Assembly (NCBI RefSeq): GCF_003795125.1
Contig: NZ_CP027783.1
Coordinates: 806,001-870,000, forward strand
Direction: 5' to 3'
Length of the DNA: 64,000 nucleotides
DNA from: Tetragenococcus osmophilus
GTDB lineage: Bacteria; Bacillota; Bacilli; Lactobacillales; Enterococcaceae
Below are positions 1-64,000 of this stretch, in pieces. The position numbers were made by a program, and so were the translations under genes. Positions within the stretch are counted from its first letter, which is position 1. Each line of letters starts with the position of its first letter. The notes beneath the pieces are model-generated. The model had not been told where the DNA came from. It worked only from the letters and a program-made list of their open reading frames with translations, and searched no databases.

Positions 1-953
1 GTTGCGTCTTTATACGAATTAGTATTGCTCTTCCAAGCGCCACTATATAAATTTGTACTTAATAAAGCAGCATTATCTTGAAATGAGGCCGTATAAGATG
101 GATACTTACGAAAATCCGCATTCACTGTAACATATCTGCCATTAACATATTCTTGAGTAGGCATTTTAACAGATTGACCATTATAAGTTCCCTTAATTCC
201 AAACAAATTATTATTAGGTGATTGAGATAGCGTACTTGATCCCCAGCCACTTTCGACAACAGCTTGAGCAATCATGACAGAAGCATACAAGTTATTTGCT
301 GCAGCGACGGGTTCAGCATGCCCAGCGAGTTCTTCAATAAAAGCAGATGGTTCTGGCGCAACAGAAGAAAAAGTTGATACTGCAGGGCCATTGTTATCTC
401 CAGGGCGTCGAGCTGCTTCTTCTTGTAATTGTTCATTTTCATCTTCAGGAAGTTCTAACTCTTCAGTTTCTTCGTTTGCTTCCTCTGTTTCTTCTTCAGA
501 TTCTTGCGCTTCTTCTTCAGCTGGATCTTGCTCATATTCTGCCGCAGGAGCTTCTTCTACTTCTTGTTGTTCTTGCCATTGTTCATCTTCTGCTGTTGTC
601 TGTGATGGATCTTGTTCTTGTGCATATGAAGTTTCATCTTCAGACGCCGACGATTGTTGTTCTATGTCTTCTGAGTACGAACTATTAGCTTCAGCAGCTG
701 TATCATTTACATCTTCTGTAACAGTTTCCTCAGTTTGAGGCTCTACATTATTTGCTTCCTCTGTTGCATCATAAGGGGCTACTACACTACTATCAGCTTC
801 TTCGGCGTGTACACTATGTACTGGCAACAAAGGAGTAATTGCTGTAACCGCTGTAACAGTACCAACGACAGCCGCACCCTTTTTCATATTTCCAGATAAA
901 GACATACGCTGTTGAATTTTTCTACGTTCTTTCCTAGTCAAAGACGATTTCAT
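1..953 (-). CDS. Secreted N-acetylglucosaminidase autolysin (GH73), N-terminal part
   Basis: A cell-wall hydrolase that should cut glycan strands of peptidoglycan during cell separation. The reading frame opens at ATG 953, stays open to the window edge, and its C-terminus is missing. Residues 1-50 form a long signal peptide with a KERRKIQQR-type basic start and a cleavage site after VHA. Residues about 51-170 are a low-complexity linker dominated by Glu, Gln, Ser and Ala. From about residue 215 a glucosaminidase (GH73) domain begins, with the likely catalytic acid in [10 protein letters not shown] (Glu234) followed by NNLFGIKG and the WKSNTNSY segment. Enterococcal AtlA-type autolysins carry LysM repeats after this domain, but that part is outside the window. 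Family assignment is firm; the exact orthologue is not. Confidence 0.85.
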
Positions 954-985
954 TTATTCTCCTCCAAACTTTTACATTTATTTCA

Positions 986-1014
986 ATTATACATGGAAGA
1001 ATTTTCATAATCAA
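986..1014 (-). promoter_or_regulatory. Promoter of the autolysin gene
   Basis: On the minus strand there is TTGATT (1009-1014), a 17-bp spacer and a perfect TATAAT (986-991), about 33 bases upstream of the autolysin start codon. A purine-rich ribosome site (GGAG) precedes the ATG. This is a housekeeping sigma-A type promoter by sequence. Confidence 0.65.
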
Positions 1015-1145
1015 AGTAAAAAACAAATGTAATGTATTTTTAATCTGTCTGTAACATAAAAATTTTCTAAGTTATTTCATTCCCTTTCAGACTATTTTAG
1101 TATATATGCTATACTATTTTTGTTAAAACGATCGAAGGAGCTTTT

Positions 1146-1811
1146 ATGTCCATGAATAGAAAATTATATATGTACTTTGCAGGAAGCTGTACTTTCGCCC
1201 TTTTTGCTTTTTTAAGTTATGTAGTGAAATTTTACCCTGATTGGTTACAGCCTTTTGATAACACTCTTACCACAATTGTGCGCAACCTCCATCCTCATTG
1301 GAATGGATTTTTCTTATGGATCACACAATTTGGCGGTTCAACGACTATTATTATTCTATTTTTGGTCCTATTTCTTGTCCTCATTTATGGCAAAAAGTAT
1401 GTTGATGCCATTTGGTTAAGTTTGGGTGTTGCTGTTGTTGCCGGAGGAATTAACCCACTGCTAAAATTATTTTTCACTCGAAAACGCCCCTTACTAGAAC
1501 ATCTAGTGACCGAAACTAGCTATAGTTTTCCAAGCGGACATGCCACTGCCTCAATGGTATTTTATGGTAGCTTGATCTTTTTAGTCCCATTGTTTATTCA
1601 GACAAAATTTTGGCGAATAGGGTTACAAACTTGCTTAGCTATTTTTATTTTATTTATTGGTATTAGCCGTATTTATTTGGGTGTTCACTTTCCCACAGAT
1701 ATATTAGGCGGTTATTGCGAAAGCCTTACCTGGTTATTGTTTACCTACCCAATCTATCGTAAATATCGCCAGCTACGAGTTTTACAAAAAACCAATTATA
1801 ATGCTAGATAA
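1146..1811 (+). CDS. PAP2-family membrane phosphatase
   Basis: A 221-residue multi-pass membrane protein of the type 2 phosphatidic acid phosphatase family. All three signature motifs are present: K-x6-RP as KLFFTRKRP, PSGH in SFPSGHATAS, and SR-x5-H-x3-D as SRIYLGVHFPTD. Members dephosphorylate lipid phosphates such as undecaprenyl pyrophosphate (BcrC-like) or phosphatidylglycerol phosphate (PgpB-like), with the active site facing outward. The sequence does not decide the substrate. A GAAGGAG ribosome site lies just before the ATG. The next gene (mnmM) starts 14 bases downstream, so the two are probably co-transcribed although their functions are unrelated. Confidence 0.88.
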   Translation: MSMNRKLYMYFAGSCTFALFAFLSYVVKFYPDWLQPFDNTLTTIVRNLHPHWNGFFLWITQFGGSTTIIILFLVLFLVLIYGKKYVDAIWLSLGVAVVAGGINPLLKLFFTRKRPLLEHLVTETSYSFPSGHATASMVFYGSLIFLVPLFIQTKFWRIGLQTCLAIFILFIGISRIYLGVHFPTDILGGYCESLTWLLFTYPIYRKYRQLRVLQKTNYNAR

Positions 1812-1825
1812 AAGGAGAAGTAATA

Positions 1826-2389
1826 ATGGTAGAAAGCGCACTACAGTTTAGTCATACATTGCTAGCAGAAGTTCTTACAGACGATGATCATGTAGTCGAT
1901 GCAACGATGGGAAATGGCAATGATACCGTGTTTTTAGCAAACGCCGTACAGCCCCATGGAAAGGTTTATGCATTTGACGTACAAGACCAAGCTTTAGATA
2001 AAACGAAACAACGATTAGTCGAACAAGGTCTTGTTGAACAAACAAAATTAATTTTAGATGGTCACGAAAACTTAAAAAGTTATCTTACAGAAAATGAGCC
2101 GATAAAAGCAGGAATTTTTAACTTGGGTTATTTACCCAAAAGTGATAAAAATCTGATCACAATGCCTGCCACAACGAAACAGGCCCTAGAAACATTGCTT
2201 AGCCATTTAGTCTCTAAAGGACGCGTTTTGCTGGTTTCCTATTATGGACATACTGGCGGTAAAGAAGAGTTAAATATGCTCAATCATTATTGTCAAAGCT
2301 TGCCACAAGAAGAATATAATGTCTTAAAATACCAATTTATCAACCAAAAAAACGAACCCCCCATTCTATTTTGTATTGAAAAAAAGTAA
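1826..2389 (+). CDS. mnmM: tRNA 5-aminomethyl-2-thiouridine methyltransferase MnmM (YtqB)
   Basis: A 187-residue class I SAM-dependent methyltransferase of the YtqB family. This family performs the last methylation in mnm5s2U34 synthesis at the tRNA wobble position in many Gram-positive bacteria that lack MnmC. SAM motif I is seen as VDATMGNGNDT near residue 25, and the family-specific NLGYLPKSDK motif lies near residue 98. Length matches the family. It follows the PAP2 gene closely with its own AAAGGAG ribosome site. The old annotation 'rRNA methylase' is superseded by the tRNA role, which is established family knowledge rather than something visible here. Confidence 0.82.
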   Translation: MVESALQFSHTLLAEVLTDDDHVVDATMGNGNDTVFLANAVQPHGKVYAFDVQDQALDKTKQRLVEQGLVEQTKLILDGHENLKSYLTENEPIKAGIFNLGYLPKSDKNLITMPATTKQALETLLSHLVSKGRVLLVSYYGHTGGKEELNMLNHYCQSLPQEEYNVLKYQFINQKNEPPILFCIEKK

Positions 2390-2426
2390 CCGTTATGTTT
2401 TAAAGCTTTCCCATAACGATTACTTT
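2383..2426. terminator. Hairpin between convergent mnmM and PTS IIA genes
   Basis: An imperfect inverted repeat (AGTAACCGTTATG and CATAACGATTACT arms) lies between the two convergent stop codons and overlaps the end of mnmM. The T-rich tail is weak, so termination is likely but not certain in either direction. Confidence 0.5.
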
Positions 2427-2434
2427 CTATATTC

Positions 2435-2905
2435 TTAAAATCCATATTCTTGTAATTGGAAGACAAGGTCTTCACGTGTCGTTTGCTTATATAAAGCTTC
2501 CAATAGTTCTGTATTTTGAATTAACTGCATTAAATTTTGTAACATCGTTAACTGTTCGTGAGGCTGATTTAGCCCTAAAATAAAAATAAAATCTGCTTGT
2601 ACATCTTGTTCTTTGTCATCCATTCGCTGAAACAAGACCGAATGTTCTGGAATAAATAAGGCTATAAATTCTTCTTTTACCCACTCTGGGTCAGTATGTG
2701 GAATAGCAACGCCAAAAGTTCCTTGGTCAATTCCTGTCGGATATATCTCCTCTCTTTCTAAGATTTTTTGAGCAAAATCTTTTGTCACCCAGCCTTTTTC
2801 TTTTACTAGATGATAAATGGCTGAAAAAACTTCTTTTTTATCTTGGTATTGCCCACCTAATAAGATAGGTGAATATTGCAAATAATCTGTGACCTTTTTT
2901 TCCAT
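2435..2905 (-). CDS. gatA: PTS galactitol-type EIIA component
   Basis: A 156-residue single-domain EIIA of the fructose/mannitol/galactitol superfamily. It takes phosphate from HPr and passes it to EIIB. The phospho-accepting histidine is in FGVAIPHTDPEW near residue 70. It is the last gene of the five-gene minus-strand PTS cluster and starts 6 bases after the stop codon of the PRD regulator, so it is probably translated from the same mRNA. A separate EIIA together with an EIIA-like domain inside the regulator is normal for Gat-type systems. Substrate assignment to galactitol depends on the neighbouring EIIB, EIIC and dehydrogenase; a related polyol is possible. Confidence 0.82.
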   Translation of the reverse strand: MEKKVTDYLQYSPILLGGQYQDKKEVFSAIYHLVKEKGWVTKDFAQKILEREEIYPTGIDQGTFGVAIPHTDPEWVKEEFIALFIPEHSVLFQRMDDKEQDVQADFIFILGLNQPHEQLTMLQNLMQLIQNTELLEALYKQTTREDLVFQLQEYGF

Positions 2906-2911
2906 CTAAAT

Positions 2912-4978
2912 TTACCCCCAATAATTAATCCTATATAAACGTAGTAATCGCCAAATCTGGTCTTCATCCTTACATGCCAATAGGTCAGAAAGTATATTAT
3001 CGCGCCCTGCTAAATCCATAATTTCTAATAAAGCATCCACATGCTTTTCTTTATTATTTGAAGCTAAAAGGACAACGAAATGAATAAGTTCACCTGTGGC
3101 AGATAAAATTCCTTGTTTAAATATTCCGAAAGAAAGGGCAACACCGTGAGCGCCTTTTTCCGGTTCAGTATGTGGCAAAGCTAACTGATGACGAAAAACA
3201 ATGTAAGGCGGAATTTCTGAAAGTTCTTGTTTTAACGCTGTTAAATATCGCGGCTCAATAATCTGTTGTTTGATCAAAGGTTGACTGAGCTGTTCTAAAG
3301 CCTCGTGCCAGGACACTACGTTTTCTTCTATGATTAAACCGTCTTTAGAGATTAATTGGTCAAAGTGGTTCGCCTCATTATTCATTATCGTATTTTCTGC
3401 AGTATTTTCATTTAAAATTTTTAACACTTCGAAAAATAGATTTTCTTTATCAGGTATAGCTATTTGTTGATCAAGCTGTGCGACAATTTTTTCTGCAAGG
3501 GAAGGCTCATCCAAACCAACGACTGTTTCATTCATTACTCTTTGACGCAGCTGTAGCTTACCTTTATCTGTCAAAAAATCCTTAACCAAAAAATATTTTT
3601 TGTTAGTTTCTAAAGGAACTGAAGAAAAAATCAAATCACTCTTAATTTCCTGGTTATTAAATTCCCTTAATGACATCGTAGAAATAAAATCAATTTCGGG
3701 AAAAACCCCTTTTAAAATACGTTCCATAAGCAGTGAAACAGAAATGCCATTGGTACAAACAATAACCGCTGTTGGAATTTTCTTACGTAATATTGAATCA
3801 TTTTCTAATAAGTGGCTACCAAAAAATAAAGCTAAATAAAAAATCTCCGTATCTGAAACCCTTTGTTCAAAAAAATCTTCCAAAGGTTTTACCGATTTTT
3901 TTACTAGATAAAAAATTGACGCAACTTCTCTACTCTGTTGTCTTTTTAAATCCATCTCAGATAAATGCATGCCATATTTAATACGATAATAAGCAGGACG
4001 CATATGAAGCATAATCCGATAAAGCAATTCATTTTTTTCTTCAATAACAACATGAGCCACTTTTTCAAAACGATCAATCATCTCTAAAACAGCCAATTGT
4101 AAGTTTTCAAATTGACCTTTAGATAAAACATCAACTTGTGTTAAATTGGTGGACAAAAAAAGCAAGGTGAAGTAGATAATTTCATTAGTATTCGCCTCAT
4201 CTTCTGGAAAGAAAACCTCTTTGACTACCTTATACTCCTTCGTTTCTTGTAATTCGACATAGTCTAAGGCAAAATCATAATTAATTTTTTTACCACGACG
4301 AATCCGTCGATCTAACAATAAGGTCACGACTGGCAAATCATTGACTTTATCGTCTGAATATCGTAAATTCAAGCGTTGTTCTAACTGACCAACTTTATTT
4401 TTATATTCCGTTAGTTGTGCTTTTTCAATATCACCAAATTGTTTTAACAATTGTTCGAAATTAAGAAATTGATTCACCGTATTTACAGTTTCTGTTAATA
4501 ACTGCCGGCGATTCCATTCTTCTCCTTTAATACGATATCCTTTCGAACGTAAATATTCTAAACGTAATTGGTATTGGGCTAAAAGCGGTCTTAATTCTTT
4601 AAGATCGCGAACGATTGTATTTTTACTAACATTTAATTCAATAATAAAATGATTCATAGATAAGGGTTCTGTTTTGGACAATAACATCAATATTAATACT
4701 TGGATGCGTTCTTCTGGTAATAAATAAGTTTCTACTGACGTTTGCGTACTACTTTGTTCAAATTCTTCTATCGTTTCTTTTGTTATAACAAAATGTCCAT
4801 TCGTTGTTCGCGTAATTGGATCTAAATTTAGTTCATTTAGATATTCATTAACTTTTTGAATAGAATAGTTTAACTGCGAACGCGTCAGATGGTATCTGTT
4901 TTTTAAAGAAACACTGGTTTCGTCAGGGTTATTTAAGATTTCAATGAATAGTTGGTTGGTTCTTGCATCTAGTTCCAT
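2912..4978 (-). CDS. PRD-domain transcriptional regulator (MtlR/GatR-like) with EIIB and EIIA modules
   Basis: A 688-residue PTS-controlled activator. N-terminal helix-turn-helix segments occupy about residues 1-150, followed by two PRD domains (about 180-400), an EIIB(Gat)-like domain with its cysteine in VIVCTNGIS (near residue 409), and an EIIA-like domain with a histidine in ALPHTEPEKG (near residue 601). In MtlR-type regulators HPr and EIIB phosphorylate these sites to tie activity to sugar uptake and carbon status. It lies inside the PTS operon between the dehydrogenase and gatA, and so probably controls that operon. Two 14-bp repeats flanking the operon promoter are candidate binding sites. 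A BglG-type RNA antiterminator is less likely, because a DNA-binding HTH rather than a CAT domain is seen. Confidence 0.85.
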   Translation of the reverse strand: MELDARTNQLFIEILNNPDETSVSLKNRYHLTRSQLNYSIQKVNEYLNELNLDPITRTTNGHFVITKETIEEFEQSSTQTSVETYLLPEERIQVLILMLLSKTEPLSMNHFIIELNVSKNTIVRDLKELRPLLAQYQLRLEYLRSKGYRIKGEEWNRRQLLTETVNTVNQFLNFEQLLKQFGDIEKAQLTEYKNKVGQLEQRLNLRYSDDKVNDLPVVTLLLDRRIRRGKKINYDFALDYVELQETKEYKVVKEVFFPEDEANTNEIIYFTLLFLSTNLTQVDVLSKGQFENLQLAVLEMIDRFEKVAHVVIEEKNELLYRIMLHMRPAYYRIKYGMHLSEMDLKRQQSREVASIFYLVKKSVKPLEDFFEQRVSDTEIFYLALFFGSHLLENDSILRKKIPTAVIVCTNGISVSLLMERILKGVFPEIDFISTMSLREFNNQEIKSDLIFSSVPLETNKKYFLVKDFLTDKGKLQLRQRVMNETVVGLDEPSLAEKIVAQLDQQIAIPDKENLFFEVLKILNENTAENTIMNNEANHFDQLISKDGLIIEENVVSWHEALEQLSQPLIKQQIIEPRYLTALKQELSEIPPYIVFRHQLALPHTEPEKGAHGVALSFGIFKQGILSATGELIHFVVLLASNNKEKHVDALLEIMDLAGRDNILSDLLACKDEDQIWRLLRLYRINYWG

Positions 4979-5002
4979 TTGGATTCCCCTTCGAAATGTT
5001 TA

Positions 5003-5051
5003 TTTATAATGAAACAAGGGACTGGAAGCAAATTGTACAACAATGATGCTC
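5003..5051. terminator. Inverted repeat between dehydrogenase and regulator genes
   Basis: Arms CTGGAAGCA and TGCTCCCAG pair across an AT-rich loop in the 86-bp gap. On the plus strand it is followed by a T-rich stretch; on the minus strand, the direction of the operon, the tail is poor. It may act as a partial terminator or mRNA-processing stem inside the operon. Confidence 0.35.
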
Positions 5052-5064
5052 CCAGCTTTATTTT

Positions 5065-6138
5065 TTAACTAAAATTTGCGCCGGATTGGATCATCACTTT
5101 AATTTCCTCACCAGACATAACGCTTTCAAAAGCTGATCGCCATTTTTCTAAAGAAACCTTTTTGGTAACCAAAGAAGAAACATCAATAGCTCCTTTGGCT
5201 AGCAAGTGTAAAGCAATGGGCCAATCGTAAGGATTTTGGGAACGACTTCCTATATAATGAATTTCTCTTTGAATAATCGTTTCGACGTCTAATTGTTCGT
5301 ATTTGTCTTTAAATAAACCCACTTGAACAAAATCACCGCCTTTTCTAATTAAAGGAAAGGCTTGATTCACCGCAACAGCCGAACCTGAGGCGTCGTAAAC
5401 TTTAGTTACTCCAACATTATTTGTTATTTGGTTAACGACCTCTGTTAAATCTTGCGTCTGGGTATCGACGATTGCATCTGCTCCTAAGTGTTTTGCTAGT
5501 TCCAACCGTTGCTGATCTTTTGAAATACCTGTAGCAATTACAGTTGCCCCAATTTCTTTAGCAATTTGAATCAGAAGTAAGCCAATAGGACCTGGCCCCA
5601 TAACAAGGATAGTATCATGAAGATTTAAAGGACTTCTTTGGTACATCGCATGTACACAACATGACAATGGTTCACTCATAGCCGCACCTTCATAGCTAAG
5701 ATTTTCTGGTAATTTGTGAGCATACTTTTCTTTAGCTATCACGTACTGAGCTAAAGAACCATTTTGCTGAGTACCAATTCCTTTACGATAAGGACACAGA
5801 TTATATTGTTCTTCTTTACAGTAGGTACATTTTCCACACACATAAAATGTCGTCTCACTAGTTACACGATCCATTGGTTGAAAATGAGTAACCGCTGAAC
5901 CTACTTGAGCAACCCGTCCTGAAAATTCGTGTCCCAATACAACTGGCGTAGTAGGGTTCTTATATTCTCCATTAAAAGTATGGATATCTGATCCACAAAT
6001 ACCAGTATATGCAACTTCAATCAAGATTTCATCTTCTTTAGGTACTGGAACTTCTAATGTTTCTAGTGCCATTTTGTCATAACCAGGTGCTGTTTTAGTT
6101 ACACCTTGCATTGTTTGTGTATTTTCTGTTGTACGCAT
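5065..6138 (-). CDS. gatD: Zinc-dependent polyol-phosphate dehydrogenase (galactitol-1-phosphate 5-dehydrogenase-like)
   Basis: A 357-residue medium-chain zinc alcohol dehydrogenase. The catalytic zinc region is seen as GICGSDIH and VLGHEFSG. The structural zinc cysteines are in CGKCTYCKEEQYNLC, and the NAD-binding glycine motif is GPGPIGLLL. In Gat systems this enzyme oxidises the polyol phosphate made by the PTS to a ketose phosphate. It sits directly after the EIIC gene in the operon, which supports that role. Sorbitol or arabitol phosphate dehydrogenases look very similar, so the exact substrate is inferred. No tagatose-6-phosphate kinase or aldolase gene is in the window, so the lower pathway must be elsewhere. 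Confidence 0.78.
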   Translation of the reverse strand: MRTTENTQTMQGVTKTAPGYDKMALETLEVPVPKEDEILIEVAYTGICGSDIHTFNGEYKNPTTPVVLGHEFSGRVAQVGSAVTHFQPMDRVTSETTFYVCGKCTYCKEEQYNLCPYRKGIGTQQNGSLAQYVIAKEKYAHKLPENLSYEGAAMSEPLSCCVHAMYQRSPLNLHDTILVMGPGPIGLLLIQIAKEIGATVIATGISKDQQRLELAKHLGADAIVDTQTQDLTEVVNQITNNVGVTKVYDASGSAVAVNQAFPLIRKGGDFVQVGLFKDKYEQLDVETIIQREIHYIGSRSQNPYDWPIALHLLAKGAIDVSSLVTKKVSLEKWRSAFESVMSGEEIKVMIQSGANFS

Positions 6139-6158
6139 AGTTTTTTCCGACCTTTCAA

Positions 6159-7427
6159 TTAAAATACGCTATTATATAATTCTGATGCTTTTAAGAAAAC
6201 CCAGTTTAAAATATTACCGCCTGTGTCTAAATTACTAATTTGAGCCGCGCCTTCAGGAAATTCTACGATACCTTCGCCCATTTGAGTTATCGCTGGCGCA
6301 AAGTCAGTAGCCATATATAACCCAATGGTTACAGCAACTGTACAAGCTAAGACCGAATGTACAATATTTCCCTTGCGTCCGGGGACAATAAGCGCTGCAA
6401 AAAATGGGATCGTCGCTAAATCACCGAAAGGTAAGACGCGATTTCCTGGTAAAATGACTGCGATAAACAAAGTAATTGGCACCATTAATAAACCAGTAGA
6501 TAAAGCAGCAGGTGAACCTGTCGCTAAGGCTGCATCCATGCCAAGAAATATTTCTCGATCCTTATAGCGACCACGCAACATCTTTTGTGCCCCTTCTTGG
6601 ATAGGAGTAAGCCCTTCCATTAAAATTTTTACCATTCGCGGCATAAGTAACATAATACCGCCCATTGTCATCGCTGTTTGTAAGATACCTGTGATATCAT
6701 AACCACCTAATATGGCTAAAAAGGCCCCGATAATAAGACCCATAATCATTGGTTCGCCAAAAATACCAAAGCGTTTCTGGATTGTTTCTGGCTTGACATT
6801 AATTTTATTAAGTCCAGGTATTTTAGAAATAAGCCAAGCAGCTGGAATCCCAAATACTGCATAACCAGCAGCTGAACCTGTCGCAAAACTAATCCCTTCT
6901 AAACCATAATACTCTTGTACTTGGTAAGCAGTCTTATCAGCAATAATTAAGCAAAAGACAGTATAAATAATTCCTGCTAACACACCCATAATGGCACTTC
7001 CAGTTATAATATAAGCTGTCGCAGCTGCTGCTGCCATATGCCAATAATTCCAAATATCAATATTCAAAGTTTTGGTCCATTTCAAGCCCAACATAATCAG
7101 ATTAACAACTAAAACAATCGGAATCATAAGACCTGCAATTGGTTGCGCCCATGTTATGGAGGAAATGGCTGGCCAACCCGCATCAATCACAGTTAAATTG
7201 AGTCCGAAGCGTTCAACCATAGCCTGTGCAGCTGGTCCTACAGTAGTGGTCAATAAGTCAATAACTAAGTTAATCCCAATCATTCCGATACCTACAGTAA
7301 TCCCTGAAGTTAAGGCTCTGCCAGGTTTTACCCGGAAAATTAAGCCTACGATAAAGATGATAATCGGCAACATAACGCTTGGGCCCATATCTAAAACCGT
7401 TTGTACAGCATTCATCAAAGTCCCCAT
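6159..7427 (-). CDS. gatC: PTS galactitol-type EIIC transporter
   Basis: A 422-residue polytopic membrane protein of the Gat (EIIC-Gat) family. It carries the polyol across the membrane while the cognate EIIB phosphorylates it. The sequence is hydrophobic throughout, with conserved Gat features such as PIQEGAQKML and the EIFLGMDAALATGSPA loop. It lies 26 bases after gatB and 20 bases before the dehydrogenase in the same direction. The usual Gat length is 420-460 residues, so it looks full length. Specificity within the Gat family (galactitol, arabitol, xylitol) cannot be read from the sequence alone. Confidence 0.85.
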   Translation of the reverse strand: MGTLMNAVQTVLDMGPSVMLPIIIFIVGLIFRVKPGRALTSGITVGIGMIGINLVIDLLTTTVGPAAQAMVERFGLNLTVIDAGWPAISSITWAQPIAGLMIPIVLVVNLIMLGLKWTKTLNIDIWNYWHMAAAAATAYIITGSAIMGVLAGIIYTVFCLIIADKTAYQVQEYYGLEGISFATGSAAGYAVFGIPAAWLISKIPGLNKINVKPETIQKRFGIFGEPMIMGLIIGAFLAILGGYDITGILQTAMTMGGIMLLMPRMVKILMEGLTPIQEGAQKMLRGRYKDREIFLGMDAALATGSPAALSTGLLMVPITLFIAVILPGNRVLPFGDLATIPFFAALIVPGRKGNIVHSVLACTVAVTIGLYMATDFAPAITQMGEGIVEFPEGAAQISNLDTGGNILNWVFLKASELYNSVF

Positions 7428-7453
7428 GATATCTTGTGCTCCTTTCAGTATAA

Positions 7454-7759
7454 CTAGCCAATTTGTTTAGCTGTTTCGATAATTTCATTTTCTGTTTCTT
7501 CTGTTCCTATACCTGTTAAAAATGACATCGCTTTAATAGCTGGAATACGATATTCTTGCGGTAACACTGTTGTAGAAATTAACATGTCTGCACTATCTTG
7601 TTTACTAGCTGCCTGTGAGATTTTTATTTGCTCTACGTCCGCTTGTATCCCATTGTTCTTAAACAATTCCTCAACCTTTTGGGTTACAACCGTTGAAGTG
7701 GCTATGCCTGCCCCACAAGCAACCAAAACTCTAATTTTTCTCATTTTGTTTCCCTCCAA
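7454..7759 (-). CDS. gatB: PTS galactitol-type EIIB component
   Basis: A 101-residue cytoplasmic EIIB of the lactose/cellobiose/galactitol fold. The phospho-cysteine is in the P-loop-like VLVACGAGIATST near the N-terminus. It is the first gene of the operon and lies about 70 bases below a strong promoter. Start choice: an upstream in-frame ATG (MEGNKM) and a second ATG five codons later (MRKIRVL) are both possible; the GGAGG motif overlaps the first, so the second ATG, at 7744, is the more likely initiation site. Confidence 0.85.
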   Translation of the reverse strand: MEGNKMRKIRVLVACGAGIATSTVVTQKVEELFKNNGIQADVEQIKISQAASKQDSADMLISTTVLPQEYRIPAIKAMSFLTGIGTEETENEIIETAKQIG

Positions 7760-7774
7760 TAATTATTAATTTGT

Positions 7775-7788
7775 AAAAATAACGAACA
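7775..7788 (-). repeat. 14-bp direct repeat, copy 1 (candidate regulator site)
   Basis: AAAAATAACGAACA occurs here and again, identically, at 7926-7939. The copies lie on the two sides of the gat promoter, 151 bp apart. One copy upstream and one downstream of a promoter suggests activator or looping sites for the PRD regulator. This is inference. Confidence 0.5.
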
Positions 7789-7830
7789 AAAAATAGTTCC
7801 TATTATGCGCGCATCTCTTTTACGATTTTT

Positions 7831-7859
7831 ATTATATTTTAAAAGCGCTTACTATACAA
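7831..7859 (-). promoter_or_regulatory. gat operon promoter with embedded cre (CcpA) site
   Basis: On the minus strand there is TTGTAT (7854-7859), a 17-bp spacer and TATAAT (7831-7836). The spacer holds AGTAAGCGCTTTTAA (7839-7853), a close match to the catabolite-responsive element. CcpA bound here would block RNA polymerase, so repression by glucose is predicted. Confidence 0.75.
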
Positions 7860-7925
7860 TGAAATTAGCATCTCACTTTTATATAGGTAATTATGCAGTA
7901 TGGGGCTGTCTATTTTTAAACTGTG

Positions 7926-7939
7926 AAAAATAACGAACA
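7926..7939 (-). repeat. 14-bp direct repeat, copy 2 (candidate regulator site)
   Basis: Identical to the copy at 7775-7788, and both are preceded by TGT. This copy is about 65 bp upstream of the -35 box of the gat promoter, a usual position for an activator. Confidence 0.5.
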
Positions 7940-7974
7940 TTTATATGTAAAAAAAGAAACTTATTTTTTTATAA

Positions 7975-8004
7975 TAAAAAAAGACTGAAACAATCGTTCC
8001 AGCC
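7975..8004 (-). terminator. Terminator of the macro-domain gene
   Basis: On the minus strand a GGCTGGAAC/GTTTCAGTC stem with a four-base loop is followed by a run of seven T residues. It lies just after the macro-domain gene and also insulates the gat promoter region. Confidence 0.75.
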
Positions 8005-8046
8005 TCGCTTATTCGCCTAAATAGCGTCATTATTTTTTATTGTTCA

Positions 8047-8559
8047 TTATCTATTCTTAAAATGAGGATAATAACTCCTTACTTTTTTTAACAATGCTTG
8101 ATCGAAAAAGACTAAATAGACAGTTAACTCATATTCTTCAAGAAACTGCTGAATGGTTTCCATAGCAATCTTTACTGCGGCTTCTTGTGGATAACCATAA
8201 ACACCGGTAGAAATTAAGGGAAAAGCGATACTTCCACAGTTTTTTTCTACAGCTTTTATTAAACTATTACGATAGCAAGCAGCTAATAAGTGTGCTTCTT
8301 GTTGATCTCCTCCATGATAAATAGGACCCGCTGTATGAATAACATAAGAAGCAGCAAGGTTGCCAGCAGAAGTCACCACAGCTTCTCCTGTTTGAATAGG
8401 AGCTAATTGATTGCACTCTTTTTGTAAAGTTTGCCACCCAGCCGCTTTAAAAATAGCGCCGCACACACCACTACCGCCTTGTAACTGTTTATTAGCAGCA
8501 TTAACAATAGCGTTAACATTCATTTGGGTGATATCTTGATAAACAAATTCTAGTGCCAT
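8047..8559 (-). CDS. Macro-domain ADP-ribose hydrolase (YmdB-like)
   Basis: A 170-residue stand-alone macro domain. The hallmarks are NAIVNAANKQLQGGSGVCGAIF near the N-terminus and SAGNLAASYVIHTAGP plus ISTGVYGYP later. Such proteins bind ADP-ribose and remove O-acetyl or protein-linked ADP-ribose. I start at ATG 8559, preceded by a GGGGGAAG ribosome site. A longer in-frame start at 8592 would place the N-terminus inside the terminator of the upstream gene, so it is rejected. It follows the DJ-1 gene but is separated from it by that terminator. Confidence 0.85.
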   Translation of the reverse strand: MALEFVYQDITQMNVNAIVNAANKQLQGGSGVCGAIFKAAGWQTLQKECNQLAPIQTGEAVVTSAGNLAASYVIHTAGPIYHGGDQQEAHLLAACYRNSLIKAVEKNCGSIAFPLISTGVYGYPQEAAVKIAMETIQQFLEEYELTVYLVFFDQALLKKVRSYYPHFKNR

Positions 8560-8572
8560 TTGCTTCCCCCTT

Positions 8573-8610
8573 AAAAAAAAGCAAGGATTCAAGAAAGAAC
8601 CCTTGCTTTA
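8573..8610 (-). terminator. Terminator of the DJ-1/PfpI gene
   Basis: On the minus strand AAAGCAAGG and CCTTGCTTT arms are followed by a run of T residues. It lies directly behind the DJ-1 gene stop codon. Confidence 0.8.
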
Positions 8611-8618
8611 TCTATTTG

Positions 8619-9125
8619 TTATTTCAAAGCATTTACGATTTCTTTGTTAAATGCTTCTAAATCATCTGGCGTACGGCTAGTAATCAAGTTGTCATCAATA
8701 ACTACTTCTTCGTCTTTCACATTAGCTCCAGCGTTTGCTAAATCAGGACGGACAGAAGTAAATCCAGTCATTGTTCTACCTTTAGTTACACCAGCTTGTA
8801 TAAAGATTTGTGGACCATGGCAAATTGCAAATACAGGCTTACCAGATTCAACAAATTTTTTAGTAAAATCTACATAACGGTCATCTGTACGTAATTGATC
8901 GGGTGAAAATCCTCCAGGGATCAATAGTGCATCAAATGAAGAAACATCTACGTTATCAATGGATTGATCAATTGAAAATACGGAACCTTGTTTACCGTCG
9001 ACATGATCTTTTCCATTATCACTAATGACTACAACTTCATTACCAGCATTTTCTAATGCTTCTTTAGGTGAAGTTATTTCAATATCTTCAACAAAATCTG
9101 TCATAATTGCTGCTATTTTACTCAT
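8619..9125 (-). CDS. DJ-1/PfpI family stress protein (YraA/YhbO-like)
   Basis: A 168-residue class I glutamine-amidotransferase-like protein of the DJ-1/PfpI family. The nucleophilic elbow is AICHGPQIF, with the cysteine followed by His. Family members have been described as proteases, deglycases or stress proteins, and the real substrate is disputed. I place the start at ATG 9125 (MSKIAAIMTDFVED) because AAGGAGG stands ahead of it; the longer form beginning at 9152 lacks a ribosome site. It is monocistronic, with its own promoter and terminator. Confidence 0.85.
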   Translation of the reverse strand: MSKIAAIMTDFVEDIEITSPKEALENAGNEVVVISDNGKDHVDGKQGSVFSIDQSIDNVDVSSFDALLIPGGFSPDQLRTDDRYVDFTKKFVESGKPVFAICHGPQIFIQAGVTKGRTMTGFTSVRPDLANAGANVKDEEVVIDDNLITSRTPDDLEAFNKEIVNALK

Positions 9126-9178
9126 CAGTTCGTTCCTCCTTATATAATTCATTATAGGCTTTGTAACCTCTAATTTTT

Positions 9179-9207
9179 ATTATAACGAATAGATTTATAA
9201 GACTCAA
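9179..9207 (-). promoter_or_regulatory. Promoter of the DJ-1/PfpI gene
   Basis: On the minus strand there is TTGAGT (9202-9207), 17 bp, and TATAAT (9179-9184), about 54 bases upstream of the start codon. Confidence 0.6.
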
Positions 9208-9302
9208 ATAATTCGCTGTGTAATCCTTATCCATGAAATAAAAAATATGGTAAAATAAAATTCATAAAAAATCACTAAAGCAATCAATCAAGGAGGCTTA
9301 TT

Positions 9303-9767
9303 TTGAAAAAGAAGCGGACGTTTTTTACTACTTTATATTTATCTTTACTATGTTTTTTTATTTTTTCTACCCATTCGTCTCAAGCAACAACCATCACTTC
9401 GGATAACAGCCAAACTGCTACAACAGATAGTAGTCTTAGTTTGTCAGATTCAGGTCAAGAAGCTATGGAACTTCGTTTATTGGATAATCCTGTGGTTACT
9501 TTTTTACTTGAACATTTGAAAATTAATAAGCCTACGGTCTTTGCGATAGGAATAACAACGATTGGTCTTATTTTCTTAATAATGTCGTTATTTTTACCTA
9601 GCCTAGCTAAGCAGCAACGATTGAACCAAAAAAATAGTAAAACAGCAACTTCTTTCGGTCAACATAGATCCAAAAAGAGATTCTCCGGTAAAGGAATTAT
9701 CGCTATTGTCGGACTACTCCTTGTACTTATAGGAGTTATTGTCCAAACCATCAACCAAATGAATTAA
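9303..9767 (+). CDS. Small exported/membrane protein of unknown function
   Basis: A 154-residue protein I do not recognise. It starts at TTG, 6 bases after a perfect AAGGAGG. Residues 1-29 look like a signal peptide (basic start, hydrophobic core, cut near SSQA). A Ser/Thr/Asp-rich stretch follows, then a hydrophobic helix (TVFAIGITTIGLIFLIMSLF), a basic Lys/Gln/Asn-rich cytosolic segment, and a second helix (GIIAIVGLLLVLIGVIV) at the C-terminus. The layout suggests a two-helix membrane protein with a short external N-terminal tail. It is a single gene closed by its own terminator, and nothing nearby points to a role. Confidence 0.7.
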   Translation: MKKKRTFFTTLYLSLLCFFIFSTHSSQATTITSDNSQTATTDSSLSLSDSGQEAMELRLLDNPVVTFLLEHLKINKPTVFAIGITTIGLIFLIMSLFLPSLAKQQRLNQKNSKTATSFGQHRSKKRFSGKGIIAIVGLLLVLIGVIVQTINQMN

Positions 9768-9785
9768 AAAAATGAAGATAAGTCT

Positions 9786-9830
9786 TATTCCCAGTGATAA
9801 ACCATGAAATGAACATCGCTGGGAATTTTT
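9786..9830. terminator. Bidirectional terminator between the membrane protein and ABC-F genes
   Basis: ATTCCCAGTGAT and ATCGCTGGGAAT arms flank a 15-base loop and are followed by a T run on the plus strand. The two genes converge here. Confidence 0.8.
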
Positions 9831-9845
9831 TATCTTCACCTTTTT

Positions 9846-11381
9846 TTATTTTTTCTCTTGCTTTTCTATATCAATTGTTCGATCAGCAAATGGCGTATAG
9901 AAATCTTGCTCGTGGGAAACTACCAAGACTGTACCTTGGTAATTACCTAGGGTTTCTTGTAGTCTTTCCTTAGTCTTTTGATCCATATGATTTGTAGGTT
10001 CATCTAAAATTAAAAAGTTACTTGCTTGCAGAGTCAATTGAGCTAACCTTACTTTGGATTGCTCGCCCCCACTTAATAGCTTAAGTGGCTTTTGTACTAA
10101 CTGGTCACTCAATCCACAACGTGATAACTGTCTTCTTAATTCTTTAGGGGAAATTTCCGGGAAAATATCCCCTAGGTATTGCAGAGGTGTTTGCAGAGGA
10201 AACTCCCATACCAATTCCTGCTCAAAATAACCAATCTTTGTATTTGCAGGATAATCATATTCTCCGGATAAAGGTGATATCTTTCCAATTAACGTTTTTA
10301 GTAATGTAGATTTACCGATACCATTAAATCCTTTTAAAGCCACCTTTTCACCATAACGAATAGTTAAATTTATTGGTTGTAATAATGGTTTTTCATAACC
10401 AATTACTAAATCTTGGGTGGTTACTGCAAAAGTTGCTACAATTCCTTTATAAGGAAAGTCAAATGTAGGTTGGATCTGGTTGGTAGGTGGAGTAAGACGC
10501 TCAACCTTAGCTAGTTGCTTTTCCCGACTTTTTGCCATTTTTGAGCGAGATCCTGCTTTGTTTTTGCGAATGTAGTTCTCTGTTTTTTCTATTTGTTTTT
10601 TCTGAGCTTCATAGTGCTTCATATATGTTTCTTGATCGGCTTCTTTTTGCTTTAACGCCTTAGTTACATTACCTGTATATTTTGTTAATGCCCCAAACTC
10701 TATATCAGCCACATGAGTCGTAATCTCATCAAGAAATTGTTGGTCGTGTGAAACAACCAAAAAAATCCCAGAAAAATTCTGTAAAAACGAAGTTAGCCAT
10801 TGAATATGTTTATCATCCAAATGGTTCGTCGGTTCATCTAAAATTAAAACTGCCGGTTTTTCTAACAAAAGTTTCGCCAGAATAACTTTGGAACGCTGCC
10901 CGCCACTTAGATTTTTTAATAAGGTATCTAAACCTAAGACATCAAGGCCAAGTCCCACCGCTGTTTCTTGAATCAAAGTATCCATTTGGTAAAATTCACT
11001 TTGATCTAATTGGGTTTGCAATTTCCCAGCTTTTTCTAGCAATGAGTCATCAAAAGTCTCACTATAAGATACATAAAGTTTGCCGATTTCCTCTTCAACA
11101 GCTAACTCTTTTGCAAAAGCCTGTTTTAAAAATTCATAAATCGTCAACTTCTCATCTAGGCGTGCGTATTGATCTAAATACCCAATTGTCTGGTTTTTCG
11201 ATAGTTCAATGGAACCTTTCTCAGGCAAGATTTCTCCGGTAATAATTTTAATTAAAGTTGATTTTCCAGCACCATTTTGTCCAGTTAACCCAACATGTTC
11301 GCCATCATTTATTTGTAAATTTAAATTTTCATACAATACTTTATCGCCAAATTGTTGCGAAATATCAACCAATTTTAGCAT
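9846..11381 (-). CDS. ABC-F family ATPase (YfmM/YbiT-like)
   Basis: A 511-residue soluble protein with two ABC ATPase domains and no membrane segment. Domain 1 has GQNGAGKST, LSGGQRSK and LILDEPTNHLD. Domain 2 has GFNGIGKST, LSGGEQSK and a second LILDEPTNHMD. A basic, helical linker (KNKAGSRSKMAKSREKQ) joins them. ABC-F proteins act on the ribosome E-site, either as translation factors or as antibiotic-resistance proteins. Length and linker resemble the YfmM/YbiT-type translation factors more than the resistance types, but I cannot exclude the latter. A stand-alone gene. Confidence 0.85.
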   Translation of the reverse strand: MLKLVDISQQFGDKVLYENLNLQINDGEHVGLTGQNGAGKSTLIKIITGEILPEKGSIELSKNQTIGYLDQYARLDEKLTIYEFLKQAFAKELAVEEEIGKLYVSYSETFDDSLLEKAGKLQTQLDQSEFYQMDTLIQETAVGLGLDVLGLDTLLKNLSGGQRSKVILAKLLLEKPAVLILDEPTNHLDDKHIQWLTSFLQNFSGIFLVVSHDQQFLDEITTHVADIEFGALTKYTGNVTKALKQKEADQETYMKHYEAQKKQIEKTENYIRKNKAGSRSKMAKSREKQLAKVERLTPPTNQIQPTFDFPYKGIVATFAVTTQDLVIGYEKPLLQPINLTIRYGEKVALKGFNGIGKSTLLKTLIGKISPLSGEYDYPANTKIGYFEQELVWEFPLQTPLQYLGDIFPEISPKELRRQLSRCGLSDQLVQKPLKLLSGGEQSKVRLAQLTLQASNFLILDEPTNHMDQKTKERLQETLGNYQGTVLVVSHEQDFYTPFADRTIDIEKQEKK

Positions 11382-11410
11382 TTACTTATCACTTGTCCTA
11401 TCCTAACTTT

Positions 11411-11441
11411 AAAAAACTGCGGGCGAATTTGCCCACAGTTT
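11411..11441 (-). terminator. Terminator of the luxS-metQ operon
   Basis: On the minus strand AACTGTGGGC and GCCCGCAGTT form a stem with a six-base loop, followed by T residues. It lies about 57 bases after the metQ stop codon. Confidence 0.85.
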
Positions 11442-11497
11442 CACTTTAAAAATATTCAACTTGACAAGTTTATCACGTTTACAAAGTGGTGTCTAGT

Positions 11498-12358
11498 TTA
11501 GTTGCTCCAGATGTCACTAATAGGTATATCCACTTCTACTTTTGTTCCATCAAATTCATCGTCAATATATTCTTGTATCTCAGGGTCATGATAAACTTCG
11601 CCTAGTTTTTGTAATTTTTCTTCATCTTGGCGACCTTCTTTAACAGCAATAACATTTAGATTAATTCGATTAGATTCATCTGCTTTTTCTCGGTAAATCG
11701 CATCATTTAATACATTTAGCCCACCTTCAAGAGCCACAGTGTTACTAATCAATGCTATATCTACATCTTGTAAAACACGCGGACCAGTCACATCATCAAT
11801 TAATTCAAATTCTAAATTTTTAGGGTTTTCACTCACATCATCTGGCGTACCTACACCATCATCAAAATCTTCACTTAGTTCAATCAACCCAGCCGCCTCC
11901 AGCACCCGAAGCCCTCTTGCTGTGTTCGCAGGATTATCAGCTAAGGCTACTACGTCATGATCGTTTACTTCATCAATGGATTCATACTCATCTGAATAGA
12001 TTCCCATTGGTTCAACATAAGTTGTAGCTATTGGAACTAACTTTTCTGCACTATCTTCATTGAAACTCTCCAAATAACCCATTGACTGAAAAGCATTAGC
12101 ATCAATATCTTCGTCTGCAGTTGCGTTATTTTTTGCTGCACCGCCATCAATATCTTCAACTTCAATTTGAATTCCAGCATCTTCAGCCGCATCTGAATTT
12201 GCAATAAAACTCCAAATCTGCGCATCAGCACTTTCAGAACCAATATGAACTACTTGATCATCACTTTCTTCAGTTGTCCCTTGATTATTTTCACTACTGC
12301 AAGCACCAAGAGTAACCACTATTACAAGGCTTAAAAAAACAACCCACTTCTTCTTCAT
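11498..12358 (-). CDS. metQ: Methionine-binding lipoprotein MetQ
   Basis: A 286-residue substrate-binding lipoprotein of the NlpA/MetQ family. The lipobox is TLGAC with the lipidated cysteine at residue 20, and the mature part begins with a very acidic Ser/Asn/Asp/Glu tether. Recognisable MetQ segments include DANAFQSMGYLESFN, VALADNPANTARGLRVLEAAGLI and the C-terminal ISDIWSN. I start at ATG 12358 (MKKKWVVF) behind GGGGAG. It is the last gene of the methionine T-box operon. The partner ATPase (MetN) and permease (MetI) genes are not here, so it must use components encoded elsewhere. The acidic surface fits a salt-adapted extracellular protein. Confidence 0.9.
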   Translation of the reverse strand: MKKKWVVFLSLVIVVTLGACSSENNQGTTEESDDQVVHIGSESADAQIWSFIANSDAAEDAGIQIEVEDIDGGAAKNNATADEDIDANAFQSMGYLESFNEDSAEKLVPIATTYVEPMGIYSDEYESIDEVNDHDVVALADNPANTARGLRVLEAAGLIELSEDFDDGVGTPDDVSENPKNLEFELIDDVTGPRVLQDVDIALISNTVALEGGLNVLNDAIYREKADESNRINLNVIAVKEGRQDEEKLQKLGEVYHDPEIQEYIDDEFDGTKVEVDIPISDIWSN

Positions 12359-12458
12359 CAAAAATCTCCCCAATCCAAGTAAAACAAATACATTCCGAAA
12401 ATTCTGTGAATTTCAATTAAGACAACTTCAGCAATAAGCATAAGTTCAAAATCTGCTT

Positions 12459-13577
12459 TTAAACAGATTGCTCTTGCCAAACTTCCTTAGCCGTATCAAC
12501 AAGTAAGTTAATTTTTTTCCATTGGTCTTCTTCAGTAAGATCATTGCCTTCTTGTGTCGAAGAAAAACCGCATTGCGCACCTAAACACAATTGTTCAAAA
12601 GGAACATATTGACTAGCTTTTTCAATCCGCTCTTTTAATTCTGCTTTACCTTCTAGTTCTGGGGTTTTTGTAGTAATTAGTCCTAGAACTACTCGCTGAT
12701 CTTTGATATTTTCCAAAGGTTCAAAACTACCTGAACGTTCGTCATCAAACTCTAAAAAGAACCCATTGAACGCCTGAATAGCGAGTAGACGGCCAGCAAT
12801 TTTGTCATAAGACCCATTATATAACCAGCGAGATTGGAAATTTCCTTTGCAAAAATGGAAAGTCACCGCTAAATCTTCAGGTTTTTTTGCTAAAACAGCT
12901 TCGGTGATATCACCAAATTCTTGAATTAATTCGTCAGGATTATAACCATTTTCCTGAATCAAACTACGGAAATGATCATCAAATAAAGCACCCCAACTGG
13001 TATCATCTAACTGCAAATATCGACAGCCAGCATCGTAAAAAGCTTGGATCGCTTCCTGATAAGTTGAGATCAGGTCTAAAATAAAATCATCTTTTGATGT
13101 ATACGCTGGATTCTCGTGATATCTTTTTGACAAAATAAAAGAATCAAGAAAAATCATATTCGGACCAGGAATTGTTTGTTTTGCTACTACACCTTCGGCA
13201 TCCGCATATTTTTTGGTAAAACGAAAATGATCTAAAAATGGATGACTCTGGTTGAAAGAGAGCTTCCCACTAACAAACGTCCCTTGTGCTTTTGAAGCAA
13301 CTCCAAAAGCTCTGGCTTCAAAGTCATAAACAGTGATGCCATTTAAACCAGCAATAAAATCTAAATGCCACCAACGTCGACGAAATTCGCCATCAGTTAC
13401 AGCCTTTAAGCCTAGCTCTTTTTCTTTTTTTATTAATTTGATAATCGATTCGTCTTCTACTTTCGTTAATGCTTCTTGGGTGATTTCCCCTTGTTTCAAT
13501 TGTTCTCTTGCCTTTTTTAACTTTTCCGGACGTAAAAAACTTCCTACAATATCCCAACGAAATGGTATTTTCTTCAC
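12459..13577 (-). CDS. MetE-like (core) methionine synthase family protein, paralogue 1
   Basis: A 372-residue protein matching only the catalytic C-terminal half of cobalamin-independent methionine synthase, like Bacillus YxjG/YxjH. The zinc ligands of MetE are conserved: HFC (His and Cys), the Glu in FFLEFDDERSG and the Cys in CLGAQCGFSST. It probably methylates homocysteine to methionine, but the methyl donor of this short form is uncertain. I start at GTG 13577, six bases after AGAGGG; the longer frame from 13634 adds a hydrophobic stretch without a ribosome site. It is third in a T-box operon with luxS and metQ, which supports a methionine role. A paralogue lies at 24588-25733. Confidence 0.83.
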   Translation of the reverse strand: MKKIPFRWDIVGSFLRPEKLKKAREQLKQGEITQEALTKVEDESIIKLIKKEKELGLKAVTDGEFRRRWWHLDFIAGLNGITVYDFEARAFGVASKAQGTFVSGKLSFNQSHPFLDHFRFTKKYADAEGVVAKQTIPGPNMIFLDSFILSKRYHENPAYTSKDDFILDLISTYQEAIQAFYDAGCRYLQLDDTSWGALFDDHFRSLIQENGYNPDELIQEFGDITEAVLAKKPEDLAVTFHFCKGNFQSRWLYNGSYDKIAGRLLAIQAFNGFFLEFDDERSGSFEPLENIKDQRVVLGLITTKTPELEGKAELKERIEKASQYVPFEQLCLGAQCGFSSTQEGNDLTEEDQWKKINLLVDTAKEVWQEQSV

Positions 13578-13760
13578 ATGAATCCCTCTTTCTACTAAAA
13601 ATAAAGCTAGGACAAAGATGACTAGCATGTTCATACTTAAAGTGATAAAAAACTCATCCCTAACGCTTCTAATCTAAAACAGCTAAGGCTAAGAATAGAT
13701 AACTTGTCATAAACAACTGCTAGACAATACCTCTTGTCCCAGCTTTTATTTTCTTACAAA

Positions 13761-14534
13761 TTAATGCATCGTCATGCCACCAGTTACATTAAGCGCTTGT
13801 CCTGTCATGTAGCTAGCTAAAGGACTTGCTAAAAATAAAATAACATTTGCGACATCTTGCGTTGAACCAGTACGCCCTAAAGGTACTTGGCTTTGATCTT
13901 CCTCTAATACTTCTTGTGCTGTCATTCCACGAATAGCGCCACCTTCAACACGTTCTCGATGTTTCATTGGCGTTTCAACAATCCCAGGGCATACAGCGTT
14001 TACTAAAATTCCATCTGGAGCAACTTCCAATGCTAATGTTTTGCATAACCCTAAAACAGCATGCTTGGATGCCACATATCCTGACATCCCTTTATAACCA
14101 TTTTTCCCAGCTTGTGAAGCCACAAAAATCACTCGACCCGGTTTTTGCTTGCGTTGCATTAAGCCAGTAACATATTTACTGCTTAAATAAGTGCCCCGAG
14201 TATTTACTGCAAGTACTTTATCAAAATCTACCGTACTACTTTCAGTTAAGAAATCTACGGTGGAAATACCGGCCACATTGACAAGTATATCTGGGATAAG
14301 CGCTTGCTCTTCTAATTGCTGAACTAAATAAATTATTTCTTCTTCTTCAGCAATATCTAAGTGTATCTTATAATTGTGTTCATTAAGTTTTTGTAATTTG
14401 GCTTCTTCAAAAGCAATATCACAAGCAATCACAGTCGCCCCTTCATCTTGGAAGGTTTCTACAACACTTTGCCCAATACCTTGTGACGCACCGATGACTA
14501 AAGCTATCTTCCCTTTCAGCTCATTAAAATACAT
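13761..14534 (-). CDS. Short-chain dehydrogenase/reductase (SDR) of unknown substrate
   Basis: A 257-residue classical SDR. The cofactor motif is GASQGIGQ near residue 16, followed by NVAG (usual NNAG), a catalytic Ser in FVASQAG, and YVASK with the Tyr and Lys. The C-terminus has the VTGGMTMH end typical of FabG- or sorbitol/glucose dehydrogenase-like enzymes. An Asp after the second strand (ACDIA) suggests NAD rather than NADP. It starts 12 bases after luxS and must share the methionine-starvation leader. No sulfur-pathway SDR of this kind is familiar to me, so its link to methionine or AI-2 is an open question. Confidence 0.8.
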   Translation of the reverse strand: MYFNELKGKIALVIGASQGIGQSVVETFQDEGATVIACDIAFEEAKLQKLNEHNYKIHLDIAEEEEIIYLVQQLEEQALIPDILVNVAGISTVDFLTESSTVDFDKVLAVNTRGTYLSSKYVTGLMQRKQKPGRVIFVASQAGKNGYKGMSGYVASKHAVLGLCKTLALEVAPDGILVNAVCPGIVETPMKHRERVEGGAIRGMTAQEVLEEDQSQVPLGRTGSTQDVANVILFLASPLASYMTGQALNVTGGMTMH

Positions 14535-14546
14535 CCAATGTGCCTC

Positions 14547-15020
14547 CTAAACGACATGACGTTCAAAAGGGTCATCGCTAATACCATCTTCTAAAACAAG
14601 TTTAGCGTACTCTTTAGCTGAAAATAGTGAATGATCACGGTAATTACCACAACTAGTAATATCTACCCCTTGCACATCTTCCCATTTTGTTTCATAGGCA
14701 ATTGTTTTAAGAGATTCGCTCAAAGCTTGAGCAACTTCTGTTGGGGTATATTCTCCCCAAACAATTAAATGAAAGCCAGTACGACAACCAAATGGAGAAC
14801 AATCAATAATACCGTCCAAACGGTCACGTAATAAATCTGCTAATAAATGTTCAATTGTGTGTAAACCTGCCGTTGGAAGTTCTTTTTCATTTGGTTGCAA
14901 GAAACGTAAATCATAATTAGAGATTACATCCCCTTTTTTACCTGTTTCTTTGCCAATTAAACGCACATAAGGTGCCTTTACTTTTGTATGATCTAATGTA
15001 AAACTTTCTACTTCCGCCAT
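14547..15020 (-). CDS. luxS: S-ribosylhomocysteine lyase LuxS
   Basis: A 157-residue enzyme that cleaves S-ribosylhomocysteine to homocysteine and DPD, the precursor of the AI-2 signal. The metal ligands are seen as HTIEH (His54 and His58) and Cys125 in [11 protein letters not shown]; the catalytic Cys80 is in [10 protein letters not shown]. Length is normal. AGGAGG lies ahead of the ATG. It is the first gene behind a methionine T-box leader, so the homocysteine it makes can be methylated by the MetE-like enzyme two genes on. A companion nucleosidase (pfs) is not in the window. Confidence 0.97.
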
Positions 15021-15052
15021 TTTTCTTTCCTCCTCAAAATATTTTTAGAGAT

Positions 15053-15334
15053 AATAAAAAATCTCCATCCCTTTGCCTACCAAACTTGATAAACAAAGGG
15101 ACGAAGACTTTCGCGTTACCACCCTTATTTACATAAACTTTACAGTTAATGCCTCAACGGTACCTTTAGATACCCGGCAGTTTATCGGCTGCTCACCCGT
15201 TTATCCAGCGCTAACTGCATAAAAAGCTTAGAGTTCATCTTCACTACTTTTTACTTGTTCCCTTTTCCACCAACCGGGTTCTCTTTAACAAGCCCAAGAG
15301 CTACTCTTCTCTGTCTTAGCTTCATTTATGATTT
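15053..15334 (-). ncRNA. T-box riboswitch leader, methionine type, upstream of luxS
   Basis: On the minus strand the conserved T-box AGGGTGGTAACGCG lies at about 15111-15124. It is followed by a terminator stem (CCCTTTG with CAAAGGG) and a T run at 15055-15062. Upstream, stem I carries the loop context GAAGATGAACTC with a likely ATG (Met) specifier at 15236-15238, followed by the usual A. Uncharged initiator/elongator Met-tRNA should favour the antiterminator and open transcription of luxS, SDR, metE-like and metQ. Confidence 0.9.
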
Positions 15335-15340
15335 GTGAAC

Positions 15341-15369
15341 AGTATAGACAAGAATAATAAAAATGTCAA
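15341..15369 (-). promoter_or_regulatory. Promoter of the luxS T-box operon
   Basis: A perfect TTGACA (15364-15369), 17-bp spacer and TATACT (15341-15346) on the minus strand, just upstream of the T-box leader. The left end of the neighbouring insertion sequence is only about 30 bp further upstream. Confidence 0.8.
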
Positions 15370-15397
15370 GTTACCTTTTTTTATTGTATGTGTCAAG

Positions 15398-17016
15398 TTT
15401 ATTGAGGTTGAATAAAAAAACCGTCTTTTGGGCAGACACGAAGTTATTTTTCAACCTCACTTTCGTTCGGTTCGCCCTCATCCTCTCTAACAAAAACAAG
15501 TTTTTATTAGAGATAATTCGGGGTCATTATTAATTGATTTAGTCCTTTGGCGAATTGGCCTAAAGGGGCACTTTTCGCTTTTCCTTCGCCCATTTGCCCT
15601 TTAAACGCACCTTCATGAGCTTGAAAGTTAGGTTTTTTCTGTACCCAACGTTTCATAGCTTGCCAACGCTTTTCTTGAGCGACGACGTCGTCCGGAAGGG
15701 CTTCGTATTGGTTCAACCAACCTTCAAATTCTTGATTCCGTAAACTATCTATGACACGAATCATGGCTTGGGCCCCGGTTTTTGTCCATAAACGACCTTG
15801 GCGCTTCATGCGATAGGTGATTTTTCGATGGGTACTTTCGATCGTGCCAATACATGCTTGGGGATCCCTGATTCCTCGTGCTTTCAATGATTTTAAATAA
15901 GGCCAACTTCTTTGAAGATAGTGATGCAGCAAACGTAAATGTTCTAAAGCCTCGGCTTCCTTTTCTTCAATCAAGCTTTCCGAGGTATCTAAAACAAGCT
16001 GGACCTCTTGCCAATCATAATGTTCAATCGCTCGTATCATACGATGTTGGAGTTGGGGAACAAAAGGCATTCGTTCTTTGATTTTACGATGGACATGGTA
16101 TCGATCACGGAAGTGTTCATGACGCAAACAACCTAAAGCCAGTTCATCAAACACGGCTTTTTCATAGCCTGAACCGCCGTCACTATTGGAAATGACAACG
16201 GTATGACTTAAATCATAATAGGCTTGAAGATAGGCCATCATTTCTTTGTATGCTTTTTGCCGATTCAGATGACTCACAAAGTGCGGGGCGATCATTTCCG
16301 AGCGATTCCCGACTTTCTGGCTGCCTTCACATACTTGAAAACGATGGACTTCAAGAGATTGTTTCTTCTGTCCGCCAATCTTTACGCCGTCTCCTTCCAA
16401 ATATAAATAAGGCACTTTTTTCTTGATGATCACGCCGTCATAACGACTTTCATGCGTGCTTCGTGTCTGGACCAGTTCACCGGTTTTAACCACCAACTGT
16501 TGCACATTTTGATGACTCATCTGCCAAGAAGTTAAACAGTCAATCGCTTGAGAAACATGACGATAAACCATGATACTGCCTAATTGAGAGACGTTTCGCA
16601 GGACTAGCGAACTATAACGAAGCCCTTTTCGAATCCCTAGAAATTCATCTAAGGGGTAACGAATGTCATTGGCTTGATTTTTCATTCGTCGACGAACATA
16701 GGTCACGGTCCCAAACAAAAAGGTGATGGTTCTCTCGCTTTTACGATCGACGCGAAAGCCTTCTTTCTTACATTGCGCACAAATTTCTTCATCAAGCGTT
16801 TGAAACGCTAGTTGGGTAATTGTCGTGATCAATTGCGTAAAAAAGATCATCATAGCTCTTTCTCTTGCTAAAAAATTCGTTTCCTTCTTCATTACTTCCA
16901 CTAAATCTGTTACAATAGATTCCATAAGAAACCGCCTTTGTTCATTAGTGCCTGTCACAGCCCAATGAATAGAGTAACGGTTTCTTTTTTATTCGTCTAG
17001 AGGGAACCTCAATAAA
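15398..17016 (-). mobile_element. ISLre2-family insertion sequence
   Basis: The element is bounded by a perfect 12-bp inverted repeat, TTTATTGAGGTT at 15398-15409 and its complement at 17005-17016. Both ends continue with a GAATAAAAAA-ACCG motif, offset by about 10 bp. It encloses one transposase gene. I could not identify a target-site duplication, so the exact outer edges may be a few bases inside the repeat. Confidence 0.8.
15507..16958 (-). CDS. ISLre2-family transposase (UPF0236)
   Basis: A 483-residue transposase of the ISLre2 / UPF0236 family. Features are the N-terminal zinc-like CAQCKKEG segment followed by RTITFLFGTVTYVRRRM, then the catalytic core with YLEGDGVKI and ISNSDGGSGYEKAVFD, and HFRDRYHVHRKIKERMP. 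Length is normal and the frame is intact, so it may be active. It fills nearly all of the element. Codon use with many G/C-rich codons differs slightly from the host genes around it, as is common for transposases. Confidence 0.9.
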   Translation of the reverse strand: MTGTNEQRRFLMESIVTDLVEVMKKETNFLARERAMMIFFTQLITTITQLAFQTLDEEICAQCKKEGFRVDRKSERTITFLFGTVTYVRRRMKNQANDIRYPLDEFLGIRKGLRYSSLVLRNVSQLGSIMVYRHVSQAIDCLTSWQMSHQNVQQLVVKTGELVQTRSTHESRYDGVIIKKKVPYLYLEGDGVKIGGQKKQSLEVHRFQVCEGSQKVGNRSEMIAPHFVSHLNRQKAYKEMMAYLQAYYDLSHTVVISNSDGGSGYEKAVFDELALGCLRHEHFRDRYHVHRKIKERMPFVPQLQHRMIRAIEHYDWQEVQLVLDTSESLIEEKEAEALEHLRLLHHYLQRSWPYLKSLKARGIRDPQACIGTIESTHRKITYRMKRQGRLWTKTGAQAMIRVIDSLRNQEFEGWLNQYEALPDDVVAQEKRWQAMKRWVQKKPNFQAHEGAFKGQMGEGKAKSAPLGQFAKGLNQLIMTPNYL

Positions 17017-17198
17017 TTTTACACTTAGTTTTTTATTTGAGAAGATTATCCAACCATTTTTAGCCAAGAAAAAGTTTATCTGTAACTCGTGTAAAAGCGG
17101 TCTCTTAATAAGAAAAATTATGTTACTATAATTTATATGTACGTAAAAACAATAAACATAACAATTTAATATACTAGTAATTTATATCAAGCTATTTT

Positions 17199-17212
17199 AT
17201 TGGTATACAAAT
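17199..17212 (+). promoter_or_regulatory. Candidate GntR-type operator before the beta-glucosidase gene
   Basis: A near-palindrome centred on GTATAC (ATTGGTATACAAAT) lies about 19 bases before the start codon. GntR/HutC-family sugar regulators use similar sites. No such regulator gene is adjacent, so this is a suggestion only. I see only weak promoter candidates between 17017 and 17198. Confidence 0.4.
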
Positions 17213-17230
17213 AGAACGGGAGAAAAATTT

Positions 17231-18604
17231 ATGAAAACATTTCCGAAAAATTTCTTATGGGGCACAGCTACCTCGGCTCCGCAATCTGAAGGTCATAGCT
17301 TACAAAATGGTAAATCGGAAACCACCTGGGATTATTGGTTTAAGACAAATCCAGAAAAATTTCATGAAAACCAAGGTCCTGAAAATACGACGAATATATA
17401 TGAAATGTATAAAGAAGACTGCAAAAAAATGAAAGAAATTGGTCTCAATTCTTTTCGTACCTCCATTTCTTGGGCACGTCTTCTACCAGATGGAAAACAC
17501 GTAAATCAAGAAGCCGTTACTTTTTACCGTGATTACTTTGAACGTATTCTTGAAGAAGGCGTCCAACCTATTATTAACCTGTTTCATTTTGACATGCCCA
17601 TGTGGTTAATGGAAAAAGGTGGTTGGGAAAATCGTGAATCCGTAGATGCATTTGCTTTTTATGCCAAGACGGCGTTTGAACTGTTTGGAGATTTGATAGA
17701 CTCATGGACGACCTTCAACGAACCCATCGTGCATATTGAGTGCGGCTATTTAAACGGCGCCCATTATCCAGCTATTCATGATTTCAAAAAAGCTGTTCAG
17801 GTCGGTTATCATACATTAATGGCCCATACTTACGCCGTAAAAGCTTTTCGTGAGGTTATGCCTAAAGGCCGTATCGGGATTATCTTGAATATTACCCCTG
17901 CTTATGCGCGCAGTGAACAACCCGCAGACCAAGTAGCCAAAGAAAATGCGGATTTATTAACGATGAAAAGCTTTTTAGACCCTGCAGTAAAAGGGCTTAT
18001 TCCTGAGCCTTTAATTCAATTAATTAAAAAGCATGATTTAGCACCAGAAACTATGGTCTCTGATAAAGAAGCAATCAAAGAAAATACTGTTGATTTTATC
18101 GGCTTAAATTATTATCAACCTTTACGTGTGCAAGCACCCGAAGATCCTCATTTTCCCGCTCAAGACCCAGAAGATTTATTTGCACCTTACGATTGGCCGG
18201 AAAAACGTATTAACCCTTATCGTGGTTGGGAAATTTATCCCAAAGCGATTTATGATGTAGCTATGATGATAAAAAACGAATATAACAACTTTCCTTGGTA
18301 TGTTAGTGAAAACGGTATGGGCGTTGCGAATGAGGAAAGATTTTTAGATGAGCAGGGAATGATCCAAGATGATTATCGCATTGATTTTATGAAAGAACAT
18401 TTAGATTACCTTTATCAAGGGATTCAAGAGGGTAGCAATTGCTTTGGTTATCATACCTGGACATTTATTGATTGTTGGTCATGGTTAAATGGCTATCGTA
18501 ATCGCTATGGATTTTACCGTTTAGAATCGGATAAAAACTTTACACGTAGTTTGAAAAAAAGTGGGTTATGGTATAAGGAAGTCGCACAAAATAATGGCTA
18601 TTAA
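17231..18604 (+). CDS. Glycoside hydrolase family 1 beta-glucosidase / 6-phospho-beta-glucosidase
   Basis: A 457-residue GH1 enzyme with the full TIM-barrel length. The acid/base is Glu164 in TTFNEPIV and the nucleophile is Glu360 in YVSENGMG; the N-terminal signature is FLWGTATSAPQSEG. In the 6-phospho group three residues bind the phosphate (Ser, Lys, Tyr, as in lactococcal 6-phospho-beta-galactosidase). Here the aligned positions are Ser417, Asn424 and Tyr426, so the lysine is replaced. It is followed 15 bases later by a ROK sugar kinase and no PTS gene is present. That suggests beta-glucosides taken up unphosphorylated and phosphorylated by the kinase, or hydrolysed first. Confidence 0.88.
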   Translation: MKTFPKNFLWGTATSAPQSEGHSLQNGKSETTWDYWFKTNPEKFHENQGPENTTNIYEMYKEDCKKMKEIGLNSFRTSISWARLLPDGKHVNQEAVTFYRDYFERILEEGVQPIINLFHFDMPMWLMEKGGWENRESVDAFAFYAKTAFELFGDLIDSWTTFNEPIVHIECGYLNGAHYPAIHDFKKAVQVGYHTLMAHTYAVKAFREVMPKGRIGIILNITPAYARSEQPADQVAKENADLLTMKSFLDPAVKGLIPEPLIQLIKKHDLAPETMVSDKEAIKENTVDFIGLNYYQPLRVQAPEDPHFPAQDPEDLFAPYDWPEKRINPYRGWEIYPKAIYDVAMMIKNEYNNFPWYVSENGMGVANEERFLDEQGMIQDDYRIDFMKEHLDYLYQGIQEGSNCFGYHTWTFIDCWSWLNGYRNRYGFYRLESDKNFTRSLKKSGLWYKEVAQNNGY

Positions 18605-18619
18605 GAAAAGAGATGAAAA

Positions 18620-19486
18620 ATGAGTCTTGCAGTTTTTGATATGGGCGGATCTTCCATTAAGTATGGCATATGGGAACAACAAACTCTAAGCCAACTTGGA
18701 CATTTTGCGACGCCCTCAACTTTTGAGAAACTAAAACTTCAACTTAAACAAGTGATTGCCCATTCCAAAGAAGAAATTAGCGGAGTGGCTATCAGTGCTC
18801 CAGGAGCTGTAAATGTAACTCAACGAAAGATCGATGGGATTAGTGCGATTCCTTATATCCACCAGCGCCCTATCTTTGGTGAATTAGAAGATGCCTTAAA
18901 TTTACCTGTAACAATCGAAAATGATGCGAATTGTGCAGGAATTTGTGAAATGATGCTAGGTGCTGGTAAACATAGCAAACACGCCATTTTTCTTGTTATT
19001 GGAACAGGTGTAGGTGGAGCAATATTCATTAATCGTCATTTATATAAAGGCGCTCATCTTTTTGGTGGTGAGATTGGATTGATGCATAATCAAAATAAAA
19101 AGACACTCAGCCATAATGGCACAGCTGTCAATACAGCTCACCGTTTTTCGGAAAAATACGGAAACAAAGTGACAGGGATTGAACTATTTGAACAAAAAGA
19201 CGCAGGTGATCAACGAGCAACTCAAGCGATCGAGACAATGTATGAACATTTAGCTGATTCACTCTATAATATTCAAGTCTCCTTAGACCCAGAAACGATC
19301 ATTCTTGGTGGTGGTATTTCTGCACGTAATGAATTAGCTAAAGAGCTTCAAAGTCGTTTACAAATTTTATTAACAAAGGAAGGCGTAGCTGAAATTCTTC
19401 CTGAGATTAAAACATGTCACTACCAAAATAATGCTAACCTTATTGGGGCCGCTTTAAATTTTGAAGCTATACAAAAAGACAGGTAA
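18620..19486 (+). CDS. ROK-family sugar kinase (BglK/glucokinase-like)
   Basis: A 288-residue ATP-dependent sugar kinase. The phosphate-binding motif is FDMGGSSIKYG at the N-terminus. Other features are the conserved IENDANCAGICE segment, GTGVGGAIFINR and the adenosine motif ILGGGISA. The zinc-binding CxCGxxGCxE motif common in ROK glucokinases and repressors is absent, as in beta-glucoside kinases (BglK) and some ROK hexokinases. No DNA-binding domain is present, so it is an enzyme and not a repressor. It forms a two-gene operon with the GH1 enzyme and most likely phosphorylates the same substrate or its product. Confidence 0.85.
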   Translation: MSLAVFDMGGSSIKYGIWEQQTLSQLGHFATPSTFEKLKLQLKQVIAHSKEEISGVAISAPGAVNVTQRKIDGISAIPYIHQRPIFGELEDALNLPVTIENDANCAGICEMMLGAGKHSKHAIFLVIGTGVGGAIFINRHLYKGAHLFGGEIGLMHNQNKKTLSHNGTAVNTAHRFSEKYGNKVTGIELFEQKDAGDQRATQAIETMYEHLADSLYNIQVSLDPETIILGGGISARNELAKELQSRLQILLTKEGVAEILPEIKTCHYQNNANLIGAALNFEAIQKDR

Positions 19487-19490
19487 CTGC

Positions 19491-20435
19491 TTACCTGTCT
19501 TTTACATTTTCTATATTTCTAATCTTCCAGGCATCTAAATAAATATCTAAATGAAACTGTAGCCTATCTTCTTGTAATTGCGCGCTCAAAGAAAAGTTTA
19601 ATTTTTCTGAGAGTTGCTTTGCGATAGCTAAGCCAAGTCCTGAACTATCTGTAGCTCGTGCACCCTCACTTTGATAATTGCGGTCAAATAAGCGATTAAC
19701 ATCCACTTTTTGTTTTTCTGATAGTTTATTTTCAAAAATAAACCGCAATCGATCTTCCTGTTTTTCTAAACGAATATTAAAATATTGTACTCCATGAATA
19801 AAGGCATTTTTTATCAAATTTTGCACAATCCGTTCGAAGTCAACTCGACTTGTTTGAATCACAATGAGCTCATCTGTTAAATCAATTTTCAAATCTTCAA
19901 AGGTTGCGGACAATTCTTCATAGTATTGTGCTACTTGCTCTTGAATTAAGGTGATTGGATTTATCGCTTCATTGTGAATTTGATAGTCATCTGCATCTAG
20001 TAAACTTAATAAATAAAACTCATCAATAAGGGACGAAATTAACTGTGTGCGCTCTTCAATAATTTTTAAATAGTTTAAATCTCGAGCGCTTAATGTAGTT
20101 TTATCAAGCATTTGAATATAGCCAATCATTGATGTCAAAGGTGTTCTAAAGTCATGTGAAATCGAAGCAATCATTTCTTTACTTTGTTTGGCCATTCGTC
20201 TATTTTCTTTATCTGTTTGATTAAAAGATACAATGAGTTCATTGACTTCTTCAACTAATTGTCGATTACGTTTTGAAAAACCAATTCTTTTTAAAGGTGT
20301 ATGAGAATTTCCTTGCTTAATTGTCTTAACTTGTAAAATCATTTCTTTTAACTCTCGATGATAAAAGAACCAAGCTATGATAAATAATAAATTAATTCCT
20401 ATACTAATGAATAAAATCCATATCACAAATTTCAC
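19491..20435 (-). CDS. Sensor histidine kinase
   Basis: A 314-residue membrane kinase. A single N-terminal transmembrane helix (residues 3-24) with almost no external part is followed by a linker, a HisKA domain with the phospho-acceptor His94 in SISHDFRTPL, and an ATPase domain with the N box NLIKNAFIHG and G box SSGLGLAIAKQL. The lack of a sensor domain resembles kinases that sense through a partner ABC transporter. It is the fourth gene of a response regulator, ABC ATPase, permease, kinase operon, starts 3 bases after the permease gene, and probably phosphorylates the regulator at 22285-22953. Confidence 0.9.
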   Translation of the reverse strand: MKFVIWILFISIGINLLFIIAWFFYHRELKEMILQVKTIKQGNSHTPLKRIGFSKRNRQLVEEVNELIVSFNQTDKENRRMAKQSKEMIASISHDFRTPLTSMIGYIQMLDKTTLSARDLNYLKIIEERTQLISSLIDEFYLLSLLDADDYQIHNEAINPITLIQEQVAQYYEELSATFEDLKIDLTDELIVIQTSRVDFERIVQNLIKNAFIHGVQYFNIRLEKQEDRLRFIFENKLSEKQKVDVNRLFDRNYQSEGARATDSSGLGLAIAKQLSEKLNFSLSAQLQEDRLQFHLDIYLDAWKIRNIENVKDR

Positions 20436-20438
20436 CTA

Positions 20439-21275
20439 CTAATTGTCTTTGATATCCGAATGTTTCAGTATAAAAAGCGAAATAATTGTCGTTACAATAA
20501 TATAAATACCAATAATAAAAGGTTGCGTCCCAATAGAATTGATTATATTTAAGGCTTTCTGAGCATTTGGTGGTTGGGTACTTGAAAGTGTGCCATTCGT
20601 TAAAGCATTTTGTATCTTTCCAGTGCTTGTCGAAAGTAGGTAAGGACTCAACTCAAAGTTACGTAAAATGGGTAAACGATTGATCCAACCAATCAAACTA
20701 GCCATAATCCCATTTGAAATAACGAAAAATAAAAATAGCGGAATGTTACCACTTTGCCATTTCAAAGTAATTAGATTCGTCAATGAAGAAAAAGCGATAG
20801 TAAATAAGCCTAAATAAGCAACTATACTAAGCAATAACCCAATCTGGTTTATAGTAAAAAAGGGCGCGCCATTATTTAATAATGCAAGTATACCAAATCC
20901 ACCAACATAAGCCAGTGCTAAAAAGGTAAATACAACAATCATATAAACAAGCGAACTAATTAACTTGGCTACAATATATTCGCTTTTACGCAATCCAGAA
21001 CTAAATAAGCGAACAAAACCTTTGCTATTAAGTTCGTCTAAATACACAGCATAATAAAACTGAGGGCTTATGATTAAAGGACCAAACAGAATAAGCGGGA
21101 TTACCGCTGTTGAGAAGTACATCACTGTAAGATCGCTCTTATTTTCTGCAAAATTAGCATTAGCAGAACCTAAAATTGTAAATACTAAAAATAAAGCTGC
21201 CAAAATCAACCAATAGAACTGATTACTTCGTTTATGAAAAATTCGATAAAGATCTGCCTTGACGTAATTAAACAT
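20439..21275 (-). CDS. ABC transporter permease (ABC-2 type)
   Basis: A 278-residue membrane protein with about six predicted helices and the layout of small ABC-2 exporter permeases. It begins MFNYVKADLYRIFHKRSN, a start typical of such permeases: a short basic cytosolic segment before the first helix. It lies 4 bases after the ATPase gene and 3 bases before the histidine kinase gene. The system could export a lipid, peptide or antimicrobial compound, but nothing in the sequence names the substrate. It is not a BceB-type permease, which would be over 600 residues with a large external domain. Confidence 0.85.
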   Translation of the reverse strand: MFNYVKADLYRIFHKRSNQFYWLILAALFLVFTILGSANANFAENKSDLTVMYFSTAVIPLILFGPLIISPQFYYAVYLDELNSKGFVRLFSSGLRKSEYIVAKLISSLVYMIVVFTFLALAYVGGFGILALLNNGAPFFTINQIGLLLSIVAYLGLFTIAFSSLTNLITLKWQSGNIPLFLFFVISNGIMASLIGWINRLPILRNFELSPYLLSTSTGKIQNALTNGTLSSTQPPNAQKALNIINSIGTQPFIIGIYIIVTTIISLFILKHSDIKDN

Positions 21276-21279
21276 TTTC

Positions 21280-22188
21280 TTAACCTCCTTGATGAATAAG
21301 TGAAAGATAGTACTCTTCTAATGTTTGTTGGTGAGGAGTTAACTTATACAACTCAACACCACCGTCCACTAAAATTTTTGCAATCTTATTTGTTTCATCA
21401 ATATGATCAGAAAGAATAATTTCTTTATCTCCGTTAACTATATAATCCAAAGAGGATAAATGTTCTTCTAATAAATAAGCTGCTTTTTCCGCATTATCCA
21501 CTTTGAGAATAACCTGGTCCTCTGTTTTTTCTAATAATACTTCACGGTCCATCTCATTTAATAACTCTCCATCATGGATAAAACCAAAGCGAGAAGCCAT
21601 TAAACCTAATTCACCTAAAATATGAGAAGATAAAACGAAAGTAATTTCTTGTTCTCGGTTTAATTTTTGTACTAATCCCCTAAAATGAGCAATTCCCTGA
21701 GGATCTAATCCATTAATTGGTTCGTCCATTATAATTAAATCGGGCTTACCAACTAAAGCATTCGCTATATTTAGCCGTTGCTTCATTCCCATCGAAAATG
21801 ATTTTACTTTCTTTTTTACTTTATCTAATTCAACTAACCTTAATACACGATCAACTTCTGTTTTATCTGTAATTCCTTTCAATTTGCAGGTATAAACTAA
21901 ATTTTCTCGAGCAGTTAAATAAGGAAAAAACTGAGAACCAAACATAAAACCAACATTTTTTTGTCTACCTACTAAGTTTTCTACAGAAGGTTGGTCATAA
22001 ATCGAAATCTCTCCACTATCTTGACCAGCAAGACCCATAATAACTTTAAATAAAGTTGATTTTCCTGCTCCATTTTTACCAATTAGACCATATACTTCTC
22101 CAGGTCTTACATGTATTGAAACATCATGCAAAGCCTCTTGTTTACCGTAAGTTTTTGTAACAGCATGTGTGGTCAACAAATTTTCCAT
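21280..22188 (-). CDS. ABC transporter ATP-binding protein
   Basis: A 302-residue single-domain ABC ATPase. Walker A is GLIGKNGAGKST, the signature is FSMGMKQR, Walker B is LIIMDEPINGLDP and the switch His is in LSSHILGE. About 80 C-terminal residues follow the ATPase core, as in drug or bacitracin exporter ATPases of the CcmA/DrrA type. I start at ATG 22188 (MENLLTTHAV), which has AAAGGAG ahead of it; the longer frame from 22248 runs through the leader. It couples to the permease encoded next. Confidence 0.9.
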   Translation of the reverse strand: MENLLTTHAVTKTYGKQEALHDVSIHVRPGEVYGLIGKNGAGKSTLFKVIMGLAGQDSGEISIYDQPSVENLVGRQKNVGFMFGSQFFPYLTARENLVYTCKLKGITDKTEVDRVLRLVELDKVKKKVKSFSMGMKQRLNIANALVGKPDLIIMDEPINGLDPQGIAHFRGLVQKLNREQEITFVLSSHILGELGLMASRFGFIHDGELLNEMDREVLLEKTEDQVILKVDNAEKAAYLLEEHLSSLDYIVNGDKEIILSDHIDETNKIAKILVDGGVELYKLTPHQQTLEEYYLSLIHQGG

Positions 22189-22284
22189 CACGCATTCTCC
22201 TTTATCTTTGTTTGAGGATATATTGATCTTACACAGGAGAATTTTCAAAACTCTGTCGTAAACCTTACAAAAGTATTAAATCCA

Positions 22285-22953
22285 TTAAATATTTAATTGA
22301 AAGCCTACACCCCATATTGTTTTAATCACTTCTTGATCTGTAAATGCTTGAAATTTATTGCGTAAACGTGAGATATGCACTGTAATTGTATTATCATCGC
22401 CAAAATAAGGTTCTTGCCAAATCGTTTCGTATAGGTTCGCCTTTGTAAATACTTTCTTAGGATGCGCCAAAAAACATTTTAATAACTCATATTCTTTTTG
22501 CGTTAATGCTAACAATTGATCCTGATAATAAACTTCATGTGTTTCATCGTTTAATTTTATACTTCCTACTGTTAAAACAGCTCCCTTTGTTTTTTCCCCC
22601 AAGTTTTTTAACTGATTTTTTATTCTTGCCATTACTTCCACTGTATTAAAAGGTTTTGCTATATAATCATTAGCTCCTGCTTCAAATACGTCCGATAAAA
22701 CCGTTGAATCATTTTTTGCGGTAATAACAATAATCGGCGTACCTTTTTTAGACCGAATTTCTGCAATTAATTCTTCTCCACTAATACCTGGTAACATTAA
22801 ATCTAACAAAATAAGATCAAAATCTTCATTTATTAAAAGTCGTTTAGCTTCAGAGCCGGCAAAAGCTTGAGTAACATGGTAATCTGTTTCGAGTAAATCA
22901 TTTAACAAGTTATTAATATTATTATCATCTTCTACAATTAAAATTTTTCTCAT
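22285..22953 (-). CDS. OmpR-family response regulator
   Basis: A 222-residue two-domain regulator. The receiver domain has the acidic pair VEDD, phospho-acceptor Asp51 in LILLDLMLPG, Thr in IVITAK and Lys in IAKPF. The C-terminal winged-helix DNA-binding domain carries the TVHISRLRNKF recognition helix. It is the first gene of the operon with the ABC exporter and histidine kinase. It most likely activates that operon, although no direct-repeat operator was identified upstream, where the ISL3 element now begins about 60 bp away. Confidence 0.92.
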   Translation of the reverse strand: MRKILIVEDDNNINNLLNDLLETDYHVTQAFAGSEAKRLLINEDFDLILLDLMLPGISGEELIAEIRSKKGTPIIVITAKNDSTVLSDVFEAGANDYIAKPFNTVEVMARIKNQLKNLGEKTKGAVLTVGSIKLNDETHEVYYQDQLLALTQKEYELLKCFLAHPKKVFTKANLYETIWQEPYFGDDNTITVHISRLRNKFQAFTDQEVIKTIWGVGFQLNI

Positions 22954-23013
22954 TATAGCTCACCTTAATCTGAATAATCTATTAGCATTTTAGCGTGTAT
23001 AAACAAAAAAAGA

Positions 23014-24546
23014 GGCTCTATAATTTCTAGTGTTGGTAACCGAGAAACTATTTCTTGGGACCAGCACTTATTTTTTGAGCAGAAAAATAAACAGACACCT
23101 TGAAATCCTTTAGAATAAAGTCGACTAAAACTAAACAAAGGAGTGTTTCAAGGTGTCCATAACTCATTATACTAAAGAAATCTTAGATATTCTAGATCTT
23201 CATCTGACATTTAGTGAAGACTGTTTTCGTAAAGAGAAAATTGCTGGAGAAATGAGCTTTGTTTTCTACGGTAAGCTAACCTACCAAGCCCAGTCTTGTT
23301 TTCATTGTGGGGTGGAAGATCCCCAGCATTTTGTTAAATGGGGATTTAAAACTGTCAGGTATTTACTTAACGATGTCAGTGAATATAAAACCTACTTAAA
23401 GATAAAGAAACAACGTTTTCGATGCAAAATTTGCGGGAAAACTTTTATTGCCGCGTCTTCCGTAGCGGATCGTTATTGTTCCATTGCCCGTCGAGTGAAA
23501 CTTTCCATTGACGAAAAACTAATGGAACCCTTCTCTATGGCTACGATTGCTCGGATGAAACACGTGTCACCTACGACGGTTTTAAGAGAACTCCGCCGTT
23601 TTGAAAAAAGCCAACGTCCCTCAAAGGATTCCTTACCCGAAGTCCTTTGTTTTGACGAATTTCAATCAGTGAATCGTGTCGCAGGGGCTATGAGCTTCAT
23701 TATGATGGACGGCCAATCTCACCAGTTGTTAGATATTGTTGCCAACCGGCAACTCCCCCACTTACAACGGTATTTTGCTCGTTATGATTCGCAAGCTCGT
23801 AAGCATGTGCAATTTGTCGTTTCTGATTTTTATAGTCCTTACGCTTCTTTAGTAAAAACCTTCTTTCCCAATGCTCAGCTGGTTATTGATCGTTTTCATA
23901 TTAGCCAACATATTGGTCGCGCGTTCCAAAACCAACGCACGCAAGTAATGAAAAGTTTTGCTTCCAAGACAGGGCCGCATAAACATCTTAAAAAGTTTTG
24001 GAAATTACTTCAAAAAAATGCTTGGGAATTGGATTACGAGCAACGCCATTGGCGTCCTAGTTTTCGAGCCCATTTAACAGAACAAGATATTGTCGACCGT
24101 CTGTTAGCTTATAGTTCGGAATTGCGCCAAGGGTACCGTGTCTATCAAGCGTTTCTTTCGGCTATTCATGGGAAGAACCAACAAAAATTTGATCAATTAT
24201 TAGCCGAGGATTATGCTTTTTTACCCAAAGCTTTTCAAACCGTCATTCAAACCTTTAAAGTCTATCATCAAGAGATTGCTTGGGCTTTTACTGTCCCTTA
24301 TTCCAATGGGCCGCTCGAAGGGTTAAATAATCACATTAAAGTCCTTAAACGCGTGGCTTACGGTTTTCGTAATTTCCAAAACTTTCGAGAAAGGATCTTC
24401 TTATATCGGGGGAAATATTTTCAATCCGTTTCTCCAGAAGTTTCCCTCAAGCATAAAAGAAAAAGCAGTTAGACCTTTAAGAGAGCCCAACTGCTTGAGA
24501 CTTTATTCTTTGTTTTTTGGTAACCAACACGATTTGACAAAGAGCC
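23014..24546 (+). mobile_element. ISL3-family insertion sequence with 8-bp target duplication
   Basis: Ends begin GGCTCT and are imperfect inverted repeats sharing a GTGTTGGT-ACC block. A perfect 8-bp target duplication AAAAAAGA is present at 23006-23013 and 24547-24554. One transposase gene is inside. The right duplication lies in the T tract (minus strand) of the terminator of the gene at 24588-25733. Confidence 0.92.
23153..24472 (+). CDS. ISL3-family transposase
   Basis: A 439-residue transposase starting at GTG 23153 behind AAAGGAG. The N-terminal zinc-binding region has CFHCG and CKICGKTF pairs. A helix-turn-helix follows (MATIARMKHVSPTTVLREL), then the DDE nuclease core with LCFDEFQSV, VVSDFYSPY, VIDRFHISQHI and the late Glu in SNGPLEGLNNHIKVLKR. 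Length and motifs are those of complete, probably active ISL3 transposases as found in Enterococcus and Tetragenococcus. The intact frame and perfect target duplication suggest a recent insertion. Confidence 0.95.
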   Translation: MSITHYTKEILDILDLHLTFSEDCFRKEKIAGEMSFVFYGKLTYQAQSCFHCGVEDPQHFVKWGFKTVRYLLNDVSEYKTYLKIKKQRFRCKICGKTFIAASSVADRYCSIARRVKLSIDEKLMEPFSMATIARMKHVSPTTVLRELRRFEKSQRPSKDSLPEVLCFDEFQSVNRVAGAMSFIMMDGQSHQLLDIVANRQLPHLQRYFARYDSQARKHVQFVVSDFYSPYASLVKTFFPNAQLVIDRFHISQHIGRAFQNQRTQVMKSFASKTGPHKHLKKFWKLLQKNAWELDYEQRHWRPSFRAHLTEQDIVDRLLAYSSELRQGYRVYQAFLSAIHGKNQQKFDQLLAEDYAFLPKAFQTVIQTFKVYHQEIAWAFTVPYSNGPLEGLNNHIKVLKRVAYGFRNFQNFRERIFLYRGKYFQSVSPEVSLKHKRKSS

Positions 24547-24582
24547 AAAAAAGAAAGGGACTTTTGTAGGAGTCCCTTTCTT
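24547..24582 (-). terminator. Terminator of metE-like paralogue 2, at the IS edge
   Basis: On the minus strand AGAAAGGGACT and AGTCCCTTTCT arms enclose an 8-base loop and are followed by TTTTTT. The T tract is part of the ISL3 target duplication, so the terminator survived the insertion intact. Confidence 0.85.
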
Positions 24583-24587
24583 ATCTT

Positions 24588-25733
24588 TCAATTGCCCCAA
24601 ACTTCTGCAGCAACTTCTTGTAATAAGTTAATTTTTTCCCATTGTTCTTTTTCAGTTAACTGATTCCCTTCCTCGGTGGAAGCAAACCCGCATTGCGGAC
24701 TAATACTTAAGTTTTCCAATGGAACATATTCCGTGGCTTCTTGAATCCTTTTTTTGATTTCTTCTTTATTTTCTAACTCTGGAAATTTTGAAGTCACTAG
24801 TCCTAAAACAATTTTACTGTCTTTGTTATTCCAATAACGTAAAGGAGCAAAATCACCAGCTCGGTCAGAATCATACTCTAAGAAAAAACCATCATAGTTT
24901 GTCGCAAATAGTTCTTTAGCAATTGGTTCATATCCTCCTGAAAATAACCAAGAAGAGGCATGATTTCCTCTACAAATATGTGTAGTAAGTACTAAATCTT
25001 CTGGTTTATCTTCCAAGGCTTCGTTAATAATATCCCTACAAATTTGCGCTACACTTGTAGGATTAATCCCACTTTCTTGCATCTCTTTTCTTTTATCAGC
25101 ATCGGCTAGAAATGCCCAGTTGGTGTCATCAAATTGTAAGTAGCGACAACCTTTTTCATAGTAAGCCTTAATAACATCTTTGTAAGTTTGTGCTAAATCA
25201 TGATAAAACTCAGATAGGTCTGGATACATTTGACGAATTCTTGAACTACCATTATTTGCTAATAACTCTTGACGCAAAATCATATTAGGGCTAGGTACAG
25301 AGGTTTTAGCAATGGCATTTTCATCATTTTCTACTTTATCTTTTAAAAAAGCAAAATCTTCTAAAAATGGATGATTTTTATTAAAAGAAATTCGATCAGT
25401 TACACGAATATTATAAGATGGCGCTGCTTTCCCATGAAATTGTTGGTTATATCCTTCTTCAGGCACATAACCTTCAACTCCATTTAGATGTTCTAAAAAA
25501 TCTAAATGCCAAAAACTACGTCGGAGCTCTCCATCTGTAATTCCGTATAAACCTACTCTTTTTTCTTGTTCAACTAATTTCTCTATTTCTTCATCTTCGA
25601 CTACACGAAGTTGTTCTTTAGTGATATCTCCACTAGTAAAACCTTTCCGTGCTATCTTTAAACGTTCTGGTCGCAGGAAACTCCCCACATGGTCTACAGT
25701 AAATGGTATATCTTTTTGATTAATTGTCTTCAT
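24588..25733 (-). CDS. MetE-like (core) methionine synthase family protein, paralogue 2
   Basis: A 381-residue protein of the same short MetE type as the one at 12459-13577. It starts DHVGSFLRPERLKIARKG after a short lead and keeps the zinc ligands HIC in LVLTTHICRGN, the Glu in FFLEYDSDRAG and the Cys in ISPQCGFAST. A GGAGGAG site precedes ATG 25733. It is a single gene with its own methionine T-box, promoter and terminator. Two such paralogues under separate T-boxes suggest differing methyl donors or acceptors, or dosage. Neither is a full 750-residue MetE. Confidence 0.85.
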   Translation of the reverse strand: MKTINQKDIPFTVDHVGSFLRPERLKIARKGFTSGDITKEQLRVVEDEEIEKLVEQEKRVGLYGITDGELRRSFWHLDFLEHLNGVEGYVPEEGYNQQFHGKAAPSYNIRVTDRISFNKNHPFLEDFAFLKDKVENDENAIAKTSVPSPNMILRQELLANNGSSRIRQMYPDLSEFYHDLAQTYKDVIKAYYEKGCRYLQFDDTNWAFLADADKRKEMQESGINPTSVAQICRDIINEALEDKPEDLVLTTHICRGNHASSWLFSGGYEPIAKELFATNYDGFFLEYDSDRAGDFAPLRYWNNKDSKIVLGLVTSKFPELENKEEIKKRIQEATEYVPLENLSISPQCGFASTEEGNQLTEKEQWEKINLLQEVAAEVWGN

Positions 25734-25759
25734 TATATCTCCTCCTACTAATTTTTTAT

Positions 25760-26022
25760 ACTAAAAAACCCTTTTGCCAGCTTAACTGACAAAAGGGCGA
25801 TTCAACGCGGTACCACCTTTTTTTAACTTTCTTTTGACATGCAAATTCTTATTTTATGTCAAATATCTTTTTAACGATAGATAATACCGCTTTTGCTTAC
25901 TTATCACCAAAAGCTCCTCCTTAGCCATTTTCAACTTCTTATAATCAACACTTTTCACCTACCAGCGTTTCTCTGAGATTATTTAAAGTTTACTTACTAA
26001 ATCATCAGAAACTTATATAATT
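25760..26022 (-). ncRNA. T-box riboswitch leader, methionine type, upstream of metE-like paralogue 2
   Basis: The minus strand has the T-box AAAGGTGGTACCGCG (about 25805-25820), followed by a terminator with arms CCCTTTTGTCA and TGGCAAAAGGG and a T run at 25763-25768. Stem I upstream holds GAAAATGGCTAAGG with a likely ATG specifier at 25926-25928. The 400-bp gap between metE-like and rpoC is fully explained by this leader, its promoter and the rpoC terminator. Confidence 0.9.
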
Positions 26023-26028
26023 TTATTG

Positions 26029-26058
26029 AATATAGCACGTATAATTCTTAATTGTCAA
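26029..26058 (-). promoter_or_regulatory. Promoter of the second methionine T-box unit
   Basis: Perfect TTGACA (26053-26058), 18-bp spacer and TATATT (26029-26034) on the minus strand. Confidence 0.65.
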
Positions 26059-26094
26059 ATCGATTCTTCCTATTTGGTATAAAATTAGTTAAAT

Positions 26095-26132
26095 AAAAAA
26101 ACACATCCCCTAATCAATAAGGGATGTGTTTT
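26095..26132 (-). terminator. Terminator of rpoBC
   Basis: AAAACACATCCCTTA pairs with AGGGGATGTGTTTT on the minus strand and is followed by more T residues, 10 bases after the rpoC stop codon. Confidence 0.9.
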
Positions 26133-26142
26133 GAACTAGCTT

Positions 26143-29100
26143 TTAGTTTTGACTGCCTTGTGTTTCATTTAAGGCATCTTCTGCAGCCATTTGTGCTTCA
26201 ATATCAGAGATACTGTACACATTTTCGCTTGTATTATTAACTTCTTTTGGTTCCATGTTACGGTAACGAGGCATTCCCGTACCAGCTGGAATGGTCTTAC
26301 CAATAATAACATTTTCTTTCAAACCAAGAAGTGGATCTTGTTTACCACGAATTGCTGCATCTGTTAGTACACGAGTTGTTTCTTGGAAAGAAGCAGCAGA
26401 TAAGAAACTGTTTGTTTCCAATGAAGCTTTCGTAATACCCAGTAATACTGGACGAGAAGTTGCAGGAATTCCACCGGTAACCAACGTCTTATAGTTTTGA
26501 TCTTTAAAGTCAGCAATATCCAGTGTTGTACCAGGAAGAATATCTGTATCTCCTGGATCCATAACGCGAACTTTACGTAACATTTGACGGACCATAACTT
26601 CAACGTGCTTATCGCTAATTTCTACCCCTTGCATCCGATAAACGCGTTGTACTTCACGTAATAGATAATTTTCTACTGAAAGTACATCACGCACTTGCAA
26701 TAAGTGTTTTGGATCGATAGAGCCTTCTGTTAACGGTGCGCCACGATGGATGTAATCTCCTTCAGAAATTTTCATACGTGCAGTATAAGGTATCGTATAC
26801 GTCCGAGTATCTGTTTCGCCAGTTACTGTAACTTCTTTTGTACGAGTAGCGGCGTCTTCAGCAACTTCAGTAACTTCTCCTGTTACTTCAGTGACTACTG
26901 CTTCCCCTTTAGGGTTACGTGCTTCAAAAATTTCTTGAATACTTGGTAGCCCTTGAGTGATGTCATCTCCAGCAACACCACCAGTATGGAAAGTACGCAT
27001 TGTTAACTGAGTACCAGGTTCACCAATAGATTGTGCTGCAACAGTTCCCACTGCTTCACCAACTTCTACTTCAGTACCAGTAGCTAAGTTACGACCGTAG
27101 CAAAGACGGCAAACGCCATGTTTACTATTACAAGTAAACGCTGAACGAATCGTTACTTTTTCAATACCGGCATTGACAATTTGTTTAGCTTCCACTTCAT
27201 TAATTAAGTGGTTAGCTTCAATCATTACTTCTCCAGTTTCAGGGTGGTAAACAGCCTTACTTGTATGACGACCTACGAGACGTTCTTCCAAAGGCTCAAT
27301 AATTTCGTTACCTTCTTTGATTGCTTCGATTTCAAGGCCACGATCTGTTCCACAATCGTCTTCTCGAACGATCACATCTTGTGCTACGTCCACTAAACGA
27401 CGTGTTAGATATCCTGAGTCAGCCGTCTTCAAGGCCGTATCAGTCATACCTTTACGAGCTCCGTGAGTCGAAATAAACATTTCCAAAACAGTTAGACCTT
27501 CACGGAAATTAGAGATAATCGGTAGTTCCATAATTTGTCCACTTGGAGCTGCCATCAAACCACGCATTCCAGCAAGTTGAGTAAAGTTGGAAATATTTCC
27601 GCGGGCACCAGAGTCAGACATCATATAAATTGGGTTTTGATTGCCAAGAGACTTCGACAATTTCAATTGAATATTATCTTTGGCTTCGTTCCAAATATCA
27701 ATAACCCGTTCATAACGTTCATCATCAGTAATCAAACCACGACGGAATTGTTTAGAGACAGTACCGACTTGTTTGTGCGCTTCGTTAATAAGATCTTCTT
27801 TTTCTTGTAAAACAGTAATATCAGAAATACCTACAGTAATCCCAGCAAGAGTGGAATGACTATAACCTAAGTCTTTCATGCGGTCAAGCATACGTGAAGT
27901 TTCTGTTACCTTAAAACGTTTGAAGACTTCAGCGATAATATCTTCCAAGTTATCTTTCTTGAATGGTTCAATTATCTCTTGTTCTTTAATGTGAGCAGGG
28001 ATATCAGTCCCAGCATCAACAAAGTATTTATCCGGCGTTTGCACGGTTAAATTAAAATCAGTTGGTTCATTCAAGTAAGGAAATTCTGCTGGCATAATTG
28101 AGTTAAAGATAATTTTACCAACAGTTGTCACCATCAAACGACCTTTTTGGAAGTCTGTCAATGGCTTACTACCTAAACGTTCAGGGTCAACTGCTACACG
28201 AGAATGCAAGTGAACATAACCGTTCTTCCAAGCAGCAACTGCTTCGTTCATATCACGAAGAATCATACCTTCTCCTTCGCGACCTGCTTCTTCTAATGTC
28301 AAATAGTAGTTCCCCAAAACCATGTCTTGTGATGGCGTAACAACTGGTTTACCATCTTTTGGATTCAAGATATGTTGAGCTGCTAACATCATTACGCGAG
28401 CTTCAGCTTGAGCTTCATCATTTAGTGGAACGTGAACTGCCATTTGGTCCCCGTCAAAGTCAGCATTGTATGCTTCACAAGCCAAAGGATGCAAACGGAT
28501 AGCACGTCCTTCTACTAGAACTGGTTCAAAAGCTTGAATACCTAGACGGTGAAGTGTTGGTGCACGGTTCAATAGAACTGGATGCTCTTTGATCACATCT
28601 TCTAATACGTCCCACACATCATCTTCTTGCCGTTCAATTTTTCGTTTTGCATTTTTGATGTTTGAAGCCAATTCGCGTTTTACCAATTCTCTCATGACAA
28701 AAGGTTTAAACAATTCAATAGCCATTTCCTTAGGTAGACCACATTGATACATTTTCAAAAATGGACCTACACAAATAACTGAACGCCCTGAATAGTCCAC
28801 CCGTTTACCAAGTAAGTTTTGACGGAAACGTCCTTGTTTTCCTTTTAGCATATGAGAAAGAGACTTCAATGGGCGATTGCCTGGTCCAGCCACGGGACGA
28901 CCACGTCGACCATTATCTATCAAAGCATCTACTGCTTCTTGTAGCATGCGTTTTTCATTTTGCACAATAATGTTAGGTGCATTCAGATCTAATAAACGTT
29001 TCAAACGATTATTACGGTTAATCACGCGTCGATACAAATCGTTTAAGTCAGAAGTAGCAAAACGTCCTCCTTCTAACTGTACCATTGGACGAATATCAGG

Positions 29101-29805
29101 AGGTACAATTGGAATGACATCCATAATCATCCAACTTGGTTCGTTTCCAGAAGTACGAAAAGCTTCCAAAATATCTAAACGACGAATTGCTCTAGTACGC
29201 TTTTGTCCTGAAGCAGTTTTTAATGTTTCTTTTAGTTCATCTGCTTCGCTATCTAAGTCTACACTATCCAACAATTGTCTAATTGCTTCAGCACCTGTTG
29301 CTGCATTGAACTCTTGTCCATATTGTTCACGTTTTTCACGATATTCACGTTCAGTTAACAATTGTTTCTTTTCTAGGCTTGTATTGCCTGGTTCAATAAC
29401 AACATAAGAAGCAAAATAAATAATTTCTTCTAATGCACGTGGGCTCATATCTAAGACTAATCCCATACGAGATGGTATACCTTTAAAATACCAAATATGA
29501 GAAACTGGAGCAGCTAACTCAATGTGGCCCATCCGTTCACGACGGACTTTGGAACGAGTAACTTCGACGCCACAACGGTCACAAACAATTCCTTTATAGC
29601 GAATTCGTTTGTACTTACCACAAGCGCACTCCCAGTCTTTTGTTGGACCGAAGATTCGTTCGTCAAATAAACCTTCACGTTCAGGTTTTAATGTACGATA
29701 GTTAATCGTCTCAGGTTTTTTAACTTCACCATAAGACCAGCTTCTGATTTTTTCGGGAGAAGCTAAACCTATTTGCATACTTTCGAATTTATTTACATCG
29801 ATCAA
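26143..29805 (-). CDS. rpoC: DNA-directed RNA polymerase subunit beta'
   Basis: A 1220-residue largest subunit of RNA polymerase. The N-terminal zinc ribbon is [19 protein letters not shown], the catalytic aspartates are in [12 protein letters not shown], and the second zinc site is CRLCYGRN with its upstream cysteines. I place the start at TTG 29805 ([12 protein letters not shown] follows), behind GGAGGG. The further upstream frame adds seven residues not expected in relatives. The C-terminus ends in a short acidic/Asn tail. It is co-transcribed with rpoB, 126 bases downstream. Confidence 0.98.
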
Positions 29806-29931
29806 AAAAGGTTCCCTCCATTTCAATTCACAACTTCGATCAGAAAAAACGTAAATATTGGAGAAAACAGGGAGCTATTTACAAAACCTCATTTTATAAA
29901 TAGCTAATCTATTTTCTTCTAAAAGATGATT

Positions 29932-32900
29932 TTAATCTCCAGGAACATCTGCCGGATTATTTTCTTCATCAAAATGTTGCTTTTCTGGTTCTTTACTTTC
30001 AGCATCTGTTTCTACTTGATCAGCACTTTGTTTTTCAGCAAATTTTTCCAAAGCATCCACAGTAATCAAATCATCATTTTCATCATCCATATCGCGTAAT
30101 TCAATTTCTTGTTTTTCATCATCTAGAACACGCATATCTAATCCAAGTGATTGTAATTCTTTAACTAACACACGGAAGGATTCAGGAACACCGGGTTTTG
30201 GTATTGGTTCGCCTTTAACAATGGATTCATAGGTTCTTACGCGACCTACCACATCATCTGACTTGTAAGTCAAGATTTCTTGTAGAGTATAAGCAGCGCC
30301 GTATGCTTCCAATGCCCAAACTTCCATTTCACCAAAACGTTGTCCACCAAATTGTGCTTTCCCACCAAGAGGTTGTTGCGTAACTAGAGAGTAAGGTCCA
30401 ATTGAACGAGCGTGTAGTTTGTCATCTACCATGTGAGCTAATTTAATCATATACATAACACCTACAGAAACCCTACCATCAAAAGGTTCGCCAGTACGAC
30501 CATCATAAAGAACTGTCTTAGCATCTTTTGCCATACCTGCTTCTTCTACTGTTTCCCAAACGTCTCCGTCAGTTGCACCATCAAAGACTGGTGTTGCTAC
30601 GTGAATGCCTAACTGTCTAGCAGCCATTCCTAAGTGTAATTCAAGTACTTGTCCAATATTCATCCGTGATGGAACCCCTAATGGGTTTAACATAATGTCA
30701 ATTGGTGTGCCATCTGGCAAGAAAGGCATGTCTTCTTCTGGCATAATACGAGAGACAACCCCTTTATTTCCGTGACGACCAGACATTTTATCCCCTTCTT
30801 GGATTTTACGTTTTTGCACGATATAAACCCGAACAAGCATATTCACTCCAGGAGATAATTCATCTCCAGATTCTCGAGTAAAAATTTTCACGTCATGAAT
30901 GATGCCGCCGCCGCCATGGGGAACTCTAAGTGAAGTATCACGTACTTCCCGAGCTTTTTCACCAAAAATAGCATGTAATAAGCGTTCTTCTGCAGATAGT
31001 TCTGTAACTCCTTTTGGTGTTACTTTACCTACTAAAAGATCACCATCACGAACTTCAGCACCAATTCGTACAATGCCCATTTCATCAAGATCTCTTAGCG
31101 CATCTTCTCCAACATTAGGAATTTCACGCGTAATTTCTTCTGGGCCTAATTTCGTATCGCGAGCTTCAGATTCATACTCTTCAATATGAACTGAAGTATA
31201 AACATCGTCTTTTACTAAACGACGACTCATAATTACCGCGTCTTCATAGTTATAACCTTCCCAAGTCATAAAGCCGACAACAACGTTTTGTCCTAGAGCC
31301 ATTTCTCCATTTTCCATAGAAGGTCCATCAGCTAAGATGTCGCCTTTTTCGACTCTGTCTCCTTGTTTAACCAATGTACGTTGGTTATAACTTGTCCCTG
31401 AATTAGAACGACGGAATTTCGTAATATGATATACATCTAACGCGCCATTATCACGACGCACTCGGATTTCAGTTGCGTCAACATATTCAGCAACCCCATC
31501 AGCTTTACATAACAAAGCAGCACCAGAATCATGAGCAGACATATATTCCATTCCTGTACCAACCCAAGGAGATTGTGGATTAATCAAAGGAACTGCTTGA
31601 CGTTGCATGTTAGCGCCCATCAAAGCCCGGTTAGAGTCATCATTTTCTAAAAATGGAATACAAGCTGTAGCCACTGAAACTACTTGCTTAGGCGATACGT
31701 CCATATAGTCAACTTTATCAATCGAAACTTCTAAGTTTTCACTTGTTGCACGTGCCATAACTACATCTTCTGCAAATGTCCCATCTTCATTTAATGGACT
31801 GTTGGCTTGGGCTACAACATAACGATCTTCAACGTCAGCTGTTAAATAATCAATCGTATCAGTCACTTTACCTGTAGAACGATCCACGCGACGATAAGGT
31901 GTTTCAATAAAACCATATTTATTAATTTTCGCATAAGAAGCTAAACTATTAATCAATCCAATGTTAGGACCTTCTGGTGTTTCAATTGGACACATGCGTC
32001 CATAGTGAGAATAGTGAACATCTCGTACTTCATAACCAGCACGATCACGAGTCAAACCACCAGGTCCTAAAGCAGACAAACGACGTTTGTGTGTTAATTC
32101 GCCAAGCGGATTGGTTTGATCCATAAATTGTGATAATTGAGAAGAACCAAAAAATTCTTTGATGCTGGCCACTACTGGACGAATATTAATCAATTGTTGT
32201 GGCGTTAATGTATCCACATCTTGAATAGACATCCGTTCACGTACAACACGTTCCATTCGAGCTAAGCCAATACGAAATTGGTTTTGCAACAATTCCCCTA
32301 CGGAACGAATACGACGATTTCCTAAGTGGTCAATATCGTCCGTACTTCCAATACCTTCCATTAGGTTAAAGAAATAACTCATTGAAGCTATGATATCTGC
32401 TGGGCGAATCGTACGTACACTAGAATCTGGATAACCATTTCCTATAACGTTTACTTCGCGATCAGGATCATTAGGAGAGAACACCTTGAATACTTGGACG
32501 GTCATCGGATCAGTAACAACTCCATCTTCTGAAGGATAGTAAGTTACAGTATTCAATCCATTCTCGATATATGCTGCTAAAGTATCTTCCATTACTTGAT
32601 GTGTAATTTCAGTACCTTTTTCCAGGATAATTTCGCCTGTTTCAGGATCTGCTAATGTTTCAGCTAAAGTTAAATTCAACAAACGTGTTTGCAAATCTAA
32701 TTTTTTATTCGTCTTATAACGACCCACAGCTGCTAAATCATACCGACGCGGATCAAAGAAACGAGCATTTAAAAGGTTACGTGAACTATCTGCCGTTTTG
32801 GGTTCGCCTGGACGCAGACGTTCATAAATATCTTTTAATCCTTCTTCCGTTCTTGAATCAGTCGCTGTTTTGTGTAGATCTTTTTCAATCGTGTTACGTA

Positions 32901-33549
32901 AAGAATCATTGTCACCAAAAATATCTAAAATCGTATCATCCGAACCAAATCCTAAAGCACGTGCCAAGACTGTCATAGGAATTTTACGTGTCCGGTCAAT
33001 TCTGACATAAGAAATATTCTTAGCGTCCGTTTCCATCTCTAGCCATGCACCACGGTTAGGAATAACAGTGTTGCCGAAATTTTCGCGACCATTTTTATCT
33101 AATTTACTACTAAAGTAGACCCCTGGTGAGCGAACTAATTGCGAAACAACAACACGTTCAGCCCCGTTCACAATGAACGTTCCTTGTTCTGTCATCAGTG
33201 GGAAATCCCCAAAGAAAACCTCTTGCGATTTAATTTCCCCAGTTTCTCTATTCGTTAAACGTAACGTCACTTGTAATGGTGCCGAGTAATTTGCATCATG
33301 TGAGCGCGCTTCTTCCACGGTATATTTTGGCGTTTTTAGTTCATAATCCACAAATTCCAATGAAAGATTTCCATTAAAGTCATCAATTGGCAAAATGTCT
33401 TCAAACATCTCTCTTAATCCTTCATCTAAAAACCATTGGTAAGAGTCTGTTTGAACTTCGATCAAATTTGGTAATTCTAATACTTCACTGATACGCGCGA
33501 AACTTCTTCGTTCGCGATGTTTTCCGTATTCTACTACGTTTCCAGCCAA
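29932..33549 (-). CDS. rpoB: DNA-directed RNA polymerase subunit beta
   Basis: A 1205-residue catalytic subunit. The rifampicin-binding region is seen as [32 protein letters not shown] and is wild type for the usual resistance positions (Asp, His, Arg, Ser all present). [15 protein letters not shown] and EGDKM motifs are present. The start is set at TTG 33549 ([16 protein letters not shown]), eight bases after AAGGGG; the alternative GTG at 33558 overlaps the ribosome site. The C-terminal tail of about 50 residues is strongly acidic. A strong promoter and a terminator-like hairpin lie in the 240-base leader. Confidence 0.98.
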
Positions 33550-33652
33550 GTTGTTCACCCCTTAAAAAGTCTTTCAAAAAAGCTATCTAAAATATTACAA
33601 TTTAATTACGAATATTAAATATTAGTAACATCAAGCATTTTTTGCGAACTTT

Positions 33653-33699
33653 AGGCAAAAAAAAACCAAAAATAGAACAACATTCTCATGAGTTTCTAC
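33653..33699 (-). terminator. Terminator-like hairpin (attenuator) in the rpoB leader
   Basis: On the minus strand CAAAAGTAGAA pairs with TTCTATTTTTG (11 bp, one G-T) over a 16-base loop, followed by GG and nine T residues. It lies between the rpoB promoter and rpoB, not behind any gene, so it reads as an attenuator rather than an end-of-gene terminator. Confidence 0.7.
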
Positions 33700-33781
33700 T
33701 TTTGTTTCTTTATTCCCAAGCCGGAACGGACAATATTGCGCTCCTGCTATTTATTTCTTCAGATAGTTTTTGCAATTACTT

Positions 33782-33810
33782 ATTATACACAAATAATTAG
33801 CTTTCGTCAA
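33782..33810 (-). promoter_or_regulatory. rpoB promoter
   Basis: TTGACG (33805-33810), 17-bp spacer and perfect TATAAT (33782-33787) on the minus strand. The predicted leader to the rpoB start is about 225 bases. The rest of the 358-base gap holds the attenuator and the short birA leader. Confidence 0.85.
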
Positions 33811-33916
33811 ACTTTTTATGAAATTTTTTTATCATGAAAGTTAGTGATTGTATAACTATTTTAAACCCGCTATACTAAACATTACAGAGTGACAAAACAA
33901 GGAGGCTAGGGAAGTC

Positions 33917-34873
33917 ATGTCTACGAAACAAAAAATCCTTACTATCCTAAGACAAGATGGTAACATTGTCTCTGGTGAAAAGTTAGCTGCTACTTTGGAT
34001 ATTTCTCGTACAGCTATTTGGAAAGCAGTACGAGAATTAGAAAAAACAGGCTACCACATTGAACATTTTCCTAACGGTTATCGCTATTTAACCTCAGACG
34101 TTCTTGAAAAAGAATTAATAACAAATCCATATCTACCTGCTTCAACTATTTTCATCAAGGAAGAAACAAAATCAACAATGGATGATGCTAAAGTGGCTGC
34201 GATTAAACAACAAAGTTCTCCTGCATTATTTATCGCAGAAAAACAAACAGGTGGCCATGGTCGTTTTGGACGTTCCTTTTATTCACCTAATGGACAAATT
34301 TACATGAGCTTATTATTAGAACCTAACCAAGCATTCGAAGAATTGCCGCAATACACGATTTTAGCTGCTGTAGCATTAAGTTTAGCCATTGACCACTATA
34401 CGGGGAAACAAACGCAAATTAAATGGGTAAACGATATCTATTTAGAGGGGAAAAAAGTTTGCGGAATTTTATCTGAAGCCACAAGTAATTTTGAAGCCGG
34501 TAGAATCCAGCATGTCATCTTAGGTTGTGGTATCAATTTTTCATTAGATTCACAGAGTTTTCCTGCAAATCTACAAACAAAGGCTGGCCCCATCTTCCCG
34601 CAAAAAAACCCTCCAATAACACGTAATCAGTTAATACAACTCATCTGGCAATACTTTTTTGAACTGCTTGAAGATTTGCCAAATAACAAATACTTAGACG
34701 TTTATCGTAGGAAATCATTGGTTCTAGGAAGGATAGTACAATTTAGCCAACAAGGAATCACTTACCGTGGTAAAGCAACTGAAATTACCGACACAGGAGA
34801 ACTAGTCGTTCAAACCAGCCAGGGAAATAAGACTCTTTCTTCTGGTGAAATCAGCTTAAAAGCTATTGAATGA
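33917..34873 (+). CDS. birA: Bifunctional biotin ligase / biotin operon repressor BirA
   Basis: A 318-residue group II biotin protein ligase. An N-terminal helix-turn-helix (residues about 1-60, VSGEKLAATLDISRTAIWKAVREL) is followed by the ligase domain with the biotinyl-AMP loop GGHGRFGRSFYSP (usual GRGRxGR, here with His in the first Arg position), KWVNDIY and the C-terminal SH3-like domain. It attaches biotin to acetyl-CoA carboxylase and can repress biotin transport genes. AGGAGG precedes the ATG. It is divergent from rpoB and stands alone. Confidence 0.92.
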   Translation: MSTKQKILTILRQDGNIVSGEKLAATLDISRTAIWKAVRELEKTGYHIEHFPNGYRYLTSDVLEKELITNPYLPASTIFIKEETKSTMDDAKVAAIKQQSSPALFIAEKQTGGHGRFGRSFYSPNGQIYMSLLLEPNQAFEELPQYTILAAVALSLAIDHYTGKQTQIKWVNDIYLEGKKVCGILSEATSNFEAGRIQHVILGCGINFSLDSQSFPANLQTKAGPIFPQKNPPITRNQLIQLIWQYFFELLEDLPNNKYLDVYRRKSLVLGRIVQFSQQGITYRGKATEITDTGELVVQTSQGNKTLSSGEISLKAIE

Positions 34874-34906
34874 AAAACTGCATATAGATAATAAAATATC
34901 CGAACT

Positions 34907-34958
34907 CTATAGAGAAGCGTATTCTACGACATTAACGAATCTCATAAGTTCGGACATT
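34907..34958. terminator. Weak bidirectional hairpin between birA and the prenyltransferase gene
   Basis: TCCGAACT and AGTTCGGA arms enclose a large loop of about 35 bases and are followed by ATTTTT on the plus strand. The genes converge here. Confidence 0.5.
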
Positions 34959-34979
34959 TTTGTCTTATATTTATTTCAT

Positions 34980-35927
34980 TTACCAAAAAATACATAACAA
35001 TAATCCCAAAGCATAACTACTATTAAACAAAACCATATTTTTAATCGCATAACCAAAACTTTTTGGATGCGATAAGTCTTTTCTATGCGCTTTTAGGTTT
35101 CGTAAAATCTTCGGTAAAGTGGAAAAAACAATAAGAATCGGCCAACTGTAAATACCAAAAAGCCAACCAATCACAATCGAGACATAGCAAGCATACATCA
35201 GTCCTTGAAATAACAGCACACCAGTTGAATTACTAATGTAATAGACTAATGTGTAGCGTTGATTTTTTATGTCTGTTTTTATATCACGTAAATTATTAGC
35301 GAGCATAATATTGGCAATAGTAAATATTAAAGGAAGGGAGGCCCAAAAAAGAGCTAAAAGACCCCATAGTTGACCTGTTAGTAAAAAATTTCCTTCATTA
35401 AAATCCAAAGTTAGGTAAAAAACTTGTTGTCTAACGGTATTAAGATAAACAGTAATTGCGAATATACCTAACCCCATTGTTACACCACTAAATATTTCAC
35501 CTAACGGCATACGCGACAAAGGGATCGGACCAAAGGTGTAAAAGATCCCTATAAAGCAAACAGCCCCTCCCATAAAAAACAACATCCAACCAGTTTGTAT
35601 GCTTAAAATCACACCAATCAAAAACGTTGTTGCTAACATAAGAAAAATCATTTGCCGAACTTTTTTCTGAGAAAGTCGTTCCCTTCCAATCACATTTTGC
35701 TCATATTTGTACGTGTGCGTTTGGGCTTTTTTAAAATCCATAAAGTTATTAATTGCCGTAGTCGCCATATCAAAGATAATCATTCCAAGAAAAAATAATA
35801 AAGTATAGCCCCAATGAATCTCATGAAAATAAGAAAGGGAGAACAGGATTCCTATAATAAACGGAAATACACTGGCTACCTTTGTTTTGATTTCCACAAC
35901 TTCCAAAAAAACTTTTATTGACATCAT
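34980..35927 (-). CDS. dmkA: UbiA-family DHNA prenyltransferase of the EET locus
   Basis: A 315-residue membrane prenyltransferase (MenA/UbiA family) with eight or nine predicted helices. The two Asp-rich prenyl-diphosphate motifs are NNFMDFKKA (first) and NNLRDIKTD (second). It would join 1,4-dihydroxy-2-naphthoate to a polyprenyl chain to make demethylmenaquinone for electron export. It starts 18 bases after fmnB and belongs to the minus arm of the EET cluster. In Listeria this paralogue of MenA is called DmkA as I recall; naming of DmkA and DmkB should be checked. DHNA must come from elsewhere, because no other men genes are present. Confidence 0.83.
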   Translation of the reverse strand: MMSIKVFLEVVEIKTKVASVFPFIIGILFSLSYFHEIHWGYTLLFFLGMIIFDMATTAINNFMDFKKAQTHTYKYEQNVIGRERLSQKKVRQMIFLMLATTFLIGVILSIQTGWMLFFMGGAVCFIGIFYTFGPIPLSRMPLGEIFSGVTMGLGIFAITVYLNTVRQQVFYLTLDFNEGNFLLTGQLWGLLALFWASLPLIFTIANIMLANNLRDIKTDIKNQRYTLVYYISNSTGVLLFQGLMYACYVSIVIGWLFGIYSWPILIVFSTLPKILRNLKAHRKDLSHPKSFGYAIKNMVLFNSSYALGLLLCIFW

Positions 35928-35945
35928 CTGCTCCTAAATTTCCAT

Positions 35946-37058
35946 TTACTCTAACTCACTACGATCCCCTAATGTGTATTTCGAATCTTCCTCTAGTTGA
36001 AAACTGCCTTCAATATCATCTGTCGTATAGACTCTATCCTCTTGAGTTACAAAGATAGCAGAAGTACCTTCAGATGTTTCATTTTCAATGTATTCCAGCC
36101 CTTCTTTAACGCCCCTGTCAAAAATTACTGTAGTCAAGGCATCGCCGTCAATGGAGTTATCCGTAATAACAGTAGCACTAGCGACGTCATTGTCATAAGG
36201 ATAACCCGTTTCTGAATCAAAAAGGTGATGATAGGTTTCTCCATTTTCTTCCAAATAACGCTCATAAATTCCTGAAGTCACTATTGTTTTATCCGATTCT
36301 TTTATAGTACCTAAGACCGAGCCACGATCATCATTAGGATCTTGAATGCCCACAGTCCATTCTTCATTTTCACCGCGATTACTATGACCTACTACATAAA
36401 TATTACCTCCTAAATCAACAATGGCGGATTGAACGTCATGATCCTTTAAAACTTTTACTGCTTCATCAGCGATGTATCCCTTGGCAATCGCTCCAAGATC
36501 AATAATCATATCTTCATCCTCTAAATAGACAGTCTGTTTCTCATCGTCAAATTCTACTTTGTCATAATCAATATGTTTTAACGCTTCGTCGATTTCCTCT
36601 TGCGCTGGCTTACGGGCATCATCGAATCCAATCCGCCAAAGCTGTGTAATGGCGCCAATTGTCAAATTAAAACCGCCTTCAGACGCTTCACTATACTCTT
36701 GAGCTTGTTTTAACAAATCATAAATGTCTTTTGAAACTTTCACCGGTTTTTCGCCAGCATTTTCATTAATTTCATCAATTTCTGAACCAGATTCATTGAT
36801 GGTAATTTTATCTCCTAGGTCTTCAATTCGATCAAAAGCTGGCTGCAAAACGTCTTCTTTATCTTGATCAAAAATGCGAATTCGCGTATAAGTACCTAGT
36901 AAAAATTCTTCTTGTGTATAGGGCTCTTTTTTCATCCCTTCTGCATAAGAAGTTTCTGTCGCTTGATTAGCTTCTCCTTCATTACTTTCACTGCTACACG
37001 CCACATTAAAAATAAGTGCAACAAATAACACAAGAAAAGCTGCTAGCCTTCTTTTCAT
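35946..37058 (-). CDS. fmnB: FmnB, ApbE-family FMN transferase lipoprotein
   Basis: A 370-residue exported flavin transferase. It attaches FMN from FAD to Ser/Thr in extracytosolic proteins. A signal peptide ends in an unusual lipobox (FNVAC, Cys21). The mature ApbE domain carries TYTRIRIFD, GGFNLTIGAITQLWRIGF, DLGAIAKGYIADEA, DLGGNIYVVG and the metal-binding end DNSIDGDALTTVIF. The mature chain is rich in Asp and Glu. It lies 148 bases below pplA, its likely main substrate, with a terminator between, so it may have its own promoter (TTTTCA, 17 bp, TATTAT at about 37090-37119 on the minus strand). Confidence 0.9.
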   Translation of the reverse strand: MKRRLAAFLVLFVALIFNVACSSESNEGEANQATETSYAEGMKKEPYTQEEFLLGTYTRIRIFDQDKEDVLQPAFDRIEDLGDKITINESGSEIDEINENAGEKPVKVSKDIYDLLKQAQEYSEASEGGFNLTIGAITQLWRIGFDDARKPAQEEIDEALKHIDYDKVEFDDEKQTVYLEDEDMIIDLGAIAKGYIADEAVKVLKDHDVQSAIVDLGGNIYVVGHSNRGENEEWTVGIQDPNDDRGSVLGTIKESDKTIVTSGIYERYLEENGETYHHLFDSETGYPYDNDVASATVITDNSIDGDALTTVIFDRGVKEGLEYIENETSEGTSAIFVTQEDRVYTTDDIEGSFQLEEDSKYTLGDRSELE

Positions 37059-37152
37059 AATACCCTCTACTTTCTTCTCATTTGTCTTATAATAGCTTGT
37101 TTTCCTTAGAATGAAAAGATATTTAATGAATTTATTTCTATTGCTTTTTTAC

Positions 37153-37192
37153 AACAAAAAGGAGTCGGAACATTGAGTCCAACTCCTTTTGT
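37153..37192 (-). terminator. Terminator of pplA
   Basis: On the minus strand ACAAAAGGAGTTGGA pairs with TCCGACTCCTTTTTGT, with T residues in the descending arm. It separates pplA from fmnB. Confidence 0.8.
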
Positions 37193-37206
37193 TATAAATA
37201 TCATAT

Positions 37207-38139
37207 TTATTCTTCTACGAAGTTATCGACTTCAATTGTATCCGTTTCGCCTTTTTCAGCAGCGTTTACCAATTGTTCAGCATAAAGAACAAATGATTCT
37301 GAACTATGTGTTGCTCCTGACACTGCTTCTACATCGCCAGGTGCAGCATCCTCATCATCCATTGTGTCAACTAGTTCTTCGTTTAATGTGTCAATATATT
37401 CCTCTGCGCTTACACCAGACTCTTCTTCCATTGCTTCATTGTATTCATCGTCATCTTGTTTTGAGTTTCCATCTTCATCTACATTATCGTAATTGGACTC
37501 TGTAATTTCGCCATCTTCAACTACGATAGAAAATACTGTACGGTAACCGTTACTATAATTTTGCTCTTCCAAGGTATAAGTACCATCTTGTAAATCAGCC
37601 CCATTATCAATCTCGATTTCGTCAGTATTGCCTTCTTGGGATGCTTGTACTAACTGTTGTGCATAATTTTGGAAAGAATGAGAACTATGTGTTGCTCCAG
37701 AAACAACCTCAACATTTTCCGGATTTTGCTCATTTTCAAGTGCTTCATTTAATTGTGGAATAAAATCTTCAGGAGCAACCCCAGATTCTTCTTCCATTTG
37801 TTCATTATATTCTGTGTCATCTTGTTTTGATTCGCCGTCTGCGTTTACATAATCATAATTTGATTCTGTAATTTCACCATCTTCTGTTGTAATTGAAAAT
37901 TCAACATGATACCCGTTTTGATCGTTTAACTCTTGTAGTGAATAAGTACCATCTTGTAACAAAGCCCCTGAAACTACTTCTGTATCTTCCGAAGACTCTG
38001 TGGTCTCCTCTTGAGCCGCAGAAGATTGTGAATCATTTCCGCCATTTTCTTCTCCTGCATCATCTGGTGAACACGCTCCCAATATAATCGTAGAAAAAGC
38101 CAACGCAGCAACCCCTGTCATAAACTTCCTTGTTTTCAT
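37207..38139 (-). CDS. pplA: PplA-like flavinylated lipoprotein of the EET system
   Basis: A 310-residue lipoprotein (lipobox ILGAC, Cys23) with two tandem FMN-binding domains of about 110 residues, each starting LQDGTYxLxExNxxNGYxxxFSI. Each domain ends in a flavinylation motif VSGATHSS, with target threonines Thr150 and Thr277. The residue three before the Ser is Glu (EVVSGAT, EAVSGAT) where the ApbE consensus usually has Asp. FMN carried here passes electrons from the membrane quinone to outside acceptors such as iron. An acidic Asn/Glu/Ser tether follows the lipid anchor. It diverges from ndh2 across a 262-base promoter region. Confidence 0.9.
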   Translation of the reverse strand: MKTRKFMTGVAALAFSTIILGACSPDDAGEENGGNDSQSSAAQEETTESSEDTEVVSGALLQDGTYSLQELNDQNGYHVEFSITTEDGEITESNYDYVNADGESKQDDTEYNEQMEEESGVAPEDFIPQLNEALENEQNPENVEVVSGATHSSHSFQNYAQQLVQASQEGNTDEIEIDNGADLQDGTYTLEEQNYSNGYRTVFSIVVEDGEITESNYDNVDEDGNSKQDDDEYNEAMEEESGVSAEEYIDTLNEELVDTMDDEDAAPGDVEAVSGATHSSESFVLYAEQLVNAAEKGETDTIEVDNFVEE

Positions 38140-38169
38140 TTTTTACCCACCTTACTCTTATATTATTTT

Positions 38170-38187
38170 TCACAAATAACTTTGTGA
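38170..38187. promoter_or_regulatory. Inverted repeat operator candidate at the pplA start site
   Basis: TCACAAA and TTTGTGA are perfect arms with a TAAC spacer. The site lies just downstream of the pplA -10 box, where a bound repressor would block initiation. The arms point outward compared with Rex sites, so the protein is unknown. Confidence 0.5.
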
Positions 38188-38197
38188 TTCATCTAAC

Positions 38198-38225
38198 ATT
38201 TTAAAGGAATTTTGAGATAAGTCAA
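38198..38225 (-). promoter_or_regulatory. pplA promoter
   Basis: TTGACT (38220-38225), 16-bp spacer and TAAAAT (38198-38203) on the minus strand, about 60 bases upstream of pplA. Confidence 0.55.
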
Positions 38226-38304
38226 CCTTTTCCTTAAAAATCGCTAAAAATAATCAGTATTTCTATGCCGGTAAAAATAAAGGAAAAGATTAACCGAAAC
38301 TTTT

Positions 38305-38322
38305 TTGTGAAATTTTTAAAAA
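38305..38322 (+). promoter_or_regulatory. Rex-like operator upstream of ndh2
   Basis: TTGTGAAATTTTTAAAAA matches the Rex consensus TTGTGAA-W4-TTCACAA at 12 of 14 defined positions and lies 4 bases before the -35 box. Redox control of an NADH dehydrogenase by Rex would make sense. Confidence 0.45.
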
Positions 38323-38326
38323 AGTT

Positions 38327-38355
38327 TAGACAAATGAAAGATTTAACTATATAAT
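38327..38355 (+). promoter_or_regulatory. ndh2 promoter
   Basis: TAGACA (38327-38332), 17-bp spacer and perfect TATAAT (38350-38355). It lies about 47 bases before the ndh2 start. Confidence 0.75.
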
Positions 38356-38401
38356 GAATACGACTGAGTAATTATTACGTTTATTTAAGGAGAGATTTTC
38401 A

Positions 38402-40339
38402 ATGGCTAAACAAAACATCGTCGTCGTTGGAGCAGGGTACGCGGGTGTTTCAGCTACAAAGTTCATGGCCAAAAAGTTTAAAAAAAATGAGGATGTCTCG
38501 ATTACTTTAATCGACCGTCATTCTTATCATACAATGATGACTGAACTTCATGAAGTAGCAGCAGCACGCGTAGAACCCGGAGCAATTCAGTACGACTTAC
38601 AGCGACTTTTTTGTCGTAAAAAGAATGTGCAACTTGTAACAGATACAGTTACGAATATAGATAAAGAAGAAAAAATGGTCCAAACTAAAAATGGTCAGTA
38701 TCCTTTTGACCACTTAATTATTGGTATGGGCGGTGAACCAAATGATTTTGGGACACCAGGTGTTAAAGACCACGGATTTACACTTTGGTCTTTTGAAGAT
38801 GCTTTGCGCATTCGTGAACATATCGAAAAAACTGTAGCTAAAGCTGCTTTAGAACCCAATGCTGAACTTCGGCAAGCAATGCTGACATTTGTTGTGTGTG
38901 GTTCCGGGTTTACTGGAATTGAGATGATAGGCGAACTAATTGATTGGAAAGAACGCCTTGCTAAAGATAATAAACTCGATCCTAGTGAAATCCACTTGAA
39001 AGTTGTAGAAGCTTTGCCAACCATTTTAAATATGTTGGGAAGAAATGATGCTGCTAAAGCTGAACGTTATCTCAAAAAGAAAAATGTAGACCTACTAATA
39101 AATTCACCAATTGTTGAAGTAGCTCCTGATCATATCAAATTAAAAGATGGATCAACTGTGGCTACCCATACTTTAATTTGGACTGCAGGTGTTAAAGCAA
39201 CTTCTGACGCTGCTGATTTTGGCTTAGAAACAGCTCGCGGCAATCGTCTAGTTGCTAATGAATACATGCAAGCAAAAGGTTATGAAGATAAAAATATTTA
39301 TATTGCCGGCGATTTAGTCTACTATGAAGAATTTCCTGATACCCCTACGCCACAAATCGTACAAGCTGCAGAACAAACAGGGCATACTGCTGCTAATCAT
39401 ATTGTTAGTTCGATTAATGGTGGCCAAAGTCATAAATTTAAAGGAAACTATCAAGGCTTTATGGTTTCTGTTGGTGCTAAATGGGGTGTAGCCAATTTAT
39501 TCGATACTATTCATTTAAGTGGCTTTTTAGCAATGATAATGAAACATATTGTAAACTTAAAATATTTCTTTGATATTCGTACCGGTTATTATATGTTCCA
39601 ATACATTATGCACGAGTTTTTCCGGGTAAAAGATGATCGCAATGTAGCCCGTGGTCATACTTCACGTAACAGTAACGTCTTATGGAGCGTGCCTTTACGT
39701 GTTTTCTACGGCTTAGTATGGTTTTTAGAAGCTTTCAAAAAAATCGTAGGCGACGGCAAGTGGTTTACCCCGAGTACTTGGTTTGGTGAAGGCTCTTGGT
39801 TTGAAGGAGATAGCGTCTTTCCTTGGACTTGGGACTATCAATCTGTAACTGATGCAGCTTCTGGGGCAAGTGAAGCCGCCGATGCAGCTAGTGGAGCTTC
39901 TGATGCTGGTGCTGATGCAGCAGTTGAAGCAGGAAATACTGTTTTTGGCTTAAGTTATGCTTACGGCGAAGAACCAATGGCAGTCATTGAAAATTCTCCT
40001 GAATGGTTTATGAATATTATGAAAACAATTATGCCTAATATGGAAGTAGCGATGTTTTTCCAAAAAATGATGGTATTTATTGAAATTGGAATTGCTCTTT
40101 GCTTAATGGCTGGTTTATTTACTTGGTTAGTTAATGGAGTAACCATTGTATTAGTAGCTACTTTTTGTTTATCCGGAATGTTTTACTGGGTAAATATCTG
40201 GTTTGTACCTGTAGCATTTGCCTTAATGAACGGTTCAGGTCGAGCTATCGGATTAGATCATTGGGTTATCCCATGGTTACAACGCACATTAGGTAAATGG
40301 CGCTACGGCAGGCCAAAATCACTATACGGACAAAAATAG
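38402..40339 (+). CDS. ndh2: Ndh2, type II NADH:quinone dehydrogenase with membrane C-terminal domain (EET)
   Basis: A 645-residue NDH-2 that feeds electrons from NADH into the EET quinone pool. Residues 1-400 are the flavoenzyme core: FAD motif VVVGAGYAGVSAT, NADH motif VVCGSGFTGIEM, and the AGD motif in IYIAGDL. About 240 extra residues follow, as in EET-type Ndh2: one helix (about 430-447), a loop, then three or four helices (about 545-625) resembling DoxX. The loop holds Trp-rich turns and an Ala-rich repeat at about 482-512 with two copies of DAASGAS (484-490 and 494-500). These fit the ApbE flavinylation consensus Dxx(S/T)GA(S/T). AAGGAGAG precedes the ATG. A terminator follows. Confidence 0.92.
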   Translation: MAKQNIVVVGAGYAGVSATKFMAKKFKKNEDVSITLIDRHSYHTMMTELHEVAAARVEPGAIQYDLQRLFCRKKNVQLVTDTVTNIDKEEKMVQTKNGQYPFDHLIIGMGGEPNDFGTPGVKDHGFTLWSFEDALRIREHIEKTVAKAALEPNAELRQAMLTFVVCGSGFTGIEMIGELIDWKERLAKDNKLDPSEIHLKVVEALPTILNMLGRNDAAKAERYLKKKNVDLLINSPIVEVAPDHIKLKDGSTVATHTLIWTAGVKATSDAADFGLETARGNRLVANEYMQAKGYEDKNIYIAGDLVYYEEFPDTPTPQIVQAAEQTGHTAANHIVSSINGGQSHKFKGNYQGFMVSVGAKWGVANLFDTIHLSGFLAMIMKHIVNLKYFFDIRTGYYMFQYIMHEFFRVKDDRNVARGHTSRNSNVLWSVPLRVFYGLVWFLEAFKKIVGDGKWFTPSTWFGEGSWFEGDSVFPWTWDYQSVTDAASGASEAADAASGASDAGADAAVEAGNTVFGLSYAYGEEPMAVIENSPEWFMNIMKTIMPNMEVAMFFQKMMVFIEIGIALCLMAGLFTWLVNGVTIVLVATFCLSGMFYWVNIWFVPVAFALMNGSGRAIGLDHWVIPWLQRTLGKWRYGRPKSLYGQK

Positions 40340-40343
40340 GAAT

Positions 40344-40382
40344 AAAAATGGCTGGAAACTACTCAAAGTTCCAGCCATTTTT
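40344..40382 (+). terminator. Terminator of ndh2
   Basis: AAATGGCTGGAA and TTCCAGCCATTT form a perfect stem over a 10-base loop, followed by T residues. The rest of the gap to eetB (40383-40521) has no reading frame for EetA; a TATAAT at about 40424 with no clear -35 may start eetB transcription. Confidence 0.9.
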
Positions 40383-40521
40383 AAAAGAAAACGCTACGCA
40401 CAGCTAATTTGAATTATGCTAAAATATAATTAGTAAAAAGAAGTTTTTCCTTAAGAGAGATTAAAAATTATACACAAGCAGAAAGGAGGAAATAGCGATC
40501 TGATTTATAGGTCGTTTCTTT

Positions 40522-41076
40522 ATGAGTAATTTAAGAAAAATGATTTTTATTTCGCTTTTAATAGCCCAAGGCGTCGTTATTGGCCTACTTGAAAATATGA
40601 TTCCTTACCCATTTTCTTTTGCTCCGGGGGCTAAATTAGGCTTAGCAAATTTAATCACTATCATTGCCTTATTTACTATGCCAAAAAAAGATAGCTTCCT
40701 GCTTGTATGGTTACGTCTACTTTTAACTACTCTTTTAGGAGGAACTTTATCCACATTTTTATACAGTATGAGCGGTGCCATGCTAAGTTACTTTGGCATG
40801 CTACTAGTAAAAAAAATAGGACCAAAATTTGTTAGTATTATTGGTATCAGCGCAACAGGCGGTTTTATGCACAATGTCGGACAACTGCTAACGGCCGCTT
40901 TTATTGCTCAATCATGGAGCGTCTTACTTTATTTACCTATTTTATCTTTTTTAGGTATCTTGTCAGGCATCGCTATAGGGATTGCTGCCAATTATCTATT
41001 GCAACGAGTAGATACACTGCGACGCTTTCAAATAGAACATGAGCAATATACACAACAAAAATGGTCACCGCATTAA
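40522..41076 (+). CDS. eetB: EetB-like Gx-transporter family membrane protein
   Basis: A 184-residue polytopic membrane protein with about five helices, of the family once called heptaprenyl diphosphate synthase component I (Gx transporter). Features are ENMIPYPFSFAPGAKLGLANLITI near the N-terminus, GGTLSTFLYSMSGAMLSY, and GGFMHNVGQLLTA. In EET loci this is EetB, normally next to EetA; EetA is missing here. Its fold resembles ECF substrate-binding subunits. AAAGGAGG is seen 23 bases upstream, so the exact start is less sure; an upstream codon is possible, but the N-terminal MSNLRKMIFISLL is typical. Confidence 0.82.
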   Translation: MSNLRKMIFISLLIAQGVVIGLLENMIPYPFSFAPGAKLGLANLITIIALFTMPKKDSFLLVWLRLLLTTLLGGTLSTFLYSMSGAMLSYFGMLLVKKIGPKFVSIIGISATGGFMHNVGQLLTAAFIAQSWSVLLYLPILSFLGILSGIAIGIAANYLLQRVDTLRRFQIEHEQYTQQKWSPH

Positions 41077-41114
41077 GGTTTAATTAGCTTTATTTCGCGA
41101 ATTAAGGAGACAAT

Positions 41115-42101
41115 ATGAAACTGCATCCTATATGGAATGATTATCCACAATTACAACCCGAGCTAACACAAACAATGAAACTAATGGAGAATTCAATTGA
41201 ATTAAAAAATAAAGCTGTAAAAGCTGCTTTATTAGAAATGATTGGTGCAGGAGGAAAATTACTCCGTCCCGCTTATCAGCTCCTATTTTCCCAATTCGGG
41301 CCCGAAAGAAACCGGCAAAAAGCAATTGCATTAGCTGCTGCTATCGAGATGTTACATACAGCAACATTAATTCACGATGATATCGTAGATGATGCTACTT
41401 TAAGACGTAATTTACCCACGGTCAGTGCCGAATTTGATAATAATACGGCTGTTTACGCAGGGGATTACCTCTTTGTAGCTTGTTTTAAATTAATGTCTAA
41501 CTATACTGGCTCTCTCCGTAGTTTGCAAAGTAACGCCATCAGCATGGAAAAAATCCTATCTGGTGAATTAGGACAGATGGAAGATCACTATAATTTATCC
41601 ATATCCGTTGATGATTATTTATCAAATATTTCGGGGAAAACAGCGGAATTATTTGCTTTAAGCTGTTCTGTAGGCGCGTTTGAGAGCGGAACAAGTCAAC
41701 TGTTTGCTAAAAACGTTTCAAATATTGGTCACAATATCGGTATGGCTTTTCAAATTATTGATGACATTTTAGATTACACCCAAGCACAAACTGAAACTGG
41801 CAAACCTGTATTAAACGACATTCGACAAGGTGTCTATACACTTCCTTTAATCTACGCCTTACAAACAGATCCTCGCCAATTAACGTCGTTATTGGAAAAA
41901 AAGGAACAAATGACAGAAAACGATATACAAAAAGTCTATCAACTAATCAATAAACTAGGAGGTGTTACTAAAGCACAAAACCTAGCTAATTTTTATACTA
42001 AACAAGCACTTAAAAAAATCGAGAATTTACCAGATAACGCGGAAAATACTAAAACCACCTTACAACAACTGACTCGTACATTATTAACACGCACTAATTA
42101 A
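41115..42101 (+). CDS. dmkB: Polyprenyl diphosphate synthase of the EET locus
   Basis: A 328-residue trans-isoprenyl diphosphate synthase (heptaprenyl synthase component II type). The first Asp-rich motif is DDIVDDATLRR and the second is QIIDDILDYT, with GGKLLRP ahead and the GELGQMED segment between. It makes the polyprenyl tail used by the prenyltransferase at 34980-35927. It follows eetB by 38 bases with AAGGAG before the ATG. Residues just before the first DDxxD (HTATLIH) suggest a long-chain product, but chain length is not decided. The stop codon overlaps a 24-bp palindrome. Confidence 0.87.
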   Translation: MKLHPIWNDYPQLQPELTQTMKLMENSIELKNKAVKAALLEMIGAGGKLLRPAYQLLFSQFGPERNRQKAIALAAAIEMLHTATLIHDDIVDDATLRRNLPTVSAEFDNNTAVYAGDYLFVACFKLMSNYTGSLRSLQSNAISMEKILSGELGQMEDHYNLSISVDDYLSNISGKTAELFALSCSVGAFESGTSQLFAKNVSNIGHNIGMAFQIIDDILDYTQAQTETGKPVLNDIRQGVYTLPLIYALQTDPRQLTSLLEKKEQMTENDIQKVYQLINKLGGVTKAQNLANFYTKQALKKIENLPDNAENTKTTLQQLTRTLLTRTN

Positions 42102-42123
42102 GAAGTTTCACGTGAAACTTCTT
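42100..42123. other. 24-bp perfect palindrome resembling a parS site
   Basis: The centre GTTTCACGTGAAAC (42105-42118) matches the Firmicute parS core exactly; only the outermost base pair of the 16-bp parS is reversed (A..T instead of T..A). The palindrome extends as AAGAA/TTCTT. As RNA it could fold, but no T run follows, and a separate terminator lies just downstream. Confidence 0.55.
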
Positions 42124-42142
42124 GTATTATTCCAGCTAATAA

Positions 42143-42186
42143 CAAAAAGAAGCTAGAGTTTTTGAAAAGCTCCAGCTTCTTTTTTC
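42143..42186. terminator. Bidirectional terminator between dmkB and gor
   Basis: AAAAAGAAGCT-GAG and CTCCAGCTTCTTTTTT arms give T runs on both strands. The genes converge here. Confidence 0.8.
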
Positions 42187-42197
42187 ATTAGAAGTTA

Positions 42198-43544
42198 TTA
42201 ATTCATTGTTACAAACTCTTCTGCGCCTGTCGGATGAATAGCTACTGTATCATCAAAATCAGCTTTTGTAGCTCCCATTTTAACCGCTACAGCAAAGCCT
42301 TGTAACATTTCGTCCACGTCTACGCCAATAGCATGCAGTCCTATAATTTTTTCTTCTTCACCTAAGCAAACCAATTTCATTTCGCATTTTTGGCGATATT
42401 CATTCAAAGCAAAGTACATCGGAGTAAAACGAGAACGATAGACTTTAATGTTTTCTTTGCCATATTCAGCTAATGCTTCTTCTTCTGACCAACCAATAGT
42501 AGCAATCGGTGGATGAGTAAATACGACGCTAGGAACAAAATTATAATCTAAATAAAGACTTGTCTTTCCATTAAATAAACGTTCAGACAGACGACGTCCA
42601 GCTGCTATAGCCACAGGTGTTAATTCTAATCTACCAATTACATCTCCAATGGCATAAACACCACTAGCTGTAGTATTTTGAAATTTATCTGTTTGAATAA
42701 AACCTTGTTCATTTAATTTTACATCAGTATTTTCTAAACCGAAGCCCTCTACATTAGCAGACCTTCCTCCGGCAAATAACACACAATCGCCAGTGATTTT
42801 GGTGCCATTTTCAAAAATAACAGTATACTCTTCTCCATTTTTTTCAATAGTTGAAGGAACGCATTCTTTATAAACAGAAACTCCTTCTTCTTCATAGGTT
42901 TGCACCAAATTATCAGCTAACATTTGATCAAATGTACGAAGTGGACGCTCATAACGAAAAGCCCAGGAAGTTTTACTGCCAAGTCCATTTATTACACCTG
43001 CAAGTTCAGCGGCAATATAGCCGCCCCCTAAAACAATCATATGTTCAGGCGCTTGGTCTAAAGCAAAAAAGCCATCTGAATCAATGGCATATTCGCCTCC
43101 AGGGATATTTAATGCATCTGCATGTCCACCTGTGGCAATCAACACATGAGAAGCGCTATATTGTTGTCCTTCTACTTCAACCGTATGATTGTCTATAAAT
43201 TGAGCATATCCTCTTAAAAATTCCACACCACTATTATCAAAACCTCTTTGATAGGCACCGTGTAAGAACTCGATATAATCTTCTCTGTTTTTTACTAATG
43301 TTTTAAAGTCAAGCGACCTTTCGTTGGTCTGAATACCGTAACTTGGAGCATCCCTTTGTATCGATTGGTAGATGTCGCTAGCTTGCCACATCACTTTTTT
43401 AGGCACACAGCCCACATTAATACAAGTTCCTCCAAGTTCTTTTGCTTCAATTAATAATACTTTGGCGCCATGATTAGCTGCTCGGTTTGCTGAAGCAATT
43501 CCGCCGCTACCTCCGCCAACAACAATATAATCGTAGGTTTTCAT
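42198..43544 (-). CDS. gor: Glutathione-disulfide reductase family flavoenzyme
   Basis: A 448-residue pyridine nucleotide-disulfide oxidoreductase. FAD motif [16 protein letters not shown], redox-active disulfide [18 protein letters not shown] motif [19 protein letters not shown], and the C-terminal dimer His-Glu in [12 protein letters not shown] are all present. KKVMW after the second cysteine is typical of glutathione reductases rather than lipoamide dehydrogenases. It protects against oxidative stress by reducing GSSG. A GGAGG site precedes the ATG. It is a single gene converging on the EET cluster. Confidence 0.9.
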
Positions 43545-43597
43545 TATATCCTCCTCTGAATTTTTATGACATAAATAAAAGCTACCACGCTCGCGAC

Positions 43598-44071
43598 TTA
43601 ATCGTCAAGATTCTGAATTACGTAGCTTAAACGTACCATATCCTTTAATTGTAAGCTATTTTCAAAAATAGGTTCTTGATAGTGCCTTATAAAAAAGTCA
43701 GAATCAATATGAGTCATACGGAACCCGCATTTTTGGTATAAATATAGCTGAGAAAAACCGGTAGAACCCGTGCCGATTTCAACCACATCATACCGATTTT
43801 TTCGAGCAAAAGTTAAAGCAAATGAAATAAGCGTTTGGCCTACCTTTTGATTTCTAAAATCTTCTTTTACAGCTAAGTTGACAATTTCCAAAACCTTGGC
43901 CCTTGTAGGTAGTAATACAATAATTCCAACAAATTGCTTATTTTTGCTCGCTTCAAAACAAAAGCTACGCGCTAAATAATCTTCGACTAAACGTTTTGAA
44001 GGATCGGCTTCTAATAAGAGATCAAAATGTCTTTTTTCTATTCTGTCAAGTTTTTGAATATGTATATCCAT
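43598..44071 (-). CDS. GNAT-family N-acetyltransferase
   Basis: A 157-residue acetyltransferase. The acetyl-CoA loop is seen as [17 protein letters not shown], preceded by the strand [10 protein letters not shown], with the C-terminal [19 protein letters not shown] typical of the fold. The target is unknown. AAAGGAG lies before the ATG, and its 5' leader begins at the 3' end of the group II intron. Its original promoter may therefore have been separated from it by the intron, unless splicing or an intron-internal promoter restores expression. Confidence 0.8.
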
Positions 44072-44107
44072 AACAATCTCCTTTGTTACTAATTTCTTCT
44101 CACCTTA

Positions 44108-45942
44108 ATCGAGTAGGGCGAAATCAATCGCCCTCTCACGTCACCTGGACATACGGTTCCGTATCCGGCGACTCCATTATGAATATATGTTATGTCTATA
44201 TTGGTAGTAATCTAAACAACTGACTAGGCCTGCTTGGCCTAGTTTTTGTTTAGTTATTGCCCTTCTTACACAGGTTTTGGTAGCTACCCACTGGTAGTGG
44301 TTTCCTGCGTACGATGTTAGTTTAGCTAAGCTCTTATTTACACCTAACTTTTGTAATCCCCATTGTCTCTTGGAGGGAACCTTCCACATCTTCCAGACGA
44401 TGGTTCGCAATCGCGTTCTTAAATGGGCGTCGATCCGTTCCATCTTGGCTTTCATGGACGAGCTGGAAAAGTAATTTATCCATCCGCGGATGACTTCATT
44501 TAACTTTTCCAGCCTCTTTCTAAAGTTTATTGACCATTTTCTTTGAGTTAACATTTTGAGTTTTTTTCTCGAATTTTCGGACAGAGTCCTCATGAGGTCG
44601 GCTCATCCAGCTTTTGGCTTTAGTGTCGTAATAGAAACTAAATCCTAAATATTTTAGCTGGCTGGGCCGCGTAACCTTTGATTTGGTTCCATTAACTTTT
44701 AGCCCTAACTTATTTTCAATCCAACGAATGACTGAATGCATCACTCGATTGGCACTTGTTCGGCTTTTAACCATGATGAGACAATCATCGGCGTATCTCA
44801 CAAAGGCGAGCCCTCGGCTCTCAAGCTCTTTGTCCAGTTCATTTAGCATGATATTACTAAGAATGGGCGATAAATTCCCTCCTTGTGGGGCTCCTCGATC
44901 CGTTGGGTGGTATTCATCGGCGACCATGACACCTGCTTTGAGATATTTTCGAATAAGCGATTCTGTGTCTCCGTCTTGGATCATACGATGTACAAGACTC
45001 ATCAGCCGGTCTTGAGGAACGTTATCAAAGAATTTTTCTAGATCTATATCAACGATCCATTGATAACCTTCATTGATCGTCTTCAATAATTGATTGACGG
45101 CCATTTCACAATTTCTGTTCGGACGAAATCCATAGCTAAATTCCGAAAAGTGGGATTCGCATATGGGTGTTATAACCTGAACAATGGCCTGCTGAATCAC
45201 GCGGTCTATTGTTGTAGGTATACCGAGTTTTCGTTTCCCACCATCTGACTTTGGGATCCCAACTCTCTTTACAGGTTGGGGCTTGTAGTGTCGCTCTCTT
45301 ATTTGTTGACAGATCGTTGCCCAGTTGTCTTGAATATAGGCATGAAGCTCGTCGAGCGTGACTTCGTCAACGCCGCTGGCTCCTTTATTTGCCCGGACTT
45401 TTTTATAAGCCTCATTCATATTTTGCCGGTCAAGGATACGTTCTAACATCTTCGACATAATGTGCGCGACTCCTTTCCGCTTTTAAGTATTCGTCTTAGA
45501 TTGGCGTAGCTACCGACTCATTTACGTTTTGTCTACCACTACTATCAGACAGTACTTAAAACATACATTTTGTGTTGCACTATTCCATGGTTCAGTCCTT
45601 CGGAAACATGGTTTCCTACTATGACATCTGCTGACTTCTCACTATTCGTTGTTACTACTAAATCGTTAGTGAGACCTCACGGGATAAGTGTTATCTCTTT
45701 CCTCGTTTACCCATAAGGTTTACGCCACAAGATTACGGTTACCTTTTGGACTTTATCGCCTTTAGCCGACTTATCCGCTCGTAGCGCCTTCCTACCTTAT
45801 TCCTGTTCGTTGGGCCACGATTTCGCTATTGCTTCCTCTCTCCCGTGCCTCACAGCACGAAACTTGCAAGTCGCTTTGGGATTCGTTGGTAACGACGCTC
45901 CACAGAGACTTTCACTCTAGACATAACACATGCCCGTCATAC
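44108..45942 (-). mobile_element. Group IIC intron inserted behind the clpC terminator
   Basis: The minus-strand element begins GTATGACGGGCATG and runs into GTCTAGAGTGAAAGTCTC, like the start of the Oceanobacillus group IIC intron. A conserved AGAAGTCAGCAG-TGTCATAGTA block lies just before the reading frame. Domain V has a CGC triad (GTCGCCGGATACGGAACCG) and domain VI ends CTACTCGAT. The 480 bases upstream of the reverse transcriptase are the ribozyme domains I-IV, which explains this long non-coding stretch. The insertion point is the T tract of a perfect 13-bp terminator hairpin, the known target type of class C introns. Confidence 0.88.
44177..45458 (-). pseudogene. ltrA: Group II intron reverse transcriptase/maturase, frameshifted
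   Basis: The first frame (45458 to 44520) holds reverse transcriptase domains with SYGFRPNRNCE, GAPQGGNLSP and the catalytic FVRYADDCLI. The second frame (44593 to 44177) holds the end of the thumb and the maturase domain (RKWSINFRKRLEKLNEVIRGWINYF). They join at a run of seven A (44561-44567 read on the minus strand); with six A the frame would be continuous at 426 residues, the normal size for class C introns. No endonuclease domain, as usual for this class. Either a one-base insertion, a sequencing error, or slippage by polymerase restores it. Confidence 0.88.
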
Positions 45943-45943
45943 T

Positions 45944-45983
45944 AAAAATAGGTACGTAAGAACATATAGATTCTTACGTACCT
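45944..45983 (-). terminator. Terminator of ctsR-clpC
   Basis: AGGTACGTAAGAA and TTCTTACGTACCT form a perfect 13-bp stem over an eight-base loop, followed by ATTTTTA. The group II intron starts at the next base or two. Confidence 0.92.
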
Positions 45984-46001
45984 ACATTCTCTTGTTTGGT
46001 T

Positions 46002-48488
46002 TTATGCTTCTTGTAAGGTCTTTTCTTCTTTTGGTCCTTTGACATTTAAAGTAATCTTACCTTTAGAAGCACCGATCGTTACACGACTACCAAAGTAGAT
46101 TTCTCCTGAAAGCAAAGCTTCACTCAATCGATCTTCAATCTCTTTTTGTAAAGCTCGGCGAATAGGGCGAGCGCCATATTCTGGATCAAAGCCAGCTTCT
46201 CCAATAACATCAATCGCTGCAGGAGTAATTTTAAGTTGAATATCTTGTTCTTCCATTCGTTTAACAATGGACTTACTCATGATTTTTACAATTTCATGGA
46301 TTTCATCTTTCTCTAGTGAACGGAAAACAATTGTTTCATCCACACGGTTCAAGAATTCCGGACGAAATGCTTTCTTCAATTCTTCTAAAATACGATTTTG
46401 CATTGCTTCATGGTCTTGTTTAATATCTACTACATTAAAACCAACGTTTGTTTCTTCACGTAGTTCTTGAGCTCCGATATTTGAAGTCATAATCAAAATT
46501 GTATTACGGAAATCTACAGCTCGTCCTTTTGAATCTGTCAATTGTCCATCGTCTAATACTTGTAATAAAGTATTAAATACATCTGGATGGGCTTTTTCCA
46601 CTTCATCAAGTAGAATCACTGAATAAGGTTTAGAACGAACTTTTTCTGTTAATTGACCTCCTTCATCATAACCCACATAACCAGGAGGTGACCCAATCAA
46701 CCGACTCGTACTATATTTTTCCATATATTCACTCATATCAATCCGAATCATCGCATCTTCTGTGCCAAACATAGCATCTGCTAATGCTTTAGCCAGTTCA
46801 GTTTTCCCAACTCCGGTCGGACCTAGGAACATAAATGAGCCAATAGGACGATTAGGATCTTTTAATCCACTGCGAGCACGACGAATAGAGCGAGCTACTG
46901 CGTTTACTGCTTCATCTTGGCCTACAACACGTTCATGTAAAACTTTTTCTAAGTCTAACAAACGTTGGGTTTCTTTTTTGGCCATTTGTTCTAATGGCAC
47001 TCCTGTCCATTGAGACACTACAGACGCTACGTCTTCTTCTGTAACTTTAGCAGTATAACCAGAATCTTGTTCTTCTTTAGCAGAAGCTTCTTCTAAACGT
47101 TTATTTAATTCTTGTTCTTGTGCACGAATACTTGCTGCCTTTTCAAAGTCTTGGTTTCTAATAGCTGCTTCTTTTTCTTCAACTACTGATAACAATTGAT
47201 CTTGTACAGTTGCCGTTTCGGAAACGTCACTTGATCGATCCAAACGAACTTTAGCTGCTGACTCATCCATCAAATCAATAGCTTTATCTGGTAATTGACG
47301 ACCATTAATATACCGAACAGAAAGTTGAACACAAGCTTGTAAAGCTTCATCCGTGATTTCTACACTATGGTGTTTTTCATAACGTTCACGCAGTCCACTT
47401 AGGATTTCTACTGCATCATCAGGAGTAGGTTCGTCTACTTGTACTCTAGCAAACCGGCGTTCCAATGCAGAATCTTTTTCAATGTATTTTTGGTATTCAT
47501 CTGAAGTGGTTGCACCAATTGTTTGTAATTCGCCGCGAGCTAAAGCAGGTTTCAAAATATTTGAAGCATCAATAGCTCCTTCTGCTCCTCCAGCACCAAT
47601 CAAAGTATGCAACTCATCGATAAATAGAATAACTTGCCCATCTTGATAGATCTCATCGATGATTTTTTTCATACGATCTTCAAATTCACCACGATATTTT
47701 GTCCCAGCAACAAGTGCACCCATATCAAGCATCATTAAACGCTTAGGTTCCATATCTTGAGGGACTTCACCATTAACGATTTTTTGGGCTAAGCCTTCAG
47801 CGATAGCTGTTTTACCAACACCAGGTTCACCTACAAGCGCAGGATTATTCTTCGTACGTCGACTTAATATTTGAACAAGACGTTTTACTTCTTTATCTCG
47901 TCCAACTACTGGGTCTAAGCGTTTTTCTCGAGCTAATTTCGTCAAATCTCGTGCCAATGACTCTAAAGTTGGCGTACCTTCTTGTGCTTGTTGTCGACCT
48001 TGAACCGGGCGGCGTCTATTTGCTCCATTAGCTCCTTTATTTTGACTAACGCCCATTTTTTTCTTCAATAATTGACGCATCTTCGCTAAGCTTAATCCCA
48101 AGTTTAGCATAATGCGCGAAGCCAAAATCTCTTCATCACGTAGTAAGCCTAAAAGCAAATGCTCCGTACCTACCTGCGCTGAACTTAGACGCTTAGCTTC
48201 ATCCCCAGCATAAGCAAAAATTTGTCTAGCTCTTGGGGAGTAAGGTAAATACCCATTTACTGGAGCTGTTGTCATTGTTCCATACCCAGTTAGATGTTCA
48301 ATTTCTTCCCGGATATCTTTTTCATTTACATTCATTTCGCGTAAAGCTTTGCCTGCAATACCATTAGGTTCGATTAATAAAGCTAATAAAATATGTTCTG
48401 AGCCTACCGTTTGATGTTTAAATCGTTTTGCCTCTTCTTGTGCAATTTGCAAGACATCTTTTGCGCGCTGTGTAAATAGTTCATCCAT
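46002..48488 (-). CDS. clpC: ATP-dependent Clp protease ATPase subunit ClpC
   Basis: An 828-residue HSP100 unfoldase that feeds proteins to ClpP. The N-terminal double Clp repeat (residues about 1-145) is followed by AAA domain 1 (Walker A GEPGVGKT), a UVR/M-domain around [22 protein letters not shown], and AAA domain 2 ([28 protein letters not shown]). The ClpP-contact loop in domain 2 is in the usual place. It follows ctsR by 19 bases. The classical mcsA and mcsB genes of the Bacillus ctsR operon are absent, as in enterococci and lactobacilli. Confidence 0.97.
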
Positions 48489-48507
48489 AAATTGTCACTT
48501 CCAATCT

Positions 48508-48969
48508 TTATAGTTCATAACTTAGCCGCTCTAATATTCCATGCATAATATTTGCTCGCATGTGTTCTTCTTTTACTGATTTTTCTAGCACAACTTTACT
48601 GATAGTTACTAATAACAAGTTTCCTTCCCTTTTTGAAAGGACGCCTTCTTCATATAACTTTTGTATAATTGCTACTGCATCTTTTTCTGAAAGTGTTTGA
48701 TCAAATAATTCATTGACTTGTTCTAAAAATTGTTGATAGTTGGAGATTTGGACTTTTTCAATTCGAATATAGCCACCACCGCCGCGTTTACTTTCGACTG
48801 TATAACCACGTTGTACAGTAAAACGGGTATTAATGACATAATTGATTTGCGAAGGTACACAATTGAATAGATCTGCCATCTCAGCGCGACGAATTTCGAT
48901 TGTCTCGCTTTCTTCCAGAATCTTTTTCAAATAGGCTTCAATCATATCAGAAGTATTTTGATGACTCAT
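48508..48969 (-). CDS. ctsR: CtsR, heat-shock repressor of clp genes
   Basis: A 153-residue winged-helix repressor of class III stress genes. The DNA-binding part is AEMADLFNCVPSQINYVINTRFT, with the Gly-rich wing ESKRGGGGYIRIEK. The tetra-glycine in the wing is the known temperature sensor of this family. A second helical domain supports dimerisation. It starts an operon with clpC and has its own operator (48986-49002), consistent with autoregulation. GAGGGT lies ahead of the ATG. Confidence 0.96.
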   Translation of the reverse strand: MSHQNTSDMIEAYLKKILEESETIEIRRAEMADLFNCVPSQINYVINTRFTVQRGYTVESKRGGGGYIRIEKVQISNYQQFLEQVNELFDQTLSEKDAVAIIQKLYEEGVLSKREGNLLLVTISKVVLEKSVKEEHMRANIMHGILERLSYEL

Positions 48970-48985
48970 CTGCTCGTGACCCTCC

Positions 48986-49011
48986 TTTGACTTTTATTGA
49001 CCTTCATTATA
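48986..49011 (-). promoter_or_regulatory. ctsR promoter with CtsR operator
   Basis: GGTCAATAAAAGTCAAA (48986-49002, minus strand) is the CtsR heptad direct repeat with one mismatch. It directly follows a TATAAT (49006-49011); the -35 at 49029-49034 (TTTCCA) is weak. Repression by CtsR at the start site is predicted. Confidence 0.85.
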
Positions 49012-49064
49012 ACGGATTTTTAAGCTCTTGGAAAGGATAAGGGCTTGTTTTAATCAAAGGCTTA

Positions 49065-49108
49065 GTAAAAAATAAAGACGAGCGATGTTGTCATCGTCCA
49101 TCTTTATT
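49065..49108 (-). terminator. Terminator of the gmk/priA-prkC block
   Basis: AATAAAGATGGACGATG pairs with CATCGCTCGTCTTTATT on the minus strand across a four-base loop, followed by TTTTTT. Confidence 0.85.
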
Positions 49109-49112
49109 TAGA

Positions 49113-51320
49113 TTAAGGGACTTGCACAGTTTCTGCTTCATCTACTTCGCGGCTAACCTCTTCTTCATCATCACGTTGAGCGACAATTGTTGCTTTTTCG
49201 CCTTCCTCTATTGTAACTGGAACTTCAATAGTCTGCTTATCATCGTCTTTATCTAAAACAATCTGATCATACTGTTCATCATCGTGATCTTGATCGGTCA
49301 GTCGAACAGTGATTGTCTGACTCGCAGATTCCTCTTCGTTTTCTTCATCTTCATCGTCCTGATTATCTTCTTTAAAGGAAGCCTCAACATCTACAGTAAA
49401 TTGCTTTGTTTCTGGCTCTTCTTCTTCTCCTTTTGAAACTACCATATTTACTGTGCTGCCTTTATCCTCAGAAGAACCCGCAGAAGGATCAGTACTGATA
49501 ACGTTTCCTTCTTCCACAGAATCGTCAAATTCCTCTTCTGTTTCTACTTTAAACCCAGCATTTTGCAAACTCTTTTGAGCTTTTCCTTCGGTTTCTCCTT
49601 CGACATCAGGCACCTCAACTTGTTCTTTCCCAGCACTCACGGAAAAGACAATAGTTGTTTCACCTGGAATGACCTCTTCTCCTTCGTTAGGAGTCTGGCC
49701 AATAATGGTACCACTTGCTTGGTCACTGTAATTTTGTTCTACATCTACTGGATTACTTTCTAACCCCATTCCGCTTAAACTATTTCTTGCAGCATTTTCC
49801 GTGCTACCTACAAAGTCAACCATAGATACCGGCGCAGGGCCTTTACTCACTACAAATGAGACTTCAGTCTCTTCAGGCACCACACTTTCTCCATCCTCTG
49901 GTGTTTGACTAACAATCTGACCAGCTGGCACTGAGTCGTCAAATTCTTCTTCTGAAGAAATATTACTTTCTTGAAATTCTAATTCTTTTAATTTAGCCAA
50001 AGCATCATCATAGCTGTCTTCTGTATAATCGTCCATCTCTACTTCTGGACTACCAGAACTTATATACAAGACCACTTCTTTATTGCTCTTTATTTCAGCG
50101 CCCTCTTCCGGGTTTGTCTTGACGATCCGCCCCTCTTCTTGGCTGTCGCTAGGATATTCTCTTGATTGAGCAGCAGCTTGTAGGCCGCTTTCTCGTAACT
50201 TCTCTCTAGCTGAAGATTCTGTAAGACCAGCAACCTCAGGAATAGCCACTTCAGCTCTTGATCCTGCCGAAGAAAGATAAGTTCCCAAACCAACCATCGC
50301 TAATAAGACTACGATAATTATTAGAAAAAATGGCCACTTCTTCCTTTCTTTCTTAGGGTTTGAATTAGTGTCTTTTTCTTCAGTGGCGTCAACCTTATCT
50401 TCTTCGTCGTTAGAAGGCGAAGTATCTGCAATAGGCGTTATTATTTTTGTATCATTGTTCATTGCTTGTGGATGCCAGGCTGCTTCATTCCTACGTTCGG
50501 GTGATAAAGCCGTTTCTAGATCTTTACTCATCTCTTCAGCGCTTTTATAACGATCAACTGGTTCTTTAGCTGTAGCTTTTAATACCACATTTTCTAGAGC
50601 CTGAGGGATATTTTCATCATGAGCACGCAAGGAAGGCATCTCATCTTGAAAGTGCTTCAAAGCAATTGTTACTGCAGACTCTCCGTCAAAAGGAACGCTT
50701 CCTGTCAACATTTCGTATAAAATAATCCCTATAGCATATATATCGGATTGACTTGTTGCCATACTCCCTCTAGCTTGTTCTGGAGAAAGATAATGCACCG
50801 ATCCTAACATGCTATTTGTCTGGGTTATCGAAGTTTCAGATAAAGCAATCGCAATTCCAAAATCAGTAATCTTTACTACGCCTTCATCATCAATCAAAAT
50901 ATTCTGAGGTTTTAAATCACGGTGAATAATGCGATGATCATGAGCCAAAGTAACTGCAGAAAGAATTTGTTGCATCACGTTAATAATAGTCGAATAATCC
51001 ATAGGATAATTGGTCTGGATATAACGTTTTAAATCCATCCCTTTGACGTATTCCATAACCAAATACTGCATCCCATCTTCTTCACCTACATCATAGACAG
51101 AAACAATATTAGGATGAACGAGTTCCGTAGCAGCTAAAGCTTCTCTTTGAAAGCGTCGAATCGCGTCTTGATCATTTTGGAAATCATAACGTAAAACTTT
51201 AATCGCTACTTCACGGTCTAAAATTAAATCGTCAGCTAAAAAGACATTGGCCATTCCACCCATGCCGACATTTCCTTTTATTAAATATCGGTCACTTAGT
51301 TTTTTGCCAATATCAAGCAT
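49113..51320 (-). CDS. prkC: PASTA-domain Ser/Thr protein kinase PrkC/IreK
   Basis: A 735-residue membrane kinase that senses cell-wall fragments. The cytosolic kinase domain (about 9-270) has [19 protein letters not shown] and DFGIA. One transmembrane helix lies at about residues 326-346. Four PASTA repeats follow, the second and third clearly separated by SSGS and SKGP junctions. The last 104 residues after PASTA are an extremely acidic tail (about 40% Asp plus Glu). I start at ATG 51320, which overlaps the prpC stop codon (ATGCTTGA); seven upstream residues are dropped. In enterococci the kinase controls cephalosporin resistance. Confidence 0.94.
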
Positions 51321-52056
51321 CAGCCTCACCCCCAAAATCAATCAAAAGAACAGTAATATTATCAACACCGCCATGTTTATTAGCTGCATCGATCATTTTT
51401 TCTGTTGCTTCTTCTGCTCCAGAACTGGATAAAATAAGTCGAGTAATTTCTTCTTCAGAAACCATATTTGTCAAACCATCGGAACATAAAAGTAAGTTTT
51501 CTTTATTATTGATAAGATGAGAGGAAGCATCCACTTCAATTGATCCAGGCATACCCACACATTGTGTAACGATATTTTTTTGCGGATGATTAGCTGCCAT
51601 CTCTTCTGAAATTTCACCATTTTTTACTAATTCATTAACTAAGGAATGATCCTCAGTTAATTGAGATAAATTTTGCTCAATCATTGTATAAATACGACTA
51701 TCGCCGACATGAGCTACAGCAAAATCTTGAGAAAAAATTGCTACAGCTTCAATAGTCGTGCCCATTCCTGCAAACTCTGGGGTCGCTTGGCCCGCTTGGT
51801 AAATAGCTGTATTTTCTTCTTGAATGGTTTTGATCAACCATTTTGTCGCCTTTTCACTGTTAGAGACTTTGGACTTTTCCCACTTTTCACCAATTTCATT
51901 AACTGCAGTCTTACTAGCAACATCACCAGCTTGGTGGCCGCCCATTCCATCAGCTAATATGGCAAGCGTAAAGTCTTTTTTGTTTTTAAACACCCCAACA
52001 TAATCTTGGTTAGTTTCTCTTATTTTCCCTACACTGCTTTGAAAACTAATTTCCAT
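51313..52056 (-). CDS. prpC: PP2C-type Ser/Thr phosphatase PrpC/IreP
   Basis: A 247-residue cytosolic metal-dependent phosphatase that reverses PrkC signalling. Motifs are [35 protein letters not shown] and [11 protein letters not shown], with metal-binding aspartates in DGMGG, SDGL and VDNITVLL. The start is set at ATG 52056 ([10 protein letters not shown]) behind GATGAGG; a GTG three codons upstream abuts the rsmB stop codon. Its stop codon overlaps the kinase start by 8 bases, so the two are translationally coupled. Confidence 0.94.
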
Positions 52057-52066
52057 TGCTTTCACC

Positions 52067-53419
52067 TCATCGTTTTTTCCGTAAACAACTTATAAAAAAA
52101 CCGTCCGTATTGTATTGATGTGGATATATTGTTAACATCTTATTATGTAAACTAGAAGCTAACGACTTACTTATAGGCATATCCATTAATTCAAACTCCG
52201 AATGTTTTTGTAAAAATTGTTCAACGACTTGCTGATTTTCCTCAGACAAAATCGTACATGTACTATAAACCAGTATTCCCATTGGTTTCAAAGTGGATGC
52301 CACACTTTCTAGAATCTCTAATTGGACTTGTGCCAATTTTTCTAAATCAGCTGGTTTTTTCCCATATTTTATATCTGGCTTACGGCGCATTAACCCTAAA
52401 CCAGAACAGGGCGCATCAACTAAAATTCGATCAAACGATGCTTCATCAAATGTTTCATTGACTTTTCTAGCATCTAACTTTTCTGGTCTTATTACCTCAT
52501 CAACTTCCATTCGCTTAGCGTTTTCTTTAATTAACTGAATCTTATGTTCATGTACATCAAGAGCTGTAACTTCCCCTTTTTGCTGCTTTGATAAAAAAGA
52601 AGCGATGTGAGTAGTTTTACCACCTGGCGCCGCACAAGCATCCAATACTTGGTGGTGTTTTTCTATTTGTAACATAGGGGCTACTAACATGGAAGTTTCA
52701 TCTTGAACTGTCAAAAATCCCTTTTTAAACAAGTCGCTTTTTCCAATAAATCCTTTTTCAGCTATAATACCATACTCAGAAATAGTGCTTTCTACAGCTT
52801 CAATTCCATTTTCTGCTAAACTTGCTAAGGCATTTTTACGTGAGATTCTATGTGTATCAACTCGTAAACTGACTCGGCTAGGTGAAAATAGCGAATCTCC
52901 TAATTGTTTTGTTTGCTCTGTACCGAGCTCTTCTATTAGCTTTTTTGTTAGCCACTTTGGCATACTCATTTGTATAGCTAAACGTTCCGTAGGATCTTTT
53001 ATAGTAGATGTTTTTGGTAATCCTTGTCGTTTGATATTACGTAAAACACCATTAACAAATTTTCCAATTCCACTATTTCCTCGAATTTTAGCAATTTCCA
53101 CTGCTTCATTTAACACCGCGTGGTCAGGAACACGATCAAGATAATAAAGTTGATAGATGGATAACTCTAACAGTAACTTGACCCAATTGTTCACTTTTTT
53201 GGCTTTTGAAATAAAAGGCTGTAAATAAAATTCAAGCAGTAACTGACGGCTAACAGTACCATAAACAAGTTCAGTCAACAATCGACTGTCTTGTTGGCTA
53301 AGTTCTCCTTTATCAATCTCTTCTTTTAAAAGTAAGTTCGAATAAGCACCGCCTTGTTGAATTCTTTCTAGAGCTTGTAGTGCCACGTAACGAACAGACT
53401 TTTTTATATCATAACTCAT
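52067..53419 (-). CDS. rsmB: 16S rRNA (cytosine-967 C5) methyltransferase RsmB
   Basis: A 450-residue two-domain enzyme. The N-terminal 140 residues are a NusB-like RNA-binding domain. The C-terminal methyltransferase has the SAM motif DACAAPGGKTTHIASFL, catalytic DAPCSGLGLMRRKPD and YSTCTI with the two cysteines. It modifies C967 in 16S rRNA. It overlaps fmt by 11 bases and lies in the conserved priA-fmt-rsmB-prpC-prkC order. Confidence 0.95.
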   Translation of the reverse strand: MSYDIKKSVRYVALQALERIQQGGAYSNLLLKEEIDKGELSQQDSRLLTELVYGTVSRQLLLEFYLQPFISKAKKVNNWVKLLLELSIYQLYYLDRVPDHAVLNEAVEIAKIRGNSGIGKFVNGVLRNIKRQGLPKTSTIKDPTERLAIQMSMPKWLTKKLIEELGTEQTKQLGDSLFSPSRVSLRVDTHRISRKNALASLAENGIEAVESTISEYGIIAEKGFIGKSDLFKKGFLTVQDETSMLVAPMLQIEKHHQVLDACAAPGGKTTHIASFLSKQQKGEVTALDVHEHKIQLIKENAKRMEVDEVIRPEKLDARKVNETFDEASFDRILVDAPCSGLGLMRRKPDIKYGKKPADLEKLAQVQLEILESVASTLKPMGILVYSTCTILSEENQQVVEQFLQKHSEFELMDMPISKSLASSLHNKMLTIYPHQYNTDGFFISCLRKKR

Positions 53420-54362
53420 CTTGGCCCACCTGTTGTCCGACAGCTACATTTTTTCCAGCACCATTTAAAAAGTCTGTAACTTCTTGTTTATTTTTCCCAG
53501 AAGGTTGCAATTCTTCAATTGCTAACACACTCTGGTTACCACATGCCACCCATAATTGACCTTTTGTTGAGCGGATAATAGTTCCTGGTTTTTCTTCTGT
53601 TTTCTCTTCTAATACAGAGACTGACCAAATTTTCCAACGGTTTCCTTGATAAGTTGTATAAGCAATAGGCCAAGGTCTCATTCCTCTTACTTTTTGATCA
53701 ATTTCTTGGGCTGTTTTTTGCCAATCAATAATTTCTTCTTCTGGTTTAATGTTGGGAGCAAAAGTCACTTGTTGTTCGTCTTGCTCAACAGAAAGAAGTG
53801 AACCAGCTAGAATTTGTGGTAATACTTTAAGTAACAAGTCACGACCTACATAGCTTAGCTTTGTAAACATGGTCCCTACATCATCTTCACGTGTAATAGA
53901 TACAGCTTCTTGTGCATATACACTGCCAGCATCCATCTTTTTAACCATATCCATAATCGAAACACCTGTTTCATCTTCCCCATTAATAATAGCATAATGC
54001 ACAGGTGCTCCCCCTCTATATTTGGGTAGTAATGAAGCATGAACATTTAACGCTCCGCGAGCTGGAATTTGTAATAATTTTTCTGGTAAAAACTGACCAA
54101 ACGCAGCAGTAACGATGAGATCAGGTCGCAACTGGGCAATTTCTTCCATCTCTTGAGAACCGCTTATCTTTTCTGGTTGTAAAACTGAAATGCCTAGTTC
54201 TAAGGCTTTATTTTTCACAGGAGAGGCGATAATTTTTTTCTTGCGTCCCACCGCGCGATCAGGTTGAGTAACAACTGCTGCTATGTCATAACCAGCAGTT
54301 ACCAGTCCTTCTAAAATAGGGACAGAAAATTCTGGCGTTCCCATAAATACAATTTTTGTCAT
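53409..54362 (-). CDS. fmt: Methionyl-tRNA formyltransferase
   Basis: A 317-residue enzyme that formylates initiator Met-tRNA from 10-formyl-THF. The start MTKIVFMGTPEFSVPILEGL, the formyl-THF signature HASLLPKYRGGAPVHYAIINGE and the C-terminal OB-like domain are all present. It starts 12 bases after priA (stop at 54375) and overlaps rsmB by 11 bases, indicating tight coupling. Confidence 0.96.
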   Translation of the reverse strand: MTKIVFMGTPEFSVPILEGLVTAGYDIAAVVTQPDRAVGRKKKIIASPVKNKALELGISVLQPEKISGSQEMEEIAQLRPDLIVTAAFGQFLPEKLLQIPARGALNVHASLLPKYRGGAPVHYAIINGEDETGVSIMDMVKKMDAGSVYAQEAVSITREDDVGTMFTKLSYVGRDLLLKVLPQILAGSLLSVEQDEQQVTFAPNIKPEEEIIDWQKTAQEIDQKVRGMRPWPIAYTTYQGNRWKIWSVSVLEEKTEEKPGTIIRSTKGQLWVACGNQSVLAIEELQPSGKNKQEVTDFLNGAGKNVAVGQQVGQDEL

Positions 54363-54374
54363 TTCTAGGCTCCT

Positions 54375-56780
54375 TTAGATAAAATTAATAGGTTCATTAT
54401 CAATAGCTACGTATAAACCTTTTTGTTGCACTTTTTGCGATTCATTAAGTATTTGTTTTAATAATTGAGAAAGCGCAGGCTCTTTTTTATATTTTATGAT
54501 CATTTGATACTGATAGCGATTCTTTACTCGTGCAATTGCACTAGGTGTCGGTCCTAGAACAATACTTTTTGCACTTAGCCCAGTGTTTATTAGTTGAGCG
54601 ATTTTAAATATTTGTTTAGCTGCCATCTGTTCTTCTTGATGGCTGCAAGTAATTTTTACAGTAAAATAGTAAGGGGAATAACCGCTTTGATGACGTAAAA
54701 ACATTTCTTGTTCATAAAAACTTTCGTAATCTTGTTGTTGCGCTAAAACAATAGCGTGATGTTCAGGGTTAAATGTTTGGATCACTACTTCTCCTTGTTT
54801 TTCCGCACGTCCTGCACGGCCAGATACTTGAGTTAGTAACTGAAACGTACGTTCGTTTGCCCTAAAATCAGGTAAATTTAAAGCAGTGTCCGCGTTCAAT
54901 ACACCAACCAAAGTAATATTGGGATAATCTAACCCTTTAGCAATCATTTGTGTCCCTAACAAGATATCAGCTTCTTGTGCACCAAACTTCTGTAAAATAC
55001 GCTCATGTGCTCCCTTACGTCTTGTTGTATCTACGTCCATACGTAAGATACGAGCTTCTGGAAACAATGCTTGCAATTCCTCTTGTACTTTTTGAGTACC
55101 CGTTCCATAATAACGGATTTTATTACTGCCACATTCTGGACAATGTTGTGGGATACGTTCTTCATGTCCACAATAATGACAACGCATTGTCTTAGTATCC
55201 ATATGCAAAGTTAAAGAGATATCACAATTAGGACAGGGCAAAACATACCCACAATCGCGACACATCACAAAAGAAGAGTATCCTCTACGATTTAGCATTA
55301 ATACAGACTGTTCTTTTTTTGCCAGACGGTCGGCGATTTTTTCTTGTAAGTCCTCAGAGAAGTTGCTTGTGTTTTTTCTTTCGTACTCTTCTTTTAAATC
55401 AACCACTTCTATACTTGGTAAATTGGCAGCTGGATCTGCTCGTTTACGTAATAAAAGTAACTGGTAAATATTTTTTTGTGCACGAGCACGCGATTCTAAT
55501 GATGGCGTAGCACTACCAAGCACCACGGGACAATGATGATACTCTCCGCGCCAGATGGCTAAGTCTCTGGCATGGTAACGAGGTGCTTCATCTTGTTTAT
55601 AGGAAGTTTCATGTTCTTCGTCGACAATAATAACACCAATATTTTCTAAAGGAGCGAAAATAGCCGAACGTGCTCCTACAACTACTTGTGCTTCGCCTCG
55701 TTCGATCTTGCGCCATTCATCATAACGTTCACCCTGACTTAAGCCACTGTGAAGCACTGCCACAGCATCTCCTAGACGGCTTTTAAAACGTTCCACCATT
55801 TGGGGTGTCAACGCAATTTCTGGCACCAACATAATGGCTGTCTTTTGCTTAGCCATAACAGCCGCAATGGTTTGCAAATAAATTTCTGTTTTACCACTGC
55901 CGGTAATCCCTTCTAATAAAAAAACATCATTTTTAGCTTTATTCTCAGACGTAAGCACCAAATTTACCGCCTGTTGCTGTTCTTCATTTAACGTTAAAGC
56001 GGTTGTTTTTTTAAAAGTTCTTCCTTGGTAAGGATCACGATAAGCCTCAACATCTTCAAAACTTAACCAGCCCCTTTTTTCCCCTTCTTTTAAGACAGTA
56101 GAAGGAACCCCTTGCTTTGTATAAAAAGCGGTTGGTTGATGATCATTTTTTCTTAACAGTTCAAATAATTGTTTTTGTCGAGAGGCTTGTTTATTAATTT
56201 TCTGGTAGAACTCTTCTGTATTATTAGTCGTTAGTTGGCTATTCACATAGCGAATTTTTTTTACCTTATTTTTATTTTTTACTACGTAACGAAGCTCCAC
56301 AATATTTTCTTTACGAAGCTTTTTTAATTGGTTTAATATCCCCTTTTTTTCAGCTTCTTGCCAGTCCATTTCATCCCCTTGGGGAAAATATTCATCTTTT
56401 ACTGGATGCCTCGGGTCTTTAAGCACAATTTTTTTCTGATATTCAGCTTTCATTACACTAGGTAACATTGTTTGCAGACAAGTAATTTTAAAAGCATAAG
56501 TTGTCTCTTTCATATAATCTGCTAAAGCTAGCAATTCTTGATTTAAAACAGGAGACAAATCTAACAAACGAATAATATATTTAAGTTTTTCCGGGTATTT
56601 ACTCGTTTGTTTCAAATCAGTCACAAATCCTTGTATATGCCGGTTCCCACCACCAAAAGGTACTTCTACTCGCATTCCCACTTCAATGACGTCTGTTAGG
56701 GATTCGGGAACAATATAGGTAAAAGGCTGATCTGTTTGCATGGTAGGTACATCTACGATAACCTCGGCAAATAATGTCAT
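54375..56780 (-). CDS. priA: Primosomal replication restart helicase PriA
   Basis: An 801-residue DEAH-type helicase that reloads the replisome at stalled forks. The N-terminal DNA-binding domain is followed by Walker A (EGITGSGKTE), DEEH, and a zinc module with CRDCGYVLPCPNCDISL and CHYCGHEERIPQHCPECGS. Helicase motifs V and VI (IAKGLDYPNI, QVSGRAGRAEK) follow. I start at ATG 56780 (MTLFAEVIVDVP) behind AAAGGAG; the frame opens eight codons earlier without a better site. It is separated from rpoZ by a terminator, so it probably has its own promoter in 56805-56890. Confidence 0.95.
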   Translation of the reverse strand: MTLFAEVIVDVPTMQTDQPFTYIVPESLTDVIEVGMRVEVPFGGGNRHIQGFVTDLKQTSKYPEKLKYIIRLLDLSPVLNQELLALADYMKETTYAFKITCLQTMLPSVMKAEYQKKIVLKDPRHPVKDEYFPQGDEMDWQEAEKKGILNQLKKLRKENIVELRYVVKNKNKVKKIRYVNSQLTTNNTEEFYQKINKQASRQKQLFELLRKNDHQPTAFYTKQGVPSTVLKEGEKRGWLSFEDVEAYRDPYQGRTFKKTTALTLNEEQQQAVNLVLTSENKAKNDVFLLEGITGSGKTEIYLQTIAAVMAKQKTAIMLVPEIALTPQMVERFKSRLGDAVAVLHSGLSQGERYDEWRKIERGEAQVVVGARSAIFAPLENIGVIIVDEEHETSYKQDEAPRYHARDLAIWRGEYHHCPVVLGSATPSLESRARAQKNIYQLLLLRKRADPAANLPSIEVVDLKEEYERKNTSNFSEDLQEKIADRLAKKEQSVLMLNRRGYSSFVMCRDCGYVLPCPNCDISLTLHMDTKTMRCHYCGHEERIPQHCPECGSNKIRYYGTGTQKVQEELQALFPEARILRMDVDTTRRKGAHERILQKFGAQEADILLGTQMIAKGLDYPNITLVGVLNADTALNLPDFRANERTFQLLTQVSGRAGRAEKQGEVVIQTFNPEHHAIVLAQQQDYESFYEQEMFLRHQSGYSPYYFTVKITCSHQEEQMAAKQIFKIAQLINTGLSAKSIVLGPTPSAIARVKNRYQYQMIIKYKKEPALSQLLKQILNESQKVQQKGLYVAIDNEPINFI

Positions 56781-56893
56781 GACGATTTCTCCTTTCTGAC
56801 TCATTTTACTAAAAATACAAGTGTTTGTCTTTACTATCTAAGAAAATTAAATTTTCACAGCCTTATGTCTATATTTAATTAACTATTTCTAAA

Positions 56894-56928
56894 GAAAAAT
56901 CGTTGAACAATTCTTTTGTCCAACGATT
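56894..56928 (-). terminator. Terminator of gmk-rpoZ
   Basis: ATCGTTGGACAA and TTGTTCAACGAT arms on the minus strand with a five-base loop, followed by TTTTTC. It lies 7 bases after the rpoZ stop. Confidence 0.85.
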
Positions 56929-56934
56929 CATAGA

Positions 56935-57243
56935 TTAAACACCGTTATTATCTTCACGGATGCGATCTTCTAAATTTTTTTGTTCTTGTTGTTTTTGCGC
57001 TTGTTTTTCTTCTTGTTCCATTTGTAATCTAGCTCGTTTTAATTCGGGGTTAGGATCATTTACCACTGTTTGTGCATCAATTTCTTCTAGGGCTTTACCA
57101 ACATTTTTTACTGAATCAAAATTGTCTAACGTTGGATTTGCACCAGCATCTAACTCATGTGCACGTTTACTAGCTAATAGCACCAATGAATATTTGGAAT
57201 TAACCGATTCTAGTAACGAATCGATAGAAGGTTTTAACATCAT
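56935..57243 (-). CDS. rpoZ: RNA polymerase omega subunit
   Basis: A 102-residue protein that stabilises beta' in RNA polymerase. The conserved N-terminal segment is [30 protein letters not shown]. The C-terminal half is a charged, glutamine- and glutamate-rich helix ([20 protein letters not shown]) typical of lactic acid bacteria. The start is the first of two adjacent ATG codons; either may be used. It lies 4 bases after gmk. Confidence 0.93.
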
Positions 57244-57247
57244 ATTA

Positions 57248-57985
<738 letters not shown>

Positions 57986-58017
57986 TTAATTCATTGTTTA
58001 CAAAAATATTTTTCTAC

Positions 58018-58236
58018 TTACATTGCACTTACAGCTTGTTTAAGAGCTTCAAATTCTTCATTACTTAAGGTTAAGCCTTTTCCCATTTTTTCATGTTCTG
58101 GGCTCCAATCACGCAAATCAAATTTTGGGGGCCGCCCATTCCAACTAACAAGGTTTAATTCCTTACGCCAACCTTTCGCGTTTTCTGATAAAACAGCTAT
58201 TTCTTCTAAAATTTCATATGAAAAATCTTTTGCCAT
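58018..58236 (-). CDS. YdbC-like single-stranded nucleic acid binding protein (PC4 family)
   Basis: A 72-residue protein matching the lactococcal YdbC family, a PC4-like fold known to bind single-stranded DNA and RNA. The core NAKGWRKELNLVSWNGRPPKFDLRDWSPEHEKMGKGLTLS covers the beta-ridge and is well conserved. AGAGGGGAAAT lies before the ATG. Its biological role is not established. It lies 23 bases after the patatin gene in the same direction, so they may be co-transcribed. Confidence 0.85.
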   Translation of the reverse strand: MAKDFSYEILEEIAVLSENAKGWRKELNLVSWNGRPPKFDLRDWSPEHEKMGKGLTLSNEEFEALKQAVSAM

Positions 58237-58259
58237 TTATTTCCCCTCTTTTTGTTTAT

Positions 58260-59927
58260 TCATTCTTCATTATTAATTACGCATTTTTCTTCAGTTTCAT
58301 TTTTTAAAAAATGAAAAAATTTAGCTGCAATAAATAAAACCTCTGTTTGCTCAATAAACCATTTAGATAAGTGCATATCTTTTTCTAAAAGTGCATCAAG
58401 AAATAAGAATTGATTCTTTTTTGAAAGAAAAAAGTAATCTTTATAATATAGTTCAACCCACTCATTAAAAGAACGCACAAGTTCAGGCGGAAACGAAAGT
58501 TCTGTTTTTTTCTTCATAAAAGCATTTAAAAATTGTTCTTTAGTATAAGACCGATCAGCAGGAAGTCTTAAAATACGCCCGATAAGTTCGACAAATGCTT
58601 CCCCAACTTGTTCTAAGGAAACTTTTTTGCCGTGATATTTATAAAACTTCTGCCAAAAGTTACTCTTTTTTAACAAAGCAAATTCTTGAGCAGATAAGCT
58701 CATAATAAATGCTTGCCAATTTGTTTGCCAATCCGTCATATTGCTAAAAGTATACCAAAAACCAGTATACTTCCCAAAATATTTTAACATTTCCAAATAG
58801 CCTAACCGTTCGTTTACTTTAGAACGTTTGCTATCAAAAATTAGAAAACTACCTAAAGGCCAAGGAGAACGTAATTGAACATTGACGACATTTTCAGGTA
58901 GGCTGATCTTTTTACGGACTCCAGGCCCTTTTGCATCAATACAGATACATTCTTTTGCTCCTTTAGACAAAGCTACATCTAATGGAAAATCATTACGGTA
59001 ACCCCCATCAACATAATCTTCTCCTTGAATTCGTACAGGCTGCATCGCTGGAAAAAAAGCAGCAGAAGCCGTCAACCACTTCCAAGACTGTTTTATCGAA
59101 TGAATAGCGACAACTTTTTCCTTTAGCCCTTTTAAACGCGTGGTACATATATAAAATTTAATAGAGGAAGTTTTTAATTTAGCTTCATCTAATGTTTGTA
59201 CCATTAACTTTTGAAGTGGTAAAGTACTAACGCCTTTTTCTTTCATTGCTGTTTTACTAAGCGAACGAAGCTGACGAGTTAACTGCTTAAAAGAATAGTT
59301 TGTAGCAGCAGCTTGAGGAAAAGCTAAAATTTGTTCTGTACTAATTTTATACCAAAGTTGCTGTGCCTTTGTCTCATCATTCATCATAATAAGCGCTGCA
59401 TTTAAGGTACCTACTGAGGTACTAGTAATCATTTCAAAAGAAATCCCTAGTTCTTTTAAAGCTCGCCAAGCTCCAATTTGATAAGCTCCTCTGGCACCAC
59501 CACCACTTAAAACAAGGGCTGTGTGATAAGACAATTCTTTAGAAAAACCGTGCTCGTCTTGTTGGTAACCTTGCGAAGTTAGCCAAGGAAATAAAACGCC
59601 TTTAGTAAAAAACGAAAAAGTTATTTTAGAAACAAAGTAACTACGAGCAAATTTTTCAATAATTTGTAAAATAAAAAGCCAAGTAACCTTCTCAGAACCT
59701 TTATACAATAAATTTTCGACTTCTAGACGTTGGTTTTTCCACTTTATGCTAAAAAGAACGATCCAGTTGCCTGTTTTTATATACCAACAATTTTGGTTAT
59801 AAACCGCCTCTTTCATTTTTTCCTTAGCTTCAGAATGAGTGGAATAGAAAGGAAAAATTAATTTTGTACGTGTTAAAAGAATAGGGTTTTTATTAAGAAT
59901 CGAAGCGTATAATTTTTTTATCTCCAT
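58260..59927 (-). CDS. Patatin-like phospholipase with N- and C-terminal extensions
   Basis: A 555-residue protein with a patatin (PNPLA) domain at about residues 130-320. The oxyanion loop is SGGGARGAYQIGAW, the nucleophile is Ser171 in STSVGTLNA (the usual first Gly of GxSxG is Ser), and the dyad Asp307 is in VDGGYRNDFP. The N-terminal 125 residues and the C-terminal 230 residues match no domain I know; no signal peptide is seen, so it should act in the cytosol. Presumed activity is a lipid acyl hydrolase. I start at ATG 59927 (MEIKKLYASIL), behind GAGAGGA. Confidence 0.8.
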   Translation of the reverse strand: MEIKKLYASILNKNPILLTRTKLIFPFYSTHSEAKEKMKEAVYNQNCWYIKTGNWIVLFSIKWKNQRLEVENLLYKGSEKVTWLFILQIIEKFARSYFVSKITFSFFTKGVLFPWLTSQGYQQDEHGFSKELSYHTALVLSGGGARGAYQIGAWRALKELGISFEMITSTSVGTLNAALIMMNDETKAQQLWYKISTEQILAFPQAAATNYSFKQLTRQLRSLSKTAMKEKGVSTLPLQKLMVQTLDEAKLKTSSIKFYICTTRLKGLKEKVVAIHSIKQSWKWLTASAAFFPAMQPVRIQGEDYVDGGYRNDFPLDVALSKGAKECICIDAKGPGVRKKISLPENVVNVQLRSPWPLGSFLIFDSKRSKVNERLGYLEMLKYFGKYTGFWYTFSNMTDWQTNWQAFIMSLSAQEFALLKKSNFWQKFYKYHGKKVSLEQVGEAFVELIGRILRLPADRSYTKEQFLNAFMKKKTELSFPPELVRSFNEWVELYYKDYFFLSKKNQFLFLDALLEKDMHLSKWFIEQTEVLFIAAKFFHFLKNETEEKCVINNEE

Positions 59928-60108
59928 ATTAAAATCCTCTCTTAAAAAGAATAAGAGGCTCCCATTAAAACAGCATCTCAAAGTTTAAATAAAAAACACA
60001 ATATATTACTTAGTGTAATAAACACTTAAAAGAAACGAAACAAGCATTTTATAAAAAATTATTGTAAAATGTAATTAGAGAAAGTAGGAAAAAGGGGGGT
60101 TTTTCAAG

Positions 60109-60900
60109 ATGGCAGATTTTATTTATGTACTTATTGACAACATCAGTAACGCTGTTTTGACCCGAGGTTTTTCTACCGCTGATTTCCATCAAGCAATCGT
60201 TCATTACCCGAAAAACTTATTATTATTAGATCCTTCTAGTGAATTAGGGGAGTACGAAAACCATACCGCAATGAAAGTCATCCGCGGCAGTAAAGCCGTT
60301 GAAAATTATTTTCAAATAGTAAACAAGAAACGAACCACTGATACGAATAAATGGATTGATTTCACCGATCCTATGATGTTAAAAGAACTAAGTCCTATAG
60401 AGATTTCTGAACTGTTATACTTTGGTCATATGAAGACTCATCTTCATTCGCCATTTTTTTATAAACTACAAAATAACTTTGCTTATTTTGATTTACAAGA
60501 TAGTTTATCGCGTGTTTATTATCGTTATTTAGATGAATTTTATCAAGTTTTGGCCCAAAAAATCACTCACATCATTACAGAAATTTTAAACGCTCGGCGC
60601 TCTCCTTTTCGAAAGGATCACCCCGTTGAAACTTTACCACTCAATATAGTTAAAAAGTTGAGCGAATTAATGAAGGCTGGCGTCCTTTTTTCATTTAAAC
60701 AAACAGAGTTTCAAAATAAAAAATATCAAATCCCTTTATTTTTAGTCGAAGACACTCGGATTCGAATGGGCGAGCCTAGCTTTAAAAATGATGCATTTAT
60801 TGGAAATCTAACTTATTATTCTAGTAAAAAAACATGGGGGCTTGATGTTGATCAAGACGATTTAGACTTAGGAGCCCTATCAAACATACCCTTATCATAA
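60109..60900 (+). CDS. Protein of unknown function
   Basis: A 263-residue soluble protein I do not recognise. It starts at ATG 60109 with an AAAAGGGGGG site. It begins MADFIYVLIDNISNAVLT and has no signal peptide or membrane helix. The middle carries a conserved-looking block KWIDFTDPMMLKELSPIEISELLYFGHMKTHLHSPFFYKLQNNFAYFD, and an acidic C-terminus LDVDQDDLDLGALSN. The layout, with paired histidines and aromatic residues, is compatible with an enzyme or regulator. It is divergent from the patatin gene (about 180-base gap) and convergent with thiD. Confidence 0.75.
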   Translation: MADFIYVLIDNISNAVLTRGFSTADFHQAIVHYPKNLLLLDPSSELGEYENHTAMKVIRGSKAVENYFQIVNKKRTTDTNKWIDFTDPMMLKELSPIEISELLYFGHMKTHLHSPFFYKLQNNFAYFDLQDSLSRVYYRYLDEFYQVLAQKITHIITEILNARRSPFRKDHPVETLPLNIVKKLSELMKAGVLFSFKQTEFQNKKYQIPLFLVEDTRIRMGEPSFKNDAFIGNLTYYSSKKTWGLDVDQDDLDLGALSNIPLS

Positions 60901-60903
60901 CAT

Positions 60904-60940
60904 AAAAAGGCAAAGAATATGATGTTCTTCGTCTTTTTAT
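60904..60940. terminator. Bidirectional terminator between unknown protein and thiD
   Basis: AAAAAGGCAAAGAA and TTCTTCGTCTTTTT arms enclose a seven-base loop; T runs are present on both strands. Confidence 0.75.
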
Positions 60941-60945
60941 TATGC

Positions 60946-61773
60946 CTAAAAGCCTTCTTTTACTGTAATATTTTTACTTAATTTTGCCCAATGATTCGTT
61001 GGCCCATGTCCAGAGCCTACAATAATTTGCTCTTCTATAGCACCTTGAATAAATGCCTTAGCTGTAAAAACTGCTTCTTTAAACGGTTTTTTCTTAGCCA
61101 ATTCTGCTGTTATACAAGAAGAAAACGTATCTCCAGTACCATGGGTATTTTTTGACTGAATACGAGGTGCACTCAATTGAAAAATAGAACTGTCTTCCAT
61201 TAATACAAAATCTGTGGCTTCTTTCCCTTCTAAATGCCCACCTTTGATAATAACGTTTTTTGCTCCCATTTCTTGTAAAGTGGTAGCCGCTTTTTTTACC
61301 TCTTGTTTTGTTTTTATTTTTAAACCTGTTAATACTTCAGCTTCCGGTAAATTCGGAGTTAGTACGTAAGTTTGAGGTAAAAGTTCTTTTTTTATTGTTT
61401 GTATTGCCTCTTCTTTCAATAAAGAATGTCCACCTTTTGCTATCATAACAGGGTCTACCGTTAAAGGTCCGAATGAATGTTTTTGATAACAATCAGCAAC
61501 GGTTTGTACGTGTTCTTGATCATATAACATCCCAGTTTTTGCCGCGTGAATATGAAAATCATCGGCTAAAGAAGCAAACTGAGCCTCGATAAAAGAGCGA
61601 GGCACAGGTAAACTTTGCTGAACTCCTTTAGTGTTTTGAGCTGTTAATGCAACGAAAATACTTGTTCCAAAAACTTCTCTAGCTTGAAACGTTTTTAGAT
61701 CAGCTTGCACACCTGCGCCTCCGCCCGAATCTGAACCTGCAATGGTGACTGTTTGTGGTACTTGGCCTCTCAT
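60946..61773 (-). CDS. thiD: Hydroxymethylpyrimidine (phosphate) kinase ThiD
   Basis: A 275-residue PfkB-like kinase that phosphorylates HMP to HMP-PP for thiamin synthesis. Motifs are [20 protein letters not shown] near the start, GLTAQN-like [26 protein letters not shown] and the catalytic [15 protein letters not shown]. It starts one base after the thiE stop. It is the last gene of a thiamin salvage operon under a TPP riboswitch. Confidence 0.95.
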
Positions 61774-62403
61774 TTATTTTCCCTCCAATTGAGCAAATTC
61801 TTTTTTCATTTGGCGGACTTTTTTCCCAATATCGCTAGCTTTCATAATTTCACTCACCACAGCTACCCCATCGATACCAATATGATCAAACGATTTAATT
61901 CGTTCTTCCGTAATACCCCCAATAGCAACTACTGGAATTCTTACTTGTTGAGTCACTTGTTTCAGCGTCTTTAAAGAAGTGGATTGTGCTTTTTCCTTGG
62001 TTGCTGTTGGAAATACCGCGCCAACACCTAGGTAATCCGCCCCATTTTTTTGTTCTTCTTTTGCCTGTAAGACACTTTTAACCGATCTTCCAAGAATTTT
62101 ATTACCTATAAGAGACCGTGTTACTCCAGTTGGTAGCTCGTCGTCACCGATGTGTACCCCGGCAGCATCAACCGCTAGACATATATCGACACGATCATTA
62201 ATAATTAATGGAATTTGATAACGATCTGTCACTTTTTTTACTTTATTAGCTAATTCATAATATGCAAACGTAGTGATCTCTTTTTCTCGCAATTGCACCA
62301 TCGATACGCCATTCTTACAAGCTTCTTCAATTTTTTCTAAAAATTCTTCGTCGTTTTCCCCATATCGAGCCGTTACTAAATATAAACTCATATCTGTTCT
62401 CAT
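61774..62403 (-). CDS. thiE: Thiamine-phosphate synthase ThiE
   Basis: A 209-residue TIM-barrel enzyme that joins HMP-PP and THZ-P to thiamin phosphate. Seen are [40 protein letters not shown] and [16 protein letters not shown] with AIGGI near the end. Its ATG overlaps the thiM TGA (ATGA), so the two are translationally coupled. A second ATG five codons on is also possible. Confidence 0.95.
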
Positions 62404-63224
62404 TGCTTTCTTCCTTTCACCTGGTTAAACCAATTATCATTCGTTACAGATAAAAGAGACAACTGATTTAAAGTTTCATGACGAAAATCTGCCAGCCCAT
62501 TAGATGATGTTAATTTTTTATTAGCATGCTCACCACAAATGTTTAAATAACTAAGAGCAAATATAGCTGCTGATAAATTATCAAACCCCTCCCCTAATAA
62601 AGCTGCAATCAGCGCACCTAGGAGGTCACCACTTCCGGTAAATTGTTGGAGTTTTTTCACGCCATTTTCCATGACCCACGTTTCATCTTTTGAAACAATC
62701 AGATCTTTTTTTCCCGTAGCAAGATAGGTAATTGATGAATCTTGCTGTTTTAAAGCCTTGACTAACTCTTCCATTCCTTCTTCCGTTTGATCAAATTCAC
62801 TACTATCAACGCCTCTCCCGCTTACTTTAAGACCACAAAACGCGCGTAGTTCCGAAACATTACCTTTTAAAATATTAGGTTTGTATTTTTCTAACTGTTG
62901 TGACAAGTAAAAGGCAATAGGAGCGCTTGTCACTCCTACTATATCAAGAACAAAAGGTTTCTTTTTTGCTTTAGCCTTTTTTGCAGCCATCAAAAGCGCG
63001 CTTTCCTTTTCCTTTGATAAGCTTCCAAGATTTAGTAATAAACTACTTGTATGTTTAAAAAGTTCAGAAAACTCTCTTACATCATTGGTCATAATAGGTT
63101 GTGCATTAATATATAGTAATGTGTTAGCGACGGTCTCTATAGAAACATCATTTGTAATGCAATGAACTAATGGTGCTTGCTTTAACGAAAAAATTTCGCT
63201 AGCCCTATCTGCAATTTTTTTCAT
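62400..63224 (-). CDS. thiM: Hydroxyethylthiazole kinase ThiM
   Basis: A 274-residue ribokinase-fold enzyme that salvages thiazole by phosphorylation. [30 protein letters not shown] and the ATP-binding [18 protein letters not shown] are characteristic. It lies between thiT and thiE. With ThiD and ThiE it allows salvage of both thiamin halves; no de novo genes (thiC, thiG) are present. Confidence 0.95.
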
Positions 63225-63268
63225 AAGTCTCTCCCTTTCTGTCCAAATAAGAATGACATTTCTTAAAA

Positions 63269-63850
63269 CTAATAGTTACTTACAGACATTTGATCTTTAG
63301 GTGTAAAAAGTCTTGGAAACACTTTTTCTAAAATCAACAAAATAACGATCGCAGCAAAAGTAGTCAACAACGCGCTTGTGCCGTTAATTACTAATGAATA
63401 AATCACCGGGGAAAGTCCCCACATTGCATACTGTCCCCAAAAAATATAACCAGCAACAAAATGCCAGAAAAAACGCGCAAATGTACCAACTAAACAGGCA
63501 CTAACAATGGCCACCCGAGCTTGTCCATCATTTTTTCTATCAAGAGCTCGATGTAACCTAGCAGCAAAAAGACCGGCAAGACCAGCAAATGGGTAAGCTA
63601 CAATGTATTCAATCAAAACTTGTGCGATACTTAAATAAATAACTTGTCCTAATGGAAAATGTAAGAATCCCCAAATAATTCCCGCAAATAACGCAGGCTT
63701 GGTCCCACGACGTAATGCATATACAATCATAGGAATTTGCCCTAAAGATACAGTAAAAGTTGTCCCCATCCCAGTAGGCAAAAAGGATAACAAAATACTT
63801 AAAGCTGCAATAATAGTGCCTTCCACCCAAACATTTATGTTTGAACGCAT
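63269..63850 (-). CDS. thiT: Energy-coupled thiamin transporter substrate-binding protein ThiT
   Basis: A 193-residue membrane S component of an ECF transporter with six helices. The thiamin-binding signature is seen as GTKPALFAGIIWGFLHFPLG and EYIVAYPFAGLAGLFA, with RFFWHFVAGYIFWGQYA later. It works with EcfA, EcfA' and EcfT, which are encoded elsewhere. First gene of the thi operon, directly behind the TPP riboswitch; AAAAGGAGGA is its ribosome site. Confidence 0.95.
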   Translation of the reverse strand: MRSNINVWVEGTIIAALSILLSFLPTGMGTTFTVSLGQIPMIVYALRRGTKPALFAGIIWGFLHFPLGQVIYLSIAQVLIEYIVAYPFAGLAGLFAARLHRALDRKNDGQARVAIVSACLVGTFARFFWHFVAGYIFWGQYAMWGLSPVIYSLVINGTSALLTTFAAIVILLILEKVFPRLFTPKDQMSVSNY

Positions 63851-63888
63851 AGCAAAAAACTCCTCCTTTTAGAATCTTTTCAATTCAC

Positions 63889-64000
63889 AAAGGAGAAGCT
63901 TATTTACTTCAACTCGTCACAATTCCTACGTTCGAATGATCGAAACAGGTACGAAGGGTTTAGAGAGTATACTCAATCTCAGTCCATATGGACTCCCCTT
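63889..64000 (-). ncRNA. TPP riboswitch (THI element), partly cut by the window end
   Basis: On the minus strand GGGGAGTCC, CTGAGATTGAG, AAACCCTTCGTACCTG and GTAGGAATTGTGACGAG give the aptamer. The switch appears to be translational: CTCCTTT (63889-63895) can pair with AAAGGAG of the thiT ribosome site (63861-63870), and no terminator with a T run is seen between. The 5' end may lie beyond position 64000. Confidence 0.88.

Follow-up and report, generated by a model that had tools for sequence, protein, structure and literature searches.

Tetragenococcus osmophilus is a food-fermenting bacterium. We analyzed a 64,000-nucleotide stretch of its DNA (the window) in which luxS is the first gene of a putative operon on the minus strand. 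The order is promoter, methionine T-box, luxS, an SDR gene, a gene for a core MetE, and a gene for MetQ. The features are:

15341-15369, minus strand: sigma-70-type operon promoter, TTGACA-17-TATACT, 11 of 12 matches (pattern scan)
15094-15326, minus strand: T-box leader RF00230, full length (1-219), 75.4 bits
15236-15238, minus strand: specifier codon ATG (methionine), in a register conserved in aligned leaders
15112-15124, minus strand: T-box core GGGTGGTAACGCG (sequence, core motif)
15062-15107, minus strand: intrinsic T-box terminator, a 20-pair stem followed by TTTTTT (stem scan, fold)
14547-15020, minus strand: luxS, S-ribosylhomocysteine lyase (NCBIfam and Pfam scores)
14543-14548, minus strand: AGGAGG of the SDR gene, overlapping the luxS stop codon TAG (sequence)
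13761-14534, minus strand: SDR, luxS-partner dehydrogenase, proposed DPD reductase (family scores, conserved residues, model)
12459-13580, minus strand: core MetE-like methionine synthase without the N-terminal domain (above the NF005085 cut-off)
11498-12373, minus strand: MetQ/NlpA-type substrate-binding lipoprotein (Pfam Lipoprotein_9)

An earlier note on this DNA had placed luxS at the head of a methionine T-box operon with an SDR, a MetE-like enzyme and MetQ. We found the same arrangement: the leader matches RF00230 over its full length, has an AUG specifier and a terminator, and lies downstream from a promoter. The RF00230 match has an E-value of 1.3e-16 (501 bases searched). This T-box is overlooked by a default Rfam scan because its score of 75.4 bits is below the gathering score of 93, and in total 11 of the 22 T-boxes in the T. 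osmophilus genome fall below that score. The luxS leader has a fold z-score of -3.47, and none of 100 shuffled sequences was equally stable. We aligned ten leaders, from this locus and nine further genomes, and the register TGAA[AG]ATG was invariant in all ten. We also considered a specifier for another amino acid and rejected it, because GAT and TGA specifiers would be out of register with the ten aligned leaders. The UGGU in the T-box core GGGTGGTAACGCG presumably pairs with a tRNA ending in ACCA.

The best promoter sits upstream of the T-box. There is a weaker promoter-like site (9 of 12 matches, 15079-15051) between the terminator and luxS. Such sites are not unusually common here; the 4.3-kb region has 11, and 13.1 were expected from shuffled sequences. 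The gating of luxS by a methionine T-box, with a predicted response to uncharged tRNA-Met, is well supported at the level of sequence. A shortage of methionine would apparently induce luxS.

Leaders of this type precede other methionine genes in the genome. The pattern GAA-N-ATG-R, judged by eye, is present in nine of the 22 T-boxes. The genes behind these ATG-type T-boxes encode MetN, O-acetylhomoserine sulfhydrylase, two NlpA/MetQ-type lipoproteins, core MetE and LuxS. Eight of the nine precede methionine genes. The ninth (L006, C1:1204268-1204511) has a transposase gene downstream of it, in the opposite orientation, and is perhaps an orphaned leader. Two pairs of these ATG-type T-boxes are in tandem, L002/L009 and L007/L022, before metN and before a gene for a MetQ/NlpA-type lipoprotein. 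Positions 24588-26014 of the window hold a second core MetE gene (24588-25733) with its own ATG-type T-box (L012).

The product of luxS scored 294.4 bits with PRK02260.3-1 (NCBIfam cut-off 272) and 177.4 bits with Pfam LuxS (cut-off 27). It is a member of the LuxS family and is predicted to form DPD and AI-2. We detected only one luxS copy in the genome. The core MetE is of the PRK06520/PRK06233 type. It scored 414.9 bits with NF005085, above the cut-off of 313, and 404.2 bits with NF004875, below the cut-off of 576. MetQ scored 211.8 bits with Pfam Lipoprotein_9 (cut-off 27) and was under the NCBIfam MetQ cut-offs. The gap between the SDR gene and metE is 180 nt, and we infer that the luxS-SDR transcript reaches core metE and metQ. 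This gap (13581-13760) contains an imperfect inverted repeat with AAAGCTGGGACAAGAGG as the side at 13730-13746, present in one copy in the window.

The SDR has the residues of an active enzyme. It matches Pfam adh_short_C2 with 183 bits. G15, G19 and G21 of the glycine-rich motif and the tetrad N111, S140, Y153 and K157 are invariant in a set of 28 sequences that includes copies away from luxS. The same is true of D39, which closes the second strand (34-39). An acidic residue after the second strand of a classical SDR gives a preference for NAD(H). These residues lead us to predict a catalytically active classical SDR that uses NAD(H). We also aligned 56 SDR proteins (55 distinct proteins longer than 200 aa and the window protein), in which 64 positions were at least 98% conserved, including K144-N145 and the C-terminal MTM. 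An SDR reading frame was obtained from 57 of 63 loci; L136 is without the SDR, and L141, L142, L144, L145 and L146 were left out of the alignment though tblastn shows the gene. The structural model has a mean pLDDT of 86.7. The value drops under 50 over the invariant stretches 142-147 and 254-257, which leaves the pocket unreadable.

The family scores did not place the SDR in a named family. None of the 25 NCBIfam models listed for the window SDR reached its cut-off, and the same was true for two relatives. We rejected FabG 3-oxoacyl-ACP reductase (best FabG model 202.5, cut-off 296). Acetoin/diacetyl reductases and 2,3-butanediol dehydrogenases (TIGR02415 and others) are classical SDRs, some of which act on alpha-diketones, and are neighbours in sequence and fold; we rejected this assignment as well, since the window SDR scored 175.1 bits with TIGR02415, under the cut-off of 304.35. 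The closest solved folds were tied, with Z from 29.5 to 31.4 among the best 50 matches listed, and they span ketoacyl reductases to sugar-alcohol and butanediol dehydrogenases, so that the fold points to no one substrate.

We found that the SDR gene is linked to luxS well beyond this strain. The earlier note had asked how conserved the gene order is, and homologues beside luxS in many genomes rule out a peculiarity of this strain. Among 105 Enterococcaceae genomes, 20 have the SDR (E 1e-50), in every case directly behind luxS on the same strand. Among 148 Paenibacillaceae genomes, luxS is in 14 and the SDR is in the same 14, adjacent in all; p is 7e-20 if genomes are taken as independent draws, and these genomes are related and fall in six genera. 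Of 395 Lactobacillales genomes, 325 carry luxS and 33 carry the SDR, and each of these 33 also has luxS (p = 0.0012). For Enterococcaceae by themselves the co-occurrence is weak (p = 0.086), since luxS is widespread in the family. Outside Enterococcaceae there were 19 Lactobacillales SDR matches: 14 have luxS immediately upstream, two are luxS-metQ-SDR, and three are SDR-metQ with luxS elsewhere in the genome. One Bacillaceae-like genus has luxS in 17 of 17 genomes and the SDR in seven, arranged as metE-SDR-transporter-luxS in two and as SDR-transporter with luxS elsewhere in five.

Together these are 60 SDR-bearing genomes (20 Enterococcaceae, 19 other Lactobacillales, 14 Paenibacillaceae and seven of the Bacillaceae-like genus), counted at E limits of 1e-50 or 1e-60 that leave out weaker homologues. 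In 48 of them luxS is immediately upstream of the SDR; in four the two share a cluster with one gene between them; in eight luxS is elsewhere, and no genome lacks it. A further 25 loci, several from the same genomes, were kept out of this total; luxS and the SDR are adjacent in 22, one is luxS-metQ-SDR, and two are distant matches (25-29% identity) without luxS. The gap from luxS to the SDR is -30 to 60 nt in 42 of the 50 loci measured.

The two proteins also have correlated divergence. LuxS and SDR distances gave r = 0.775 over 49 loci, and none of 2000 permutations was as high. We built a LuxS tree from 52 SDR-linked luxS and 17 unlinked luxS chosen from the loci at hand. The SDR label changes at least six times by well-supported branches and eight times on the best tree, compared to 15.4 times when shuffled; none of 500 shuffles was as low as observed. 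Long branches meet on this tree, and gain and loss of the SDR are not separable on it. LuxS evidently works without the SDR: in Enterococcaceae, 35 luxS copies share at least 69% identity with the window gene, and 15 of these had no SDR match. From these comparisons, the SDR is an accessory of luxS that has been gained or lost several times.

A patchy accessory could in principle be part of a selfish or chance operon that is carried horizontally without a shared reaction. The low frequency in Paenibacillaceae fits this. So do its presence in only two of 358 genomes in a phylum-wide sample at E 1e-80 (both in class Bacilli and both already among the loci found) and the Brevibacterium copy (L074), the one case outside the phylum. 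We nevertheless consider it very improbable. The same SDR family is near two LuxS lineages that are ~38% identical to each other, in differing surroundings, and the catalytic residues are invariant. We found no plasmid copies of the SDR in PLSDB at E 1e-50. Two reading frames in the loci appear to be broken in two, the SDR of L180 (4578-5344) and luxS of L061 (4523-4980). In L030, L035 and L036, a different SDR (34-38% identical) is upstream of a luxS without the partner SDR.

The make-up of the clusters varies around one theme, as judged from the gene neighbourhoods. Tetragenococcus has T-box-luxS-SDR, followed by metE and/or metQ in this genome and some others. Other Enterococcaceae have metE-luxS-SDR-metQ-pfs, luxS-SDR-metQ, or T-box-metE-metN-metI-metQ-luxS-SDR. 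A Paenibacillus cluster is metN-metI-luxS-SDR-metQ-pfs, and a Cohnella cluster is metN-metI-metQ-M20 amidohydrolase-luxS-SDR-pfs. luxS-SDR stands alone in some Paenibacillaceae and in Brevibacterium. Where pfs is a neighbour (Paenibacillus, Cohnella and some Enterococcaceae), it completes the SAH route. In L059, L060 and L147 (Cohnella and P. anaericanus) an M20-type amidohydrolase gene is between metQ and luxS. In L194-L200, which are loci of the Bacillaceae-like genus, the SDR gene is followed by a gene for a transporter of the Na+/H+-antiporter family (Pfam PF03553 in two), twice within metE-SDR-transporter-luxS.

A T-box precedes 18 of the 20 Enterococcaceae SDR clusters, identified by Rfam at this window and six loci and by the core motif plus ATG elsewhere. 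Of the two exceptions, L124 has the codon motif only and L130 has nothing within the stretch fetched. By pattern search only, eight of 19 other Lactobacillales loci have a T-box core with ATG. In the six Paenibacillaceae loci searched (E 0.01), neither a T-box nor another Rfam leader turned up at the cluster; the sole T-box match in those loci (L063) precedes thrS. Thus, T-box regulation of luxS-SDR is not general.

What might the SDR act on? LuxS releases homocysteine and DPD. DPD is the precursor of AI-2 and is a reactive alpha-diketone with a pentose skeleton. Because homocysteine has other sources as well, an enzyme linked to luxS itself points to DPD. The earlier note had suggested DPD, a sulfur compound or a methyl donor as substrate; of the three, the evidence favours DPD. 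One alternative is that the SDR acts on another methionine-salvage compound and is beside luxS because all of these genes serve methionine supply. Such a compound might be imported by MetQ or the Na+/H+-antiporter-type transporter, or might be tied to the methyl donor of core MetE. This would account for the SDR-metQ loci without an adjacent luxS (L169, L180 and L181), the SDR-transporter pairs in five genomes of the Bacillaceae-like genus, and the metE adjoining the SDR in L199 and L200. Against it are luxS-SDR runs without metQ, transporter or metE in L139, L140, L141 and L143 (Paenibacillaceae) and L074 (Brevibacterium), and an exact co-occurrence in Paenibacillaceae that is with luxS. We regard it as rather unlikely.

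We propose that this is a methionine-starvation operon in which luxS and the SDR are a metabolic unit that recovers homocysteine, reduces DPD and silences AI-2. We lean slightly toward this proposal. Uncharged tRNA-Met would bind the T-box leader and the terminator would be avoided. Antitermination would allow expression of luxS and its SDR neighbour, and probably of core metE and metQ as well. LuxS would release homocysteine from S-ribosylhomocysteine, MetE would methylate it, and MetQ would help to import methionine. The SDR, with NADH, would reduce DPD inside the cell to a trihydroxypentanone. The leader, its codon, the gene order, the conserved pairing with luxS, and the catalytic and NAD-type residues of the SDR are established from the DNA; starting from these, we infer the substrate, the direction of the reaction and the response to starvation. 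If the SDR is a DPD reductase, methionine hunger would induce homocysteine recovery together with DPD disposal, nearly the opposite of a signalling role. The role of the pair may be metabolic and not one of cell-to-cell communication.

Several observations do not sit easily with a DPD reductase. One is that 15 of the 35 same-type luxS copies in Enterococcaceae have no SDR match. In addition, the SDR is outside the luxS cluster in eight of the 60 genomes, beside metQ or the Na+/H+-antiporter-type transporter. It is also possible that the SDR converts DPD to a different signal or furanone, in which case cells short of methionine would release a modified AI-2. The same luxS-SDR linkage supports this, and the sequence does not separate it in any way from disposal, but a dedicated sensor or exporter was not a constant neighbour in the loci read. 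We think conversion to another signal distinctly unlikely.

The earlier note had also tied quorum signalling to methionine hunger. AI-2 would then rise as a signal when methionine is short, and the SDR would be incidental. luxS as the first gene behind the T-box speaks for this. The yield of AI-2 is also tied to the supply of SAH, and this supply is expected to fall when methionine is short. The SDR may remove DPD, and its conservation speaks against an incidental gene. A similar unit has been described: in the part of PMC6004538 available, yxjH-luxS of L. paracasei and L. rhamnosus is reported to be under a methionine T-box (citing Rodionov 2004 and Lebeer 2007). As predicted for our locus, a methionine T-box, a core MetE and luxS are in one transcription unit. 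The difference is that luxS is first here and second there, and that no SDR is named in the yxjH-luxS unit in that part of the paper. In L. paracasei, the one relative with measurements considered here, luxS was, according to the same text, unresponsive to methionine, though behind yxjH it has a second promoter of its own (PMC6004538). For these three reasons (an unresponsive luxS in L. paracasei, an expected fall in SAH supply and possible removal of DPD) the signalling claim is unsupported, and we judge a rise in AI-2 as a hunger signal to be improbable. The link between luxS and the methionine T-box is already known; the SDR partner is the new part.

To our knowledge there is no sequence family of DPD or AI-2 reductases. 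The LsrK, LsrF and LsrG proteins of enteric bacteria are dedicated to AI-2 removal; they work on AI-2 that has been imported and phosphorylated, and they do not belong to the SDRs. Human DCXR is a member of the SDRs with no link to LuxS. It is described, in the portion of PMC12921845 available, as a diacetyl and L-xylulose reductase. QQ-2 is a metagenome-derived AI-2-quenching SDR of 257 aa that, in the part of PMC4942472 available, oxidised NADH with a furanone form of AI-2 (6 mU/mg). The authors considered AI-2 reduction likely and had not directly demonstrated it. As a precedent, QQ-2 is imperfect: it is a different SDR, near 3-hydroxy-2-methylbutyryl-CoA dehydrogenase, with low and broad activity (also on AHL), and it came from a screen and not from linkage to luxS (PMC4942472). 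Alpha-diketone-reducing SDRs do exist, and with DCXR and QQ-2 as precedents, the tie to luxS and the residues lead us to propose an NADH-dependent DPD reductase. The enzyme might also run in the reverse direction. Searches of the open-licence literature turned up neither a pairing of luxS with this SDR nor a DPD reductase linked to luxS. This might be the first dedicated luxS-linked DPD (AI-2) reductase, and its gene might mark a purely metabolic LuxS whose own AI-2 is silenced, with both steps induced by methionine hunger. We hold this fuller claim tentatively, at somewhat less than an even chance.

It has long been disputed whether LuxS works in signalling or only in recycling, with a by-product that leaks out. 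If a conserved partner destroys this by-product, its gene would be a marker of metabolic LuxS. If our proposal is true, presence of the SDR gene would predict species that are luxS-positive and AI-2-poor, and the SDR would supply an AI-2-quenching enzyme and a simple enzyme assay. Such a partner would also be a reason not to deduce quorum sensing from the presence of luxS by itself, a step taken for P. polymyxa in PMC4209062. The P. polymyxa relatives P. terrae, P. brasilensis and P. ottowii carry the SDR.

Two mobile elements are in the window. An ISLre2 element (15387-17027) has a transposase gene at 15507-16958 and inverted arms at 15387-15409 and 17005-17027, and it ends ~20 bp before the -35 box that serves luxS, on the upstream side. 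We found no ISLre2 match at the corresponding place in T. muriaticus DSM 15685 (L053), a close relative with luxS 100% identical and the SDR 95% identical. Positions 44177-45859 hold a group II intron (Rfam D1D4-3 and D1D4-1), with open reading frames that resemble reverse transcriptases.
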